A stretch of 64,000 nt of DNA from Propionispora vibrioides (GTDB lineage Bacteria; Bacillota; Negativicutes; Propionisporales; Propionisporaceae), in assembly GCF_900110485.1 (NCBI RefSeq), contig NZ_FODY01000008.1, positions 62,001-126,000 of the forward strand, in the 5' to 3' direction. The notes beneath the pieces were generated by a model, which was not told the DNA's origin, made no database searches, and saw only the letters and a program-made list of their open reading frames with translations. The number at the start of each line of letters is the position of its first letter. The stretch's first letter is position 1. Made by a program: the position numbers and the translations under genes. This document shows, piece by piece, positions 1-64,000 of this stretch.

Positions 1-817
1 CGGCCAACTAGGCTTTATTAATCTGCGGGGCAGGGTGGAAAACTCGTTTGAGTCCCAATTGGCCCGGCAACTAAAGACCAAAATCTTATTCAACTCACCC
101 TACGACTATACTGATATATTAAAAGAATTTACTCATATTGTATTGGCCGTTGGCGATTTCAGGTATACCGAGGAAATACAGCGAGTAAAAAGCAGTCTCG
201 CTGTTACTTTAAAGGGGGCAATCGTCGCCGGGAACTTCAATCAGCGCGAAGTGGCCGCCTGGCTTGACAACACCATAGCTCCCAAAGGGTATTGCTACTT
301 AATCCCCTTATCCGGCCAGGAAGCCAACATTACCTTAGCCTATCCGGAATATCCCGAGGCGCAGGGACTAAGCCAGAACAAGCTGTGGGACAAATTTTTC
401 GAACGGGTCTGTAAAGATACTCAGCAAGATTTAAGAGTCACCGATCAGTTTGAAATTCACCAGTACCGGATGGGAATTTCCGCTATTCCCCGCATCGGCA
501 ACACCTTCTTTGTCGGCAATTGCCTGGGAACTATGATGCCGGCGCTGGGCTTTGGCCAATTGCCGTCCATGTTATCCGGTATTTATGCTGCCCAGGATTT
601 GCTCGGGCAATCAAGCTACCAGAAAACGGCCAAATCCATTTACCAAAGTTATAACCACTCCCTGACACTCCGGAAGTTTCTAGAATCCTTAGACAATGCC
701 AAACTGGACACCCTTATTGATCTCGTAGGCACTCCCCTGGCTAACCGTTTGCTGAATAACCGGCGCATCAGCCTGCTAAAAATAATCAGCCGCCTGTTGG
801 CACCGCTTTTCGGATAA
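1..817 (+). CDS. FAD-dependent oxidoreductase, geranylgeranyl-reductase-like (C-terminal part)
   Basis: The reading frame is open to the left edge of the window, so the start and the N-terminal FAD-binding Rossmann motif lie outside; about 271 residues are visible. The segment IGNTFFVGNCLGTMMPALGFG, followed by SGIYAAQDLL, matches the second flavin-contacting motif of the geranylgeranyl reductase/halogenase-like flavoproteins (normally GDAAG...P..G.G, then SG..AA). The stretch GYCYLIPLSGQEANITLAY fits the substrate-domain G..W.FPL..... pattern of the same family. The GNCLG in place of GDAAG is a departure from the consensus. The substrate cannot be named. It ends 145 bp before an MFS gene on the same strand. 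Confidence 0.7.
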   Translation, partial: GQLGFINLRGRVENSFESQLARQLKTKILFNSPYDYTDILKEFTHIVLAVGDFRYTEEIQRVKSSLAVTLKGAIVAGNFNQREVAAWLDNTIAPKGYCYLIPLSGQEANITLAYPEYPEAQGLSQNKLWDKFFERVCKDTQQDLRVTDQFEIHQYRMGISAIPRIGNTFFVGNCLGTMMPALGFGQLPSMLSGIYAAQDLLGQSSYQKTAKSIYQSYNHSLTLRKFLESLDNAKLDTLIDLVGTPLANRLLNNRRISLLKIISRLLAPLFG

Positions 818-962
818 ACAAACGTCCCATTACCAAACAAAAGAATTGTTGAAATCTTACATCTAATGACCATAACCTGCCGGATAATCCGCTTGCTAAT
901 CCTACATAGCTGGCTTATGATTAAAATATCTGATAAAAATTGCCTAATTTGAGGAAATTACT

Positions 963-2384
963 ATGCTCAATTTACCATCCTTACCATACTATCGCTGGCT
1001 GGTGTTTGGCGTAACCGCTACAGGGACTTTCATGGCAACCCTTGATTCCAGCATTGTCAACGTCGCGCTGCCCCGCATCTCGACCACGCTTGATTCCAGC
1101 CTGCCACTGGTTCAGTGGGTCGTATCGGCTTATCTGCTGACCATTTCCTGCCTGCTGCCGCTATTTGGCCGTCTGGGCGACATGCTCGGCCGCCGCTCGG
1201 TCTATACCACCGGTTTTCTCATTTTTACCCTGGGTTCGCTGCTCTGCGGCCTGGCCGGCCACATTGCCCTGTTGATCACGGCCAGAGTGATCCAAGCCGT
1301 GGGAGCCGCCATGCTCATGGCCAACGCTTCGGCCATTGTGGCTGCCACCTTTCCCAGCTCCAGCCGTGGACAAGCCCTCGGCATGGTGGGAACCATTGTC
1401 GCGCTGGGCTCCCTGACAGGCCCCAGTGTGGGCGGCGTATTGGTTGATCTGTTTGGCTGGGAGTCGATCTTCTACGTCAATCTGCCGATTGGCTTACTCG
1501 GTTTTGCCGCCAGCCAGATTATTCTCCCCCGGGAAGCCCGCCAAACCGGCGAAGCCTTCGATTACCCGGGCGCCATACTGTTCGCTGCCGGCATGACCTG
1601 CTTTCTGCTCTCCATCATTCATGGTGAGGATTTAGGCTGGCTGTCCAAAACAGTCATTACCTTGTTTATCGCTGCCGTTGTTCTCTTAACCCTCTTTATC
1701 CGTCACGAAAAACGCGCCCCCTTTCCGATGATTGACCTAAGCCTATTTAAAATTTGGGCCTTCTGGTCCGGCAATGCCGCCGGTCTGATTTCCTTCATGG
1801 CCCTTTTTTCCAATACCATGCTGCTTCCCTTCTACCTAACCACTATCCTGCACCTAAGTCCTTCGCAGGTCGGCCTGCTGATGACCCCCTTCCCACTCTT
1901 AATGGCCCTGCTGGCCCCGGTCAGCGGTTATCTGTCCGACCGGATCAACCCGGCTTTTCTCAGCACCGCCGGGCTGAGTGTGACTACCCTGGGACTGCTC
2001 TCGCTAACCCTGTTGGGCGAACACAGCTCGCTTTGGGAAATCGCCTTTTCTCAGGCTACGCTGGGCTTAGGCAACGCACTCTTTCAATCTCCCAATAACA
2101 ACAGCGTCATGAGTTCGGTCCCGCCGGAAAAACTGGGCATTGCCAGCGGCTTCAATTCGCTGGTAAGAAATATTGGCCAGGTTTCGGGTATCGCCATCTC
2201 CGTGTCGATTTTCGAAAACCGCCAGGCCGCCGCACTGGCCGGTTTTACCCAGCCTGATGCGGCTCAGCAGGTTGCCGCCTTTCTGTCCGGCTACCACACC
2301 GCCCTGTTTGCGGGAGCCCTGTTTGCCGCTATCGGTGCCGCCTTATCCTTCGTCAGGCGGACTGAACTGGCCGCCAAAAACTAA
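963..2384 (+). CDS. MFS drug exporter, DHA2 (EmrB/QacA) family
   Basis: This 473-residue protein is hydrophobic throughout, with about 14 predicted membrane segments, the usual size and topology of DHA2 proton-coupled drug exporters in the inner membrane. The first helix carries FMATLDSSIVNVALP, the family's D-containing motif. Motif A appears as GRLGDMLGRRS near residue 70, and the antiporter motif C as LTGPSVGGVLVD near residue 153. The ATG at 963 follows a GAGGAAA ribosome site. An intrinsic terminator lies 13 bp after the stop. The substrate is not predictable, and no regulator gene is adjacent. Confidence 0.9.
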   Translation: MLNLPSLPYYRWLVFGVTATGTFMATLDSSIVNVALPRISTTLDSSLPLVQWVVSAYLLTISCLLPLFGRLGDMLGRRSVYTTGFLIFTLGSLLCGLAGHIALLITARVIQAVGAAMLMANASAIVAATFPSSSRGQALGMVGTIVALGSLTGPSVGGVLVDLFGWESIFYVNLPIGLLGFAASQIILPREARQTGEAFDYPGAILFAAGMTCFLLSIIHGEDLGWLSKTVITLFIAAVVLLTLFIRHEKRAPFPMIDLSLFKIWAFWSGNAAGLISFMALFSNTMLLPFYLTTILHLSPSQVGLLMTPFPLLMALLAPVSGYLSDRINPAFLSTAGLSVTTLGLLSLTLLGEHSSLWEIAFSQATLGLGNALFQSPNNNSVMSSVPPEKLGIASGFNSLVRNIGQVSGIAISVSIFENRQAAALAGFTQPDAAQQVAAFLSGYHTALFAGALFAAIGAALSFVRRTELAAKN

Positions 2385-2396
2385 ATCGACCGCTCC

Positions 2397-2435
2397 AACA
2401 GCAGCCTCCTCCCTGGCGGAGAGCCTGCTGTTTTT
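2397..2435 (+). terminator. Rho-independent terminator after the MFS gene
   Basis: The arms AACAGCAG (2397-2404) and CTGCTGTT (2425-2432) pair around a CTCC/GGAG inner stem and run into a T tract. It closes the MFS transcription unit before hcp. Confidence 0.8.
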
Positions 2436-2693
2436 ATGTTGCCTCCGGCAGACTCGGTCACTGTCCGCTGAGCCGTGAAAGGCAAGGATCTGCTATCGAT
2501 ATCATAATTATAAAAAAACAGGGAATAGTAATCTTGCTATAACTGCTTTTATTGGCAAAGACAGCAAAAAATGATAAATTTTTTATTTTATCGTGAAACC
2601 GGCAGGATTTTTTGACTGAAAATTCTAACTTATTCTCCAGGATTTCTTACTGTTAAAGTAAGGTCTAACTATATTAAAAAGGAGCGATTCGGT
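2436..2693 (+). promoter_or_regulatory. AT-rich leader and promoter region of hcp
   Basis: This stretch holds no gene. It is AT-rich and must carry the hcp promoter. A TTGACT hexamer at 2612-2617 could be a -35 element, but no convincing -10 lies at 16-18 bp. The ribosome site AAAAAGGAG at 2676-2684 is clear. I see no certain FNR, NsrR or Rex operator by eye, although hcp genes are usually controlled by such regulators. Confidence 0.4.
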
Positions 2694-4346
2694 TTGGACA
2701 ATGCGATGTTTTGTTACCAGTGTGAACAAACTTTCGGCGGCAAAGGATGTACCAAGGGCGGTGTCTGCGGTAAAACCCCGGAAATTGCCAATTTGCAGGA
2801 TCTACTGATTTACCAGCTAAAGGGTATCTCCTGCTATGCCAAGGAACTGATCGACCAAGGTAAACCGATTGACAAAGAGGTGGTTAAGTTTGTCGAAAAT
2901 TCCCTGTTCACCACTCTGACCAACGTCAACTTCGACGTCGATGTCCATGTAAAACGGCTGCAGGAATCGCAAAAAATAAAAGAACAGTTACGCAGCCAGG
3001 CCCCGCAGAAAACCTATCCCGACGCAGCCACCTACAATCTGAGCGATAGCAAGGAGGCCATGCTCAAGGATGCGGTCAAGGCGGGCATTATGTACGACCA
3101 GACCCTGGACGCCGACATCCGTTCCCTGCGCTCCACCGTCCTGTACGGCCTAAAGGGTATCAGCGCCTACGGTCATCAGGCCAGATTTATCAACTTTTAC
3201 AGCGACCAGGTAGACAACTTCTACTTCCAGGGGTTAGAAGCCACTACCAACGATAATCTCACCCTGGACGACATGATTCGTGTGGTTATGCGGACAGGTA
3301 ATATGAGCGTCGAAGTCATGAAGGTACTGGACGAGGCCAATACGACGACCTATCAAAACCCATCGCCCCACCAGGTTGATGTCAACCCCAAAAAGGGCCC
3401 CTTTATCATTATCTCCGGTCATGACCTGCGCGATCTGGAAATGCTGCTGGAGCAAACCGAAGGAAAGGGTATCAACATCTATACCCACGGCGAAATGCTG
3501 CCGGCCCACGGCTATCCGGGACTGAAAAAATATAAACACCTGGCCGGCAACTACGGCTCGGCCTGGCAAAATCAGCAGAAAGAATTTGACAACCTGCCGG
3601 GCTGTATCCTGATGACCACCAACTGTCTGATGCGCCCCCGGGAAACTTATAAGGACCGGATTTTTACGACCAACGTAGTCGGCTGGGAAGGTGTGAAAAA
3701 CATTAAAACCAAGCCTGACGGCACTAAGGATTTCAGTGAAATCATCGATAAGGCCTTAGAGTTAGGTGGCTTTACCGAAGATGAAGAAGCGCACAAAATC
3801 CTGGTCGGCTTCGGGCACCACGCCACCCTATCCCATGCCGAAGCCATTGTCAATGCAGTAAAGGACGGCAAGGTGCGCCACTTCTTCCTCATCGGCGGCT
3901 GCGACGGTGCCCGGCCGGGACGCAATTACTACACCGAGTTCGCCAAACTCGTTCCAGAGGACTGCGTCATCCTGACCCTGGCCTGCGGCAAATACCGTTT
4001 CAATAAGCTGGATTTCGGTACTGTCGCCGGTCTGCCGCGGCTCTTAGACATCGGGCAGTGCAACGATGCCTATTCGGCCGTCCGGATTGCCACAGCGCTG
4101 GCCGATGCCTTCGATACCGATGTCAATTCCTTGCCGCTATCCATCGTGCTGTCCTGGTACGAGCAAAAGGCCGTTGCCGACCTGTTGGCGCTCTTATCGC
4201 TTGGCATCCAAAATATGCGGCTCGGTCCCAGCTTGCCGGCCTTCCTGTCGCCTAATGTGCTGCAATATCTGGTGGAAACCTTCAGCATCAAACCGATCAG
4301 CACACCGGAGGACGACTTGAAGAGCCTGCTTAAACAGGCAAACTAA
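2694..4346 (+). CDS. hcp: Hydroxylamine reductase (hybrid cluster protein)
   Basis: This 550-residue protein has the Hcp hallmark near the N-terminus: four cysteines spaced CX2CX8CX5C (MFCYQCEQT...GKGCTKGGVCGK), which bind the proximal Fe-S cluster. Hybrid-cluster ligands are also recognisable: ISGHD and YTHGEMLPAHGYP (His/Glu, about residues 243-275), TNCLMRP, GGCDGARPGR, LACGKYRFN and the late SWYEQKAVA glutamate. The family is cytoplasmic and reduces hydroxylamine to ammonia or acts as an NO reductase in nitrosative stress. The TTG at 2694 lies 10 bp from the AAAAAGGAG site. The alternative ATG at 2706 is 22 bp away and so less likely. No hcr reductase gene is adjacent. Confidence 0.96.
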   Translation: MDNAMFCYQCEQTFGGKGCTKGGVCGKTPEIANLQDLLIYQLKGISCYAKELIDQGKPIDKEVVKFVENSLFTTLTNVNFDVDVHVKRLQESQKIKEQLRSQAPQKTYPDAATYNLSDSKEAMLKDAVKAGIMYDQTLDADIRSLRSTVLYGLKGISAYGHQARFINFYSDQVDNFYFQGLEATTNDNLTLDDMIRVVMRTGNMSVEVMKVLDEANTTTYQNPSPHQVDVNPKKGPFIIISGHDLRDLEMLLEQTEGKGINIYTHGEMLPAHGYPGLKKYKHLAGNYGSAWQNQQKEFDNLPGCILMTTNCLMRPRETYKDRIFTTNVVGWEGVKNIKTKPDGTKDFSEIIDKALELGGFTEDEEAHKILVGFGHHATLSHAEAIVNAVKDGKVRHFFLIGGCDGARPGRNYYTEFAKLVPEDCVILTLACGKYRFNKLDFGTVAGLPRLLDIGQCNDAYSAVRIATALADAFDTDVNSLPLSIVLSWYEQKAVADLLALLSLGIQNMRLGPSLPAFLSPNVLQYLVETFSIKPISTPEDDLKSLLKQAN

Positions 4347-4423
4347 TCTTTGCCTCGCGCTCGCGCTGCTGCGAGGGCGTAGTAAGAGTCGCAAGGCCCG
4401 CCCCCTATTCAATCTAAAATGTA

Positions 4424-4460
4424 AAACGGCAAGGCTCAAAAATTTTGAGTCTTGCCGTTT
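4424..4460. terminator. Bidirectional hairpin terminator, copy 1 of the ACGGCAAGG family
   Basis: This near-perfect inverted repeat has arms AAACGGCAAG.CTCAAAA and TTTTGAG.CTTGCCGTTT. It sits between convergent hcp and gnd and has A/T tracts on both sides, so it can stop transcription from both directions. The same arm sequence recurs near 35.05, 43.18 and 44.88 kb. Confidence 0.88.
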
Positions 4461-4511
4461 CTTATGTCTGACCGAAAGACCTGCTGCAGGGAACTGCGCT
4501 TGCCGTTTGTT

Positions 4512-5918
4512 TTATGCTTCCCAGTTATGATGGAAAGTGCCTTCCTTGTCGTTCCGTTCAAAGGTGTGGGCCCCAAAATAGTCCCGTTGGGCCTGCAACA
4601 GATTGGCCGGAAGCTCGGCCGCCCGGTAACTGTCGAAATAGGACAGGGAGCTGGTAAAGGCCGGCACCGGAATTCCTGCCTGAATGGCGGCAACCACTAC
4701 TTCCCGCCAGTCCTTCTGGTAATTTTCTATACTGGTGCGGAAATACTCATCCAGAAACAGGCTGGGCAAGCCCTGATCCTTATCGTAGGCTTTCTTGATT
4801 TTATTTAAAAACTGCGCCCGGATAATGCAGCCGCCGCGGAAAATCATCGCAATACTGCCCAGATCCAAATTCCAGCCGTACTGCCGGGAGGCACCGGCCA
4901 TCAGACTGAATCCCTGGGCATAGGCGCCGATTTTGCTGACATACAGGGCCCGGCGAATGGCTTCGGCGAAAGCCGCCGGCTTACGAACAGAATGTGCTTC
5001 CGGTCCGGTCAAACGCTTGGCGGCTGCCACCCGTTCATCCTTCATGGCCGACAGATAGCGTTCAAATACAGCAGTGGTAATCGACGGGATGGGCACGCCC
5101 AGGTCCAGCGCCACCTGACTGGTCCATTTGCCGGTACCTTTTTGTCCGGCCTTATCCAGAATAACTTCCACCATAGGCTTCCCTGTGGCCGGATCGATTT
5201 TCCCTAAAATATCGGCCGTAATTTCAATCAGGTAACTGTTTAGTTCGCCCTGGTTCCAGCCGGCAAAAATCCCCTTAATTTCCTCAGGCTTGAGGCCCAA
5301 TAGCTCTTTCAGCAAAATGTAGGCCTCGCAAATGAGCTGCATATCGGCATATTCAATGCCGTTATGCACCATTTTGACAAAATGCCCCGCCCCGTCGCTG
5401 CCAATATAGGTGCAGCAGGCATCCTCCCCTACCTTGGCCGCAATAGCCTCAAAAATAGGCTGCACCAAGGCATAGGCTTGCGGGTCGCCGCCCGGCATAA
5501 TCGCCGGTCCTTTTAGCGCGCCTTCCTCTCCGCCGGACACGCCGGTACCAATAAAGTGAATTCCTTGAGCGGCAAGCTGCTGATGACGGCGAATGGTGTC
5601 CTGATAAAAGGAATTGCCGCCGTCAATCAAAATATCTCCCTGCTCCAGATAGGGCAAAAGCTGCTCAATAGTGGTATCCACCGGACTGCCGGCTTTGACC
5701 ATAATCAGTATTTTGCGCGGCCGTTCCAACGACGCAACCAATTCCTGCAGCGAATAGGCCCCCGTCAGTTGCCGTCCGGCTGCCTCAGCCAGCAATTGCT
5801 TTGTTTTCTCCTCCGAACGGTTGTAAACCGCTACGGCATAGCCGTGATTGGCCATATTGAATGCCAGATTTTTTCCCATGACCGCAAGACCGATTACGCC
5901 AATCTGACTCTTATTCAT
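4512..5918 (-). CDS. gnd: 6-phosphogluconate dehydrogenase, decarboxylating (long form)
   Basis: This 468-residue protein has the length of classical dimeric Gnd. It oxidises and decarboxylates 6-phosphogluconate to ribulose 5-phosphate with NAD(P)+. The N-terminal Rossmann motif [13 protein letters not shown], the substrate motif GVSGGEEGA, the catalytic [12 protein letters not shown] (Lys and His/Asn) and the long C-terminal helical domain are all present. The start chosen is the ATG preceded by AAAGGAGGAAGC; the longer frame upstream has no ribosome site. A strong terminator separates it from the operon upstream, so it is probably transcribed on its own. Two short Gnd-like paralogues lie at 6.1-7.0 and 16.6-17.5 kb. 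Confidence 0.96.
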
Positions 5919-5977
5919 ATTGCTTCCTCCTTTTTTCCATTTGCGCTGAAACAAAAATGTATCGTATTTTTCTTAAG

Positions 5978-6027
5978 AAAAAGGGCGTGTTCCTAGAACG
6001 CTTTTATAACGCCCCAATGGACACGCC
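5978..6027 (-). terminator. Terminator closing sugar-acid operon A
   Basis: Read on the minus strand, GGCGTGTCC (6027-6019) pairs with GGAACACGCC (993-984 of the 5.9-kb block), with a smaller inner AGCG/CGTT stem. It is followed by CTTTTTCTT. It lies after the short gnd-like gene and before gnd. Confidence 0.75.
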
Positions 6028-6071
6028 TTAGCAAAGTTTCCCTTCAACTATCCACCAGAGAACATACACTT

Positions 6072-6971
6072 TTACCTGCACGAGGCCACGGCATGCCCGC
6101 CAAATTGATTGCGTAAGGCAGCCACCACTTTACCGGAGAAGGTATCTGTCTCTAAGGAACGATAGCGCATCAGGAGAGCTAGGGCAATAACCGGAGTACA
6201 AACCGCATGTTCAAGCGCCTCTTCCACCGACCACTTGCCCTCGCCCGTTGAGTACATGATCCCCTTGATACCACTTAAATCACAATCTGTCTGCAGGGCA
6301 TTCTCCAGTAATTCCATCAACCAGCTCCGAATCACCGACCCATGGTTCCACACGCCGGCAACATCTTTAAGATTATAGTCAAAGCCGCTCTTCTGGAGCA
6401 GTTCAAATCCTTCGGCAATCGCCTGCATCATACCATACTCAATGCCGTTATGGATCATTTTGCAGTAATGCCCGCTGCCACTGGCGCCGGTATAAACACA
6501 CCCCTGTGCAACTGATATACTGAGAAACAGCGGTGCGCAATAATCATAAATTTCTTTGTCACCACCAACCATCAAACAGACTCCTTGTTTTGCACCGCTT
6601 ACCCCACCGCTGGTTCCGCAATCGAGATAATGAATACCGTATTTTTTTAGCCGCGTATATCGGTGCAAGGTGTCTTTATAGTGCGAATTACCACCATCAA
6701 TCAAGATATCTCCCGCACTGAGTTGAGGCAGCACCTGCTCAATCGTTTGTTCCACCGGTTCACCAACGGGAAGCATCAAATAGATAATTCTCGGCGAGGT
6801 CAGGCAACTGACTAGATTTTCTATTGATCCGGCAATGGTTGCTCCCTTTGCATCCAGCCCTTTCATATTGTCGGGATTAATATCATAAACAGTAAGTTCG
6901 TGTCCTTTATCCAAGACATTTTCCGCCAGGTTGTAACCCATCTTGCCTATCCCAATTAAACCCAGTTTCAT
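6072..6971 (-). CDS. Short-form 6-phosphogluconate dehydrogenase-like (GndA/YqeC type)
   Basis: At 299 residues this is the short Gnd form, lacking most of the C-terminal helical domain. It has the nucleotide motif GLIGIGKMGYNLA with DIN at the end of strand 2 (an acidic residue favours NAD+), the substrate motif CGTSGGVSGA and catalytic GHYCKMIHNGIEYGMMQ near residues 165-182. The family oxidatively decarboxylates 6-phosphoaldonates to pentulose phosphates. It is the last gene of PTS operon A, so its substrate is probably the phosphorylated product of that PTS. It is close to the paralogue at 16.6-17.5 kb, for example in the C-terminal SLE.DTFSGKVVAALRNQFG. Confidence 0.9.
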   Translation of the reverse strand: MKLGLIGIGKMGYNLAENVLDKGHELTVYDINPDNMKGLDAKGATIAGSIENLVSCLTSPRIIYLMLPVGEPVEQTIEQVLPQLSAGDILIDGGNSHYKDTLHRYTRLKKYGIHYLDCGTSGGVSGAKQGVCLMVGGDKEIYDYCAPLFLSISVAQGCVYTGASGSGHYCKMIHNGIEYGMMQAIAEGFELLQKSGFDYNLKDVAGVWNHGSVIRSWLMELLENALQTDCDLSGIKGIMYSTGEGKWSVEEALEHAVCTPVIALALLMRYRSLETDTFSGKVVAALRNQFGGHAVASCR

Positions 6972-7084
6972 ATAGTTCCTCCTAACGGCTGCTGGATTCC
7001 ATCCCTGTTCCAGCTTATAGTAGTCAAACCGTCGTTCTCCCCAGTCTATCCATTTACATAGTCAGTTCCCCCGCCAAGGTCTAT

Positions 7085-7885
7085 TTATTCGAGATATTGT
7101 TTCAGAGCTTTCTCCACTCCCAAATGGTCATGATCACCAATTACCACGTTGGCAACTTCTTTTACTTCTTCACAGCCATTAGCCATAGCCAAACCGATAC
7201 CAGCAATTTTGATCATCCCAACATCATTGCACTCATTACCAATCGCCATAATGTTTTTCCAGGCAAGACCATAATATTCTTTAATGGCCAGCAAAGCATT
7301 TTCTTTACCTGCCTGCCGGTCAACCAAGCCTAACCCGCTTTTCCCCTCAGCAAACACTTGTAGCTGGGGACAATGCTCCCGGATGGCAGCATGATAAAAT
7401 GACAGCAACTCGTCGGCAATGTCCAAGGCAAATAAGTTGTAAGCCGACTCCGGTATAAATACCAGACTTTTCCCCTCCATCGACCTGCCGGGAGAGTGAT
7501 GGGCCTGCGAAAACAGTCTTGTTCTTTCATCCATATTCCGGATGTAAAAATACTCCCGGCCGTAAACTTTAAAATACGTCTGATACTCCTCAAGCAGCCG
7601 CACCGCATAGTGGTAGTCCGGCAAAGACATGGGGTGATTATAAAGGACCTTACCATTGCCTGGGATAAAAACATAACTTCCCCCCAGAGCTATCAGTGGT
7701 GTCGTAATTCCCAACAGTTCATAAGCCGGTAAAGCTCCGACCGGCATGCGGGACGATGCTACCACTACCCTGATGCCCAGTTTGCTAATTTGCTTTATAT
7801 ACTGTACCGTACTTTCCGGTATCTGTTTATTACTGTCCAGCAAAGTGCCATCAAGATCGAGGGCTATTAATTTTATCTCCTGCAT
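7085..7885 (-). CDS. Cof-type HAD-IIB phosphatase
   Basis: This 266-residue cytoplasmic hydrolase has the HAD motif I DLDGTLLDS near residue 9, motif II VVASSR near residue 42, and the C-terminal motif GNECNDVGMI (Cof/YidA usually have GD..ND.aM; here an N replaces the first D). The family dephosphorylates sugar phosphates. The start ATG follows GGAGGAACC; the longer frame begins inside that ribosome site. It lies in operon A between the PTS IIB gene and the short Gnd, suggesting removal of phosphate from an operon intermediate or overflow product. Confidence 0.88.
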   Translation of the reverse strand: MQEIKLIALDLDGTLLDSNKQIPESTVQYIKQISKLGIRVVVASSRMPVGALPAYELLGITTPLIALGGSYVFIPGNGKVLYNHPMSLPDYHYAVRLLEEYQTYFKVYGREYFYIRNMDERTRLFSQAHHSPGRSMEGKSLVFIPESAYNLFALDIADELLSFYHAAIREHCPQLQVFAEGKSGLGLVDRQAGKENALLAIKEYYGLAWKNIMAIGNECNDVGMIKIAGIGLAMANGCEEVKEVANVVIGDHDHLGVEKALKQYLE

Positions 7886-7919
7886 AGGTTCCTCCCATGT
7901 CAATGCCTTAAGCTGTCTG

Positions 7920-8414
7920 CTAAGATATGGATTTCAATCCGTTTTCCAGACTAACCAATTTGGTATCCGGCACAGTTTGGAAGAATATTTTGACTCCCTT
8001 GGCATTCAGCTCTTTCAGTATCTCCACATCAGCGGGCAGCAAGGCCACACTATCAATGACAAACTTGGCATCTTTTTTCTTAGCAACCCCGCCTACATTT
8101 AAATTATCAAGCGGCATGCCTTTTTCAATCGCTTGTTTGACGGCGCCAATCGTTTTAAACAGCAAAATCGCCCGGTCATTGCCAAAGTTGTCTTTTTCCC
8201 AATATTCTACGGCACCATCTATGGAAAACACTTTAATCGTCATCCCCGAATTGGCTGTGGACATAGCATAAATATCCTTCATAAAAGGGTCTTTGGCTAT
8301 TTCGTCATCTATAACAAAAATTGCGTTACTATTGAAACCACCTTTTGACCACTTTGTCATAACCTGCCCATGAATCAAGCGATCATCCACTCTGGTTAAA
8401 CAAATTGCTCCCAT
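7920..8414 (-). CDS. PTS mannose/fructose/sorbose-family IIB component
   Basis: At 164 residues this is a typical stand-alone IIB of the mannose family. The phosphorylated histidine is in RVDDRLIHGQVMTKW near residue 15. It takes phosphate from IIA and passes it to the sugar entering through IIC/IID, at the inner face of the membrane. I place the start at the ATG 8 bp after GAAAGGG, giving MGAICLTR; the longer frame would begin at an ATG six codons upstream. Neighbours are IIA upstream and the HAD phosphatase downstream. Confidence 0.93.
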   Translation of the reverse strand: MGAICLTRVDDRLIHGQVMTKWSKGGFNSNAIFVIDDEIAKDPFMKDIYAMSTANSGMTIKVFSIDGAVEYWEKDNFGNDRAILLFKTIGAVKQAIEKGMPLDNLNVGGVAKKKDAKFVIDSVALLPADVEILKELNAKGVKIFFQTVPDTKLVSLENGLKSIS

Positions 8415-8440
8415 GCTATCAACCCTTTCCAATTTTTTTA

Positions 8441-8833
8441 TTAAGGAAATTGTTTTATGCCATCAATTCCGGAATTAGTCACGGCGTCAAGAAGTTCCGC
8501 CGGTTCCTTGGTATCGCGGGAAGTGAACAATTCGATAAGCATTAATATGTTCACTCCGGTAATTACCTTTACATCATACATTTTTGCCATATATAAACCA
8601 ACATTGGAGGGACTGCCACCCAATAAATCAACAAAAATGACAACTTCTTTGCCAGCTTCCTTAGCCGACTTTACAATTTGCTCCGCTTCCTTGCGAAGTT
8701 CATCGACATCATTTCCCAAGCATAGCCCCAAAGCAAACGCATTCTCTTGTTGACCAATAATCATTTCCACACTTTTTAGCAATTCAATGCCAAATTTGCC
8801 ATGGGTAATCACCAGCACCACTGTTTGTTTCAT
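8441..8833 (-). CDS. PTS mannose/fructose/sorbose-family IIA component
   Basis: This 130-residue protein has the mannose-type IIA fold signature: VLVITHGKFG at the N-terminus with the phosphoacceptor His near residue 11, then VDLLGGSPSNVG around residue 70 (DL.GGSP.N is the family motif). It receives phosphate from HPr and donates it to IIB. It is encoded as a separate small gene between IID and IIB. Confidence 0.94.
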   Translation of the reverse strand: MKQTVVLVITHGKFGIELLKSVEMIIGQQENAFALGLCLGNDVDELRKEAEQIVKSAKEAGKEVVIFVDLLGGSPSNVGLYMAKMYDVKVITGVNILMLIELFTSRDTKEPAELLDAVTNSGIDGIKQFP

Positions 8834-8903
8834 AGTTTCACCTCATCATTGACATAGGCAGCACTGGTTGGCAACAACCGGCTGTTACTATCATTGGTTA
8901 CCC

Positions 8904-9782
8904 TTACAATATACCGACTCCGGCAAGAACTCCTAAAATAACCGACATGCCAACCAGAGCGTGCGTAATTTTCAATCCTTTTCGCGTGAAATACCAATAT
9001 ACACCCATAACCGTAATCAGCGGCAGCAGTCCCGGCAAAATCTGATCAAAAATTTTCTGAAGCACAAATTCCTTGCCGGAAATACTCCATTTCAAACTGC
9101 TTTCCACTTTTACATAAGAAGCGGCCAAAATCCCCATCATAAATATCCCTAAGACAGATAGTCCATTGATAATTCTCTTGATATTTTTACCGCCCACAAT
9201 TTCACTTACTGCGGCCCGCCCCAGCCGATGGCCCAGCTTAACAAAATAGAACCCATATGTATACGTCAAAGCCACGAAAGCAAGCCAGGGGATTAATGCG
9301 CCCAGGCCGCTGCCGGCTTGTGCCCAGGGCAGAAAGATCGCCAATAGAATATATTGCACCGTACCGGAGTCGATGGCATCACCGATCCCTGCCAATGGTC
9401 CCATTAAGCCCACTTTAGTGGCATTAATAATGCCGCTTTCTTCACTGTCAGGATCAATACTGCCATCCGCCAAGCCCTGCGCTCTGGCTTCTTCCAGCGA
9501 TATGGTGATCCCCAGTATCGTCCCCCCGCCCCATACGGCCTGAGTGTTAAAAAACTGGGAATGCCGTTCATAGGCCTCTTTAACATGCCGATCATCTTTA
9601 TATAATTTTCTTATTATCGGCATAAGTGCCCACAGCAAGGAAGGGGCAATCATCCGGTCAAAGCTATGAGGAATCTCATTAGCATACCACCAGCGAAACC
9701 AGCTTTTCGCTAAATCCTTATTGGTAATTTTCTCGGGAGGAGCAATTGGATTTGTTTCCTGATTAGTAAGTTCTTCACTCAT
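8904..9782 (-). CDS. PTS mannose-family IID component
   Basis: At 292 residues this is the normal length of IID. The family signature SFDRMIAPSLLWALMPII (usually NfErmq..gf...l.P) is near residue 42. Then comes GPLAGIGDAIDSGTVQYILLAI, the conserved G.lAGiGD segment, and a hydrophobic C-terminus with several membrane spans. With IIC it forms the transmembrane translocator. Order IIC-IID-IIA-IIB, with spacings of 16-90 bp, supports one transcript. Confidence 0.94.
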   Translation of the reverse strand: MSEELTNQETNPIAPPEKITNKDLAKSWFRWWYANEIPHSFDRMIAPSLLWALMPIIRKLYKDDRHVKEAYERHSQFFNTQAVWGGGTILGITISLEEARAQGLADGSIDPDSEESGIINATKVGLMGPLAGIGDAIDSGTVQYILLAIFLPWAQAGSGLGALIPWLAFVALTYTYGFYFVKLGHRLGRAAVSEIVGGKNIKRIINGLSVLGIFMMGILAASYVKVESSLKWSISGKEFVLQKIFDQILPGLLPLITVMGVYWYFTRKGLKITHALVGMSVILGVLAGVGIL

Positions 9783-9797
9783 TATTATTCACCCCTT

Positions 9798-10565
9798 TTA
9801 ACGTTCTACATTTTCATTCGCACAAATGGTGTATAGATACGCGATGATCCCGCCGATAATGGCATAAGTCACCGTATTGATGCCCAGGCTCTTCAGGCTT
9901 ACAGCCATAAAATAGGCCAGTAAAAAGAACACGATAAACTGGGTCTTACCGATGACTTTCATGATCAGGGCAATCCCCAGCGCCGCCAGGCCACCGCCAA
10001 CAGCGCCCAACACATGGAATACGATGCCGCCGGAAAGCTGGGCCAGGAACGAGGCAATGACCGGTGCTCCGGCGTAAAGGCCGATAAACAAGAGCGGAAA
10101 GAACAGAACCATGCTAACCAATATGGGAAGAATGATAATAGCAAAAGTCAGGCCTTTATCATTCGCTTCAGCAGCATATTTATCCATCAAACGGACAATA
10201 AAGGAGTTAATAAAAAACCGAAAGGAATAAATATAGCTACCCAAAAGACCGACCGGCACGGCTACGGCGATCGCTTCGGTAGGCGCCAATCCGGCAAGCA
10301 TAGCAACCGGTACGGCAACCGCAGTCGCTACGGCCGGTTCACTGGGCATGGCTCCCCCTGGTGCGATCATCCCCATGTAAATCAATTGAATCGCTGCCGT
10401 AATGGTCATCGCCAGCGGAACATTCCCTAAGACAAGACCAACAACCAGTCCCGTCATCATCGGGCTAAATCTGAGCATCAACGTTGAATAACCAAGAGCA
10501 CGAGCCTGAACCACCGTCACCCACAGCGCGATCAGAGCCGCCTGGGTTGCGCTAATTTCCCCCAT
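9798..10565 (-). CDS. PTS mannose-family IIC component
   Basis: This 255-residue integral membrane protein starts MGEISATQAALIALWVTVV and carries GLVLGNVPLAMTITAAIQLIYMG, the PTS_IIC sorbose/mannose signature, followed by GGAMPSEPAVATAVAVPVAM. About seven hydrophobic segments are visible. The ATG used follows AGAGGTGTGGGAAA. It is the first PTS gene of the operon and lies directly after the 2-hydroxyacid dehydrogenase gene. Mannose-family PTSs of this class carry hexoses, but also gluconate and glucosaminate in other Firmicutes and enterics. Confidence 0.93.
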   Translation of the reverse strand: MGEISATQAALIALWVTVVQARALGYSTLMLRFSPMMTGLVVGLVLGNVPLAMTITAAIQLIYMGMIAPGGAMPSEPAVATAVAVPVAMLAGLAPTEAIAVAVPVGLLGSYIYSFRFFINSFIVRLMDKYAAEANDKGLTFAIIILPILVSMVLFFPLLFIGLYAGAPVIASFLAQLSGGIVFHVLGAVGGGLAALGIALIMKVIGKTQFIVFFLLAYFMAVSLKSLGINTVTYAIIGGIIAYLYTICANENVER

Positions 10566-10656
10566 TTTCCCACACCTCTTTTTTATAAATTTTAAAAGGA
10601 ACAACAACCGCAGTGATGAATCAGGTATCCCTCCTCCCGCTTATGGTTAGTCCGCA

Positions 10657-11652
10657 TTAGCGCCGAGCTAATAATTCTGTATTAATAACATCTTCGGGAA
10701 CTTTCCCGGCAAGTACCCGCTCCACATCGGTGACTACCTTGTCACCCATACCATACAGGCATTCATAGGTATAAGCGGAGGTATGAGGCGTAATGACTAC
10801 ATTTTCATAGGCCAGCAAAGGATGTGTCTCGGTAATCGGTTCCCCTTCGATCACATCGAGGCCAATTCCCGCTACCGTTCCATTGTCCAAAGCAGCTCTA
10901 AGCGCCGTTTCATCCATGAGCTCACCGCGGGCCGTATTAACGATAAAGACATGCTTTTTCAAAAGAGCAAACTCTCTGGCCGAAAGCAGGTGATAATTAT
11001 CTTGGGTTATACAAGCATTCAGAGAAATAATATCCGCTGTACCAAGCAGTTCTTCCAGCGAAACCGGAGTAGCGCCTTTTTCTTTTATTTGTTCTGTCGG
11101 AAGGCCTGGATCATAGGCAATCAACTCGGCATTAAAACCATTTTTTAAGATTTCGCCCACTCTGCTGCCAATATTGCCAAAACCGATGACACCAACCGTT
11201 TTCCCTTTTATTTCATTGCCAACAAATTTTGCCCGCTCCGCCCACTTGCCTGCTTTGGCTTTGAATGAAGCCTCCCGCACCTTACGCATAACCGTCATTA
11301 AGAGAGCCACCGCATTCTCCGCCACAGCCTCCCGTTCGATTAGGCTGGAAACCTTGGTGACAAGAGTTCCCTTTTGGGTAGCCGCTGCCACGTCAATATT
11401 GTTATAGCCAATACCATGGCGAGATATCAGAAGCGTCTTGTCCTTATACTCAAAGAATTCCTCATTGTACCAGGCCGTTACACTGGCAATAATGATTCCA
11501 TACCCCTGCAAATGCTCGGCAAGCTCCTTCCCTCCCACGTCTTTCGGCAAAGTAAAACGTTTTACTTCGCCCAGGGCTTCCAACCGTTCGATATGCTCCG
11601 AAAAGATATTCCCGAAACTGCTGGAATTCACAATCGCAATTTTAGTCTCCAT
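10657..11652 (-). CDS. D-2-hydroxyacid dehydrogenase (phosphoglycerate dehydrogenase-like)
   Basis: This 331-residue NAD-dependent enzyme has the Rossmann motif GVIGFGNIGSRVGE near residue 148, and the catalytic triad in NTARGELMDE (Arg), GLDVIEGEP (Glu) and ITPHTSAYT (His). The family reversibly reduces 2-keto acids to D-2-hydroxyacids. It has no C-terminal ACT domain, so a role in serine synthesis is unlikely. A second dehydrogenase of the same family lies two genes upstream, in the same operon. I used the ATG four codons into the longest frame, after GGGAGAGG. Confidence 0.9.
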   Translation of the reverse strand: METKIAIVNSSSFGNIFSEHIERLEALGEVKRFTLPKDVGGKELAEHLQGYGIIIASVTAWYNEEFFEYKDKTLLISRHGIGYNNIDVAAATQKGTLVTKVSSLIEREAVAENAVALLMTVMRKVREASFKAKAGKWAERAKFVGNEIKGKTVGVIGFGNIGSRVGEILKNGFNAELIAYDPGLPTEQIKEKGATPVSLEELLGTADIISLNACITQDNYHLLSAREFALLKKHVFIVNTARGELMDETALRAALDNGTVAGIGLDVIEGEPITETHPLLAYENVVITPHTSAYTYECLYGMGDKVVTDVERVLAGKVPEDVINTELLARR

Positions 11653-11685
11653 ATGTATATCCAACCTCTCCCTCCAAATGCTTTA

Positions 11686-12339
11686 TCAACTGCGGGCTTC
11701 TTTCACCGCTTCAATAAACTTTCGGGCATTGTCCGTTACCGCGGCATAATCCCCTTTGGCCGCCGGACCGCTAAGCGCTCCGCCGGCGCCGATGGCCACC
11801 GCCCCTGCTTTGATCCACTCGGCGGTATTCTCCGGCGTTACCCCGCCGGTCGGCATAAAATTAGCCTGGGGCAAGGGACCTTTAAAAGCTTTAATAACCT
11901 TAGGTCCGTATAACTCACCGGGAAATACTTTGATCACGTCAGCTCCCGCCTCCAAGGCTTCCAGAGCATCTCTAGCTGTTGCGGCGCCGGGCATGACCGG
12001 GATATGATACCGGTTGCACAGGACAATCGTTGGTAAACTCAGCATCGGTGTCACCACATAACTGGCGCCGCTCAAAATAGCGATTCGAGCTGTTTCCGGA
12101 TCCAATACGGTGCCTGCCCCTAATATTAACTGATCCGGCGAATAGGTCTTCGCCAAACTTTCCATGACTTTACAAGCCCCCGGCACCGTGAAAGTCATCT
12201 CAATGGCGGTGACCCCTCCTGCGATGCAAGCGGCCGCAATTTGCTGGGCCTGCTCTTCATTTTCAGCGCGTACAACCGCAACCACACCAACATCAATGAT
12301 TCGTTGCACGGTCTGGTATTTTTTTAGCATACCTGTCAT
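11686..12339 (-). CDS. eda: KDPG/KHG aldolase
   Basis: At 217 residues this is a normal class I 2-keto-3-deoxy-6-phosphogluconate / 4-hydroxy-2-oxoglutarate aldolase. The motif VVRAEN, the proton-transfer Glu in AIEMTFT, the Schiff-base lysine in DVIKVFPGE near residue 135, and MPTGGV for phosphate binding are all visible. It cleaves KDPG-like compounds to pyruvate and glyceraldehyde 3-phosphate. No edd dehydratase is encoded beside it, but the UxaA-type dehydratase of operon B could supply a 2-keto-3-deoxy acid. Confidence 0.93.
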   Translation of the reverse strand: MTGMLKKYQTVQRIIDVGVVAVVRAENEEQAQQIAAACIAGGVTAIEMTFTVPGACKVMESLAKTYSPDQLILGAGTVLDPETARIAILSGASYVVTPMLSLPTIVLCNRYHIPVMPGAATARDALEALEAGADVIKVFPGELYGPKVIKAFKGPLPQANFMPTGGVTPENTAEWIKAGAVAIGAGGALSGPAAKGDYAAVTDNARKFIEAVKEARS

Positions 12340-12367
12340 TCTGAAAGCCTCCCACCATTTATTTTTC

Positions 12368-13321
12368 CTATTTCACCGGAAACAACGGGGTTTCTCCCTT
12401 GAGTACCCGTAGTACCTCTTCCCCGGCAGTCACGCTAGAGCGTACGACTGCTTCCCGGGTATAGCCACCACAATGAGGTGTAATCACCACGTTCGGCAAT
12501 TGAATAAATGGATGATCCTTTCCTGGAGGCTCCTCCTGTGTTGTGTCGGCACCATAACCTGCTATTTTTCCAGCTTTCAAAGCAGCCGCCAACGCCGCTT
12601 CCTCAACTAAATCCCCACGGGCCGTATTAATTAAAATGGCTGAATTCTTCATACTGTCCAATACCTGCTGATTAATCATGCCCACCGTATCCTTGGTCGC
12701 GGGAACATGCAACGTGATCAGATCGGCTTCCCGATACAGTTTATCCAGACTTACATACTGCGTCCCGTATAAGCCCGTTAACTCTGTTCGCGGATATAAA
12801 TCAAAAGCCAGTGTTTTCATGCCAAAAGCATGGGCCCGTTTTATCACCTCAGCGCCAATATGGCCGGTCCCGACAACCCCTAGGGTCTTACCGTAAAGCT
12901 CCATGCCCTGAACTCTTTGCCAGCCACCGGCACGAACCGCTTCACTTTGCCGGACAATATTCCGGCTTACGGCCAGCAGCAGGCCAAATACCAACTCACA
13001 GACCGAAATATTATTCGTTCCTACACTTAATGTTACCGTCACATCATTTTCACGTGCCGCCTGTACATCAACCGTGTTATAGCCCACTCCATTACGGCTG
13101 ATTACCTTTAATGTCGGTTTGCCCGCAACAATCACCGGTGCATTTATTTCATCCACACCGGCAATAACCGCATCCATTCCTGGGATAAGCTTTAGCATTT
13201 CCTGCTCATTACGCGGAACGTCACCGGCACCGTCAATTACCTCACAGCCATTTTGCCGCAATAGATCAATGCATTCCTGGCAGCGTGCAACCGAACGGGC
13301 GGTGACCAATACCTTGTACAA
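12368..13321 (-). CDS. D-2-hydroxyacid dehydrogenase, second copy
   Basis: This 317-residue NAD-dependent dehydrogenase has GVVGTGHIGAEVIK (Rossmann, near residue 145), NTARGDLVEE (Arg), GADTTQEEPPG (Glu region) and ITPHCGGYTREA (His). It is first in operon A, facing rpiR across an AT-rich spacer. The start is placed at TTG 13321 because a GGGGGG ribosome site lies 7 bp before it. An ATG six codons further upstream (13339) has no ribosome site. It differs clearly in sequence from the copy at 10.7-11.7 kb, so the two probably act on different substrates. Confidence 0.87.
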   Translation of the reverse strand: MYKVLVTARSVARCQECIDLLRQNGCEVIDGAGDVPRNEQEMLKLIPGMDAVIAGVDEINAPVIVAGKPTLKVISRNGVGYNTVDVQAARENDVTVTLSVGTNNISVCELVFGLLLAVSRNIVRQSEAVRAGGWQRVQGMELYGKTLGVVGTGHIGAEVIKRAHAFGMKTLAFDLYPRTELTGLYGTQYVSLDKLYREADLITLHVPATKDTVGMINQQVLDSMKNSAILINTARGDLVEEAALAAALKAGKIAGYGADTTQEEPPGKDHPFIQLPNVVITPHCGGYTREAVVRSSVTAGEEVLRVLKGETPLFPVK

Positions 13322-13365
13322 TACAATTCCCCCCTGCATTCAAATAAGAATATTTTCAAAAAGTT

Positions 13366-13382
13366 CCTGATTCAAATCAGAA
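13366..13382. promoter_or_regulatory. Palindrome, candidate operator of operon A
   Basis: A 14-bp perfect palindrome, CTGATTCAAATCAG in its core (with TTC/GAA extension), lies about 45 bp upstream of the first gene of operon A. It is downstream of a possible minus-strand promoter (TTTAAA, 17 bp, TATTAT, near 13.43 kb). Binding by the divergent RpiR protein is an inference from position only. Confidence 0.4.
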
Positions 13383-13559
13383 ACTCTTTGTTGCCCTGTT
13401 AAGTTAAAAATCAATATAATATGATTGAGTATTATCATTTTAAACCACAATAAAGATATGTATATTTCATTTTATGAGGATATTTTTGATAAAATTACTT
13501 CATTTGTTTATAATTGTACTTTAAATTCAAAAAAATCACAATACTATTTGATGCGATTA

Positions 13560-13589
13560 TTGCATTTTTTTATAAAAAAATGATATACT
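13560..13589 (+). promoter_or_regulatory. Probable sigma-A promoter of the first rpiR gene
   Basis: TTGCAT (13560-13565) and TATACT (13584-13589) are separated by 18 bp and lie about 55 bp before the rpiR start. The rest of the 13322-13642 spacer is AT-rich and contains no gene. Confidence 0.6.
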
Positions 13590-13642
13590 TCTATCAAATG
13601 AACAAATTTTCTCGCATTTTACTATGACCAGGAGGTTTTACC

Positions 13643-14497
13643 ATGAATATAGCTTCACCCGAGTTATTATCTTTTTTAATCCCTTATTATAAAAACTTTA
13701 CAAAATCCGAACAAAAGCTGGCTTCTTACATATCGAATCATCCTCAACAGGTTATGAAGCAAACGATATCGGAAATAGCTGAAAAAACGAAAACATCGGA
13801 AGTTACTGTATCACGCTTTTGTCGGAAGGCCGGTTTTAGTGGACTTCAGGATCTGAAGCTATCGCTATCCGGCGAAATATTTACCCCTTTAGAATCGGTT
13901 TTTCAGGATATTAAAGTAGATGATTCAGTTGAGTATATTACCAAAAAACTATTTGGCAATATTTCAACAGGACTGCAGGATACGTTAAAAATTCTCGATT
14001 TCTCGGCTCTGGAGGCTGCTGCCGAAAAAATTAATGCCGCCCGAAAAGTGGATATTTATGCGTTAGGTATGTCCAGTATCGTAGGCCATGACATCGAAAA
14101 TCACCTCATCCGCCTGACTAAGTCGGCTCATTTTCTTGCCGATACGCATATGCAAGCCATATCGGCTTCCCTGCTTACACCGGAAGATGTTTTGATTGCC
14201 ATTTCCCATACAGGCTCTAATATTGATTTACTGGAATCGGTAAAAGTCGCCAAAAAATCCGGTGTTCCCATCATCGTCATCACCGGCTATCCCAATTCGC
14301 CAATAACCAAGCTGGCCGATATCGTCCTTAGCGGTATGGGCTGCGAAGTCACCTACCGCTCCGAATCAACGGCGTCCCGGCTGGTGCATCTGGCGATTGC
14401 CGACGTATTATATACCTGCATTATTATGAAGGATCCGGAAAAGTACATGCAAACAGTTACCCATTGGCGCCGGGAAATCGCTAAACATCGTCTATAA
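13643..14497 (+). CDS. RpiR/MurR-family transcriptional regulator
   Basis: At 284 residues it shows the standard RpiR architecture. The N-terminal HTH_6 domain spans about residues 1-77, with TKSEQKLASYI and the recognition helix in TSEVTVSRFCRKAGFSG. A SIS sugar-isomerase-fold domain for binding a phosphosugar follows, about residues 125-265, with IAISHTGSNIDLLE. The ATG follows CAGGAGG. It is divergent from operon A, which it most likely controls in response to a phosphorylated sugar acid. It is paralogous to the second RpiR gene at 22.8 kb along its full length, including FESV...V.VDD and GLQDTLK. Confidence 0.93.
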   Translation: MNIASPELLSFLIPYYKNFTKSEQKLASYISNHPQQVMKQTISEIAEKTKTSEVTVSRFCRKAGFSGLQDLKLSLSGEIFTPLESVFQDIKVDDSVEYITKKLFGNISTGLQDTLKILDFSALEAAAEKINAARKVDIYALGMSSIVGHDIENHLIRLTKSAHFLADTHMQAISASLLTPEDVLIAISHTGSNIDLLESVKVAKKSGVPIIVITGYPNSPITKLADIVLSGMGCEVTYRSESTASRLVHLAIADVLYTCIIMKDPEKYMQTVTHWRREIAKHRL

Positions 14498-14539
14498 AAA
14501 CTCAGTACCAAACCTACTTGATTATATTTCCAGAAAAAC

Positions 14540-14592
14540 AAAAGGGTATCGCAAAACGCTATTTAAAAGAAAGCGCTTTGCGATACCCTTTT
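14540..14592. terminator. Strong bidirectional terminator, rpiR / operon B
   Basis: The 17-bp arms AAAAGGGTATCGCAAA and TTTGCGATACCCTTTT, extended by CGCT/AGCG, enclose a short AT loop and are bordered by T tracts. It lies between convergent rpiR and the uxaA-type gene and can serve both. A decayed relative is present near 30.67-30.71 kb. Confidence 0.9.
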
Positions 14593-14610
14593 AGTTTAAG
14601 AATATGCTAA

Positions 14611-15783
14611 TTAAAGCTGATTGCACCATACCTCAAAATTGCGGTACACGCTGATTTCGCCAAAACCGTACTCTTCTGCTTTGGTTAATTCACCGTTGCA
14701 GATAGCCAGCATGTTAGCAAAAATCTTTTCGCCACATTCCTCCAACGTCATCGTTCCCTGCAATATTCCTGAAACATCCACATCAATATTGTCCGCCATC
14801 TTTTTATAGGTTTCCCGGTTCCCCGTCACTTTCAATACCGGAATAACTGGATTTCCAATAGGCGTACCCCGTCCGGTAGTAAACACGCAAAGCTGCGCCC
14901 CGCCAGCCGCCATACCGGTTACCGACTCAATGTCATAACCTGGCGTATCCATGATAATCAAGCCTTTTTCCCTGGGTGCTTCCCCATAGCGAACTACCTC
15001 ATTCACTGGCGTGCTGCCCCCCTTGGAAATTCCCCCCAAGGCTTTTTCCTCTAAGGTACTCAGCCCACCCTTCATATTGCCTGGTGATGGATTAGCTCCC
15101 CTGATGTCGACACCCATTCGGACAAATTCGGCTTCCAGTCCTTTGACGATAGCCAGTATCCTGTGCCGAACAAATTCGTCTTTTGCCCGTCTGGCCAGAA
15201 TATGTTCCGTACCGATCAATTCCGTCGTTTCCCCCAGCATTACACTGCCGCCTGCCCCGATCAGCCGGTCGCTGCAATAACCTAAAGCCGGATTGGCGGA
15301 CAAACCGGAAGTCGCATCCGAACCGCCACAATTGGTTGCCAGAAGAATTTCGTCAAGCCCGGCAACCACCCGTGGGGCCGTCACCAGCTCTTTTACCATA
15401 TTGGCGGCCAGCTCAATCCCCCGTTCAATCGTACGAACTGTACCGCCTTCCTCCTGAATAGTGATGACCGCCAGCGGCTTGGTCGTTTTACTGCGTATTT
15501 CCTCATAAAGCGTATGGGGCTGAACGGTTTCGCAACCCAGTCCGACAAGGAGTACTCCATACACATTAGGATTCATCGCCAGTCCTGACATAGTCCGCTT
15601 CATAATGGGAACACTACCGCCAATCTGCCCACAGCCCTTGGTATTGGGAATTAAGACCGTTCCCGGCACCTGGGCGGCAATCCGGGCAGCCGTTTCATTG
15701 GCACAGCCTACCGTAGACATAATCAGGACTTTATTCCGGATACCCAAAGAACCATCCAGTCTTCTAAATGCTTTAATTTTCAT
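14611..15783 (-). CDS. UxaA-family dehydratase/lyase, large subunit
   Basis: At 390 residues this matches the C-terminal large domain of altronate/galactarate dehydratase, as also found in (2R)-sulfolactate sulfo-lyase SuyB. Recognisable are RIDG-like FRRLDGSLGIRNKVL at the start, the conserved cysteine segments TVGCANET and NTKGCGQIGG, LLVGLGCE, TNCGGSDATSGLSANP and FTTGRGTPIGNPVIPVLKVTGN. These enzymes use a metal or Fe-S centre to dehydrate sugar acids to 2-keto-3-deoxy acids. It overlaps the small-subunit gene by 11 bp, so the two are translationally coupled. Which substrate it takes is not visible. Confidence 0.88.
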   Translation of the reverse strand: MKIKAFRRLDGSLGIRNKVLIMSTVGCANETAARIAAQVPGTVLIPNTKGCGQIGGSVPIMKRTMSGLAMNPNVYGVLLVGLGCETVQPHTLYEEIRSKTTKPLAVITIQEEGGTVRTIERGIELAANMVKELVTAPRVVAGLDEILLATNCGGSDATSGLSANPALGYCSDRLIGAGGSVMLGETTELIGTEHILARRAKDEFVRHRILAIVKGLEAEFVRMGVDIRGANPSPGNMKGGLSTLEEKALGGISKGGSTPVNEVVRYGEAPREKGLIIMDTPGYDIESVTGMAAGGAQLCVFTTGRGTPIGNPVIPVLKVTGNRETYKKMADNIDVDVSGILQGTMTLEECGEKIFANMLAICNGELTKAEEYGFGEISVYRNFEVWCNQL

Positions 15784-16069
15784 TGCTTAGGGTCACACCC
15801 TTTAGATTTTCTGTATGGACATGTTCGCCAGATTCAATAGCCCGTTCCGCCCTGCCGATGACTTCACCGTATTTTAGTACGGTTCCCTGAGCCGGAATCG
15901 CTGTGACGGCAATTTTATGATAGATGTCAATATCCTGTTTGGCCAACAGTTCTACAACCAGGGATCGGTCATAAAAAATCTGGACAGACTCACCGCTTGT
16001 CACAGGCTCCAACATAACGGCAACCATATCCTGGCGATGCATCAAGATAGCCTTTTTTTCTTTACTCAC
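15773..16069 (-). CDS. UxaA-family dehydratase/lyase, small (SAF-domain) subunit
   Basis: This 98-residue protein corresponds to the N-terminal SAF domain that is fused in UxaA but separate in SuyA-like enzymes. The segment IYHKIAVTAIPAQGTVLKYGEVIGRA is the family pattern (h.K.A...I..G..v.KYGe.IG.A), and HVHTENL is the conserved H.HN.. C-terminus. The start is GTG after GGGAGAG. It forms a two-subunit enzyme with the downstream overlapping gene. Confidence 0.88.
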   Translation of the reverse strand: MSKEKKAILMHRQDMVAVMLEPVTSGESVQIFYDRSLVVELLAKQDIDIYHKIAVTAIPAQGTVLKYGEVIGRAERAIESGEHVHTENLKGVTLSNEN

Positions 16070-16110
16070 AGATAGCTCTCCCCTCCCAGGGATTAACCGG
16101 CGTTGCTATC

Positions 16111-16560
16111 TCATCCGGAGTATAGCACCTCAATCCGGTTAATCTTTTCAATTCGCCGGAGCCTTTTTTCCGCCCCGTCAAACCGGCTGGCAAGCCAGGT
16201 ATCCACAATCGTGATAGCCGCACCACTTCCTAATACCCTGGCACCCAGACACAATACATTCGCATTGTTATGCTCCCTCGCCATTTTCGCCGAGAAACAG
16301 TCTCCCACCAGCGCAGCCCGGATGCCAGGAACCTTATTGGCTGCAATAGACATGCCGATTCCCGTGCCGCAGATCAAAATGCCTTGCTCATATTCACCAC
16401 TGACTACCGCCTGGGCCACAGCGAGAGCCACATCGGCCGTATCAGTAGCCGAGCCGTCTAACGTGCCAAAATCCCGATATGCCAATCCTGCCTTCTGGAA
16501 ACGGGCAAGAATATCCTGTTTGAGATAGAACCCGGCATGATCCGATCCAATAGCCAGCAT
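16111..16560 (-). CDS. rpiB: Ribose 5-phosphate isomerase B
   Basis: At 149 residues this is a normal RpiB/LacAB protein. It has IGSDHAGFYLK at the N-terminus, the catalytic Cys in LICGTGIGMSIAANK near residue 67, and REHNNANVLCLGAR with the substrate-binding His and Asn. It interconverts ribose 5-phosphate and ribulose 5-phosphate, or related aldose/ketose phosphates. In operon B it follows the Gnd-like gene, whose product would be a pentulose 5-phosphate, so an isomerase here makes sense. Confidence 0.93.
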   Translation of the reverse strand: MLAIGSDHAGFYLKQDILARFQKAGLAYRDFGTLDGSATDTADVALAVAQAVVSGEYEQGILICGTGIGMSIAANKVPGIRAALVGDCFSAKMAREHNNANVLCLGARVLGSGAAITIVDTWLASRFDGAEKRLRRIEKINRIEVLYSG

Positions 16561-16574
16561 ATTTGTTCCCTCCT

Positions 16575-17474
16575 TTAAGCCTGTGTTACCACTTGATGTC
16601 CCCCAAACTGATTACGCAAGGCAGCGACCACTTTGCCAGAAAAGGTGTCGTCTTCCAGTGAACGGTAACGCATCAATAAGGAAAGAGCAATCACCGGAGT
16701 GCAAATCGAATTATCCAGTGCTGTTTCCACTGTCCATTTCCCCTCGCCGGTAGATTTCATAATACCTTTAATGGTACTGAGGCTGGCATCCTTTGCTAAC
16801 GCATTCTCCAATAGTTCCATCAACCAACTGCGAACCACCGAGCCATGGTTCCATACGCCGGCAACCTGCTGCAAATTAAAATCAAAACCGCTCTTATTCA
16901 GCAATTCAAACCCTTCGGCAATAGCCTGCATCATGCCATATTCAATACCATTATGAATCATCTTGCAAAAATGTCCGCTACCGGCCTTTCCTGTATACAG
17001 ATAGCCGTCGGGCACAGATATGTCTTTAAAAACCGGCTCACAGTAATGAACGGCTTCCGCATCACCACCAACCATCAGGCATACGCCCTGTAAGGCCCCG
17101 CTCACACCGCCGCTTGTACCGCAATCCAAGAAATAAATGCCCTGCCGTCTTAAGCTTTCATAGCGCCTGATAGAATCCTTATAATTTGAATTTCCACCGT
17201 CAATGATCACATCGCCGGCAGCAAGCAAGGGTGTTATTCCGGCAATGGCGTCATCAATCGGCGGTCCGACCGGAACCATTAACAATATGGTTTTTCTACC
17301 GCTTAGACGGCCTGCCACTTCGTTTATTTCCCTAACGACCGTTATCCCCCTGTCAGCTAACCCCTTTGTATTAGCCCGATTGATATCATAAGCCACAACA
17401 CAGTGTCCTTTTTCCTTTAGATTAAGAGCTAAGTTGTAGCCCATTTTCCCCGTCCCGATTAGTCCCAGTTCCAT
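16575..17474 (-). CDS. Short-form 6-phosphogluconate dehydrogenase-like, second copy
   Basis: At 299 residues this has the same length as the operon A copy and is co-linear with it. Features are GLIGTGKMGYNLA with YDIN, CGTSGGVSGALQGVCLMVGGD, the catalytic GHFCKMIHNGIEYGMMQ and the ending SGKVVAALRNQFGGH. It probably oxidises and decarboxylates a 6-phosphoaldonate to a pentulose phosphate. It sits between the PTE-family lactonase and rpiB, an order that fits lactone opening, then oxidative decarboxylation, then isomerisation. A GGAGG site precedes the ATG. Confidence 0.9.
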   Translation of the reverse strand: MELGLIGTGKMGYNLALNLKEKGHCVVAYDINRANTKGLADRGITVVREINEVAGRLSGRKTILLMVPVGPPIDDAIAGITPLLAAGDVIIDGGNSNYKDSIRRYESLRRQGIYFLDCGTSGGVSGALQGVCLMVGGDAEAVHYCEPVFKDISVPDGYLYTGKAGSGHFCKMIHNGIEYGMMQAIAEGFELLNKSGFDFNLQQVAGVWNHGSVVRSWLMELLENALAKDASLSTIKGIMKSTGEGKWTVETALDNSICTPVIALSLLMRYRSLEDDTFSGKVVAALRNQFGGHQVVTQA

Positions 17475-17539
17475 AGCAAACCTCCATTTACACTTTGCCT
17501 ATAGTATATTTTTATAAATATAGTTAACTCCATGCCTGC

Positions 17540-18508
17540 CTATAACTCCTGTTGTTTATTCGCAAACGCCTGTGCAGCATTTCCGGCGTATATTTTTTGT
17601 ATGATCTCTTCCGAGACGCCTGCTGCCCGGAGCCTTGGCCAAAATATCTGCAGGTTATAATCCATTCCGGGTCCCCCCTGGTAGGATTTAAAATAAGACC
17701 GCCTGCCCAAATCCGCACCAATCAGCAGTTGAGAGCCCCATCCCCTGTCTACCATATTTTTTATCAGGGTGGCAATGACTTCATCGGGATAATATTTGAT
17801 CCGCCCTGGTCCGTCATAAATCAAATACACGCCTTTAGCCGCCAATTGTTCATGATAAAACAAATCCGGATTACGGTCTATATGTCCCAATATAATATTG
17901 TCCGTCCGCACACCCTCTGTCAGAAGAATTTCAATGATTTCCAAAGCCATTGTCCCTCTTTCCGTATGAAGAGAAACGGGATAGCCAGTTGCTACGGAAG
18001 CTTTTCCCGCTGCCTGAAGCACTTTCTTTTCAACAGCGGTTATCACCTGATAATTGGCAGCAGCCTTAATCACACCGGCTCTTGCCTCAGACCGTTTTAC
18101 AATAGGCCCTGCATAGTCATACAAATCAATTCCATCTTCTAAATCCTCAATTAGCAATCTGGCAATCTCTTCCACAGAATAGCGGTAAATAAAATGAGTT
18201 GGGTCGTAAAAAATCGACTTATGAAAACCTGTCGTAGCGACTACCTGTACCCCGGAGGCTTTGCTTATTTCGATCAGACTACCAATGTCACGACCGCTGC
18301 CACAGGGAGTCATTTCCACAACCGTTTTTCCTCCTGCCTGTTGGAACAAAGCTACTTCGTTTAACGCAGCCTCATAGCTGTCCATCAGAAAATCTTTCCC
18401 CCCATGAATCACTTCCCCGCCGCCGATCCGCATCAGATGCTCATGAGCATCTGTATTACCTAATACATCAGCCGGGATTTTCCCCAATACCGTTTGTACA
18501 AATTTCAT
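17540..18508 (-). CDS. Phosphotriesterase-family (COG1735) lactonase
   Basis: This 322-residue amidohydrolase-fold protein has the metal ligands of the PTE family: DAHEHL (HxH) near residue 20, HTERG near residue 180, GHIDRN near residue 210 and GADLGRR near residue 260. Despite the family name, characterised bacterial members of COG1735 encoded with Ula-type PTS genes hydrolyse sugar-lactone phosphates such as pentono-1,4-lactone 5-phosphates. The context here is the same: an ascorbate-type PTS directly upstream. I infer a phospho-lactonase. The ATG used follows GGGGAGTG; the longer frame has no ribosome site. Confidence 0.85.
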   Translation of the reverse strand: MKFVQTVLGKIPADVLGNTDAHEHLMRIGGGEVIHGGKDFLMDSYEAALNEVALFQQAGGKTVVEMTPCGSGRDIGSLIEISKASGVQVVATTGFHKSIFYDPTHFIYRYSVEEIARLLIEDLEDGIDLYDYAGPIVKRSEARAGVIKAAANYQVITAVEKKVLQAAGKASVATGYPVSLHTERGTMALEIIEILLTEGVRTDNIILGHIDRNPDLFYHEQLAAKGVYLIYDGPGRIKYYPDEVIATLIKNMVDRGWGSQLLIGADLGRRSYFKSYQGGPGMDYNLQIFWPRLRAAGVSEEIIQKIYAGNAAQAFANKQQEL

Positions 18509-18576
18509 ATAAATCACTCCCCCTACATAGTAACCCATATGAGACAAGCATTCGTCTCATATGGGTTGTTTGGCAT

Positions 18577-19875
18577 TTATAGGCCCAATAGCGGCCTGAT
18601 TAATTTCAATATATACAAGAGAGGCAGCCACAAAACAGCATAGTCGATATTACTAAACATCAAGCCCGATCCATATAAGAGCCCCATCATCGGATAGAGG
18701 GCCGCCGCCCCAAGGTGGGCAATAAAACTACTGATAAAACCTCCTAATACGGCTCCTTTCCAACCGCCAAACTTATTTCCGAACACGCCAACCGTACAAC
18801 CGTCAAAAAACAGAATAATCGGACTGGGAAATACAACAATCGGCGACTGAAAAGCAATCAGTAACAGCGTAACCAGAATTCCGGCCGGCACAGAACCCAG
18901 AAAACCCATCATAGCACCGGAAGAACTATACGGATAATAGACCGGGCAGTCCAGTGCGGCCACCGAATTAGGTATAATCCGTTCCGAGATTCCTTTAAAA
19001 GCCGGAATAATAGAGTTCAGGAACATCCGTACCCCAACCAGCATAACCGCCACACCGGCAGTAAATGACACGGCCTGCATAATAAGCCAGATAATCCAAT
19101 GCTGAGATTGAGATAAAGTATATACATTATCTGCACCGACAACAAAGCCAATCACAATATACAAAACCGGCATAATCACCGCTAAGGCAAGAGTTACATC
19201 CTGGAACAGGTACAAACCGCCCGGCAATTTGATGCTGTCAGCATCGTTTTCTTCTGCTTTGCCAAAAAGTTTGCCGGCCCAAGCACCGATCAAGGCACCA
19301 AACTGCTGGGCATGCCCTAAAGTAAAATCATCACCAACAAAACTTTTCCCTAATAGCCGGGGTATTGCGGGAGTAAAAGTCCAGTACAAAGCAGCCAAAA
19401 CAGAAGCAACGACGATCAGCGAAGTACCGGTGAGACCGAGTACTTCCTGCAGCGATAAAATGAGAAAAATAGCCAGATACAGCATCATATGAGCAGTTAA
19501 ATAGACATTCTTGCAGATTTTCCAGGGCACCAGGTAAACCAATAACAAGTGAATAATAAAGCCAATAACAAAGGTTAGTACGGCTTGATTTGCCATCTTC
19601 AGCATAGCCACACCGAAAGCGGCTTCGTTCAAAGGCATAACACCTTTTACGTGTACCACGCTGTTTAGCATCCCCATGACCGGTGCAATAGAATTAACAA
19701 TAGCTCCGGCGCCCAGCCCCAGAATGATAAGTCCGACAATCGTTTTAATAACCCCGTCAAAGGTCTCATTGAGATCTTTTTTCTGGACCAACAGTCCAAC
19801 CAAGGCAATAATGCCTAAGAAAATGGGTGCCTGATCCAATACTTGAAAAATTATAAATTCAACAATTTCCTTCAT
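18577..19875 (-). CDS. PTS ascorbate-type IIC permease (UlaA/SgaT family)
   Basis: This 432-residue membrane protein has about ten or more hydrophobic segments. It carries the EIIC-GAT family signature LGHAQQFGALIGAWAGKLFGK near residue 190 and GVRMFLNSIIPAFKGISERIIP near residue 280. The family moves L-ascorbate or related sugar acids/lactones with phosphorylation. It follows the IIB gene by 35 bp; IIA is supplied by the C-terminal domain of the PRD regulator at the head of the operon. An ATG is preceded by GGGGG. Confidence 0.9.
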   Translation of the reverse strand: MKEIVEFIIFQVLDQAPIFLGIIALVGLLVQKKDLNETFDGVIKTIVGLIILGLGAGAIVNSIAPVMGMLNSVVHVKGVMPLNEAAFGVAMLKMANQAVLTFVIGFIIHLLLVYLVPWKICKNVYLTAHMMLYLAIFLILSLQEVLGLTGTSLIVVASVLAALYWTFTPAIPRLLGKSFVGDDFTLGHAQQFGALIGAWAGKLFGKAEENDADSIKLPGGLYLFQDVTLALAVIMPVLYIVIGFVVGADNVYTLSQSQHWIIWLIMQAVSFTAGVAVMLVGVRMFLNSIIPAFKGISERIIPNSVAALDCPVYYPYSSSGAMMGFLGSVPAGILVTLLLIAFQSPIVVFPSPIILFFDGCTVGVFGNKFGGWKGAVLGGFISSFIAHLGAAALYPMMGLLYGSGLMFSNIDYAVLWLPLLYILKLIRPLLGL

Positions 19876-19910
19876 ATATCGTTTTCCCCCTTTTCATTCC
19901 GCTATATAGG

Positions 19911-20216
19911 TTATACTAGAACACCCCATTCTTTAAAAATCGCGATCAAACTATTATTGATCTCATCTTTCTTAATCAGATTTGTGACAAACACAACCTT
20001 GGCCGTTTCATAAATATGAGGCGGTATATGACTCTCCATGCTTTTCGTAGTTAAAATGATATCGCTCTTTAACCCCTTGATCATGCCGATATCAGCAACC
20101 GTTACATTAGCAGAAATTTTATTCTTGCTTACAAAATCCATAATAGCCATCCGGGCCAAACTGCTTGTACCCAATCCCATGCCGCATAAAGCGGTGATTT
20201 CATAGCGCTTGCTCAT
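19911..20216 (-). CDS. PTS ascorbate/lactose-type IIB component
   Basis: At 101 residues this is a complete small IIB. The phosphorylated cysteine is in the P-loop ALCGMGLGTSSLA at residue 11. It passes phosphate from the IIA domain of the PRD regulator to the substrate carried by the UlaA-like IIC. A good AGGTGA ribosome site precedes the ATG, 118 bp downstream of the regulator's stop. Confidence 0.93.
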   Translation of the reverse strand: MSKRYEITALCGMGLGTSSLARMAIMDFVSKNKISANVTVADIGMIKGLKSDIILTTKSMESHIPPHIYETAKVVFVTNLIKKDEINNSLIAIFKEWGVLV

Positions 20217-20333
20217 AATTATTCACCTCATATTAGAATATTTACTTTCTCGATATACCCAATTCTTTAACGCAGTAAGCCTTATGTATCCACCTCCTAC
20301 CCCGACACTAGGCCACTCCTTGTTGTTCTCCAA

Positions 20334-22439
20334 TCAGGAATTAATCAAATTCACCAGGACCTCGTTATCGGTTGATTCCAGTATCATCCTGACATGATTC
20401 TCATCTCCTAATAAACCGACTAAATCAGAAAGCGCTTCCAGATGGGTCGTATGGTCAATAGCGCATAAACATACCACAATATGTACCGGATCATTTTCCT
20501 TATGGCCAAAACAAACTGGGTTCTTCAATGTAATTAAACTCATCCCAATTTCATTTACGCCTGCCTCCGGCCTTGCATGGGGCATCGCGATGCCGGGAGC
20601 AATGACCATATAGGGTCCGATGTTTTTCACAGCGTTGACCATGGCGTCCGTATAGTCCGGCTTACTCGCTCCGACGTCCTCCAACAATTTTCCACCTGCC
20701 CGTACAGCCTCTTCCCAATCCTTTACAGCTACATTCAACTTTATCGTTTCTGCACGCAATAGATCCTTAAGCAAAGGTTGGACAACCCCTTTCTTTTCTT
20801 CAGTTTCAGCGATATTCAGAAAGCCTGTTAATTCTTTAATCAACTTATCTTCATCCAAAATCTTGCAATGGCTTTGAATAATGCTCATAATGCTTTGCAA
20901 ACGGTAACCACCTGATTTTATCCCTTTAATCTCTTGCTTTAATTTCTCAATATCTTGTTCCGTCAATAAAGGATTCACCATAAACGACTTTATCTTCGAA
21001 TTTTGAATAGGTACGGTAGATACAATCAAATCCACATGCCTGTTCTGTAAAACCTGATCAACCTGATGGAAAGCAACACGATCAACTATGTTGATATCAA
21101 ATACAGCCTGTAGTCTGGTAGCCAGCATATTGGCTGTTCCAATTCCCGTTCCACAAACAAGAAGTATATGGGGACTTATCATTCTACCAGTCCGGCAACG
21201 TTCAACCGCAGCAGCAAAATGCATAACAAAATAGCCGATTTCTCCGTCATTCAACTGTTTCTTTCCATATTCCTCAAGTAACTTCGCTGCTTGCCGAACT
21301 ATTTGAAACAAATCTCCATAGTTTCTTCTTAGTTCATCCAGCAGTGGATTCTTCAGGTTCAGTCCATGTTTCATCCGGTATAGCGTCGGTTGAAGATGTT
21401 CTAAAAATCCTTCGAACAACTGATTATCGGCAATCAAATTCAACCCCAGACTATCACCAACCTGACGAATAATCCTTTCAGCAATCAGCTGGCACGGTAG
21501 CCAATCCTCCCGATACCGGTTCGTCAAATTGGACTTACTGGCTCCCAGTAAATGAATGGTAATATAGCCAATCTCATCAACCGGAACCTGCAGTTTGTAA
21601 TACTCTTCCAAATGTCCGGCCAGTTCAGAGGCCACCGCAAATTCTTTAGACAGTTTTAGAGAATTAAGTTCTCCTTTAGGCATGACAATGTCCCGCCCCA
21701 GTTGGATACGCTTAATTGCGATAGCAATATGAATGACAATCCCAGAATAAGCGGCATCTGAAAACACGGCATCTAATTCCTTTTCCGCTTTTTTTATGCA
21801 TTGTTCAATATAATCAATATCAATGTCCTCAAACAATTTCTTCAAAGGATCATCCGGCCCCACAGCTATGCGATGATATACAGGTGACTTGACAATCTCT
21901 AAGGCCTGATTCATATCAATGGTTTCTGTCAATAGTTCAATCGCGGCCCGGCGCAGCTTTTTCTCCTCGCCGACAACTTTGATCCCGTACTTGGGAACCG
22001 ACTTTAATTCCAGATCATGGGCTGCAAGCCACGCCTTCACACCGGTAAGATCTTTAACAATAGCACTGCGGGAAACAGAAAGCTTTTCCGCAAACGTATT
22101 AATGACCGCAAAACCTCTTTGCTGCATGAGATCACTCAAAATAAAATGAATTCTCTCTTTAGATGACAGGCTATATTGATAGGAACTTATTTCACCTAGA
22201 CAACACAAGACTTTTTCTTTGTTCTCACAGGGTTCAAGAAATTCCACACCTACATTAGGTTTCCTAACTAATTGGGGTAACGAATTATACTTTAAGAATT
22301 CATCAATTGTATTCAAATTGTAGCGAATCATCCGGTTGCTGACCTTAAATAAAGCAGCCAATTCGGATATTTTTACCGGAACAGTGGCATCCATCAAAGA
22401 AATAAGAATTTGCGAACATCGTTCATCCAGCGTAATCAC
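20334..22439 (-). CDS. BglG/LicR-type PRD transcriptional regulator with EIIB and EIIA domains
   Basis: This 701-residue regulator has, in order: an N-terminal HTH_11 DNA-binding domain with VKISELAALFKVSNRMIRYNL, a second winged-helix region (VSRSAIVKDL), and PRD1 and PRD2 with conserved histidines (for example IVIHIAIAIKR and EIGYITIHLLGA). Then come a Gat-type EIIB domain with LLVCGTGIGTANMLATRLQ, and a C-terminal EIIA_2 domain with IAPGIAMPHARPEAGVN (phosphoryl His). It therefore both senses PTS phosphorylation and may serve as the missing IIA for this operon. I start at the GTG 5 bp after GGGAGG; the TTG five codons earlier overlaps that site. Confidence 0.9.
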   Translation of the reverse strand: MITLDERCSQILISLMDATVPVKISELAALFKVSNRMIRYNLNTIDEFLKYNSLPQLVRKPNVGVEFLEPCENKEKVLCCLGEISSYQYSLSSKERIHFILSDLMQQRGFAVINTFAEKLSVSRSAIVKDLTGVKAWLAAHDLELKSVPKYGIKVVGEEKKLRRAAIELLTETIDMNQALEIVKSPVYHRIAVGPDDPLKKLFEDIDIDYIEQCIKKAEKELDAVFSDAAYSGIVIHIAIAIKRIQLGRDIVMPKGELNSLKLSKEFAVASELAGHLEEYYKLQVPVDEIGYITIHLLGASKSNLTNRYREDWLPCQLIAERIIRQVGDSLGLNLIADNQLFEGFLEHLQPTLYRMKHGLNLKNPLLDELRRNYGDLFQIVRQAAKLLEEYGKKQLNDGEIGYFVMHFAAAVERCRTGRMISPHILLVCGTGIGTANMLATRLQAVFDINIVDRVAFHQVDQVLQNRHVDLIVSTVPIQNSKIKSFMVNPLLTEQDIEKLKQEIKGIKSGGYRLQSIMSIIQSHCKILDEDKLIKELTGFLNIAETEEKKGVVQPLLKDLLRAETIKLNVAVKDWEEAVRAGGKLLEDVGASKPDYTDAMVNAVKNIGPYMVIAPGIAMPHARPEAGVNEIGMSLITLKNPVCFGHKENDPVHIVVCLCAIDHTTHLEALSDLVGLLGDENHVRMILESTDNEVLVNLINS

Positions 22440-22498
22440 CAGCACCTCCCTCAAGAACTATCATAGTAGAATGCAATTTGTTTGAAAAGTTCAACATC

Positions 22499-22518
22499 TT
22501 GCCAGTGAACTGTGGCAA
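22499..22518. promoter_or_regulatory. Palindrome upstream of operon B
   Basis: TTGCCA and TGGCAA are separated by 8 bp, about 60-80 bp upstream of the PRD regulator start. The position and symmetry suggest a protein-binding site, possibly for the PRD regulator itself. No binding protein can be assigned from sequence. Confidence 0.4.
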
Positions 22519-22597
22519 AAGTACATCATAGCAGACAAAGAACTCTGCCGTTCTTATATTCAATTAAAATAGCCAAACATAAACTGTTTAAAAAATA

Positions 22598-22694
22598 AAA
22601 TTATTTTCACTTGTTGCTCCTTAATTCTAGCATATACATCATTAATCATGAAAATAGTTTTCTTTAAATCAATAATTATTAAAATTATTTTCAC
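22598..22694. promoter_or_regulatory. Repeated AAATTATTTTCAC motifs, candidate RpiR operators
   Basis: In the divergent spacer the 13-mer AAATTATTTTCAC occurs at 22598-22610 and again at 22682-22694. Between them GAAAATAGTTTTC at 22650-22662 is a palindrome with the same half-site. The second copy abuts the -35 box of the rpiR promoter. These are plausible operators of the adjacent RpiR protein. Confidence 0.5.
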
Positions 22695-22699
22695 TCTGG

Positions 22700-22728
22700 T
22701 TGTATTTCCACACCTTTCCACTTATACT
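22700..22728 (+). promoter_or_regulatory. Sigma-A promoter of the second rpiR gene
   Basis: TTGTAT (22700-22705) and TATACT (22723-22728) have a 17-bp spacer and lie 40 bp before the TTG start. Confidence 0.7.
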
Positions 22729-22768
22729 AATAGATAAGTATAGTTTGTGTTATAGGAGGGTTTTCACT

Positions 22769-23629
22769 TTGGACCGCGATCAGAACCCCAATGCTTGTTT
22801 ATCTACTATTCAAAGCATGTTTCAAACACTAACAAAAACCGAAAAAAAACTAGCTGAATATATCCTCAATAATCCGGCAGAAGTTGTCCATCTTACGATT
22901 ACTGAACTAGCCGACCGGTGTGTCACCGCCGAAGCCACGATCACCCGGCTTTGTAAAAAACTCAACTACTCCGGCTTCCAAAGTTTAAAAATCTCTCTGG
23001 CTACTGACATCTATCAACCCTTCGAATCAGTGTATAACGAAGTAAATGTGGATGACCCACTGCAAACAGTAATAGGTAAAATATTTCAAAATATTAATGA
23101 AGGTTTGCAGGATACCTTAAAACTACTCCATACCGAAGCTTTGGATCGCGCCATTTCCGCCGTTCTGTCCGCCCGGCGGATTGATGTGTATGGTTCCGGT
23201 GGTTCGGCTGTAATCGCCGCCGATGTCGAACACCGCTTCTCTCGTTTCGGCATTCCGGTTAGGGCCTATGCCGATCAGCACATGCAGGCTTCCTCCGCCG
23301 CCCTCCTCCACCGCCATGATGTGGTTATCGCCATTTCCCATACCGGTTCAAATCGCGACGTCATCCAGGCAGTAAAAATAGCAAAGGACAATGAGGCAAC
23401 CATCATTGCCCTTACCAGTCATCTCCGTTCTCCTCTGGGGCAAATTGCCGATATTGTCCTTCAGGGCATGGCCCGCGAAGTAAACTACCGCACGGAAGCC
23501 ATGTCTTCCCGCCTCGTGCATCTGGCTATTCTTGATGTCCTTTACGTTGGAGCTATGCTACGTCAACCGGACCGCATTACCGACAATATGCAAAAAATCC
23601 GGCAAGCCATCGCCAGCCGAAGATTATAA
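22769..23629 (+). CDS. RpiR/MurR-family transcriptional regulator, second copy
   Basis: This 286-residue protein has an N-terminal HTH_6 domain (LTKTEKKLAEYIL, then TAEATITRLCKKLNYSGFQSLK) and a C-terminal SIS domain with IAISHTGSNRDVIQAVK. The start is TTG 22769, 8 bp after AGGAGGG; an upstream ATG in the same frame would put the promoter inside the gene. It is divergent from operon B and is the evident candidate to regulate it. It is a paralogue of the operon A regulator, indicating that the two systems arose from one duplicated ancestor or were built from the same module. Confidence 0.92.
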   Translation: MDRDQNPNACLSTIQSMFQTLTKTEKKLAEYILNNPAEVVHLTITELADRCVTAEATITRLCKKLNYSGFQSLKISLATDIYQPFESVYNEVNVDDPLQTVIGKIFQNINEGLQDTLKLLHTEALDRAISAVLSARRIDVYGSGGSAVIAADVEHRFSRFGIPVRAYADQHMQASSAALLHRHDVVIAISHTGSNRDVIQAVKIAKDNEATIIALTSHLRSPLGQIADIVLQGMAREVNYRTEAMSSRLVHLAILDVLYVGAMLRQPDRITDNMQKIRQAIASRRL

Positions 23630-23656
23630 GTTTAAAATTTTATTTCCCCTAAACCC

Positions 23657-23706
23657 AATAAGTCTCGCAAACTTGATCGGTCGACCAAATTTGCGAGACT
23701 TATTTA
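23657..23706. terminator. Bidirectional terminator after rpiR
   Basis: AATAAGTCTCGCAAA and TTTGCGAGACTTATT form a 15-bp perfect stem with an inner TCGGTCGA palindrome. It stands 28 bp after the rpiR stop. A second hairpin, AACACTCCG/CGGAGTGTT, lies at 23814-23846 before the convergent isochorismatase gene. Nothing else is seen in the 23630-23931 spacer. Confidence 0.85.
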
Positions 23707-23931
23707 TTCAATGCTTCTTTACTTTTATTATAAATTGCATCAACTCAACTGTTTGACTTTTCTTTAACCAAACAATCTAGCCTTAATCCAAGCAGCCGGT
23801 ATTCCCAGAAAGACAACACTCCGCAGCCTGTTCGCTTCGGAGTGTTAGCTACTATTTGTGCATTTTTTTAAGTCAGTTTACCGCTACCGTTTGGCAATCC
23901 TACGGTGTACAGCTTCCTCCGGGATTTGCTT

Positions 23932-24522
23932 TCAGCTTAATGCGGAGGCCACTTCTTCCGTGGTCCGAAGGCGCCCTATGCGCGGGAAGATATACTTACA
24001 AACATAATCATGCTCTTCTTTCGTCACCGCCGTCATCGCATCTTCCACAAAAATCTGCTGGTATGCATGTTGATAGGCTTCTCTTGCCGTGGTATCCACG
24101 CCAATCCCGCTGGATATGCCACACAGGACAATCGTATCAATGCCGCGGCGGCGCAGCTGCAGATCGAGGTCGGTACCGTAGAACGCACCCCATTGCCGTT
24201 TAGTAACTACATGAACAGGATTAACCGTCGTCAGTTCCGGTACAAGCCTGTCCCAGCCCTCCGGAAATTGGACCGGATTTGCTGCCATGTCCAGCTTTGG
24301 CTGAAACATGTCTTTACCGTCAAGCGAGGAAACCCTGACAAGAACGACAAACGCCCCCTTTTCCGCAAATACCTTAGCCAGTTTGCTTGCCTGCCGGACA
24401 ACCTGTGCACCGGAATAAGGCGAAAGCTCCCTGTTTACAATTCCCGCTTGCAGATCTACTACCACAAGGGCTGTTTTGTCGGCTTTTAAAAGTTCGGTGG
24501 CTGCCGGTTTTATCTCTCCCAT
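23932..24522 (-). CDS. Isochorismatase-family hydrolase lacking the usual nucleophilic Cys
   Basis: This 196-residue protein has the family's first catalytic motif [12 protein letters not shown] (Asp, near residue 21) and a lysine in [16 protein letters not shown] near residue 110. In the third motif, [18 protein letters not shown], the position that holds Cys in nicotinamidases and carbamoyl hydrolases (G...C..sTar) is Gly. EntB-type isochorismatases show the same replacement. The activity may therefore be water-based or lost. It is 35 bp upstream of nothing on its strand, and it follows the MFS gene at 24.6-25.7 kb with the same polarity, so the two may be co-transcribed. Confidence 0.82.
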
Positions 24523-24557
24523 TTTCTCGCTTCCTTTCTCTTCGGATCTTAGAGCTT

Positions 24558-25742
24558 TTATGTTAGTTTTTTATACACCGCCAAATAAGCCCATAGCGCG
24601 TTGGCCAACAGCAAGGTACTGGTAACAAAAAACACATAACGGATACCCCAGTAAGCGGCAATCTGTCCGCCCAAAATCGAGCCGCCAAATACGCCTAAAT
24701 ACTGGGCCGATATATTAAGGCCAAACACCCGCCCGGTAAGAAACTGGGGGGTGATTCTTTTAATCAGCGCATTCACCGAAGGATTCAACCCGGCTAAGGC
24801 TAGACCCAGCAAAAACCGCAAGCCCATCAACTGCCAGGGATTCTTGACAAAGCCCTGGGGAATAAAAACCAGACCGGCCACACCCAGGGCAAGCAGCATA
24901 ACCTTCTGAGCGCCAATCTTGTCCGAGAGTTTGCCAAGTCCCGGAGCGGCCATGATATTAGCCAGGCCTGAAACGGAAAAGACAACTCCGGCCGTCAGCG
25001 CAACATGGCTGGTATTACCGGATAACTGAGTGACATATATGGTGATGATGGGTTCTATAGAATACAACGCCAGCGTAATCACAAAGGAAGTGACAAACAT
25101 GACCGCAATGATATTTTTATTGGGGATCGTGTTCCATACTTCACCGACAGTCAGCGTTTTCGCATCCTGACGGCTGAACGATTCCTTCACAAAGAAAACG
25201 GTAATCATAAAAGCAACCAGCATCAACGCCCCGGTAATAAAGAATACATTTTGAAAACCGAAATTTTCGCTTATATAACCGCCAATGACCGGCCCCAGCA
25301 AGGAACCCGCAACACTTGCCGTGGAAAGAGTACCCAAGGCCCAACCGGCGTGCGCTCTATCCGTCTGCGTCGCAATCAGGGTAGTACAGGCCGTACTATA
25401 CCCGGTTATCACGCCCTGCAGCAATCGTAACCCAATCAATTGATATACATTCTGAACAAAGCCCATAGAAAATATAACAATCGCCATACCAAGACTCGCG
25501 CGCAAAAGCATTGGCTTTCGGCCGAATTTATCGGCCGCCCGGCCCCAAATGGGCGAAAAGACCGCGGAAATGATAAAGGTAATGCCAAAAGCAATTCCCG
25601 AGAACTGCGAAATAAGACCTGCATCATGGATGCCCAAATGGTCTATATAAAGTGGCAGCACTGGCGCGATCTGACTCATTCCCACGCCAGTCACAAACAT
25701 TCCGAACCAACAAACCAGCAAATTTCTTTTCCAGACCAGCAT
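24558..25742 (-). CDS. MFS drug exporter, DHA1 family
   Basis: This 394-residue protein has about 12 membrane segments. Motif A appears as [18 protein letters not shown] near residue 65 and motif C as [20 protein letters not shown] near residue 135, both typical of 12-TM multidrug antiporters of the inner membrane. Its start has an AGGAAGG site. The gene precedes the isochorismatase-like gene by 35 bp on the same strand. The substrate is unknown. Confidence 0.9.
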
Positions 25743-25911
25743 GCTATGAACCTTCCTTCTAGTACTCCGCCAACTTTAAAATAGGAAGCTGGTGACAAGG
25801 CAAAATTTTGTCAGTCAAGGTTGGTGAAGTATTACACTCTGTACATCTCGTGCATGAATCATTAGCAATACTATAATAACCGGTCCGGCTACTGTTATTC
25901 CATGCATTATC

Positions 25912-26742
25912 TTAAAATCCATGGATATTCTTGCGATAAAATTCCGAAGGACTTACCCCCTCCACCTTCTTGAATATCCGGCTAAAATAGAATTCGTCGG
26001 TAAAGCCAAGTGCCTGTGCTACTTCCTTTACCTTTTTATCACCTTCGACGATAAGCTCCTTCGCTTTATCAATTTTAATCCGGTTGAAATATTCGATAAT
26101 AGAATATCCCGTAATTATTTTAAACGTCCTTGACAAATAAAAGGGGGACATATGCATCACCGCCGACAGTTCAGGCAGCGTCACCCGCTGCTGGATATGC
26201 TGATGCATGTAGGCAATAACCCTTTCCACCTTTAGGGAGTTTGCGTAATTTGGGTTTTGCCTTCGCTTGTTTTGATACAAGGCAACGAGTAGCTGCTGCA
26301 AGATAGTTTTAGTAATAAATTCATATCCGGGCAGCTTCGCATTCCAGGTATCAACTAATTTTTTAAATATGTCTTCGATGGGGTAATAATCCTTTAACTC
26401 CTGTGCAGGCTGAATCGGGAGCATTTTCTTTTCGTCCCTGACAGCCCATTTCCCTTCCTCAAAGCTCACCTCGGCATAGCTAAAATGTACGGAGAAAAAA
26501 TAGATAGGTTCTTCTCTGCTTGTTTCTATCGAATGCAGCACCTCCGGACAGATATAGAACAACATGCCTTTTTTAACCGAATACTTTTTTTGATCCACGG
26601 TGATGTCGCCGCTGCCGCCTGTAATAAAAATCAGTTCATGATGCGGCAGCGTTCTGACAACCTTACGCCGGAATGGCCTGGTTTCATGTATTTGCCGGCT
26701 ATTGCAGTAATGGATATGGAAAAAAAGATTTTTTATATGCAT
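25912..26742 (-). CDS. AraC-family transcriptional regulator with N-terminal cupin
   Basis: At 276 residues it has an N-terminal cupin-like sensing domain (LPHHELIFITGGSGDITVD...MLFYICPEVLHSIETS) and a C-terminal double-HTH AraC domain, about residues 175-273, ending in VAQALGFTDEFYFSRIFKKVEGVSPSEFY. It begins at an ATG after GGGGGAGGG. It is upstream of and co-directional with the MFS/isochorismatase pair, 169 bp away, and may regulate it. Confidence 0.9.
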   Translation of the reverse strand: MHIKNLFFHIHYCNSRQIHETRPFRRKVVRTLPHHELIFITGGSGDITVDQKKYSVKKGMLFYICPEVLHSIETSREEPIYFFSVHFSYAEVSFEEGKWAVRDEKKMLPIQPAQELKDYYPIEDIFKKLVDTWNAKLPGYEFITKTILQQLLVALYQNKRRQNPNYANSLKVERVIAYMHQHIQQRVTLPELSAVMHMSPFYLSRTFKIITGYSIIEYFNRIKIDKAKELIVEGDKKVKEVAQALGFTDEFYFSRIFKKVEGVSPSEFYRKNIHGF

Positions 26743-26877
26743 GCGTCCCTCCCCCTTCTTATGTTTCTACTTTCCTAACAGATTAGTCTGCAGATTTTCT
26801 CCGCGCCCAGCGACCTCAGCCGCCATCACCAGGCCGGCGCAGTTACTTGTTTTATTTCATGTCCGGGTTGTATCTTG

Positions 26878-27438
26878 TCACTTGCACCGCGCCAGGGCAG
26901 CCAGTTTATTAACGGTGTTCCAATTACGCACAGTCATAGGTATACCTAACTTATCCAGATGATTGGCGAGTTTTGAATTTCGAATGCCCTGATAAAATAG
27001 CAGAAATACATCCCGCCCCTGAATCTGGAATTTCTCACTTTCATTTCGATAAGCACTCAATTTCTCTATGTCATCAGGACCGGGAGCTTGCCTCAGAAAA
27101 GCCACATATAAGCTTTCTGCCGCCGATGCCGCTACCGCTTCTTCTAATTCTTCCTCGGAAAATGGACAATGCGCAACAAGCTCTGCCAATTCTTCAAGTG
27201 TTCTTACCAGGACAGTGACTGCAAAGCCAAAAACCTGTCCAAACTCCTGCTCAATTCTCTGCTGAACCGATTTTGTGTCCTCTGTTGATTTGAATACAAC
27301 ATTGCCGCTTTGAATATACGTTTGAACACAGTCAAACCCCAATCGTTCAAACATTTGCCGCAGAGCTTCCATCCTGACCGTATTCTTTCCTCCCACGTTA
27401 ATGCCCCGCAACAGCGCTATATAAGTACTCACTGCCAT
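26878..27438 (-). CDS. DUF1697 protein
   Basis: This 186-residue protein opens with STYIALLRGINVGGKNTVRMEALRQ, the diagnostic DUF1697 start, and carries YIQSGNVVF. The function of the family is not established. The start ATG follows AGGAGG at 5 bp; the longer open frame upstream has no ribosome site. It appears to be a single-gene unit between two AraC-type regulators. Confidence 0.9.
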   Translation of the reverse strand: MAVSTYIALLRGINVGGKNTVRMEALRQMFERLGFDCVQTYIQSGNVVFKSTEDTKSVQQRIEQEFGQVFGFAVTVLVRTLEELAELVAHCPFSEEELEEAVAASAAESLYVAFLRQAPGPDDIEKLSAYRNESEKFQIQGRDVFLLFYQGIRNSKLANHLDKLGIPMTVRNWNTVNKLAALARCK

Positions 27439-27576
27439 TAATACCTCCTGCCAATAAGATCGGTATTTTTCAACAGGCTGTCCTTCGGTATGACAAACCA
27501 GCAAAATAAAAAAACTATCCACAAACTGCGTAAACCTCCGATCTGGTATAACCAAACCGGAGGTCTTTTATTCCCT

Positions 27577-28479
27577 TTATTGCAGCATGTGATGATCCCG
27601 GAATTCGGCCGGACTGACACCCACTTTTTTCTTAAACAGCCGCGAAAAGTACTGCGGATATTCAAAGCCCAGTTGATAGGCTACCGAAGCAACAGTCGTT
27701 CCCGGCTCCAACAGGAGATTTTTAGCCTCATCGATCAAATACAGATGAATATGCTCGATCGCTGTTTTGCCCGATTCGGCCTTTAAGGAATCACTCAAAT
27801 AGCGCGGGGAAACAGCCAGCTCTTTGGCAATCCAGTCTATGCTCGGCGTTCCGAGGTCATTGAATTTCCCTGTGGCGAAATATTGGGCAAGGGTTTCTTT
27901 AAACCGCTGACCGAGGCCACGCTGCAACTCCTGGCGGCCGATAAACTGCCGTTTGTAAAAACGCTCGGCATATTTGAGCAATGTCTCCAGTAAGGCAAGC
28001 ACAATCTCCTTACTATGCTCATCCTGATGACTATTGTATTCCGCCGCAAGATTGTTATAAAGCGCTGTAACAATCGCTTCTTCTTTCGGCGATAAATGAA
28101 GCGCTTCATTCACGGTATAGGAGAAAAAACCATAGCTTTTGATTTTCTCCGCCAAGGCATGGCCTCTCAGATAGTCTTCATGAATATTAATCACAAACCC
28201 TGTTTTTTCTAAGGCCACATCCTCCCACTGAATGGTTTGCCGCGGCGCATAAAACAATAAGGAACCCCGCGTAAAGTCAATACTAGTCCTGCCATAAGCC
28301 ATTTTGCCGGAAATAACATACTTTAATGAAATGATATAAAAATCGGTCGTAATCGGCTGTGAGCTTCCCCGGTGCGGGATATCCGCCGAGGCCAGGGATA
28401 CCAGTCCGAACATGGGGTGCTCCGGTGGCGGCCAGCTCATATATTTATGAAACTCTTGTACTGAGTTGAAATGTTCCAT
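27577..28479 (-). CDS. AraC-family transcriptional regulator
   Basis: This 300-residue protein has an N-terminal AraC_binding-like domain and a C-terminal AraC HTH pair, about residues 200-298, with LAVSPRYLSDSLKAESG and VAYQLGFEYPQYFSRLFKKKVGVSP. It is preceded by AAGAGGTG; three start codons in a row (GTG-ATG-ATG) are possible and I use the third. It is transcribed in the same direction as the two alpha/beta hydrolase genes upstream and probably belongs to that unit. Confidence 0.9.
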   Translation of the reverse strand: MEHFNSVQEFHKYMSWPPPEHPMFGLVSLASADIPHRGSSQPITTDFYIISLKYVISGKMAYGRTSIDFTRGSLLFYAPRQTIQWEDVALEKTGFVINIHEDYLRGHALAEKIKSYGFFSYTVNEALHLSPKEEAIVTALYNNLAAEYNSHQDEHSKEIVLALLETLLKYAERFYKRQFIGRQELQRGLGQRFKETLAQYFATGKFNDLGTPSIDWIAKELAVSPRYLSDSLKAESGKTAIEHIHLYLIDEAKNLLLEPGTTVASVAYQLGFEYPQYFSRLFKKKVGVSPAEFRDHHMLQ

Positions 28480-28605
28480 CATCACACCTCTTTTCGGTGA
28501 TTACCCGGCTTGCCGCCAATAAAGCGGGCCGGGTAATCGATTGCAGGATCAGGACAAACCCTCCGGGGATGCCGGTTAACAACGCAGGCTCTCCGATAAT
28601 AGTTC

Positions 28606-29520
28606 CTAGAGATTGGCTTTAAAGAACGGGACCAGTTTCGAAAGAGCTTCCTCCACATATTGCGGGATATCGTACAGCGACATATGGCTTGCTGCCTCGA
28701 CGACGTGATAGATCTTGTTTTTGCTCGCCGCCCGCTCATACAATTGATCGCTCATCCACTTGCTGCCGGCCTTGCGTCCCGCAATAATGAGCAGCGGCTG
28801 GGTCAAAAAGAGGTCTACCATGCTGAGTGCATCCCAAACTGCCAGTTGCGTAAGACTCCGGGCCGCACCATACCCTGGGGCTGTATCCTTTTGGCAACGC
28901 GGCGTGCGGTAGTATTCCCAGGCCTGTGCCAGATCTTCATGGGAGGCATCTTCCTTCCTAACAGGTACAATCGGGAAAACTGCCGTCTCTTCCCCATTGG
29001 CGTCATCGGTGCGGGCTTGCGAACCGAACTCCAGCATGGCCAGCACCTGTTCCGGACTTCCCGTGCCTTCCCAGCCATGCCGCAGCAGCGCGCCGAAATT
29101 GGCCATACTGACCGTCGCCAACGCTTTGATGCGACGATCACCGACGGCCGCACTGGCCGTGTAGCCGCCGCCGGCACAGATGCCCATGGCGCCGATCCGT
29201 TCCCGGTCCACATAGGAAAGCGTAGTCAGATAGTCGATAACTGCGCTGATATCTTCTACCCGAATATAAGGATTCTCCAACTGGCGCGGCTCGCCGGCGC
29301 TTTCTCCCTGGTAGGAGGCATCGGCGGCAATGGTAATGAACCCTTGCTCAGCCAGCCTCTCGGCATACAGCCCGGCAGTCTGCTCCTTGACACCGCCGCC
29401 GGGATGCGTCACAGCAATGGCAGGATACTGCTTATTCCCGGTAAATTCCGGCGGAAACCGAATGACCGCCGACATCATAATATTAGCACCATTTTTATTC
29501 TTAAAACTAATCTTTTCCAT
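28606..29520 (-). CDS. Alpha/beta hydrolase with Cys nucleophile elbow (copy 1)
   Basis: This 304-residue hydrolase has the nucleophile elbow GAMGICAGGGY near residue 120. The nucleophile is Cys rather than Ser, as in dienelactone hydrolases. The catalytic His is in EAASHMSLYDIP near residue 280, and HPGGGVKEQ is the oxyanion region. It has no signal peptide, so it is probably cytoplasmic. A paralogue directly upstream shares the layout, including RVEDISAVIDYL versus RVEDFRVVVDYL and the SHMSLYD/SHYDLYD ending. The substrate is unknown. Confidence 0.86.
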   Translation of the reverse strand: MEKISFKNKNGANIMMSAVIRFPPEFTGNKQYPAIAVTHPGGGVKEQTAGLYAERLAEQGFITIAADASYQGESAGEPRQLENPYIRVEDISAVIDYLTTLSYVDRERIGAMGICAGGGYTASAAVGDRRIKALATVSMANFGALLRHGWEGTGSPEQVLAMLEFGSQARTDDANGEETAVFPIVPVRKEDASHEDLAQAWEYYRTPRCQKDTAPGYGAARSLTQLAVWDALSMVDLFLTQPLLIIAGRKAGSKWMSDQLYERAASKNKIYHVVEAASHMSLYDIPQYVEEALSKLVPFFKANL

Positions 29521-29565
29521 TTTTCTCGAAACTCCTCTTCAATAAACTAATATCAATTATTATCC

Positions 29566-30486
29566 TTATAGATTTTCTTTATAAAAGGGAATCAGCCTGG
29601 CCAATGCCTTGGCCACCGGTTCCGGCTTATCATACAGATCATAGTGCGAATATCCTTCGACCACGACCAATTCCTTCTTAGCAGACCGGGCCCGGCCAAC
29701 GATTTCGCAGCCATCCCGGTAAGCGCCGAAAGCGCCGACTTTATCGCCCACCACCACTAAAAGCGGTTGCGTAAGCAATACCTCTGCCAGGTGAAAGGCG
29801 TCCCAGCTCATCGCGGCGGCTTGATGGGAGAAAAGCGTGCGGGTTGCCCCGTTCGGCGTTTCTCCCCGCGAAGTGCGGTAATATTCGGTTGCCTCATACA
29901 CGTCTATTTCGAGCAAACCGTTCTGCCGTGCCGCTTCCGGCGAGGCAGGCAGCAAATCATCCACACGCCGCTGCGCGCCACGAACCTCAGTCGTACGTTG
30001 CTTGGCAACGGCTTCCATGAACCCAAGGGGATTGAAGCCACTAAAGCCTTCCCGCATCAGACGGCCATAGTTTACACCGGTAACAGTTCCCACCGCCTTG
30101 ATGCGGCGTTCGGTCATCGCCGCGTTGATGGAGTAGCCGCCACCGCCGCAAATGCCAAGTACGCCAATTCGTTCCTCGTCTACATAAGGAAGGGTCACCA
30201 AATAGTCGACAACGACGCGAAAATCTTCGACCCGCAGAGCCGGAGCTTCCAGATAGCGCGGTTCTCCACCGCTCGCTCCCTGGAAGCTGGCATCAAACGC
30301 AATGACGACAAACCCTGCTTTGGCCAGTGCGGCGCCGTACACGCTGCCCGACGTCTGTTCCTTGCAACTGCCGATAGGATGGGCACTGATAATCGCCGGA
30401 TATTTACCTTGCTCGCTAAAGTTATCGGGTACATATATATCGGCTGCAATATCCCAATACATGTTCTTGATTTTAACAGTTTTCAT
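29566..30486 (-). CDS. Alpha/beta hydrolase with Cys nucleophile elbow (copy 2)
   Basis: This 306-residue paralogue of the adjacent gene has the elbow GVLGICGGGGYS near residue 116 with Cys as nucleophile, HPIGSCKEQTSG near the oxyanion hole and EGYSHYDLYDKP carrying the His. The start ATG follows AAAGGAGC. The two genes are separated by 45 bp and form a tandem duplication that has diverged considerably, so they may have distinct substrates. The AraC gene downstream is a likely regulator. Confidence 0.86.
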   Translation of the reverse strand: MKTVKIKNMYWDIAADIYVPDNFSEQGKYPAIISAHPIGSCKEQTSGSVYGAALAKAGFVVIAFDASFQGASGGEPRYLEAPALRVEDFRVVVDYLVTLPYVDEERIGVLGICGGGGYSINAAMTERRIKAVGTVTGVNYGRLMREGFSGFNPLGFMEAVAKQRTTEVRGAQRRVDDLLPASPEAARQNGLLEIDVYEATEYYRTSRGETPNGATRTLFSHQAAAMSWDAFHLAEVLLTQPLLVVVGDKVGAFGAYRDGCEIVGRARSAKKELVVVEGYSHYDLYDKPEPVAKALARLIPFYKENL

Positions 30487-30664
30487 TTTATAAGCTCCTT
30501 TCAGGTTTGGACTGTTTTCTACCACCTGACGATAGATTTATCATAGCAAACCGAAGGCAACATAGAAATAAACGAAACTGCACTATGTGAATACATTTCT
30601 GCAAGTTGTCCAGAACCGGCCGTAGCGCTTCTTGTTCTTTCTAATGAACGCTACAGCATATAAA

Positions 30665-30715
30665 AAAGGGGGCCCCATTGCCTTTTAAAAAAAACGCTTT
30701 GCGACACCCTTATTT
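30665..30715. repeat. Decayed copy of the 14.5-kb terminator hairpin
   Basis: The right arm CGCTTTGCGACACCCTTAT matches the arm of the hairpin at 14540-14592 with few changes. The left arm (AAAAAAGGGGGCCCC...) has lost most of its pairing. It lies beside the diguanylate-cyclase remnant, of which it was probably the terminator. Confidence 0.55.
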
Positions 30716-30721
30716 ATTCAC

Positions 30722-31046
30722 CTATTCAACCTCAGCTTGAACGATTTGATTCCGCCCGTTCCTTTTCGCCTGGAGCAAAGCCTGATCAGCCCGTTTAATC
30801 AAACAATCGCGATCGGCATAAGCCCCGGGGAGCATCGTAGCTGTGCCAATACTCACCGTATGCCTGGGAATGTCCGGATTCCTGCCGGAGCTTAGCGCTA
30901 TGGCCTCCCTGATCCTTTGTCCGATCAGCAGGGCCTCTGCCGCTGAGGTGCTAGTGTTGGAAAAAACAGCAAGAAAAAAACAACCGGAATTATCGCCAAC
31001 ATGGACTGGGGAAGCTGAAATAAACCCCTGCCCCCTGTTATTTTAC
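30722..31046 (-). pseudogene. GGDEF-domain (diguanylate cyclase) C-terminal remnant
   Basis: An open frame of about 107 codons without a start codon ends at TAG 30722. The C-terminal half of a GGDEF domain is unmistakable: SNTSTSAAEALLIGQRIREAIAL, then HTVSIGTATM, then LIKRADQALLQAKRNGRNQIV. The signature loop itself is destroyed: where RYGGEEF should stand, the frame reads GDNSGCFFL. An in-frame stop lies just upstream and no sensor domain is found. It was a cyclic-di-GMP synthase and is now a gene fragment. From here to the chemoreceptor start (31418) I see no further gene. Confidence 0.78.
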
Positions 31047-31417
31047 AGCGATATGGTCGCGTATAAATAGGATAAACTATTAGAAAGCTTTTGTTAAATT
31101 CATGTTAATTTTATGTTAAGTTTTTTACATGCTTCAACTTCACTCCAATTTAATTACCACAGTACCAACAAGCTCTTCGTCCAGAGAAACTGCCTGTTGT
31201 CGACCTCTTCTTATCTTCTTCATAATTTCATAACTGCTGTTTCAAGCAGAATTCCAACACTAAACACAGAGCAGGACTTGTCGAAAGATTGTCTAATATT
31301 GTCTAAAATTGCCTACTCTCTATCTATATTAATAAGCAATTTGTTGAGGGAAAAGATTACTAAATAAGAGGATCATTCTTTAGGGGATGTTTTTTAGACG
31401 ACGTTGAGGTGGAAAGC

Positions 31418-33091
31418 ATGAAAATTAGAAACAAAATTATTGCCGGCTATCTGGTTGTTTCCGTCTTGGTACTTGCTGTTGCTATTTCGGCCGCCTACGG
31501 ATTCAACTCAATAAAATCGTCTTTTCAATTAATCACTGACCAATCTGAGGCAAAGATTATTTATCTGCGCGAAATTCAATTCTATTTTACCGGTCAGGCT
31601 AATGATGAAAGAGGCTTCCTGCTGACGACCGGACCTGAATTTCGCCAGGAGATTACCCAAAAGGCGGATAACATCAAAAAAAGGATTACCTTAATTCAAG
31701 GCTTAATCGACAACAACGAGCACGCTGAATTACTGAAAAAAATTGATGATGCTCACAGCCGGTTCACGCAAATCAACTATAAGGTAATCGACCTTTATAA
31801 TGGCGGACAGGCTGAGGCGGCGAAGAAACTGTCCTTTGGCGAGGGCCGCAGTACCCGCAAGGATCTGGAAACCTCCTTCAATCAGCTGGTAAAACTTACT
31901 GAGGAAGATATTGCACACAAGAAACAATCCGCGCAAAACACAGTCGACAGATTACTTTTATTTATTGCGCTAGTTTCTATTTCGGTCATAGTAATCGGTA
32001 TTGGGATAGGTATTTACCTGGCACGAAGTATTACCAAACCGATTAATACAATTACCGATCATATTAACCAGGGAGACATTGGCTTCGCGGCAACAGTTAC
32101 CGTTAACGATGAAGTAGGACTTTTAGTTAAGGCTTTTGAAAAACTGAATTCAGTTTTACGGCATATGGTAGCAGATATTCAGTCCCACTCTGAACAGGTA
32201 GCCGCATCCAGTCAGGAACTCACGGCTACCGCCGAACAATCCAGTCTTGCTGCTTCCCAGGTGGCGGCCGGCGTAGAGCAAATTGCCCATCAAACGGAAC
32301 AGCAAAACAGCTTTGCCCAGTAAGTAGTTCATGCAACGGAGAATATAACGTTCCAAATTAAAGAAGTCGCCCAAGACATTGCCAACGTAGCCACACTCTC
32401 AGAAACCACCAACTTCGAAACCCAAAAAGGTGTGGAATCGGTCAATAAAGTAGTGAGCCAAATGAAAAACATTGAGTCGTCCATGGCCGATTCCGCTTCT
32501 GTCATTGTCCGGCTCGGTGAACGGTCGAAAGAAATCAGCGATATAACTAACTCCATAGCCGCCATAGCGGCTCAGACTAATTTACTGGCGCTTAATGCCG
32601 CCATTGAAGCGGCAAGAGCCGGCGAAGCGGGACGCGGCTTTGCGGTCGTGGCCGAGGAGGTAAGAAAGCTTGCAGAAAATTCTCAGCAAGCTTCTCAACA
32701 AATCGTAGAGCTTGCCGAAGCAATCCAAAGCGATTCCCAACAGGCCGTGAAAACCATCCGGCGGGGTACTGACGAGGTAGAACTTGGCACAGAGGTTGTG
32801 ACTGACTCTGGCCAGTCCTTTAAAGGGATTGAAAAGTTAGTTGAGGAGGTTTCTGCCAAGCTAGCGGGTATTGCGGCTGCCGTCCCGGCGATGACCCGCG
32901 AAGCAGAATCGGTTTTTGACTTAGTTAATCAACTGGAAGAAGCCAACAAAGATATTGCGACACAAACTCAAACCATGTCTGCCACAACGGAAGAACAATC
33001 GGCGGCTATGCAGGAAGTGGCCGGCTTTAGTGAAAACCTTGCCAAGATGGCCCAAGAGTTGCAGGCCATTGTCAATAAATTTAAGGGTTGA
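31418..33091 (+). pseudogene. Methyl-accepting chemotaxis protein interrupted by one in-frame TAA
   Basis: The first 302 codons encode an N-terminal membrane helix (about residues 6-28), a four-helix-bundle sensor domain (FQLITDQSEAKIIYLREIQF...), a second membrane helix near residue 190, HAMP and the start of the signalling domain. TAA at 32321-32323 then stops the frame. The same frame continues without any other stop, through [20 protein letters not shown] and the MCP hairpin tip ([23 protein letters not shown]), to a normal end at 33091. Thus a single substitution, for example CAA to TAA, splits a 557-codon receptor. As read, the truncated product could not signal to CheA. Confidence 0.9.
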
Positions 33092-33113
33092 GGAAAAACT
33101 CCTCAACCCTTAT
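33082..33113. terminator. Terminator overlapping the chemoreceptor stop
   Basis: TAAGGGTTGAGG and CCTCAACCCTTA form a 12-bp perfect stem with a short A-rich loop, followed by TTTA. The left arm includes the last codons and stop of the chemoreceptor frame. Confidence 0.85.
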
Positions 33114-33207
33114 TTACCAACACACCTGATTCATCCGGCTTTTTCTTCGTCTGGCTATCGCCAGATACCTTCTGAATATGTCCCATAGTGATAAGCTGAC
33201 TTCCATT

Positions 33208-33954
33208 TTAATTGGGGAAAATATACGGACAGGCCGGCCGGTCAATCGCCGCAACCCAGGTGACCTGGACAACGGGAACATTCCTGCCGTTTACCTGCCT
33301 GGTTTGCAGAGTGCCCTGCACTTCATACCAGGCACCTTCCGTAAGGATAGCCGAGTCCGCTGTTTCACAGATAATACCGTAAGGATAGGCATCAGCCGCG
33401 CAGCAGCCGACCACATATCTAACTAAGGATGTACTGCCAGGCAATTCGTCATTGCTTTTATAGGCAAATCCCTTTAGTTCTATGCGTTTTCCGCTGTTTT
33501 CCTCCGGATGATAGGTAAGTTCTCTGAGAACGCCAAGGAAATTACTATCGGTTATTTTAACAAAGGTTGCCTGCTGCAGCTCATTGCGATAGTCCTCACT
33601 GGAAGATTTATTGGTAAGGTTACTGTTCAGACCCCGGTTATTGACCATATTGGCATTAAGATCAGCGTTAGGCAGCAGAAAAGCAACCAACAGCGTAAGG
33701 ATGAAGGGCAAATAGTTCAGAATCCGGTCATGAAAACAAGAGTGGCTATCGCGAAGCTCTCTTGTTTTTTTGAATTTCCAGCACTGCCTCAACAGCATGA
33801 GGAAAAATAGAACACAGGCAATCTCGATAAAGCTGGTAAAGCGGGGATGAACATATAGTATAATTTCATTTGTGTAGACAAGCTTATATAAGAAAACAAA
33901 AAAACCCAGTAATATAGTGACTCTGATCATTAGATCCCTGACTGCAGATGACAT
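33208..33954 (-). CDS. DUF1980 / TIGR03943-family membrane-associated protein (YcgQ-like)
   Basis: This 248-residue protein has two membrane segments near the N-terminus (about residues 10-30 and 40-60), a third near residue 90, and an outward-facing C-terminal domain with VGCCAADAYPYGIIC near residue 190. It is the standard partner of the DUF318-type permease encoded directly upstream; the two frames nearly overlap. In Bacillus this pair is known as YcgQ/YcgR, of uncertain function, perhaps metal transport. The start is uncertain: a TTG at 33981 overlaps the permease stop, and ATG 33954 follows a weak GGGG. Confidence 0.85.
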   Translation of the reverse strand: MSSAVRDLMIRVTILLGFFVFLYKLVYTNEIILYVHPRFTSFIEIACVLFFLMLLRQCWKFKKTRELRDSHSCFHDRILNYLPFILTLLVAFLLPNADLNANMVNNRGLNSNLTNKSSSEDYRNELQQATFVKITDSNFLGVLRELTYHPEENSGKRIELKGFAYKSNDELPGSTSLVRYVVGCCAADAYPYGIICETADSAILTEGAWYEVQGTLQTRQVNGRNVPVVQVTWVAAIDRPACPYIFPN

Positions 33955-33970
33955 ATCGTATAACCCCGTT

Positions 33971-34885
33971 TCAAAATTCAAAAGTTGCTATCGGATAGAT
34001 ATAACTGCCTAGCAAACAAAGAAGTACAACAATGGTAATTAAGGTGATGACAAACCGTAAGGGAAACGTATGCAGCAGCATAAACAAGTTTTTTATATCA
34101 ATCATCGGGCCAAAGACCATGAAGGCAAGTAAAGACTGGGTGGAAAAACTGCTGATAAAGGAGGAGGCAATAAAAGCATCCGCTGATGAACAAACGGAAA
34201 TGGTAAAGGCAAACAGAATCATCACCATAACGGATAATAACGGAGAGTGGCCAATGGCCAGCAAAAATTCCCGCGGCAGAAAGGTTTGTACCGCCGCGCC
34301 AATGGCCGATCCAAGAATCAAGAATTTACCCATTTCAAAAAATTCACTGCAAGCGTCATCTACCACACTGAGCAACTTTTCTTTCCAAGCTTTTGCATGG
34401 TTATGATCATGGGAATGGCATTCACAACCGTGGTTAACCGCCGGATTTATACTGCTTAACGGGACTTGTTTAAACAATCGATCAATGAGCAAGCTTGTCC
34501 CAGAAGCCACAAAAAAAGCGATGAATAATCGAAAAAAGGCTATTTCCAAGCTGTTAAACGCGTAAAATGTGGAAAATGCCACAACCGGATTGATAATCGG
34601 GGCGGATAATAAAAAGGCGATGGCCGAGTAAAGTGGCACTCCTTTCTGCACTAACCGCCGGACAATGGGCACCATGCCGCAATCACAGGCCGGAAAGATA
34701 ACGCCCAAACAACAGGCCAGTAAAATATTGTAGCTCTTCTTTTTGGGCAATGACTCCTGAATTATCTTTTCCGAAATAAAATTATGCAAAATAGATGAAA
34801 CGAGTACGCTAACTAAGATAAAGGGTAACGCGTCGATGAGAATACCTAAAAAAATGACTTTGAAATTGGAAAGATTCTGCCACAT
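33971..34885 (-). CDS. Permease, DUF318/PF03773 family (YcgR-like)
   Basis: This 304-residue protein has about eight membrane helices and the paired family motifs GVIFPACDCGMVPIVRRL (near residue 57) and AFTISVCSSADAFIASSF (near residue 215). Each contains conserved cysteines. A histidine-rich cytoplasmic or periplasmic loop, HGCECHSHDHNHAKAW, lies near residue 150 and could bind a transition metal. Some members export organoarsenicals (ArsP); others appear linked to zinc or other metals. It is transcribed with the DUF1980 gene. I see no clear Zur operator upstream. Confidence 0.87.
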   Translation of the reverse strand: MWQNLSNFKVIFLGILIDALPFILVSVLVSSILHNFISEKIIQESLPKKKSYNILLACCLGVIFPACDCGMVPIVRRLVQKGVPLYSAIAFLLSAPIINPVVAFSTFYAFNSLEIAFFRLFIAFFVASGTSLLIDRLFKQVPLSSINPAVNHGCECHSHDHNHAKAWKEKLLSVVDDACSEFFEMGKFLILGSAIGAAVQTFLPREFLLAIGHSPLLSVMVMILFAFTISVCSSADAFIASSFISSFSTQSLLAFMVFGPMIDIKNLFMLLHTFPLRFVITLITIVVLLCLLGSYIYPIATFEF

Positions 34886-35045
34886 ATTAGTTTAGCTCCT
34901 TACATGGTAAACAAGTAACACCACTAATTATTATCGTCCTTGTTAAATGTGTCAAGAATTTCCGATTTTTCTTCCCTAAAATAGTTAAAAGCACCCTTTT
35001 CACCACAAGCAATTATGTATAGCACACAACTACCCAAGACGCAAA

Positions 35046-35082
35046 AAACGGCAAGGTTCAGGCAGCCTGAAGCCTTGCCGTA
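35046..35082 (-). terminator. Hairpin terminator, copy 2 of the ACGGCAAGG family
   Basis: ACGGCAAGGTTCAGG and CCTGAAGCCTTGCCGT pair almost completely. Read on the minus strand it is followed by TTTTTTGC and closes the SGNH hydrolase gene upstream. The arms match those at 4.42, 43.18 and 44.88 kb. Confidence 0.85.
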
Positions 35083-35136
35083 TGCATGTATCTATTGCCC
35101 GCACCGTTTTTCGCAATACCTTGCATCCATATGTTG

Positions 35137-35697
35137 CTATAACAAATTCTGAAGTGCCTTAATAGCAACGTCAGCCATAGCCCTGTAACCGGCCTCATTG
35201 GGATGTACACCGTCACAATGCAGTCCGGACTTTATTTCGGCAGTCTCTTCATCAACCATGGCTGCATAGAAGTCAATATAGTTAAGACCATTGTTAACCG
35301 CATACTCCTGCATAGCTTCCCGGCATTCGCCTAACAAGATTTCGGCCGACCAGTCATTGCACGGTATCGGCAGACCAATGATCGGAGTAATTTGATTGTC
35401 TCTAGCCAGTTGTACCATCTTTTTGATATTGCCAACAACCTGGCTGACCTCCAGGCCTTCATAAGCGTCATTCGTTCCGCCCATGATGATGACATAGGAT
35501 GGCTTGTGCCTGCACACATCGCTGGCAAAGCGACTGAGCATACCGCTGGTGGTATCGCCGTTCACTCCGCTGTTGACCTGTTCTATCGCCAGTTCTTTAG
35601 CCGTAAAATAAAGCCACGATTGCTCCGGCGAATAGGGAAAACCATAGGTTACGGAATCGCCTATGGCAACTATTTTTACTGCGTTAATAACAATCAC
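35137..35697 (-). CDS. SGNH/GDSL-type hydrolase (cytoplasmic, small)
   Basis: At 186 residues all four SGNH blocks are present: IVAIGDSVTYG (Ser nucleophile, residue ~14), VNSGVNGDTTSGML (Gly), IIMGGTNDAYEG (Asn) and CDGVHPNEAGY (Asp-His). This is the TesA/esterase-type family, acting on acyl esters. There is no signal peptide. The start codon is uncertain: GTG 35697 directly abuts a GGGAGG sequence. It is related in fold to the secreted SGNH protein at 53.8-55.2 kb. Confidence 0.9.
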   Translation of the reverse strand: MIVINAVKIVAIGDSVTYGFPYSPEQSWLYFTAKELAIEQVNSGVNGDTTSGMLSRFASDVCRHKPSYVIIMGGTNDAYEGLEVSQVVGNIKKMVQLARDNQITPIIGLPIPCNDWSAEILLGECREAMQEYAVNNGLNYIDFYAAMVDEETAEIKSGLHCDGVHPNEAGYRAMADVAIKALQNLL

Positions 35698-35867
35698 CCT
35701 CCCAGCTAAATATAAACCCTCCCAACAGGTTTATGTGTCATCGCATATAAGGCTCTATAAAATACCGGATTATTCTTTATTACTTTAGTGATCATGCTTT
35801 CGGCATGGCCAATCATGAAAAGTGCCGTTTATACAGAATGGACTTTACTGCTAAAAATACGACTAAA

Positions 35868-38510
35868 TTATTCCCTTTCCTCCAACTTGGGGCTTAAAAT
35901 TTCAATGTACCCCAAATCGCCATTAACCCTTATTTTTTCTCCGTCTTTAATTAAGGTTGTGGCATCATCAACACCTACTACCGCGGGAATGCCATATTCG
36001 CGGGCAACCACTGCCCCATGGGTCATTAAGCCGCCGACTTCGGTTATAACTGCAACAGCAGATTGAAAGAGCGGGGTCCAGCCTGGGTCAGTATGGGGTG
36101 CCACCAGAATTTCCCCTTCCCTCAAAATAGCACTCTCCGGCCTAAGTATAACGCGGGCAATCCCTTCCGCCACTCCGGCGGAAACGGGACTGCCGATGAT
36201 CATTCCGGCTGAGACATTTTCTTTATTAAGAGGAACAATAACAATTTCGCCCTCGCTTGTCATGACTCGCGGTGGCTTCAAATTTTGATACCGCCCGTGT
36301 TCTTCCATGCGCTTAGCAATCAGTTCATCAACATTTCCCGCAAAATTGTGCTGCAAAAGATTAACCAGTTCATCTAGTGTCAGGAAATACACGTCCTTGC
36401 TTTCCCGCAGTATTCCCTGTTGGACAAGTATATCAGCTTCCTCCATAATGGCTTTTTTGCATTCAGCCATAACGGCAATGAGAATATACTTATGTTGCTC
36501 GCGCAGCCCGCCTAACTGACGGTAAACAGCGATTAGCCGTTTAATGATTTTGCTTCTAAAATATTTCCCTTTTACCGAGTCTAACATAATATGCATAGCT
36601 GTTTCGGCTTCCTTTTGCCCCTCGGCAAATCGCAGCCGATGTTCGCCGGCCCGCAGGCTCTGCAGGTGACTGAACAATGCGGAGTTTAACCGTGTAGGCG
36701 CTTCATACCAGCGTGTAACGGTCATATCAATTTCACCGGGACACCTCATCCCGTACTTGTCCATGAACCCGGCAAAAGCACGTCTAAAAGTTTCGCCACC
36801 CGCTATACCGTCAAGTCCGGAATAAAAGGTTTGATCATCAGCTTTTTTGAGATATTCCTGGACCGCCGGCAGTTCCCGCAGCAGATCGGCAAGATCGCCC
36901 AATTCCAGCCCCATCTCACTTGTCACATTGTGAGGAAGTGACTTATTCAATTTATTAATCTCATCATCATGGCCCAAACGAGGGGTAATTGCTTTTTTCA
37001 GCATAAAAACGGATATGATGCCGGGAAAAACATAAGGAATCAGGTTATGTAGAATATCGAGTAAAAGAGTTTTCAATTGCTTTTGAACAATGATTATCCG
37101 TTCGGCGCCCTGTTTTCCATCGAGTGCTTGTTGTATCCCCTTTTGGTGTTCCCGGGTATATATTGCTACCTCATCCAGAATATGTTCCAGGTTACCGGAA
37201 CGAAGAACCTTCCATCCCTTCCTTAAGATAGGAACTGCGATTTTTCTAACGGACGAGAATGCTGTGTTATGAGCAGATTGGCTTTCCTCAAGAAAGTCGG
37301 GACGCGAAGTGACCGCCGCCACAGCCCGGCTCATGCTTTCGTCTACATTTTTAAGCACTGACGGAACAACCTTGCGGGCTATCGGATTGTGCAAAATATC
37401 GGTAAGATCAATAAACACTCTTCCCCCGGCAAGATTAAAGACACTGGCCGGAAATATATGCTGTAATACCGATAAGCCCAATGGCTTCATTGCATTCGTT
37501 GCCATTTGAATATGGCCAAAGGACAGCAATACCCGCAAAGGCCGCTGCGGCATATCCGGCCGGGGATAAAGGGTGGTAATCGGCCGGCTCTGGACAATAT
37601 ATATTTCATCCTTTGCCACACAAAATTCGATATCCTGGGGTACGCCATAGTGTTGCTCAATCTTTTTGCCTAGCACCGCAAGCTCACTAATTTGCCTGTC
37701 ACTGAGAGCTTGCTGGTCCTGTTGTTCCGGCGGAATTTCCTTGGTGACCGTACCGCCTTCCGGTAACGCATAGATGGCTAATTTCTTTTTCGCTAGCTTC
37801 TTGCTGACAATATGACTATTCTTTACTTTATATAAATCAGCAGACACCTGCCCGGAGACAAGGGCTTCACCTAAACCAAAACTGGCGTCAATGGAAACAA
37901 CCGTCCGATTACCATTTACCGGGTCGGCGGTGAACATGATGCCAGCAGTGTCGGGGCTTATCAGTTGCTGAACGACTACAGACAGATAGATATTCCGGTG
38001 GTCAAAACCATTCTTAGCTCGATACACGATAGCGCGGTCTGTAAACAGCGATGCCCAGCATTTTCTGACGTGCCACAGCAGTTCTTCCTGCCCTTTCACA
38101 TTTAGATAAGTATCCTGCTGACCCGCAAAGGATGCGCCAGGCAAATCTTCTGCCGTTGCGCTGGACCTGACGGCGTAAAAATTTTCCGTTCCCTGTTTTG
38201 CCCAGGCCTGAATAATGGCATCCTTAATCGAAAGCGGGATAGGTATTTGCTCTACATGGGTCCTTATCTGCTGAGCGATTACTCTCACTTGCTCTAAGTC
38301 GGCCAGTTCAATTTGGTCTAGGGCAGTAAAAAAAGCCGACATTTCCGTACTCGTTTCTACAAATTCCTTATAGGCATAGGTCGTTATACAAAATCCGCCG
38401 GGTACAGGAAAGCCGGCCTGCGTCATCTCACCCAGGTTAGCCCCCTTTCCGCCAACATAGCTAAGGCTTGAGGCATCTATTTGATTAAAGAAGAGTACAT
38501 ATGGCTTCAT
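35868..38510 (-). CDS. PEP-synthase-like / rifampicin phosphotransferase-family protein
   Basis: This 880-residue protein has an N-terminal PPDK ATP-binding domain (YVGGKGANLGEM, VRSSATAEDLPGASFAGQQ, GIMFTADP). A long middle domain follows, with LSFGHIQMATNAMKPLG and VTRWYEAPTRL. It ends in a swivelling phosphohistidine domain, with GGLMTHGAVVAREYGIPAVVG near residue 825. The absence of a PEP-binding TIM barrel, with the His domain at the C-terminus, is the arrangement of rifampicin phosphotransferases (ATP + rifampicin to phospho-rifampicin, AMP and Pi) rather than true PpsA. It may inactivate rifamycins or act on another compound. The start ATG follows AAGGTGG. It is monocistronic. Confidence 0.85.
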   Translation of the reverse strand: MKPYVLFFNQIDASSLSYVGGKGANLGEMTQAGFPVPGGFCITTYAYKEFVETSTEMSAFFTALDQIELADLEQVRVIAQQIRTHVEQIPIPLSIKDAIIQAWAKQGTENFYAVRSSATAEDLPGASFAGQQDTYLNVKGQEELLWHVRKCWASLFTDRAIVYRAKNGFDHRNIYLSVVVQQLISPDTAGIMFTADPVNGNRTVVSIDASFGLGEALVSGQVSADLYKVKNSHIVSKKLAKKKLAIYALPEGGTVTKEIPPEQQDQQALSDRQISELAVLGKKIEQHYGVPQDIEFCVAKDEIYIVQSRPITTLYPRPDMPQRPLRVLLSFGHIQMATNAMKPLGLSVLQHIFPASVFNLAGGRVFIDLTDILHNPIARKVVPSVLKNVDESMSRAVAAVTSRPDFLEESQSAHNTAFSSVRKIAVPILRKGWKVLRSGNLEHILDEVAIYTREHQKGIQQALDGKQGAERIIIVQKQLKTLLLDILHNLIPYVFPGIISVFMLKKAITPRLGHDDEINKLNKSLPHNVTSEMGLELGDLADLLRELPAVQEYLKKADDQTFYSGLDGIAGGETFRRAFAGFMDKYGMRCPGEIDMTVTRWYEAPTRLNSALFSHLQSLRAGEHRLRFAEGQKEAETAMHIMLDSVKGKYFRSKIIKRLIAVYRQLGGLREQHKYILIAVMAECKKAIMEEADILVQQGILRESKDVYFLTLDELVNLLQHNFAGNVDELIAKRMEEHGRYQNLKPPRVMTSEGEIVIVPLNKENVSAGMIIGSPVSAGVAEGIARVILRPESAILREGEILVAPHTDPGWTPLFQSAVAVITEVGGLMTHGAVVAREYGIPAVVGVDDATTLIKDGEKIRVNGDLGYIEILSPKLEERE

Positions 38511-38721
38511 ACCCAACCACCTTTACGTGATTTTTTAACCGACTCTGCTGATTGCTAAAGGGTTCCTTTTTTACATTTAAATAGAGTGTAACAGCGCATG
38601 CCCATCTATCCTTAGTATATTACATATTTTAGCTTCTAGTCAGAGCAAAAGCATCGGCTATGCAGACTAAGTTCTTTCCGGCATTAAACCTCTCGGGTTT
38701 GTCAAATACGTCCGAATAAAA

Positions 38722-38755
38722 TAATCCTCTTTGCCAAACTCCGCAAAGAGGATTA
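38722..38755 (-). terminator. Terminator of the lysE-araC unit
   Basis: TAATCCTCTTTGC and GCAAAGAGGATTA form a 13-bp perfect stem. On the minus strand it runs into TTTTATT. The remaining 38511-38815 spacer is AT-rich and shows nothing else I can name. Confidence 0.85.
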
Positions 38756-38815
38756 AATATACTATTATTTATGTCTTTCTAATCACATCAAGCTGAGGGG
38801 ATTAATAGTTTTACA

Positions 38816-39592
38816 CTAATTTAAATGTGCTTTATACTCAAACGCCGTTATTCCATAAATCTTTTTGAAATGCTTATTTAAATGAGATAAATCGACAAAA
38901 CCACATTCTGCGATGGCTGAATAAATATCTTTGTTTTTCTCCAGTAACTGCTTGGCACGATTGACCTTGCTAAATATAAAAAATTGATAGGGTGAGATCC
39001 CCGTATTCGCTTTAAATAACCGGATAAACTGAAACTTTGACATAGCCAGCTCCCGGGAAATTTCATCAAGGCTCAATACATTTTCTATTTTAGAATAAAT
39101 CATTTCCTTTGCTTTTTTAATTAGCTTACTATCTTTTCTATAGTCTGTATAAAGATTAATCCGATTAAAGTTATCTACGAGAGACAGGAGCAATTCACTG
39201 CACAAAGCTTCCTCGTCCTCACTTAGAATGGCGCGGGAAAGCTTTAAAATACTATTCCGCAGAGCTTGATGATAGACAATGGGGGCTGCAAACCGGACTA
39301 TATCCTTTTTCCCCAGGATATCTAAAAACAGCCTCGGTTCAATATACAGCATAACATAATCAATCCCCGTACGGTCATGGGCTCTGCCGTCATGGATCTG
39401 CTCAGGATTAAACAGCATAACCCCGCTTTGATAGGACGACTGAAAACTGCCATCCAAATTATACTGTTGAATGCCGCGCAAGGTCACACCCAAGGCATAT
39501 TCCTCATGACAATGCTTTTTATAGGTGAAATCGGTAAAGCTCGCGGATAGCGCCGTAACCTCGGATGACTTTTTATATATGAATTTTTCCAT
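38816..39592 (-). CDS. AraC-family transcriptional regulator
   Basis: This 258-residue regulator has an N-terminal cupin domain (KKHCHEEYALGVTLRGIQQY, MLFNPEQIHDG). Its C-terminal AraC HTH pair spans about residues 160-256, with LAMSKFQFIRLFKANTGISPYQF and AIAECGFVDLSHLNKHFKKIYG. This arrangement is common for regulators encoded with LysE-type exporters. The frame overlaps the end of lysE by 4 bp if ATG 39601 is used, but GGGAG is too close to it; ATG 39592 is 9 bp away and preferred. Confidence 0.9.
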   Translation of the reverse strand: MEKFIYKKSSEVTALSASFTDFTYKKHCHEEYALGVTLRGIQQYNLDGSFQSSYQSGVMLFNPEQIHDGRAHDRTGIDYVMLYIEPRLFLDILGKKDIVRFAAPIVYHQALRNSILKLSRAILSEDEEALCSELLLSLVDNFNRINLYTDYRKDSKLIKKAKEMIYSKIENVLSLDEISRELAMSKFQFIRLFKANTGISPYQFFIFSKVNRAKQLLEKNKDIYSAIAECGFVDLSHLNKHFKKIYGITAFEYKAHLN

Positions 39593-39597
39593 ACCGC

Positions 39598-40194
39598 TCA
39601 TCTCCCAACAAGCTCAACTAGTCCTGACCCCATTATAGCAGAATAGATTAAAAACAGGGCCATACTGATATTAACTGACTTCTGATATTTCATCAGAAAC
39701 TCTTTAAAAATCGCCCCAAAAAGCACCCAGGTAACAAAGGCTAGAAAACCAATAACGGTAATAACTACAACAAATATTGATAACAACTGAGGTTCTGTAT
39801 AATATGGCATGACAAAACCCGGAATGACCGTCATGGTAAACAATACCACTTTGGGATTTACAAACTGCATAATAAATCCCGACCGAAAGGTGGCAGCTTG
39901 CCTTGCCGTTGATCCTGCTGTATCCATTTTGTATATCTGATAAGCCAAATACAAAATATAAAGAGTTCCGATGATCTGCATGATCAGTAAAATCTTAGGT
40001 ATTACGGCCGCAAGTACAGTATTTAAAATGGCAGAACCGGCAAGCAAGGTACCAAAGGCAAGCGTTGCTCCATAGGTGTATTCCATCGCCTTTTTTACTC
40101 CACAACCATGCACCGTAGACAATATAACAATATTGGTCGGCCCCGGTGTAAACGTTACGATAACGCAATATATTAAAAAAGAGGTAATATTCAT
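39598..40194 (-). CDS. LysE/RhtB-family amino-acid exporter
   Basis: At 198 residues, with about six membrane segments, this fits LysE/RhtB. The family signature FTPGPTNIVILSTVHGCGVKKAM lies near residue 15 and FVNPKVVLFTMTVIPGF near residue 110. These are inner-membrane exporters of amino acids or their analogues. It is followed by, and coupled with, an AraC regulator. A MITE-like repeat ends about 20 bp upstream of its start, so the promoter may lie in or beyond that repeat. Confidence 0.9.
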   Translation of the reverse strand: MNITSFLIYCVIVTFTPGPTNIVILSTVHGCGVKKAMEYTYGATLAFGTLLAGSAILNTVLAAVIPKILLIMQIIGTLYILYLAYQIYKMDTAGSTARQAATFRSGFIMQFVNPKVVLFTMTVIPGFVMPYYTEPQLLSIFVVVITVIGFLAFVTWVLFGAIFKEFLMKYQKSVNISMALFLIYSAIMGSGLVELVGR

Positions 40195-40212
40195 GACACA
40201 AACTCCTCACGA

Positions 40213-40377
40213 GGTAACCCACTGATTTAATGAGCCTGCCAGCCTGGCGAGAGATTTTTTCGTCTGGCAAGGAAGCAAAACCACAGGAATAGCGATCCCT
40301 ATTTCAAGGTTTTGCTGACGCAGTCAGGCGGAAAAAGATCCGTCAGGACGTGCAGTGTGAATTAATCAGTGGTTACC
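40213..40377 (+). repeat. MITE-like element, copy 1 (~165 bp)
   Basis: The ends are inverted repeats, GGTAACCCACTGATTTAA and TTAATCAGTGGTTACC. The interior also folds on itself: GAAGCAAAACC against GGTTTTGC, and GAGATTTTTTCG against GGAAAAAGATC. It codes for nothing. A second copy lies inverted at 42014-42177, about 80-85 percent identical by eye. No transposase and no convincing target duplication is seen. Confidence 0.82.
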
Positions 40378-40570
40378 AGGTTGTTATCATGAATATTACA
40401 TCAGGAAAATGAATCGGTATAGTATATTATTGCAGCATCTTCTTACCCGTCCCTTCTAACAGAGCCGGACCATCTCTTTCAAAGCAAACCGATAGCCCTA
40501 TTCCCGTGCTTTTTACGGGATTACCCTCTAACTGTCTGCTCGCAAAAGACGTTCCCGATTTAAGCTGCTT
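40378..40570. other. Non-coding stretch downstream of the NicO gene
   Basis: This stretch holds no gene. It contains one small hairpin, CCCGTGCTTTTTACGGG near 40504-40520, and a few short stems. I considered metal and cobalamin riboswitches because of the NicO neighbour but found neither consensus. Confidence 0.4.
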
Positions 40571-41437
40571 TTATAGCAAAGCACATAAGTAAATTACGCC
40601 CACACCAAGAAGAGCCAGTGAACTTAAAATAGGCAACGGCTTTTCAACAAAATATTGTAATTGCGGATAGGGAGCAATAACTGCTTCCTTTTTTACTTTC
40701 CACACCGTATAAGAAATAGCCAGCAGAGCGATGCCCATTCCACCGGCAAAAGCACCGACGAGTAAAAGTCCCAGCCAGGCAAGGTGTAAGGTCAGGCAAA
40801 AGATAAAAATCACACTGGTTACCGGACAGGGAACCAAACCAACCGAACACGCAATCCAGGCCGGATTGCTCATCGCGGGACGGTTGGTTGCCAAGTTACC
40901 GGTTTGTTTTGTTTGCATAGCGTTATATAGGGTGTTAAGACTAATTCCAATGATCAAGACAGCAGCAACCAGTTGCAGGTCGACATTCAACTGCTGTGTA
41001 CTCAGCGAAGCATATTTCCCCAGTACGAGATACGTGACTGCTATCATAGTGGTCGCTGACAATGCATGCAACAAGGCGGCAGCAAGGGAAACAAAGCCGA
41101 CTTCCTTTACCCTGCGTTGCTTGGCAAGAATCCAGGTAGAAAGCAGTGTTTTTCCATGCCCTGGCCCCAAGGCATGTAAGGCGCCATAAACAAATGATAG
41201 CCCCAACAGGGAGGCAAGTAAGCGAAGATTCGTTTGCGCCTGTAATTCTTTTACGGCCAAGGCTACCTGATGGTTCATTTCCTGCTGCAGTTTGCTAAGA
41301 AACCGTAAATACGGATTATGCTCAATAAACAGATTGACTGGCATTAAAAGAGAATGCAGTGTATTACCCAAGAAATAAACTATACCATATAGAAGTAAGC
41401 CGCAAACGATACATACGATAAAATGCTTAGTTTTCAT
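40571..41437 (-). CDS. Nickel/cobalt transporter, NicO/RcnA family
   Basis: This 288-residue inner-membrane protein has about seven helices and the family hallmark YGALHALGPGHGKTLLSTWIL near residue 90 (HALGPGHGK). LVPCPVTSVIFIFCL near residue 195 is the second conserved segment. Relatives export or import Ni2+/Co2+. It lacks the His-rich loop of RcnA. It is encoded 10 bp downstream of a DUF1007 gene, a frequent partner. Both are enclosed between two inverted MITE-like repeats. Confidence 0.9.
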   Translation of the reverse strand: MKTKHFIVCIVCGLLLYGIVYFLGNTLHSLLMPVNLFIEHNPYLRFLSKLQQEMNHQVALAVKELQAQTNLRLLASLLGLSFVYGALHALGPGHGKTLLSTWILAKQRRVKEVGFVSLAAALLHALSATTMIAVTYLVLGKYASLSTQQLNVDLQLVAAVLIIGISLNTLYNAMQTKQTGNLATNRPAMSNPAWIACSVGLVPCPVTSVIFIFCLTLHLAWLGLLLVGAFAGGMGIALLAISYTVWKVKKEAVIAPYPQLQYFVEKPLPILSSLALLGVGVIYLCALL

Positions 41438-41447
41438 AATTTTTCAC

Positions 41448-41990
41448 CTAAAATGAAACATAAATTTTGTCGATACCACTTTCGCTCCGTTGTTCCAAGC
41501 TAACCGGTTGAGCACCTTGATTATCTATTTGAAAATTACCGGGATACATATCGAACTGATTATAAATAGTAGGATCATCAAACCATAAGGTTACACTGTG
41601 ATTGATAGGTTGATTGATAAACAAGGTAAAGCGGCATTGTAAAATGCCATCTACAAACGTTGTTTGAAAATATGCCGGCATAAGGTTAGGATAAGGCTTG
41701 CCGTCGATTTCAAGATATGTATAATAGCCGGAACGAGGCGCCTGGCTGCCATTCACCAATAGCTGCATTTGCGGAAACACTAAATTCCAGATGGCAGCAC
41801 TGTCGGAGCCACCGCTTTCTTTAAATAAAGCGGATGACATATCGTCAAAGTCCCATTCCACATTGATCTGAGAAACAGCGTGGTTACCGGTGACAATCGT
41901 CGCTTTCGGCGTAATAAACACATGGGGATGTGCGCTGACCGGCAAAGTAAATATGAAGCTACAGAGTACTGCCATAAGCCAAATTTTCAT
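41448..41990 (-). CDS. DUF1007 secreted/periplasmic protein
   Basis: This 180-residue protein has a signal peptide (KIWLMAVLCSFIFTLPVSA) followed at once by HPHVFI, the conserved metal-binding-like start of mature DUF1007 proteins. The family is commonly encoded beside NicO transporters and presumed to deliver or bind metal outside the inner membrane. The start used is the ATG after GGGAGAG. A longer frame would begin with a GTG inside the MITE-like repeat, which is unlikely. Confidence 0.88.
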   Translation of the reverse strand: MKIWLMAVLCSFIFTLPVSAHPHVFITPKATIVTGNHAVSQINVEWDFDDMSSALFKESGGSDSAAIWNLVFPQMQLLVNGSQAPRSGYYTYLEIDGKPYPNLMPAYFQTTFVDGILQCRFTLFINQPINHSVTLWFDDPTIYNQFDMYPGNFQIDNQGAQPVSLEQRSESGIDKIYVSF

Positions 41991-42013
41991 AAGTTGTTCT
42001 CTCCCAAATTGCC

Positions 42014-42177
42014 GGATAACCACTGATTAATTCACGCTACGCGTTCTGACGGATCTTTTTTCGCCTGACTGCGTCAGCAAAACCTTGAAATAGCGGCACT
42101 ATTCCTGCGGTTTTGCTTCCTTGCCAGGCGAAAAAATCTCTCGCCAGGCCGACAGGTTCATTTAATCAGTGGTTACC
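42014..42177 (-). repeat. MITE-like element, copy 2 (~164 bp, inverted)
   Basis: On the minus strand this runs GGTAACCACTGATTAA ... TTAATCAGTGGTTATCC and aligns with copy 1 along its whole length. Shared segments include CCTGGCGAGAGATTTTTTCG, GGAAGCAAAACC and TATTTCAAGGTTTTGCTGAC. It abuts the ribosome site of the DUF1007 gene. Confidence 0.82.
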
Positions 42178-42206
42178 TAGAATGATCATTAGCCTTTATT
42201 GGCTAA

Positions 42207-42983
42207 CTATAGATTGAATAGCAGCCCCGGTATGAATCCCTTTTTTAAGAGAATATAAGAAAGCGAGTGGGTTTGGTCATGGTGAAAGATCGGAATTCTC
42301 TTTAACGTAAAGGGATGCTTAAAGGTTTCCACGCCCAGACGGGTAGACCATCCGGCCATATAGCCGGCTTCTTGTGCTATCTGCAGCGTATCGCTGGAAT
42401 AACTTCCGCCGGGATAGGCAACAAAGTCCACTTTACTGCCTATGATTTGTTCAAGCGTAACCTTGGATTCCGCTAATTCAATTTTAACCTCATCAATAGA
42501 AAGCGTGCCCAGTAAGCGATGCGTCACCGTATGCGACCCGAAGTCCATACCGGCAGCCTGCATTTCACGAATTTGCGATATAGTCAAGCGATCAGCTTGT
42601 CCAATAATACCGGTAATAATATAAAAGCTTGCAACCATAGAATATTTTTGCAATAGGGGAAACGCATAGAGATAATTGTCCAGATAGCCGTCATCAAAAG
42701 TAATGATCAAAGGTTTCTCCGGTAGTACAACCGCTTTATGCTGGATGATTTGCTGAACCTGATTAAGCGATAAAGTCGTATAGCCTTCCTGAGACAAGGC
42801 CTTAACGTTTGACTCAAAATGTTCAGCCGTAATTGTATACGGATTATCTTCCTGGCCAATCCGATGATACAGTAATACCGGAATACTATGATTCAGACCT
42901 TCATATTCCCAAAGAAATGACAATCCAGCTACAGTGCCCATCGCACCGAAACCAAGTTTCAAAAACTGCCGACGTGAAAGCAT
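42207..42983 (-). CDS. Polysaccharide deacetylase (NodB domain) with twin-arginine-type leader
   Basis: At 258 residues it starts MLSRRQFLKLGFGAMGTVAGLSFL, a Tat-like signal (SRRQFLK) or signal anchor. The NodB domain follows, with VLLYHRIG, TFDDGYLDNY (catalytic Asp and metal Asp, near residue 97) and GSHTVTHRLL (metal His pair, near residue 150), then VAYPGGSYSSDT. It probably deacetylates an extracytoplasmic N-acetylated glycan. It is monocistronic, ending just before the MITE-like repeat. Confidence 0.9.
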   Translation of the reverse strand: MLSRRQFLKLGFGAMGTVAGLSFLWEYEGLNHSIPVLLYHRIGQEDNPYTITAEHFESNVKALSQEGYTTLSLNQVQQIIQHKAVVLPEKPLIITFDDGYLDNYLYAFPLLQKYSMVASFYIITGIIGQADRLTISQIREMQAAGMDFGSHTVTHRLLGTLSIDEVKIELAESKVTLEQIIGSKVDFVAYPGGSYSSDTLQIAQEAGYMAGWSTRLGVETFKHPFTLKRIPIFHHDQTHSLSYILLKKGFIPGLLFNL

Positions 42984-43030
42984 AAAACATTTTCTCCTAA
43001 ATAGTGGCTTTAGCTAATGTATCCTTGTTT

Positions 43031-43075
43031 ATTATACAACTGCCTGCATTTCTTGAAAATAGGAATATTCCTATT
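43031..43075 (-). promoter_or_regulatory. Promoter with perfect 18-bp palindrome, deacetylase gene
   Basis: On the minus strand TATAAT (43036-43031) lies 17 bp from a weak -35, TTTTCA (43059-43054). AATAGGAATATTCCTATT at 43058-43075 is a perfect palindrome overlapping the -35 edge, a position typical of a repressor or activator site. The regulator is unknown. Confidence 0.5.
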
Positions 43076-43181
43076 AAGCGCAAAATGTTTTTTTATATTG
43101 GCACAGCTCAATGCAGGGAATCAATGAAGCCGTCCCCTTTTTGAGGTTTAAATTAGAGTTCGTTAAGTTTCAGAGATAAAA

Positions 43182-43215
43182 ACGGCAAGGCTCAGAGAAT
43201 CTGATGCCTTGCCGT
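43182..43215 (-). terminator. Hairpin terminator, copy 3 of the ACGGCAAGG family
   Basis: ACGGCAAGGCTCAGA and TCTGATGCCTTGCCGT pair with one mismatch; on the minus strand TTTTTAT follows. It is nearly identical to the hairpin downstream of the intact tRNA-Arg at 44876-44908. Confidence 0.85.
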
Positions 43216-43226
43216 AAATATTATTC

Positions 43227-43254
43227 ATAGTTGGTGCGCCGGGAGAACCACGCA
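43227..43254 (-). pseudogene. tRNA-Arg 3'-end fragment
   Basis: The segment CATAGTTGGTGCGCC.GGGAG...AACCAC is the complement of the tRNA-Arg 3' end (acceptor strand with CCA, and part of the T arm), with short deletions. With the adjacent terminator it repeats the 44876-44950 segment. It is about 1.7 kb from the intact gene, on the far side of the WG-repeat gene. Confidence 0.75.
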
Positions 43255-43326
43255 ATGATATAAAATACCTTGTTCTATCTACTAGCACAAAGTCACTTTA
43301 CTAATTAAAGCTCTGACTCTAATTCT

Positions 43327-44763
43327 TCATTGATAGCTCCAAGAAGTCAGTTTTCCTTTCATATCTACATATCCCCATTTATTATTTACTTTTATCGGTG
43401 CTAATCCATGGGCAAATGGTAATGCGTAGTCATACTCGTTTGAAATTAATTCATCCCCATTTTGTTTATAAAACTTCCATTTCCCCTCACCAAAAACTCT
43501 AAAGTTTTTACTATCATCATAAATAATATACTCATATACTTTGCTTTGTATCGGTATCACAACTTTATCTGTTTTATCAATAACTCCATACTTGTTGTCT
43601 AATTGCACTTTAAATAATCCATCACCAATTGAACTTATGTAATCATATTTTAAAGGAATAATTTCTTGACCGTCAGTATCAAAAACACCTTCCTTACCAT
43701 TCAATTTTACAATAATCAAATTGTCTCCAGCATACATTGTCGAACCATTATAAAGCTGTGCCAAATAATAAAGATTATCATATTGTAGTGGAATAATGAC
43801 TCTATTTTCTTTATTAATCAACCCCTCTTTTTTATTAAGTGCAACTACTGCTAGACCGTCCTTAAAAGGATGTCCACTATCATACTCAAAAGGAATGACC
43901 GTTTTATCCCTTTCATCAATATAGCCCCATTTTCCAGCAACAGATACCGCGGCCAGCCCTTCACTGAAATAATAATACCCCGCATATCTCCAGTCCTCAT
44001 CATATTTTAGAGGAATTACTTCTTGCCCCCGATAATTGATAAATCCAAATTTCTTATCTTTCTGAACCCTAATTAAGTTAGTTCCCATGCTTACTCGATC
44101 ATATTCTACCGGAATAAGTTCCTTCCCGCTTCGATCAGCAATACCCCATTTATCCCCCTGCCGTACTACGGAAAGTTTTTTTACTGGATCTTTTTCATCC
44201 CACTGTGAAGAACTTGAAATAAAATTATACCCAACAGGAATTATCGTATGCCCCGACTCATCCAACAGGCCCACCTTGCTATTTAGAATCACATTAATTG
44301 TTCTGTTAAAATTAATTTCGATTTTATCATAAAATACCGGAACAATTTGCCTGCCAGTTGTATTATAAACACCCCATTTCCCTCCCTGCTTCACAGCAAG
44401 AAGCTCATTCTGAGGTCTATTCCGCCAATCTTTGCAATAAGTTATTTCTTCATATTGAGCAGGAATAATTTCCTTTCCCGATGTACTGATTACTCCATAC
44501 TTGCCAGCAATTTTAATGATTGCAGTTCCTTTATAAAAACTTATATTTTCATATTCAGCAGGTACAACAAAATTACCCTTTAAATCGATAAGCCCCCACT
44601 TCCCATTTATTTTAACTGCTGCTAAGTTCTCGGAGAAAGAACGAGCCTCATCAAATTTCAGATTTTGTTTTTCATCCGCATAAACCTTTATTCCGACACT
44701 TGAAATAAATAGAATCAAGATAAAACTAAAACATAATACCTTTTTATTAAATTGCAAAATCAA
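43327..44763 (-). CDS. Secreted WG-repeat protein
   Basis: At 478 residues it has an N-terminal signal peptide (VLCFSFILILFISSVGIKVYA) followed by about twelve WG repeats of 30-40 residues, each of the form LA.VK..GKWG.ID..G..IIP..YD.I. Such repeats form beta-propeller-like surfaces. The function is unknown. The gene is distinctly AT-richer than its neighbours and uses many AAA/ATA/TTA codons, which suggests acquisition. It lies between a tRNA-Arg gene and a copy of that tRNA's 3' end. The start is TTG 44763 or TTG 44757, with a modest GAAGTGG site. Confidence 0.88.
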   Translation of the reverse strand: MILQFNKKVLCFSFILILFISSVGIKVYADEKQNLKFDEARSFSENLAAVKINGKWGLIDLKGNFVVPAEYENISFYKGTAIIKIAGKYGVISTSGKEIIPAQYEEITYCKDWRNRPQNELLAVKQGGKWGVYNTTGRQIVPVFYDKIEINFNRTINVILNSKVGLLDESGHTIIPVGYNFISSSSQWDEKDPVKKLSVVRQGDKWGIADRSGKELIPVEYDRVSMGTNLIRVQKDKKFGFINYRGQEVIPLKYDEDWRYAGYYYFSEGLAAVSVAGKWGYIDERDKTVIPFEYDSGHPFKDGLAVVALNKKEGLINKENRVIIPLQYDNLYYLAQLYNGSTMYAGDNLIIVKLNGKEGVFDTDGQEIIPLKYDYISSIGDGLFKVQLDNKYGVIDKTDKVVIPIQSKVYEYIIYDDSKNFRVFGEGKWKFYKQNGDELISNEYDYALPFAHGLAPIKVNNKWGYVDMKGKLTSWSYQ

Positions 44764-44875
44764 CCACTTCTTTCATATATTTATTTATCAAATAAGGACT
44801 CCCCTGATTCTATTTCATCCAGAATTACAAAAAACCTGCCTAATTAATACATAAAGTAAGCTACCTAGAACACAA

Positions 44876-44908
44876 ACGGCAAGGCTCAGAAATCTGATGC
44901 CTTGCCGT
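44876..44908 (-). terminator. Terminator of tRNA-Arg, copy 4 of the ACGGCAAGG family
   Basis: ACGGCAAGGCTCAGA and TCTGATGCCTTGCCGT pair; TTTGTGTT follows on the minus strand. It starts 15 bp after the tRNA CCA end. Confidence 0.88.
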
Positions 44909-44923
44909 AAGTATATCCATAGT

Positions 44924-45000
44924 TGGTGCGCCTGGGAGGACTCGAACCACCGACCAACGGTTTAGGAAACCGCTGCTCTATCCACCTGAGCTACAGACGC
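44924..45000 (-). tRNA. tRNA-Arg (anticodon CCU)
   Basis: The 77-nt gene on the minus strand folds as a standard cloverleaf. The acceptor is GCGTCTG with CAGGCGC, the D arm is GCTC AGGTGGATA GAGC, and the anticodon arm is GCGGT TTCCTAA ACCGT with anticodon CCT, reading AGG. The T loop is TTCGAGT and CCA is encoded. The T stem GGTGG/CCTCC has a U-U mismatch at its centre (positions 51-63), which is unusual. A consensus promoter and a terminator flank it, so it is probably functional. Confidence 0.95.
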
Positions 45001-45021
45001 ATATACCATTGTACTCAAAAT

Positions 45022-45050
45022 ATTATAGCAAATCGTCTGAACCTTGTCAA
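45022..45050 (-). promoter_or_regulatory. Consensus sigma-A promoter of tRNA-Arg
   Basis: On the minus strand TTGACA (45050-45045), a 17-bp spacer and TATAAT (45027-45022) exactly match consensus. The expected start is about 15 nt before the tRNA 5' end. Confidence 0.92.
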
Positions 45051-45284
45051 AAAGACCGGCGATTTATGCTTATGGCTTCGCTTTTACAAATTGTCCCTCG
45101 TTACAACTTTATCCATGCTGTCTGTCTTACCACATTCACCACCTTTATTTATACTATCAGGAATTTTCAGAATGCGACCCTTCCCGTGACATTGAGAACT
45201 TTCCAAAAGCAAGAGTCAATTTGGTAAAAATCCATCCAAATTGTAACTATGTCCATTTTAATGTGTGTTGTATTTTGATACAAT

Positions 45285-45303
45285 GATAATGAATATCAAA
45301 ATC
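45285..45303 (+). promoter_or_regulatory. Fur box upstream of the siderophore binding-protein gene
   Basis: The 19-mer GATAATGAATATCAAAATC matches the Fur consensus GATAATGATAATCATTATC at 15 of 19 positions. It lies about 70 bp before the gene for the siderophore-binding lipoprotein, so iron repression is expected. Confidence 0.8.
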
Positions 45304-45368
45304 GTATTCAATGTGGAGTTAATCTTAGCTCTTCGGATTAAACGAAACGGAGGACATTGCAAATTAGA

Positions 45369-46361
45369 ATGAAAAAGCTTATAGGGTTGACTGTCGCTCT
45401 CTTCCTATTGACGGGCATACTAACCGGATGTGCTGAGACGCCTTCGAATAGCAGCACAACATCGAAAGTTACCGATAAAACAGCTGTGGAAATAACCTGG
45501 CCACGAACAATAAAAGATGCTTTAGGCAAACAAATAACCTTGAAGAAAAAACCTGAACGGATTGTGCTTCTTGATTTTGGGTTCATGGAAAGTATGTTCG
45601 CGTTGGGCGTTCCCCCCATTGCCTCGACTTATGCCGAAAGGTCATTAAAAGGTTTTGGAACTTTACAGCCCTACGCCGCGAATGCGCAAATTGAAGAATT
45701 GGGGGAAGGCAGGGCGCCAAATCTTGAGAAACTGGCGGAACTGGCGCCTGATCTTATTCTCCAGACCGCCGAGCCGGAACATCTGGATATGAAGTTATAC
45801 GAAAGAGCTTCTCAGATCGCTCCCGTAGTAACATTCAACAGTTCTGACTGGAAAGAACAGTTGAGGAATTTCGCCGCATGCCTCGGTGAAGAAAAAAAGG
45901 CAGAGGCATACATTATATCTATCGAAACACTACTTGCTGAATCCAGAAAAAAGCTTTCCGGACATAATGGCAAAACCGTGGCGTTACTATTTGAGAGCAG
46001 CGGTAATAAAGGCAACTTTGTCATTACGGGCTCTGCGGAAAATCCGGTGTGGTTCGACAGGGAAACCGGCCTTGGTCTGACGCCTCCGGACGGTTATCCC
46101 AGGAAAGGGGAAGCGATATCTTTGGAAGGTTTGGCGGCGATAAACCCGGATTATATCTTCCTGTTCGGTTCATTGGGGTCGGCGGCGAACGACTACAAAC
46201 AAAACTATTTGTCGGAAAAAACGCAGGCTTCCTCCGTCTGGCAATCGTTAACCGCCGTAAAAAACAGACATGTTTATCAGCTTGACGCGGCAGTGCGGGC
46301 AGTCGGCCCCCTGAGCATCAAGCTTGGAATTGAAACCATAGTTGAGAACATGACCAAGTAA
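45369..46361 (+). CDS. Iron-siderophore ABC transporter substrate-binding lipoprotein
   Basis: This 330-residue protein starts with a lipoprotein signal KKLIGLTVALFLLTGILTGC (lipobox LTGC). The FecB/BtuF fold follows, with a conserved opening TIKDALGKQITLKKKPERIVLLD. It binds ferric siderophore outside the inner membrane and hands it to the FecCD permeases encoded next. TTG 45357 is an alternative start but lies only 3 bp from GGAGG; ATG 45369 is 15 bp away, so the choice is uncertain. Confidence 0.9.
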   Translation: MKKLIGLTVALFLLTGILTGCAETPSNSSTTSKVTDKTAVEITWPRTIKDALGKQITLKKKPERIVLLDFGFMESMFALGVPPIASTYAERSLKGFGTLQPYAANAQIEELGEGRAPNLEKLAELAPDLILQTAEPEHLDMKLYERASQIAPVVTFNSSDWKEQLRNFAACLGEEKKAEAYIISIETLLAESRKKLSGHNGKTVALLFESSGNKGNFVITGSAENPVWFDRETGLGLTPPDGYPRKGEAISLEGLAAINPDYIFLFGSLGSAANDYKQNYLSEKTQASSVWQSLTAVKNRHVYQLDAAVRAVGPLSIKLGIETIVENMTK

Positions 46362-46383
46362 GGAATCCCCTTCGATATATTCT

Positions 46384-46420
46384 AAGCCAGGGACAGCAAA
46401 AAGCCTGCGCCTGGCTTTTT
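46384..46420 (+). terminator. Intercistronic terminator after the binding-protein gene
   Basis: AAGCCAGG and CCTGGCTT pair and run into TTTTTG. Placed inside the uptake operon, it probably allows partial read-through so that the binding protein is made in excess of the permeases. Confidence 0.65.
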
Positions 46421-46486
46421 GTTGTCTTAACAATTATTAGCCCGGTCCAGCGCGCGAGCGCGTGACATGGAGGAGATACATAAGCA

Positions 46487-47533
46487 ATGGATCAATCAAA
46501 ATTCCCGGCAAAGCCGGTTCAAATCAATCGAATAAAAAGCTACCCCTGGGCGGCATGGCTGACCATCGCCGGCGGCACAGGACTACTGGCGATGATCATG
46601 GCATTTTCCATTACCAGAGGAGCAGCCCAAATCCCGCTGTCCTCGGTATGGAACGCCTTGTTTCACTTTAATCCGGCAGATACACAGCACTTGATTGTGG
46701 TGGACCTACGCCTGCCCCGCGTGCTGGCCAGTGCCTTGGCGGGCGCGTCCTTGGCGGTGGCTGGGGCTGTTATGCAGGGTGTGACCCGCAATCCTATGGC
46801 AGATTCCGGCTTAATGGGTTTAAACGCCGGAGCAGGGTTTGCTCTCTCCATCTGCTTTGCATTTTTCCCCGAACTGCCCTACCTGCGGCTTATCCTGTTT
46901 TCCTTTATGGGAGCGGCCATAGGCGCGGGATTTACGTATGGCATCGCGTCCCTGCAGCGTGGCGGGGCGACCCCTATGCGCTTGGTACTCGCAGGTGCGG
47001 CAGTCACCGCATTGCTGACTGCACTTAGTCAGGGTATTGCTTTGTACTTCAATGTAGCGCAAAATATCATGTTTTGGACGGCGGGCGGCGTGGCCGGCTC
47101 CAACTGGGAACAAGTCAGGATTATGATCCCATGGATTACGGTCACCCTTCTGGGCGCAATCGCCCTTTCCCGTTCCATTTCCATCATGAGTTTGGGTGAA
47201 GATGTGTCCAAGGGCTTGGGGCTAAATACACTGCTTGTCAATTTACTCAGCAGCGCCGTCGTGCTGTTACTGGCCGGCGCTGCTGTGGCGGTGGTCGGTG
47301 CGGTGGGTTTTGTAGGGCTGATCGTACCGCATCTGGCTCGGTTTCTCATTGGGGTGGATTACCGCCTCATTATTCCCTCCTCGATAGTGTTAGGAAGCCT
47401 GTTGGTGGTATTGGCGGATTTGGGTGCGAGAACGCTCAACCCGCCCTTTGAGACTCCCATTGGCGCGCTCATCGCCTTGATCGGCGTTCCTTTCTTCCTG
47501 TACCTGGCCCACAAAGAAAGGAGGGCGCTATGA
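46487..47533 (+). CDS. FecCD-family siderophore permease 1
   Basis: This 348-residue inner-membrane protein has about ten helices and the family segments LRLPRVLASALAGASLAVAGAVMQGVTRNPMADSGLMG (near residues 75-112) and VGFVGLIVPHLARFLIG near residue 280. It forms a heterodimeric channel with permease 2. It overlaps the next gene by 4 bp (ATGA), so translation is coupled. A GGAGGAG site precedes the ATG. Confidence 0.94.
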   Translation: MDQSKFPAKPVQINRIKSYPWAAWLTIAGGTGLLAMIMAFSITRGAAQIPLSSVWNALFHFNPADTQHLIVVDLRLPRVLASALAGASLAVAGAVMQGVTRNPMADSGLMGLNAGAGFALSICFAFFPELPYLRLILFSFMGAAIGAGFTYGIASLQRGGATPMRLVLAGAAVTALLTALSQGIALYFNVAQNIMFWTAGGVAGSNWEQVRIMIPWITVTLLGAIALSRSISIMSLGEDVSKGLGLNTLLVNLLSSAVVLLLAGAAVAVVGAVGFVGLIVPHLARFLIGVDYRLIIPSSIVLGSLLVVLADLGARTLNPPFETPIGALIALIGVPFFLYLAHKERRAL

Positions 47534-48573
47534 TGAATATGCAACAGGAGAAAAACCAAGCTCATAAACGAAAAATTACGCGCAGGAATACCGGTATTGT
47601 ATTTGCTTTTTCGCTACTGCTCCTGTTGTCGTTTCTCGTCAGCATGAACAGCGGCTACGTAAAGCTCTCGCCGCTGGATACACTGAGCACGCTGTTCGGT
47701 GGCGGCAGCGACAGGGAAAAGCTGCTCCTGTTCGGCTTCCGGCTGCCCCGCATCGTGATTGCCATGCTGGTAGGAGCGGGACTTTCGTTGTCCGGCTGCA
47801 TCATCCAGGGTGTGTCCCGCAACGCCTTGGCAGACCCCGGTCTGTTAGGCATTAACGCCGGCGCGGGATTGACGGTTATTTTATTCGTACTGTTTTTCGG
47901 CACTCAGTCCATCCTGTCGGTTTTTACTCTGCCATTTCTGGCGCTCATCGGCGCCGGCATTACGGCGGTTCTGATTTATGCCCTGGCTTACAAAGGGCAT
48001 ACCGGTCTGGCACCGATTCGCTTAATTTTAACCGGTGTGGCAGTGCAGGCAGGCATTGCCGCACTGACCACGGTGCTGGTGGTCAAACTGGATGATACGC
48101 AGTTTGATTTTGTGGCAGCCTGGCAAGCGGGCAGCATCTGGGGCTCTAACTGGAAATTTGTTCTGGCACTGTTGCCCTGGCTATTGCTGTTGATTCCCTA
48201 TGTGCTGTCCAAGTCCCGCGTGCTGGACGTGCTGAGTCTGGGAGATGATATCGCTTGCGGCTTAGGAGTTGCGGTGGAAAAGGAGCGCAGGCATCTGCTT
48301 GCCGCCGCTGTGGCGTTGGCGGCCTCCTGTGTGGCGGTTAGCGGCAGTATCAGCTTTGTAGGACTGATTGCGCCCCATCTGACGCGGCGGCTGGTGGGGC
48401 CGGGCCACAGGGTTTTGTTTCCCGTCTGTGCTTTGGCCGGAGCGGTACTGGTATCCGCTGCAGATACGCTTGCGCGGGTGCTTGTCCAGCCATTCGAAAT
48501 TCCCACCGGCATTATGGTTTCAATTGTGGGTGCACCGTACTTCTTGTACCTGCTCACCAGGAGCAAACAGTAA
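47530..48573 (+). CDS. FecCD-family siderophore permease 2
   Basis: This 347-residue protein has the same fold and motifs: FRLPRIVIAMLVGAGLSLSGCIIQGVSRNALADPGLLG near residues 70-110 and ISFVGLIAPHLTRRLVG near residue 280. Overlap with permease 1 and a 19-bp gap to the ATPase gene mark one operon. Confidence 0.94.
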   Translation: MMNMQQEKNQAHKRKITRRNTGIVFAFSLLLLLSFLVSMNSGYVKLSPLDTLSTLFGGGSDREKLLLFGFRLPRIVIAMLVGAGLSLSGCIIQGVSRNALADPGLLGINAGAGLTVILFVLFFGTQSILSVFTLPFLALIGAGITAVLIYALAYKGHTGLAPIRLILTGVAVQAGIAALTTVLVVKLDDTQFDFVAAWQAGSIWGSNWKFVLALLPWLLLLIPYVLSKSRVLDVLSLGDDIACGLGVAVEKERRHLLAAAVALAASCVAVSGSISFVGLIAPHLTRRLVGPGHRVLFPVCALAGAVLVSAADTLARVLVQPFEIPTGIMVSIVGAPYFLYLLTRSKQ

Positions 48574-48592
48574 ACAAAGGCAGGGAGAGAAT

Positions 48593-49393
48593 ATGAACAG
48601 TATTGTAACTGAAAATCTGGCCATCGCCTATGACAACAACCTTGTTGTCGCTGATTTAAAACTTCAACTTCCCCAGGGAAAGATCACCGCTATTATTGGA
48701 CCGAACGGTTGCGGCAAATCCACGGTACTCAAAGCGATAGGACGTATTTTGAAGCCGAAAGACGGCATAGTGTACTTAAACGGCAAGGATATCCGCAGCC
48801 TTTCTACCAGAGAAATAGCACAGAAGCTGGCAATTCTGCCGCAGTCGCCACAGGCGCCGGCGGGGCTGACCGTGGGCGAGTTGGTAGCCTATGGCCGCTT
48901 TCCCCATCAGCGGGGTTTTGGCAAGCTGGGGCCCCAGGACAAAGAAATCATCGCCTGGGCGTTGGCAGCCACCAAGCTTACAGAACTTGAAACCACTGTG
49001 GTGGATAATCTTTCGGGCGGACAAAAACAGCGGGTATGGATTGCCATGGCTCTGGCACAGCAAACCGACCTCATTTTGTTGGATGAACCAACGACCTATC
49101 TGGACCTAACCTATCAATTGGAAGTACTGGAACTTTTATACCGGCTCAACCGGGAGCAAAACTGCACGATTGTCATGGTGCTGCATGACCTGAACCTGGC
49201 GGCGCGTTTCGCAGATTATATGGTCGCCATCCGCAGCGGGGATATCATCCGCCACGGCACGCCGGCAGAGGTCATAACCGCCGAGGTTCTCCGTGAAACC
49301 TTCCACATCGACGCAAATGTTGTTGTAGAGCCCCGCACTGGACGTCCCGCCTGCATTTTCTATGACCTGATCAAAGGGCTGGAAAGCAATTGA
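48593..49393 (+). CDS. Siderophore ABC transporter ATPase (FecE/FhuC-like)
   Basis: This 266-residue cytoplasmic ATPase has Walker A IIGPNGCGKST near residue 34, Q-loop LPQSPQAP, the signature LSGGQKQRVWIAMALAQ near residue 138, Walker B LILLDEPTTYLD near residue 160 and the H-loop VLHDLNLAARF. The ATG at 48593 follows GGGAGAG; the longer frame overlaps the permease gene in another reading frame and is not used. Confidence 0.95.
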   Translation: MNSIVTENLAIAYDNNLVVADLKLQLPQGKITAIIGPNGCGKSTVLKAIGRILKPKDGIVYLNGKDIRSLSTREIAQKLAILPQSPQAPAGLTVGELVAYGRFPHQRGFGKLGPQDKEIIAWALAATKLTELETTVVDNLSGGQKQRVWIAMALAQQTDLILLDEPTTYLDLTYQLEVLELLYRLNREQNCTIVMVLHDLNLAARFADYMVAIRSGDIIRHGTPAEVITAEVLRETFHIDANVVVEPRTGRPACIFYDLIKGLESN

Positions 49394-49492
49394 AAGAGGT
49401 TTTGGAATGAGGCGCTGCGACAACGTAGCAGGAAGGGAGATTAGTGACATTAACCTTGCTCCAAACATACTTGTACTTTTCATCCCCTTAAA

Positions 49493-49541
49493 ATTTTTAT
49501 TGCCTTCATACAGACAAACTCTGCATGAAGGCAATAAAAGT
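49493..49541. terminator. Bidirectional terminator, ATPase / TonB receptor
   Basis: TTTTATTGCCTTCAT and ATGAAGGCAATAAAA are a 15-bp perfect inverted repeat, extended by CAG/CTG, between the convergent ATPase and receptor genes. Nothing else is seen in the 49394-49617 spacer. Confidence 0.88.
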
Positions 49542-49617
49542 TTAGGAGAATGTCCAGCGCTTCGGCTGCTTTCCAGAATCCAAATATCCGGAACATGGTA
49601 GTAGACAGGGTTCAGCT

Positions 49618-51879
49618 TTAGAATTGCATAGTTGCCGACAACTTAACAGTGCGGGGGCTACCTAACGTGACAATACCATCGTTGGCGGAGCAGCCTGCCC
49701 AATAGTGTTTGTTAAACAGATTTTCTACGCTGAGCCGGTAGGTGACGGGGGTCTTATTAATGACCGTCTTGTACCGCGCGCCGATATCATAGCGTACCCA
49801 GTCCGGGATTTTAACGGTGTTGGCATTATTGGCGTATTGGGAACTGGTATATACGGCCCGTAACGAAAGTGCAAGATCCGGATTCCAGGGCGTATCCCAC
49901 TCGACGCCGGCATTCATCGTCCATTTGGGTACGCCGAACGGCGTATTGCCGTTATTGGCGGCGGTATTAGAGCGGACCAGTTCGCCATCGGTATAGGCAA
50001 TGCCGCCTAACAGGCGAAGGTTTTTCGCTATGTCGCCGAAGGTATTCCATTCAATGCCGCTGTTTCTCTGTTGGCCGTCATAGGAATAAAGATTGCTAGT
50101 AGTCGTATAACTGGGCATTTCAATTTTGAAAAAGGCCAGCGTGTTAGCAAAACCTCTCTTGTCCCACTTGATACCGAATTCGTGCTGTTTGGTTTTGTAC
50201 GGTGCCAATACCTGACCTGAATTGCTATAACCTGTTCCCACCACAGTTCCAACGGAAAGCGCTTCAATATAATTGGCATATAGAGACACCGCTTCTCCCC
50301 ATGGTTTGACAACAAGGCCGACCATCGGCGTATTGGCGTCGGAGTCGTAGGTGGTTATTGATGTCGGTGAGCCGGTAGCAAGGCTACTGGCATACTTGTA
50401 GCTTGTCTGTTTCACATCTTGCCGCCGTACTCCCAATGTTAACTGAACCTTTTCTTCGTCAAAGGAAAGCGTGTCGGCCAGGAGAAAACTGGAAAGATCG
50501 GTGACGGCGGTCTTGTTGCCCTTGTTCACAGTCAGGCTGTTGTAAAGATCGGCAACCGCAGACGGGTTGTAGATATTTGTTGCCATATTCAGTGCGGTAC
50601 TAGCATACGCATTGGAAAAATCCGTATTCTGGAAGTTCCCCCCCAAAATGACCTGATGCTTTACCGCACCAGTCTGGTAAGTACCGCGCAGTCCTATTTC
50701 GGAAGCAGTGGTGTCAGTCCAGAACCATTGATTAAAAATACCCTTGAGAGTGGCCGAGCCATCTGTCTGAAGGGCCTGCACGTGATTGCCGTTGATAAAG
50801 CCGGTGGCGTTGGCGGATAGTTTGCCAATACTGGCATAGGCGGTTAAATTGTCCTGTATGTCGTATTCACCTTTAAACAAAACCCCGTTGTTCCTTGTGG
50901 TGCCCGACACCCCTTTGAATAAGTTGGTCGAGCCGCCCGGCGCTTTTACATAACCGTAGGTGGATAGGTCATACATAGAGATAAGACCGCCGTCGTAATG
51001 CTCCTGCGTGCCATATGCGTCCAGAGACAGCCGCCAGCGGTCCTTGCGGTAATCCACGCCCAGAGCCCCCAGCAACCGTTTACGGGATTGGTCGTCAGTT
51101 GTGGTCTCGCCGTCCGAATATAGGCCGTTAAAGCGGATGCCCCACTCCTTGTTTTCACCGAAGCGGCGTCCTATGTCGATCTGACCGCCGAGCTGGGACG
51201 AGGAGGCGTAGCTGGTGGTAAAGTTAGTGATATCCTCGTCACCGGCCCGTTTGGGCACCAGGTTGATGGCGCCGCCCACCGAAGTGCTCACGCCGCCGTA
51301 AAGAAAGGAGCTGGGCCCCTTGAGCACTTCCACCCGTTCCAGAAATTCTACGGGAACACGATAGTTTGGTGACAAACCCGCTATGCCGTTAAAATAGAGA
51401 TACTGATAATTTACATCCAGACCGCGTATTTTGAAATTTTCACTGACCTGTCCGCTGGGGGTGGCGAAGCGAACAGAGGGATCATTAGCAAGCACGTCAA
51501 ATACGGTATCGGCCTGCTGGTCTTCCATGGTCTGGGCGGTATAACTGGTGATGTTGAAAGGCGTGTCCATGAAATCCTTGTTGCCCAGTACGCCAACATT
51601 GGCGCCGCGGGCCACTTGTCCGCCGGCGTAGGGCGGAGGAAAATCACTCCATTTTTCACGGTCACGGTTAGCCGTCACTTCAATTCCTTCAAGACTAAAT
51701 TCATATTGTCCCTCCACTGTTTTACCCGACTTTTCCTGTTTCTCAGTTTGCTCGGCGGGAACCGTGGTCTGAGCTTCCTCCCCTGCGACGTAGGACGTAA
51801 ACGCAGTTTGCCAAAATAAGCTGCCGCTGATTATGGCGCAGAAAAGTTCTTTTGGAAAATACGGAAACTGTCTTTTCAT
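49618..51879 (-). CDS. TonB-dependent siderophore receptor
   Basis: This 753-residue outer-membrane protein has a signal peptide, a short linker, and a plug domain of about residues 85-220 with DTPFNITSYTAQTMEDQQADTVFDVL, FKIRGLD and VEVLKGPSSFLYG. A 22-strand barrel follows, ending in SVENLFNKHYWAG and the terminal TVKLSATMQF, whose last residue is Phe, as needed for BAM insertion. A possible TonB box lies in EGIEVTANR near residue 64. It proves an outer membrane, and so a diderm Firmicute. TonB-ExbB-ExbD are not in this window. A Fur box lies 40-60 bp upstream. Confidence 0.96.
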   Translation of the reverse strand: MKRQFPYFPKELFCAIISGSLFWQTAFTSYVAGEEAQTTVPAEQTEKQEKSGKTVEGQYEFSLEGIEVTANRDREKWSDFPPPYAGGQVARGANVGVLGNKDFMDTPFNITSYTAQTMEDQQADTVFDVLANDPSVRFATPSGQVSENFKIRGLDVNYQYLYFNGIAGLSPNYRVPVEFLERVEVLKGPSSFLYGGVSTSVGGAINLVPKRAGDEDITNFTTSYASSSQLGGQIDIGRRFGENKEWGIRFNGLYSDGETTTDDQSRKRLLGALGVDYRKDRWRLSLDAYGTQEHYDGGLISMYDLSTYGYVKAPGGSTNLFKGVSGTTRNNGVLFKGEYDIQDNLTAYASIGKLSANATGFINGNHVQALQTDGSATLKGIFNQWFWTDTTASEIGLRGTYQTGAVKHQVILGGNFQNTDFSNAYASTALNMATNIYNPSAVADLYNSLTVNKGNKTAVTDLSSFLLADTLSFDEEKVQLTLGVRRQDVKQTSYKYASSLATGSPTSITTYDSDANTPMVGLVVKPWGEAVSLYANYIEALSVGTVVGTGYSNSGQVLAPYKTKQHEFGIKWDKRGFANTLAFFKIEMPSYTTTSNLYSYDGQQRNSGIEWNTFGDIAKNLRLLGGIAYTDGELVRSNTAANNGNTPFGVPKWTMNAGVEWDTPWNPDLALSLRAVYTSSQYANNANTVKIPDWVRYDIGARYKTVINKTPVTYRLSVENLFNKHYWAGCSANDGIVTLGSPRTVKLSATMQF

Positions 51880-51917
51880 ATTCTTACTCCTTTGCTGTAT
51901 AATTTCCGGATCATTTT

Positions 51918-51938
51918 ATCAGTGATTATCATTATCAT
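51918..51938 (-). promoter_or_regulatory. Fur box upstream of the TonB receptor
   Basis: Minus-strand ATGATAATGATAATCACTGAT contains three GATAAT-like hexamers and closely matches the Fur consensus, placed about 45 bp before the receptor start. Confidence 0.82.
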
Positions 51939-52047
51939 TTATTTGCTTTTTATAGTATAACAAACTGCAAAGCATGGACGAATAGATATTTTCTTAAATA
52001 TTTCTTGATTTTTTCAAAATTTTACCTAGATATAGCTATAAATGAAA

Positions 52048-52102
52048 TTGAAAATTATTGGCAGCGTTGTTAGAATGATAATAATAACCATTATCATTCT
52101 AA
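52048..52102 (+). promoter_or_regulatory. Promoter and extended Fur palindrome of the AraC gene
   Basis: TTGAAA (52048-52053), a 17-bp spacer and TAGAAT (52071-52076) form a promoter. TTAGAATGATAAT and ATTATCATTCTAA (52070-52102) are 13-bp perfect arms around 7 bp. The palindrome covers the -10 and start site, an ideal place for iron repression. Confidence 0.85.
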
Positions 52103-52123
52103 TTTTATTTTTATAAAAAGAAA

Positions 52124-52165
52124 CTACTCTTCAAATAGGGTTTTGCCCCACTACTTGAAGAGTAG
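52124..52165 (+). promoter_or_regulatory. Leader hairpin of the AraC gene
   Basis: CTACTCTTCAA and TTGAAGAGTAG form an 11-bp perfect stem in the 5' leader, enclosing a smaller GGG/CCC loop. No T tract follows, so it is not an ordinary terminator. It lies about 70 nt before the start codon. Confidence 0.5.
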
Positions 52166-52233
52166 CTGACCTTATAGTGATCTTTACAAACCGATACGAT
52201 CTTAAAATTATTGTTACTTAGGGGGAACAAAAA

Positions 52234-53049
52234 ATGAAAGTGGATATTGATGATCTATCCGATTATTTTTCCAAAATACAATTTAGCATAATCGACATAA
52301 GACGAGCGGTTATCGAACCTGGAACAAAACGTTTCGGTACGGTTACTTCGCCATTTTCAGGTATCATTTTTCCATTACGTGGCCGGTCAAGAATGTTTTT
52401 TGACGGCGTTCCTTATGACATGGAGCCCGGTAAGGTATTTCACGGAGGTCCGAATATGCCATTGGATAAAGAGGTCCTGGGACAATCCACGTGGGATTTC
52501 ATGGTCCTGCATTACCAAGTATATGGCAATACCAAAGGGACGTTCCCCTATGCATTATCGCATTATGAACTCAGCCCGGGACATAATTCGCGGATAAACG
52601 ACGCGCTGTACCGGCTGTACCATCTCTACACAACGGCAGGTAACCTATCGGGTCTGAGAGCCAAATCCCTGTTTTTTATCATTTTGGATGAAATTTTAAC
52701 TTGCGCCAATTGCCGCTTGCATAACGGCAGCCACGAGCTGGCGGAAAAAGCCGTCGAATATATGAAGGATCACTATATGGAGCCGCTCACCGTACCGGAG
52801 TTAGCTAGGCAATATGGTCTGAACAGTAATCAGTTTGCCTACTTTTTTCATAAACATAAAGGATTGAGCCCAAATGAATTTCTTATCGAATACCGAATGC
52901 GGCGGGCGAAAGATTTACTCCGCACCACGTCCTGCTCTGTCACGGAAATTTCTGCTTGCGTTGGTTACTCAGATCCTTTTTACTTCAGCAAATTATTTAA
53001 GAAGCGAACTGGTTTGTCTCCTAAGTTATTCAGAGAAATGAGAGGTTGA
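52234..53049 (+). CDS. AraC-family regulator of siderophore uptake
   Basis: This 271-residue protein has an N-terminal AraC_binding/cupin domain and a C-terminal double HTH, about residues 165-268, with LARQYGLNSNQFAYFFHKHKGLSPNEF and ISACVGYSDPFYFSKLFKKRTGLSPKLF. It is divergent from the TonB receptor and shares its Fur-controlled spacer, so it most likely activates receptor and transporter genes when the cognate siderophore is present, as in PchR/AlcR-like systems (inference). Confidence 0.88.
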   Translation: MKVDIDDLSDYFSKIQFSIIDIRRAVIEPGTKRFGTVTSPFSGIIFPLRGRSRMFFDGVPYDMEPGKVFHGGPNMPLDKEVLGQSTWDFMVLHYQVYGNTKGTFPYALSHYELSPGHNSRINDALYRLYHLYTTAGNLSGLRAKSLFFIILDEILTCANCRLHNGSHELAEKAVEYMKDHYMEPLTVPELARQYGLNSNQFAYFFHKHKGLSPNEFLIEYRMRRAKDLLRTTSCSVTEISACVGYSDPFYFSKLFKKRTGLSPKLFREMRG

Positions 53050-53130
53050 TAGCAATTGATTCAGAAGCACCGAAATTAAATATCTTCTCTTATTTTGAAC
53101 CTCACGTCTAACGTAGGGTTTCTGCATATA

Positions 53131-53160
53131 AAAAACAAAAGATCTGTATTTTTACAGATC
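53131..53160 (-). terminator. Terminator of the tRNA-like half gene
   Basis: On the minus strand GATCTGTA and TACAGATC form an 8-bp perfect stem with a 4-nt loop, followed by TTTTGTTTTT. It has no T tract on the plus strand, so it serves minus-strand transcription from the promoter at 53.22-53.25 kb. Confidence 0.78.
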
Positions 53161-53164
53161 CTTC

Positions 53165-53209
53165 AAACGGAAGAGAAACCGTTGCTCTATCCACCTGTGC
53201 TACAGGCGC
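53165..53209 (-). pseudogene. tRNA-Arg 5'-half, possible small RNA
   Basis: The first ~35 nt (GCGCCTGTAGCACAGGTGGATAGAGCAACGGTTTC, shown here in parts: acceptor 5' strand, D arm, start of anticodon arm) match the intact tRNA-Arg with four changes. One change (GCAC against GAGC) breaks the D stem. The 3' half is missing. AACGG/CCGTT can still form an anticodon-like hairpin. Promoter and terminator are both kept, giving a transcript of roughly 75-80 nt. Confidence 0.75.
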
Positions 53210-53216
53210 ATATACC

Positions 53217-53245
53217 TTTATAGCCAATCGCCTGAACCTTGTCAA
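53217..53245 (-). promoter_or_regulatory. Promoter of the tRNA-like half gene
   Basis: TTGACA (53245-53240), 17 bp, TATAAA (53222-53217) on the minus strand. The spacer is nearly the same as in the intact tRNA-Arg promoter at 45.02-45.05 kb. Confidence 0.85.
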
Positions 53246-53282
53246 AATGCTGGCAGCTTGCGTTTATACTCCTGCAGCGCTC

Positions 53283-53627
53283 TTACGCGTCCTCCATCGT
53301 TACGATTCTTAAGCTGGTGATCAGGCCGTCCCGAGTTGTAAAGAAGTAATCCAGCAATACCGGACTGCCCGCAAAGTCGCCGGAAACACGGGCGGATAAA
53401 ATCGACTCCTGCCGTTTGGCGCTAAAGCCCATAACCAGATACTGATTTTTATACTTCGCGCTATCTTCAAACCATTGCCGGATAGCATCCTTGCCGCGGA
53501 ACTCCTGCCCTTCGGTATAAACAACCGCCTCCTCGGCAAAGCAGGCTACGAACGCCTGGCTGTCACCGCTAGACTTTGCCTGCATAAATGTATCAATCCG
53601 TGGTGGCAATTTTACGGACACGCTCAT
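53283..53627 (-). CDS. SnoaL/NTF2-like domain protein
   Basis: This 114-residue protein has the NTF2-like pattern: helix with FMQAKSSGDSQAFVACFAEEAVVY, then GQEFRGKDAIRQWFEDSA, then three beta strands ending LITSLRIVTMEDA. Such small cone-shaped domains bind or isomerise small ligands; the function is unknown. I use the ATG after AAGGAAGGG. A longer frame from a GTG has no ribosome site. Confidence 0.82.
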   Translation of the reverse strand: MSVSVKLPPRIDTFMQAKSSGDSQAFVACFAEEAVVYTEGQEFRGKDAIRQWFEDSAKYKNQYLVMGFSAKRQESILSARVSGDFAGSPVLLDYFFTTRDGLITSLRIVTMEDA

Positions 53628-53790
53628 CCCTTCCTTTACAAACCGAATATACACAACACTGTTGTCGCGGAGCAGCTCCGCTGCCTGGCCTTCTCTAACT
53701 GCGCCTCAAATTATTATACCATCAAAAAGAGCAAATAGCCGCCTTCTTTGATGGTATAATAACATTCACACTATAGCCGGACCGGAAGCC

Positions 53791-55170
53791 TTATTTCCCC
53801 GGAATAGATGGTCCGGTAATACGTCCCCAGTTGGCGTTAATGGCGGCGGCAATCATCTGTTTGCCCTTAATATCCAGATGCAGTCCGTCTGTCGCCAGTT
53901 CGTTCGGCAATATCCCTTCCGGCGACTCCATGCCCTGAGCCACATCTATATGATCCTGCGTCCGGATAAAGTCATTGATCTTCTGCCGTTCCTGCTGCCA
54001 GCCCGCTGCGGTCGGTTCGTCAAACACGCGCTTAATATTGCCCGGATTAATCGGCGGCAGCGTCAAGAATACAGGATGTATCCCGTTGTCCAGGCATTTT
54101 TTCTTCAAGGCGGTCAAATCTGCAATAATATCCTCTGCCGAATAACCGCCGCGCATACTATTGGAGCCTCCCATAATGATCAGGTAACGGGGCTTGAACG
54201 GCAGCACATCCTGTTCAAAGCGCTCCACCATCGTCGCGCTGGTATCGCCGCTCTTTCCCAGGTTGATCACCGGAAAATCCAGATAGTGCTGATAGCTGTA
54301 TTCCCAGTCCGACGGCGAATACGATACTGCACCGCCGCCATGAGTAATGCTGTCGCCGTAAGTGGCCACCTCAAAAGCGGCGCCGGGGACAACGCCAAAT
54401 TTGCCGACATCCGAATAGACTCCCACCGGATTCCCCTCCTGATCCATCGCCCGCACTCGCCAATAAAAAGGCTTCCTGCCAACCCGGGGCGTGGAATCAT
54501 AATAGTCAAAGCCCACGGCAATAGCCGAATCGATGCGATGCACGGAAGGTTCTATTCCGTTAGGGTTTTCCGGCAAATCATCAAGAATTTCCACTTCATA
54601 CTTGTCCCCACCGGCCACAGGAATCCAGGCATATACCGGATAAAGCAAAACACTGCCCGCCGTTTGGTTAAAAACAGAGGTGGGAATAGGCTTTAGCTGA
54701 ATGTCCTTGTCCTGATCCACATATACCTTTTGCACGTCCGAGTCATCGCCGATGCGTTGTCCGTCCAGATTAAGGCCATGAACCCGCCAGTAAAAATAAT
54801 CTTGCTGTAATCGATCAGTTAGATCAGCATTATAGCCATTGACATAAATATAAGAAGTTGAAAAAAACGGCGTCGGCTGGAAGCGTGGTTCATCATACAC
54901 GCCCGGATTTTCCTGAAACAATTCAATTTCATAAGCCACGGCCGACTCCACCTTGGTCCAGCGCAGCACTGGCTTTAAGGATGCCGGATTCTGTTGCGAA
55001 AACTCCACGGTTGCCTCCGGCTTATCCGGCCGGGGCATTTTTTTCACAACCGTTTGTCCAGCCGTTGCTACCGTCTGCGTATCTACCGGATCTTCCGCCG
55101 CCGTCGTGCGAAACAGGAAAAAACCTACTATAAAAAGAGCGATACCACTTAGCAAAAAAAACTTTTTCAC
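53791..55170 (-). CDS. Secreted SGNH hydrolase with two FN3-like domains
   Basis: At 459 residues this has a signal peptide or anchor (KKFFLLSGIALFIVGFFLF). Two beta-sandwich, fibronectin-III-like modules follow (about residues 50-150 and 160-265), each with a P.L.W..V..A..YE.E... strand and a FYWRV strand. A C-terminal SGNH domain comes last, with EVATYGDSITHGG (Ser, near residue 275), NLGKSGDTSATM, IIMGGSNSMRGG and ATDGLHLDIKG (Asp/His). It probably deacylates an extracellular or cell-envelope polymer. The start is GTG after GAAGGAGG. Confidence 0.9.
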   Translation of the reverse strand: MKKFFLLSGIALFIVGFFLFRTTAAEDPVDTQTVATAGQTVVKKMPRPDKPEATVEFSQQNPASLKPVLRWTKVESAVAYEIELFQENPGVYDEPRFQPTPFFSTSYIYVNGYNADLTDRLQQDYFYWRVHGLNLDGQRIGDDSDVQKVYVDQDKDIQLKPIPTSVFNQTAGSVLLYPVYAWIPVAGGDKYEVEILDDLPENPNGIEPSVHRIDSAIAVGFDYYDSTPRVGRKPFYWRVRAMDQEGNPVGVYSDVGKFGVVPGAAFEVATYGDSITHGGGAVSYSPSDWEYSYQHYLDFPVINLGKSGDTSATMVERFEQDVLPFKPRYLIIMGGSNSMRGGYSAEDIIADLTALKKKCLDNGIHPVFLTLPPINPGNIKRVFDEPTAAGWQQERQKINDFIRTQDHIDVAQGMESPEGILPNELATDGLHLDIKGKQMIAAAINANWGRITGPSIPGK

Positions 55171-55354
55171 GGCTGCCTCCTTCTGGGCAACGTACTTTTC
55201 GCTCCCCTTTACATATATTTTTCCGGAAGCCTTCGCGCTTTATGCTCCGGCAACCCTTGTCTATTTACTGATAATTATAAATGTCTTTGAATAAAAAGGC
55301 TAGTACCAATGCATTGTCCTGTCAGGATAGGAAAATATATCCACCCAGAGCGCC

Positions 55355-55384
55355 TTGACAGCCGCTTGTAGCTGCTCCTATAAT
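55355..55384 (+). promoter_or_regulatory. Sigma-A promoter of the lipase-like gene
   Basis: TTGACA (55355-55360) and TATAAT (55379-55384) match consensus in both hexamers with an 18-bp spacer, 53 bp before the GTG start. Confidence 0.82.
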
Positions 55385-55437
55385 TTGAGTAGTACAACTG
55401 ACTGTTCAGTCCAGATTCTACGGAAGGAGGTGCGGCT

Positions 55438-56760
55438 GTGAAGCCATTTTTGCACCTGCTGCTTGTTCTTTGCTTTCTGATCTATCCTTCGGCTGCCGCC
55501 TGGGCCGGTCCCCAGGAAGATTATGAAGAAGCTTATAAAATTTATCTGGCTGCCGCCACCAGCGCCGCAGCCTATAGCGACCGTCTTGGTGAGTTAAGCA
55601 CCCGCTACCTGGAGCAGGACGGCTGGCAAATTGATCATTACGTTCAGCCCCAGGGCCGCTCCGGCGTCCGCTACTTGATTGCCCAGAAAAATAATACGCC
55701 CTTCTATTTTATCGCCATTGTCGGTACGGAAAATGAAAAGGATGTTAAACTTGACCTTAAAGTGGATAAAGTACCCTTCGCCGGCGCTACCGATGAAGAA
55801 ATCTCCGCTGCTGCGGCTCAAAAGAATGTGCCTGATACCGAACCTAAAGTCCATAAGGGCTTTAACCAATTCCTACAGGCCGGACCGGCGGCCACGCTGC
55901 GCAGCCCCCGCCGGGGCAGCCTGGCGCTGCCCGATCTGCTGACGGCGAACAAAGACCGCAAGCTTTACCTGACCGGTCACAGCCTCGGCGGCGCAGCCGC
56001 TACCCTAGGCGGCGCAAGATTAATCAGCACCGGTATGACTTCCGGCCAACTGGAGGTTATCACTTTCGGCGCCCCGGCTGTGGGCAATGCCGCTTTCGCC
56101 GCCAAGTTCGCCCCGATCCTGCCAGTGACCCGCATCGTCCAGTCCAGCGATCCGGTCACCGGCGTGCTGCAGACCCTATTCGGCGGTTATCAGCAGTTTG
56201 GCCGGGAAATAAAATGGCCGGCCCCAGCCTTCGTAAGCGATTCCCATCAGTTAACCGGTTATATCGATTCGGCCATCAAAAATTATTACGACAAACGCCG
56301 CCTGGCCATGGATGCCGGCATGCCGCTTCCCGCTTTTCCGGCGTTTGCCGGGGCCAGCCAGGACAGTGCCTATATCCTGCCGCTGAAAAACAGCTTGCCC
56401 GAGAACTTAACCACCGAATTCTGGTATATGAATGAGGCCTTGCAGGATGAATACCGCCGCACCTTTTCCCGCCAGGTAACTCCTGCCGACATGCCGGATT
56501 CCTGGCAACAGGCAGCAGCGGCCTCCGGCTGCCGCTGGGTCATTGCCTCTGAAGTCAGTGCCAGCCGCGTTAAGCAAGAAAAGAATGCCTATTATATCAC
56601 CCTGACTCAGACAATCTATGACGCAACGACTGGCGCCGTCGCCGACACAGCCATTTACTCGACAGGCACCTATACCCTGACGCCGCTGGAAGCCTTTATC
56701 CACGCCTTTAAAGAAATGAATATCCATCTGAACTCCCGGCTAACTAAAACCGCCATATAG
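55438..56760 (+). CDS. Secreted class 3 lipase-like protein
   Basis: This 440-residue protein has a signal peptide (KPFLHLLLVLCFLIYPSAAAWA) and a Lipase_3 alpha/beta-hydrolase domain, about residues 40-280. The nucleophile elbow is LTGHSLGGAAATLGG near residue 180, with FGAPAVGN and a QSSDPVTGVL segment that may hold the catalytic Asp, then VSDSHQLTGY for the His. A C-terminal region of about 130 residues has no family I recognise. The start is GTG after GGAAGGAGG. It is divergent from the SGNH gene, and both products are exported. Confidence 0.87.
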   Translation: MKPFLHLLLVLCFLIYPSAAAWAGPQEDYEEAYKIYLAAATSAAAYSDRLGELSTRYLEQDGWQIDHYVQPQGRSGVRYLIAQKNNTPFYFIAIVGTENEKDVKLDLKVDKVPFAGATDEEISAAAAQKNVPDTEPKVHKGFNQFLQAGPAATLRSPRRGSLALPDLLTANKDRKLYLTGHSLGGAAATLGGARLISTGMTSGQLEVITFGAPAVGNAAFAAKFAPILPVTRIVQSSDPVTGVLQTLFGGYQQFGREIKWPAPAFVSDSHQLTGYIDSAIKNYYDKRRLAMDAGMPLPAFPAFAGASQDSAYILPLKNSLPENLTTEFWYMNEALQDEYRRTFSRQVTPADMPDSWQQAAAASGCRWVIASEVSASRVKQEKNAYYITLTQTIYDATTGAVADTAIYSTGTYTLTPLEAFIHAFKEMNIHLNSRLTKTAI

Positions 56761-56810
56761 CGGCAGCTCCTATCAGATGCTTCATCAATTTGCCGCCGCT
56801 TTTACCCTGC

Positions 56811-56854
56811 ATAAATCGAGGCCTGTTCCGTAAAAGGAACAGGCCTCGATTTAT
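56811..56854. terminator. Terminator after the lipase-like gene
   Basis: ATAAATCGAGGCCTGTTCC and GGAACAGGCCTCGATTTAT form a 19-bp perfect stem. The rest of the spacer to crcB (56855-57085) shows no gene or named element on either strand. Confidence 0.9.
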
Positions 56855-57085
56855 ATCTCCCGTAAAGTCATCAGTATAAGTAATGGCCTTATGACCAAAT
56901 AAAAAGACATCTGTTTGTCACACTTCCATCAGGCTCAGGATAATCCTGTTTCTTACTCTGGATACAAACCACCCTGGTTTTCGAGAAGCCTGTCTCCGGC
57001 GAAGGGTCCCTGATTGGCCCGAAAAAGAATAAACCTGGGTTAGACGGTTCACATTCCCCATCTTTTCCCAGGAAATAATTCCTCT

Positions 57086-57460
57086 CTAAAACAGTCTGGC
57101 AATACCAATCCCCAGCCAGGTGGCAAAAAAACCGACTCCCAAATTGAGTCCTACATTATAAAAAGCCCGCAAGGCATCGGCAGTTTGCAGTAAGCGCAAA
57201 GTCTCATAACTAAAGGATGAAAACGTAGTCAAACCGCCTATTAAGCCAATGGCGACAAGCAATCGCCAGTAGGGGCTGATGCTTAACCGCTCGGTGGTCA
57301 TTGTCAAAAATAAGCCGATAATGAAGCACCCTACCACATTAACAAGCAACGTCCCAAAGGGAAACTCCGGACCAAACCGCTCCGCCATCCAATTGGACAC
57401 TAAATACCGAATGACTGAACCAATCCCACCGCCGACCGCTACTAAAACAATTCCCAGCAT
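57086..57460 (-). CDS. crcB: Fluoride ion channel CrcB/Fluc
   Basis: This 124-residue, four-helix inner-membrane protein has the Fluc signatures GGGIGSVIRYLVS near residue 10, FGTLLVNVVGCFIIG near residue 36 and GLIGGLTTFSSFSYE near residue 73 (the GGLTTFS.F phenylalanine box). Fluc dimers let fluoride leave the cytoplasm. It is the last gene of a minus-strand unit with a DUF190 gene, usp and an antiporter, downstream of two fluoride riboswitches. The ATG follows AGAGGTG. Confidence 0.96.
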   Translation of the reverse strand: MLGIVLVAVGGGIGSVIRYLVSNWMAERFGPEFPFGTLLVNVVGCFIIGLFLTMTTERLSISPYWRLLVAIGLIGGLTTFSSFSYETLRLLQTADALRAFYNVGLNLGVGFFATWLGIGIARLF

Positions 57461-57495
57461 ATACTTTCACCTCTCTTGCCTCGTCTGTTCTTCTG

Positions 57496-57843
57496 TTATC
57501 GCTTCGGTGGTTTATGACCGTATTTGATAACTTCTATATCGTCAATCGTAACCATTCCCTCCTCCAGCATATCATCCAGGAAGGGCAATAGCTTGGCAAC
57601 ATACTCCTCACTGTCGATAATTTCCACTAAAATGGGTAAATCACTGGATAAATCCACAATACTGGCCGTATGAATCCGGCTGTTGGCCCCATAACCCACG
57701 ATGCCGCGAAACACCGTCGCCCCCGCCATATCCAGTTCCTTGGCCTTTTCCACGATAGCTTGATACAAAGAACGCCGTTTCCAGTGATCGCTTTCCCCGA
57801 TATAAATCCGTAATCGTTTGGCCTGACTCGCAATTTTGGGCAC
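57496..57843 (-). CDS. DUF190 protein (CrcB-associated)
   Basis: This 115-residue protein has the DUF190 pattern RIYIGESDHWKRRSLYQAIVEKAKELDMAGATVFRGIVGYG, then VEIIDSEEYVAKLLPFLDDML. It is a small, GlnB-like ferredoxin-fold protein often found beside crcB, with no proven function. The start is GTG after GGAGGAG. A second DUF190 gene lies at 63.4-63.8 kb. Confidence 0.93.
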   Translation of the reverse strand: MPKIASQAKRLRIYIGESDHWKRRSLYQAIVEKAKELDMAGATVFRGIVGYGANSRIHTASIVDLSSDLPILVEIIDSEEYVAKLLPFLDDMLEEGMVTIDDIEVIKYGHKPPKR

Positions 57844-58110
57844 AAAGACTCCTCCTTCAACTTGATACCAATCAACTTTTTATAGCCCGGCTGCCTGCAA
57901 CGGCCTAAACCGGCACAGCAGCGTGTATGATCTTTTGCAGCCTGGTCGCCGGCTGCCACCACGACAGCCAATACGGCTCGGGCCAGCCAGCTACCGGGCC
58001 GTATTTTTGTAATTTTCTCCGTTAACCCTTAGGGGGGTGCTTAACTATCCGCAACAACCCTAACGGCACTTTTTGTACCATACTTCGTTAACATTTTTGA
58101 TATGCTATCT
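57844..58110 (-). other. Spacer between usp and the DUF190 gene
   Basis: The 267-bp spacer contains only weak stems (for example CGGCCCGG/CTGGCCCG near 57.98 kb). I looked for a third fluoride aptamer here and did not find the GGCGATGG or ACTCCTAC elements. Confidence 0.4.
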
Positions 58111-58536
58111 TTATTTTACCACAACAACCGGCACTTTAGCATAGGTAACCACCTTTTGCACTACACTGCCAATAATCAGACTTTTAAATCCACCCATGCC
58201 CCGTGTACCCATGACAATCAAATCGGCCCTGCGATCAACAGCGTAGCGCATCAGGCTCTCCGCCGGATGGCCCTTTAAGATTTCCGTCTGTAGAAAAATC
58301 CCCTGTTCCTCACCATAAACCACAGCCTGCTCCAGCAGCGGCCGGTACTGTTTCTCTCCATCGGCGTACCATTCATCCACTTCATCAATGCTGGAGCTAA
58401 ATTCAGGGGGCTTAACCACACTGGCCACTACCACCGTCGCCCCCTCAAACCTGGCAGCCAGGCCTACCGCCCAGACTAACGCCTTGTGGCTGCCGGCTGA
58501 GCCGTCATAAGCCACAACTATTTTTTTCAAATCCAT
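58111..58536 (-). CDS. Universal stress protein
   Basis: This 141-residue UspA-fold protein starts KKIVVAYDGSAGSHKAL and carries the ATP-binding motif IVMGTRGMGGFKSLIIGSVVQKVV (GX2GX9GS) near residue 108. It is the ATP-binding class of Usp. Its ATG lies 2 bp from the antiporter stop, so the two are coupled. Usp genes are among the known partners of fluoride riboswitches. Confidence 0.94.
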   Translation of the reverse strand: MDLKKIVVAYDGSAGSHKALVWAVGLAARFEGATVVVASVVKPPEFSSSIDEVDEWYADGEKQYRPLLEQAVVYGEEQGIFLQTEILKGHPAESLMRYAVDRRADLIVMGTRGMGGFKSLIIGSVVQKVVTYAKVPVVVVK

Positions 58537-58537
58537 A

Positions 58538-59713
58538 TCAATCGGCCTCCCTCTCCCTGATAACCATGTTTTTTATCACTGCCGGCGATTCGTCGGTCTC
58601 ATCTGTCGGGAAAAACCATTTTTGGGCGATCATCGTCGGCACCACGGCGCTCAAAATGACGGTTGCCACCAGTACACTGTACTGTCCCTCATCGATATAG
58701 TGATTAGTTAGCCCGTACAAGGCCGAAATAGTGCCAAAGGTCAGACCGGTGCTCATTAGCAAGGTAGTGTAAATACCGGTACGCGGTGTATAGTGAAACC
58801 AGTTGGTCGCCGGCAATACGCCGATAAACTTGGCAGCCATTTTGATCAGCAGGAAAACCAGGATAGTCCCGGACATCGTATACAAAGCTCCCACCGATAC
58901 CAGTACCCCCGCTTTAATGAAATAGAACGGCGTAAAAACGGCAAATACAATGGCTCGCATTTTCACCAGCGTTGGTTTGTAGTGCTTGAAAAAGCGGGCC
59001 ATGGCCATACCGATAATATAGGCCGGAAGTACCGCCTCGCTGCCGCTGATTACCGCCAGATAGGCCAGGGCTAAGAGTACCAGAAAAATGAACTTGATTT
59101 CCGGCTCACTGACCCGCCCGCCATACCATTTGAATATCCTGGCAGCCAGCGGAGTAATAACCAGCACAGCCACGATCATAACTGCTGTAAACCAGACGAC
59201 CTTTAGCGAAAATCCGGTAAAGAGCAACCCCAGGGCCAGCACCGTCCCCAAATCAGTGACAAAGCAGGCCGCCAGAATGCCTTGACCTAAACGGCTGGCC
59301 GACAGCCCGCTTTCTACCATGACGGCATACACGACGGCCACTGAGGTGGTTGACAGTGCAATACCGGCAATTTTAGCGGCATTGCCGTCCCAGCCGAACA
59401 TATACTCGGCAAGCCACATGCCGCCCAGAAAGGGCAGCAGAAACGATAAAAAGCCAATCACCAGACTTTCTTTCAGGTTGCCTTTAAGACTATCGGGATC
59501 AATCTCAGCCCCGGCAAGAAAGGTCAACACCACAGCACCAAATCCGGCTAAAAAAGTAACCCAGGATGTAATCTCCAAATGCATGGCGTTGCCGCCAATC
59601 ACACCCACGGCAATCTCCATAAGCGCCACCGAAATGCCCAGCCGGATAGACAGGACGGTGGCAATAAGGGCCAGCAGCACCCACTGCGCGGCAATAGCAA
59701 AGTTCTGTTCCAT
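58538..59713 (-). CDS. Cation:proton antiporter (CPA2/KefB-like)
   Basis: This 391-residue inner-membrane protein has about 12 helices. TFLAGAEIDPDSLKG near residue 64 is the CPA2 family motif, and LSTTSVAVVYAVMVESG near residue 120 is the ion-site helix. It has no TrkA-N domain. An antiporter is a usual companion of fluoride riboswitches and may help with ion or pH balance under fluoride (inference). The second fluoride aptamer lies about 200 nt upstream, in its leader. Confidence 0.92.
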   Translation of the reverse strand: MEQNFAIAAQWVLLALIATVLSIRLGISVALMEIAVGVIGGNAMHLEITSWVTFLAGFGAVVLTFLAGAEIDPDSLKGNLKESLVIGFLSFLLPFLGGMWLAEYMFGWDGNAAKIAGIALSTTSVAVVYAVMVESGLSASRLGQGILAACFVTDLGTVLALGLLFTGFSLKVVWFTAVMIVAVLVITPLAARIFKWYGGRVSEPEIKFIFLVLLALAYLAVISGSEAVLPAYIIGMAMARFFKHYKPTLVKMRAIVFAVFTPFYFIKAGVLVSVGALYTMSGTILVFLLIKMAAKFIGVLPATNWFHYTPRTGIYTTLLMSTGLTFGTISALYGLTNHYIDEGQYSVLVATVILSAVVPTMIAQKWFFPTDETDESPAVIKNMVIREREAD

Positions 59714-59912
59714 TGACAGCTACCTCCTTGTTAGTCCTTGACTAATACTCCCAGGGTGTGCTTCAAATTAACGAAATGTTCTATGGCGAGTGACTTTTGC
59801 GAAAAGACAAAATTCACGAAAATGGCCCTTACTTCCAAAAATTTCAACGAAGTGTGTCAAAAAAGCACCCTTCAAAGACACTCCGAACCATTTGCCAACA
59901 CACCCTAGGGAA

Positions 59913-59964
59913 GGTAGGAGTTATTACCGCGTTCACTGCGGGGTTATGGCGAACTCCATCGCCG
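59913..59964 (-). ncRNA. Fluoride riboswitch (crcB motif) upstream of the antiporter operon
   Basis: On the minus strand the aptamer reads GGCGATGGAGTTCGCC, then ATAACCCCGC...GCGG, then TAATAACTCCTACC. Expected elements are present: the stem GGCGA/TCGCC, the CCGC/GCGG stem and the pseudoknot GGAGT with ACTCC. It fits the fluoride aptamer consensus (Rfam crcB RNA). The downstream expression platform is unclear: ACTCC can alternatively pair with GGAGT about 30 nt later, and no clean terminator is visible. Confidence 0.88.
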
Positions 59965-60006
59965 GTTTTTACGCCGTTCTGCCTGAAAAATCAACCGGAC
60001 AGCCTG

Positions 60007-61287
<1,281 letters not shown>

Positions 61288-61407
61288 ACATAGCGCCTCC
61301 TTCGATAAATTACCTATAAGATTTGTTAGCAAACACCTATCAATACATTCAACTCTAATTTTTTCACCAATTAAACTTATATTAGACTTGTTCTTAGCAG
61401 CGGGCAG

Positions 61408-61445
61408 AAAAAAAACAGACTCCTACCACCTAAGTGGTAGGAGTC
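61408..61445 (-). terminator. Riboswitch-controlled terminator before eno
   Basis: On the minus strand GACTCCTACCAC and GTGGTAGGAGTC form a 12-bp perfect stem with a 4-nt loop, followed by eight Ts. Its 5' arm contains the ACTCCTACC that the fluoride aptamer uses for its pseudoknot, so the two folds exclude each other: ligand binding should prevent termination and turn eno on. Confidence 0.92.
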
Positions 61446-61485
61446 ATTACCGTCTGCACGGACTTAAAGGCGAACTCCATCGCCG
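61436..61485 (-). ncRNA. Fluoride riboswitch (crcB motif) upstream of eno
   Basis: On the minus strand: GGCGATGGAGTTCGCC, then TTTAAGTCCGTGCAGACGG, then TAATGACTCCTACC. The stem GGCGA/TCGCC, the CCGT/ACGG stem, the conserved AATGA and the pseudoknot GGAGT/ACTCC all match the fluoride aptamer consensus. It shares 16 identical bases with the second aptamer at 59913-59964. A terminator that reuses the aptamer's 3' strand follows directly. Confidence 0.93.
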
Positions 61486-61504
61486 CTATAAAAATATGGC
61501 TTTA

Positions 61505-63331
61505 TTATATCAGCCGGTCTGATTCTGCGTCAATAGCAACCGCTTTGCCAAACTCTGGCTCTACGGTATTCACTTGCTGCAAAAGCTGCTGCAATTGCCC
61601 GGCAGCCCGCTGCAGCCGGCTGCACCGGTCTGCCACATCCTCAGTTTGTCCCTGTTTTTGCACCGCCGCGGCAGCAACTGCCTGGGCAGTCCCGTCCACC
61701 GCCTCGGCCAGCCGGGCACTAAAGGTTGCCCGGAAGGAATGAAAAGCTGCCTCCGTATTCTGTAAAAGAGCCCAACGCAGGCTTTCCACATTCCGCAGCA
61801 CCAGCGTTTCCACCTGCCGTTCCAGACGCTTGCGGATACGGACAAACCGAAACGAGGCCGGTAGCAGTACCTCCAGCCAGGTGTGGGGAATTCCCCCCAG
61901 GCCTGTTTGCCATTCCGTTTTTACCCAATAGGGCTGACGTTTCATTTGAAAGGTCAGCTCCTGCTCCACCGCCTGATAATCAAGGGCAAAAATGGTGGCT
62001 GCCGTCTGACGCACCGCCTGAATCAAAGCCTCAGCCCGCTGCTGATGAACAGCCATTACACCGGCCAGGTAGTCGCTAAACTGGTCGGCAGTGGCTGACA
62101 GTTCCCGGTCAAAAAAGGGAGCAACAGCCGCCATCAGGGCAGCCTGAGCGTCCCGCTCCAGACCGGGACGTTCACCACCGCTTAGCTCTTTTGCCACCAC
62201 ATGGGATAAGTAGTCCCGGGCCTGCTGCCGCAAGAAGCCGGCCTGCTGCTCCAGAAAGTCCAAAGCCCGCTTGCGATCACCGGCCAGTATGTCATCGGCC
62301 TGCTGCTCTTCGTCCGTCAATTCTGTCAGTTTCTGCCGCAGCAGTGCCTGCTTGGCGGCCAATTCATCGACCGGCATAAGCAGAACCTGGACGGCAAGCT
62401 CCAGCTCCAACAAGGCTTCCCGCAGCACGGCAGCCAGTTTGGTTTCAATAGCCATAGCCAGTACCGCCTGCATTTCCTGCCGGAAGAAAGCTGTTAATAC
62501 CTCCTCCAGCAGGCCTAACCCACTAGCCGCCAGCAGACGGCTATCACCTCTCGCTTTGCCCAAAACTGCCTGCCGGGCCGATACCTGGTAGACGGTTTCC
62601 ACTGCTATGCCGGCCTGTTCCCGCAAAACCTGCCGCAAAAAGCTAACCATGGTGTCCTGTTCCTCACTGCTGAGATGATCAGCCTTATTGAGCACAAAAA
62701 ACAAACGCCGCACATGATGCTGCACAATCTGCAGAAACGCCAATTCCGCCGCCGTAACCGGCGGGTCGGCAGATACGACAAACAGCGCGGCATCACACTG
62801 GGCAAGAAACCGGAGCGTCGTGTCCGTATTATGCCGGAAAGTAGAACCAATGCCCGGCGTATCAATCAGGACGACTCCGCCGGCCAGCAGTGCCGCCGGA
62901 TATTCTACAATCACCTGCTCCACCTGCAAACAATTGGCCGGGTTGGCCTGTTCCGCCACAAACCGGCTCAAATAGTCTGCCAGTGACGCATCATCATCAA
63001 ATACGCCCTGTTCCTCCCGTCCGTCAGCAAACGTTATATATGCCCGCCGTCGCATCCCCTGACGGATGACGGTCGGCAGCGCCGTCACCGGCACCAAACT
63101 GGACGGCAAAAACGGGCCGCCCAGCAAAGCATTGATCAGGCTGCTTTTGCCGCGCTTAAACTGCCCCAGTACCGCCAAATGAAATTGTTTTTCCCTCAGC
63201 CGCTCCGCTAGTTTTTCCACCCGGACAGCATGCGGGATAAATCGATTGCCAACCTGCCTTAGCTGCCCGGCTGCCTCTTCCAGCAGTCCGGTCAGGCAGG
63301 CTTCCTGTTCCGGCATACGGTCATATTTCAT
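61505..63331 (-). CDS. Dynamin-like GTPase
   Basis: This 608-residue protein has a dynamin-type GTPase domain: P-loop LGQFKRGKSSLINALLG near residue 55, switch I TALPTVI, G3 LIDTPGIGS near residue 157, and G4 FFVLNKADHLS near residue 215. A long helical region of about residues 290-600 follows, with a hydrophobic/basic patch around PYWVKTEWQTGLGGIPHTWLEVLLPASFRFVRIRKR that could meet membrane. Bacterial dynamin-like proteins remodel or repair membranes. Its stop lies just upstream of the fluoride riboswitch. The eno unit follows on the same strand. Confidence 0.9.
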   Translation of the reverse strand: MKYDRMPEQEACLTGLLEEAAGQLRQVGNRFIPHAVRVEKLAERLREKQFHLAVLGQFKRGKSSLINALLGGPFLPSSLVPVTALPTVIRQGMRRRAYITFADGREEQGVFDDDASLADYLSRFVAEQANPANCLQVEQVIVEYPAALLAGGVVLIDTPGIGSTFRHNTDTTLRFLAQCDAALFVVSADPPVTAAELAFLQIVQHHVRRLFFVLNKADHLSSEEQDTMVSFLRQVLREQAGIAVETVYQVSARQAVLGKARGDSRLLAASGLGLLEEVLTAFFRQEMQAVLAMAIETKLAAVLREALLELELAVQVLLMPVDELAAKQALLRQKLTELTDEEQQADDILAGDRKRALDFLEQQAGFLRQQARDYLSHVVAKELSGGERPGLERDAQAALMAAVAPFFDRELSATADQFSDYLAGVMAVHQQRAEALIQAVRQTAATIFALDYQAVEQELTFQMKRQPYWVKTEWQTGLGGIPHTWLEVLLPASFRFVRIRKRLERQVETLVLRNVESLRWALLQNTEAAFHSFRATFSARLAEAVDGTAQAVAAAAVQKQGQTEDVADRCSRLQRAAGQLQQLLQQVNTVEPEFGKAVAIDAESDRLI

Positions 63332-63385
63332 CCCGCTCTCTCCCTTCTCAAGCTGCCACTGCTCCGTTTTTCAGCACGGGCATGG

Positions 63386-63820
63386 TCAGCCGCCACTTAC
63401 CAAATAAATCAGGCATACCCGGCGTTTAAAACAGCCCAGCAGCCGGTATAGCCGATTCAGCCACAGCCGGCCGGCCGGAGCTACCGGAACCAGCCCTTTA
63501 AAATCAGTTTCTTTAACCGGTTCCACCGTCACCATTCCATCGCTGCACATATCATCAAGACAGTTCAGCAACTGCCGGAGCCGGGATTCCCGGTCGAGCA
63601 CCTCAATCATCACCGGAATCTCCTGACAAAGCTTCCAGGGCTGTTCCACATGCCAGGTGTCACTGCCGCCATACCCCATGCAGCCCTGCAACGCGGCAAC
63701 CCTGACAATCCCCAGGGCCTTGGCTTTCCCCACCACCGCTTGATACAGCGACCTGCCCCGGTAACGGTCAGTGGTTTGTAAATAGATACATATTCGCAGG
63801 ACCGGGTCTTTTTCTTGCAT
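63386..63820 (-). CDS. DUF190 protein, second copy
   Basis: This 144-residue protein has RICIYLQTTDRYRGRSLYQAVVGKAKALGIVRVAALQGCMGYG and VMIEVLDRESRLRQLLNCLDDM, the same pattern as the CrcB-linked copy at 57.5 kb, plus a C-terminal extension of about 30 residues ending in a Leu/Cys-rich tail. The ATG follows AGGAGG. It lies 54 bp upstream of the dynamin-like gene in the same direction. Confidence 0.9.
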   Translation of the reverse strand: MQEKDPVLRICIYLQTTDRYRGRSLYQAVVGKAKALGIVRVAALQGCMGYGGSDTWHVEQPWKLCQEIPVMIEVLDRESRLRQLLNCLDDMCSDGMVTVEPVKETDFKGLVPVAPAGRLWLNRLYRLLGCFKRRVCLIYLVSGG

Positions 63821-63841
63821 AGCCTTCTACCTCCTATGCTT

Positions 63842-64000
63842 CTAGTGCTCAGACAGGCTGGCTTTCTTGCCGCGTGCCTCCTCCAGTAAATCAGCCAACT
63901 CCAACAGGAAATCCTGCACCGGGGCCGAGAAGCACAACGCGATGCCCTCCCCCGTCAACTGTAACCGCCAAATGCCGGTCTGCTCACCAATCGCCGGTAT
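63842..64000 (-). CDS. Unknown protein, C-terminal end only
   Basis: A frame open to the right edge of the window ends at TAG 63842, 22 bp before the DUF190 gene. The 52 visible residues (beginning IPAIGEQTGIWRLQLTGEG and ending EEARGKKASLSEH) show strand-like then helical character and match no family I can name. The spacing suggests one operon with DUF190 and the dynamin-like gene. Confidence 0.6.
   Translation of the reverse strand: MPAIGEQTGIWRLQLTGEGIALCFSAPVQDFLLELADLLEEARGKKASLSEH

Follow-up and report, generated by a model that had tools for sequence, protein, structure and literature searches.

A predicted fluoride ON-switch before a putatively horizontally acquired second enolase gene in Propionispora vibrioides

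The minus strand of a 64,000-nt stretch of the Propionispora vibrioides genome (the window, to which coordinates refer unless a contig or locus is named) carries what we interpret, with a probability of approximately 0.87, as a transcriptional fluoride ON-switch located before a horizontally acquired second enolase gene (eno), which together form a unit of a fluoride-resistance island. Control of enolase by fluoride riboswitches is already established (PMC11139923, PMC5533749); new here are the island's size, the recruited enolase clade with its interface signature, and a nonsense allele. The leader of this eno gene contains the following elements:

61431..61493, minus strand: fluoride riboswitch aptamer (RF01734), 46.6 bits against a gathering score of 34
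61474..61478, minus strand: GGAGT, 5' strand of the pseudoknot, complementary to ACTCC at 61440–61444
61440..61444, minus strand: ACTCC, 3' strand of the pseudoknot, common to the terminator (from the sequence)
61408..61445, minus strand: intrinsic terminator with a 12-bp stem, TTAG loop, TG, and eight T (hairpin search and folding)
61528..61533, minus strand: −35 box TTGACG of the eno leader promoter (consensus match)
61504..61509, minus strand: −10 box TATAAT, preceded by TG (consensus match)
61296..61302, minus strand: Shine-Dalgarno sequence AAGGAGG of eno (from the sequence)

An earlier sequence-only reading had described a complete fluoride aptamer in this leader, and the covariance-model search suggested with it (cmscan, Rfam 15) confirmed this. 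The RF01734 match was significant, well above the curated threshold (E = 9.4e-10 over the whole window), and extended over the full model (1–64 of 64). The span of 61408–61485 given for the element runs from the aptamer core to the U tract; the Rfam match begins a few bases further 5', at 61493. The pseudoknot strand GGAGT sits within the conserved GGCGATGGAGTTCGCC (61469–61484). The terminator stem-loop reads GACTCCTACCAC-TTAG-GTGGTAGGAGTC (61445..61418) with 12 perfect pairs, directly followed by TG and eight T, of which the T run occupies 61415..61408. As had also been claimed, the ACUCC strand of the pseudoknot is part of the 5' arm of this perfect terminator, so that the terminator and the pseudoknot cannot form at the same time. 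The folding energy of the leader was −36.5 kcal/mol (z = −5.0 against dinucleotide shuffles), and terminator-type hairpins are rare in the window, with one per strand in 64 kb and none in 20 mononucleotide shuffles. The leader of a sister species (G003) retains the 12-bp terminator with a different loop. Mutual exclusion between the pseudoknot and the terminator base is the architecture described for fluoride riboswitches (PMC11077080), so that the predicted transcriptional ON-switch is well supported by the anatomy of the eno leader.

The predicted promoter is a strong one of the sigma-70 type and matches 11 of 12 consensus positions with an 18-nt spacer. Its −35 box is embedded in the last part of the dynamin-like gene that lies upstream, and the predicted +1 is approximately 3 nt 5' of the aptamer. 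In the mechanism that we propose, transcription would start a few bases 5' of the aptamer, and without fluoride the nascent terminator would take ACUCC from the pseudoknot, causing transcription to stop. With Mg-bound fluoride, the pseudoknot would hold and RNA polymerase would read into eno. The product would be a backup enolase, providing added capacity while fluoride inhibits the housekeeping enzyme. Fluoride binding, switching, and a benefit of the extra enolase are expected here from the characterised fluoride riboswitches.

The gene behind the switch was identified as eno by a profile search, in which the part preceding a premature TAG already scored far above the TIGR01060 cut-off of 300 bits:

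60007..61287, minus strand: eno coding region, 426 codons when the TAG is read through (from intact sister orthologues)
60214..61287, minus strand: assembled eno frame up to and including the TAG, 357 codons and the stop (TIGR01060, 532 bits; Enolase_N and Enolase_C)
60214..60216, minus strand: premature TAG, codon 358 of 426 (CAG in the sister species G002 and G003)

Exactly one other eno was detected in the genome, which is 57% identical to the island eno and contains no stop. It is located on a separate contig (C4:21100-22362) as the last gene of a cggR-gap-pgk-tpi-gpmI-eno cluster and hence holds the place in the central glycolytic operon, while the island eno has no glycolytic neighbours. 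This is what the sequence-only reading had anticipated when it held the switch-linked gene not to be the housekeeping copy and proposed looking for a second eno in a gap-pgk-tpi cluster.

The TAG at codon 358 represents a single C-to-T change relative to both sister species, in which the switch is also conserved and the eno orthologues are intact (99% identical in G002 and 91% in G003). The active-site residues H367, R368, S369, and K390 are all encoded downstream of it, leaving the active site incomplete in the assembled frame. The protein made from the open part should therefore be inactive, and a working enolase supply from the island eno is doubtful in this genome. A fluoride-induced enolase supply, as previously suggested, is upheld in part: the ON-switch architecture, the second enolase without glycolytic neighbours, and the housekeeping eno in its glycolytic cluster speak for it, but the assembled reading frame is cut by the TAG. 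Barring a sequencing error or suppression of the stop, the mechanism would here yield a protein without activity; the unit is intact in G002 and G003. There is no frameshift or other stop in eno, and the frame continues past the TAG. Among 36 codon differences between the source genome and G002, 29 are synonymous and 7 are non-synonymous including the stop, as expected if eno had been under purifying selection until recently.

Three explanations of the stop were considered. The TAG may be a real nonsense mutation in a decaying pseudogene, where the switch works and a dispensable enolase is being lost in this strain, to which we assign slightly less than even odds. Such decay accords with the lone C-to-T difference from the two sister species at codon 358, the essential nature of the lost residues, the full housekeeping eno in the genome, and a repeat insertion in the leader of the neighbouring antiporter gene. 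However, it would have to be very recent, since the rest of the reading frame is intact and its differences from G002 are mostly synonymous, and a one-base consensus error accounts for the stop equally well. Such an assembly or sequencing error, under which this strain would possess an intact fluoride-induced enolase, is given the same odds: only one substitution is involved, with no frameshift or further stop, and the sister gene of 99% identity is intact, but the assembly is a draft and the change in it an ordinary transition. That the TAG is decoded as an amino acid, through pyrrolysine or a suppressor tRNA, is highly improbable even though the frame runs on perfectly after the stop. The sister genes have CAG, and the genome contained no PylS above the curated cut-off, only weak matches like those present in 13 of 14 control genomes; pyrrolysine at this codon was rejected on that basis.

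The proposed ON-switch and its eno are one unit among several in the island, whose genes within the window are as follows:

59908..59972, minus strand: second fluoride riboswitch, before a cation/proton antiporter gene (50.4 bits)
59750..59907, minus strand: dispersed repeat between the second aptamer and the antiporter ribosome-binding site (32 related places in the genome)
58538..59713, minus strand: Na+/H+ exchanger family antiporter (PF00999, 126.7 bits)
58111..58536, minus strand: universal stress protein, USP (PF00582)
57496..57843, minus strand: DUF190 protein (PF02641)
57086..57460, minus strand: CrcB (Fluc) fluoride channel (PF02537, 103.4 bits against 32.9)
61505..63331, minus strand: dynamin-family GTPase, upstream neighbour of eno (PF00350, 100.1 bits)
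63386..63820, minus strand: DUF190 protein (PF02641)

Ten fluoride riboswitches scored above the gathering score in this genome, and the same number was found in G002. This is the largest count among the 300 genomes of the class sample, all others of which, except G002, have six or fewer. Eight of the ten lie on one strand of contig C8 within 14.6 kb (121908 to 136509) and include two tandem pairs. The most upstream unit consists of two paired MutS-like genes with a small third gene, one dynamin-like gene, and one HEAT-repeat gene, followed by an aquaporin family gene behind one tandem pair and by a DUF190 gene with a HAD-like gene behind the other. The unit just upstream of eno comprises a gene of unknown type encoding 287 aa, DUF190, and the dynamin-like gene, and the last two units are eno and then antiporter, USP, DUF190, and crcB, the switch of the latter unit being 1.5 kb downstream of the eno switch. 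The remaining two switches are on contig C15, before an MFS transporter gene and before a NifU_N-like and GGGtGRT pair. The island has crcB, three DUF190 genes, and antiporter, USP, MutS-like, dynamin-like, and aquaporin genes next to its switches.

The two copies of each tandem pair are equipped differently: the upstream one with its own promoter and a strong terminator, the downstream one with no good promoter and at most a weak terminator. At these loci (L009 10728-11029 and 12218-12453, corresponding to C8:128728-129029 and 130218-130453), the downstream copy may be degenerate or have another output. Same-strand close pairs or triplets were likewise found elsewhere in the class (e.g., in genomes G130, G040, G014, and G058). 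A literature search on tandem fluoride riboswitches returned nothing on point, which is not proof of absence. The dispersed repeat in the antiporter leader is approximately 155 bp long with inverted-repeat ends, and is present in G002 and missing in G003. In the repeat-free G003 leader, the 3' strand of the aptamer is approximately 45 nt from the antiporter start, where it could pair with the Shine-Dalgarno sequence and act as a translational switch. The best-scoring switch of the genome (51 bits; L011 7223-9051 on C15) is the one that precedes the NifU_N-like and GGGtGRT-family genes, a possible clue to what GGGtGRT proteins do. Furthermore, a 12-residue stretch resembling the CrcB C-terminus adjoins the HAD-like gene (L009 9531-9566 on C8), with a similar stretch in G002; it is possibly a crcB remnant.

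The origin of the island eno was examined by comparison with its relatives. Those with 65–78% identity are found in Pseudomonadota, Myxococcota, Spirochaetota, Planctomycetota, Synergistota, Lentisphaerota, Thermodesulfobacteriota, and Acidobacteriota. Together they form a clade of 32 sequences (support 98, in a tree built without the signature columns described below) that is separate from housekeeping enolases, including that of P. vibrioides itself. By this placement the island eno is a predicted xenologue of a distinct clade, horizontally acquired, and no duplicate of the housekeeping gene. Many clade members have fluoride riboswitches or crcB nearby. At loci from named genomes, many of which are incomplete metagenome bins, a second eno was found for 6 of 7 fluoride-linked members versus 0 of 8 unlinked ones (Fisher p = 0.0014). 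Within the class of P. vibrioides, all nine riboswitch-linked members have a second eno in the same genome. For eight members, the fetched flanks contain no fluoride riboswitch; each of these is the sole enolase detected in its genome and carries the same signature, and the clade is therefore not fluoride-specific. These sequence relationships depict an enolase lineage that appears to serve as the sole enolase in some bacteria and as a recruited, fluoride-controlled second copy in others. One member (L127; G044, C8:50347-51618) reads Q at the catalytic lysine (position 339, yeast K345), and its fetched flanks contain no fluoride riboswitch.

Across 91 other enolases, 152 alignment columns are at least 95% invariant, and only four of them differ in 80% or more of the clade: columns 11 (R to L, M, or H), 23 (E to R), 248 (E to S), and 408 (R to E). 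Mapping by motif and catalytic-residue spacing assigns columns 11, 23, and 408 to R8, E20, and R414 of the yeast and human enzymes, and column 248 to the residue five after the metal ligand D246. At column 411 (E417), the clade mostly has A, and the majority of other enolases have an acidic residue (E or D). The island eno has L, R, E, and A at R8, E20, R414, and E417, respectively; the conserved inter-subunit residues are not kept. E20 and R414 were reported as an ion pair of the antiparallel enolase dimer (PMC9452966), and for Plasmodium R11:E425, which maps to R8:E417, a salt bridge between subunits was reported on the basis of modelling and docking (PMC5494301). Enolases of Burkholderia islands possess D at column 11 and K or R at 411, with A or E at 23 and Q or E at 408. 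The altered invariant columns of the clade and of the Burkholderia eno 2 pair overlap in 4 of 4 cases (hypergeometric p = 4.7e-5, post hoc). Grouping the two lineages was compatible with the tree as a sister placement (AU test, p = 0.52), so that independence of the Burkholderia lineage is not supported, and only the choice of the reversed ion pair differs.

A tentative reading, against which we lean, is that the fluoride-island enolases of the clade form homodimers unable to mix with the housekeeping enolase and are thereby insulated from its pool. The E20-R414 pair would be reversed to R-E with R8-E417 abolished, while in Burkholderia R8-E417 would be reversed to D-K/R with E20-R414 lost. 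The second enolases of fluoride-linked genomes retain R8, E20, and R414. Sole-copy clade members carry the signature as well, two Dehalococcoidia enolases for which no second copy was found also vary at its positions, and fluoride enolases on enterobacterial, Vibrio, and Pseudomonas plasmids retain R8/E20/R414. A signature common to all fluoride-linked enolases was therefore rejected, and a purely fluoride-driven origin is disfavoured by these three groups. Evolution of the interface in response to a paralogue is likewise not supported, given the sole-copy members with the same signature; we hypothesize from their sequences that interface incompatibility, if real, was already present in the clade and did not arise for fluoride.

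The island enolase might instead have been selected for lower fluoride sensitivity rather than for more enzyme, which would suit its standing as a xenologue from a separate clade as opposed to a housekeeping duplicate. However, twelve checked active-site residues equal those of housekeeping enolases in 131 of 132 sequences, and none of the four clade-changed columns is among them. Selection of a resistant isozyme is hence unlikely. Separately, fluoride-operon enolases from Pseudomonas and from enterobacteria and Vibrio (L120, L152-L154) share the changes Q388H, I389L, S285L/V, and Q310E, which adjoin the catalytic lysine and a metal ligand and are perhaps another kind of adaptation.

A backup enzyme in addition to the housekeeping one remains the reading that we prefer. 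As a recruited xenologue with a charge-swapped interface, this enolase could be used to test whether backup enzymes need insulation from a poisoned housekeeping enolase. The ten riboswitches with their two tandem pairs constitute a natural set for graded or digital fluoride responses. The island also brings MutS-like, dynamin-like, HEAT-repeat, aquaporin, and GGGtGRT genes under predicted fluoride control.

Compared with a housekeeping bacterial enolase (TIGR01060), the island enolase belongs to the same fold family with the same catalytic residues, but it shares 57% identity with the housekeeping copy and is altered at R8, E20, R414, and E417. The crcB-type fluoride riboswitch (RF01734) of Bacillus cereus has the same aptamer, the same strand shared with the terminator, and the same ON logic; it regulates crcB, whereas here the switch precedes eno and occurs in ten copies per genome with two tandem pairs. 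Fluoride-riboswitch control of enolase has been reviewed (PMC11139923), and eno of Enterobacter cloacae FRM is up 176-fold with fluoride (PMC5533749). FRM likewise combines a fluoride riboswitch with a second enolase beside crcB and USP genes, but one riboswitch heads one operon there, whereas eno has its own switch here. Comparable enolases of other enterobacterial plasmids are of another lineage with the ordinary R8/E20/R414 interface. On an Escherichia coli plasmid (L151, CP115335.1), the fluoride-operon eno contains an in-frame stop near its 5' end, and its annotated start is a later one. Of such an eno, just a 3' fragment is present on hundreds of plasmids from E. coli, Klebsiella, and Salmonella. 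Plasmid islands of Burkholderia (B. cenocepacia NZ_CP073671 and B. multivorans NZ_CP143553) also combine several switches with eno, DUF190, MutS-like, and dynamin-like genes, but unlike the P. vibrioides island they contain two eno genes and a pyrophosphatase gene, and their enolase interface positions are rewired differently.
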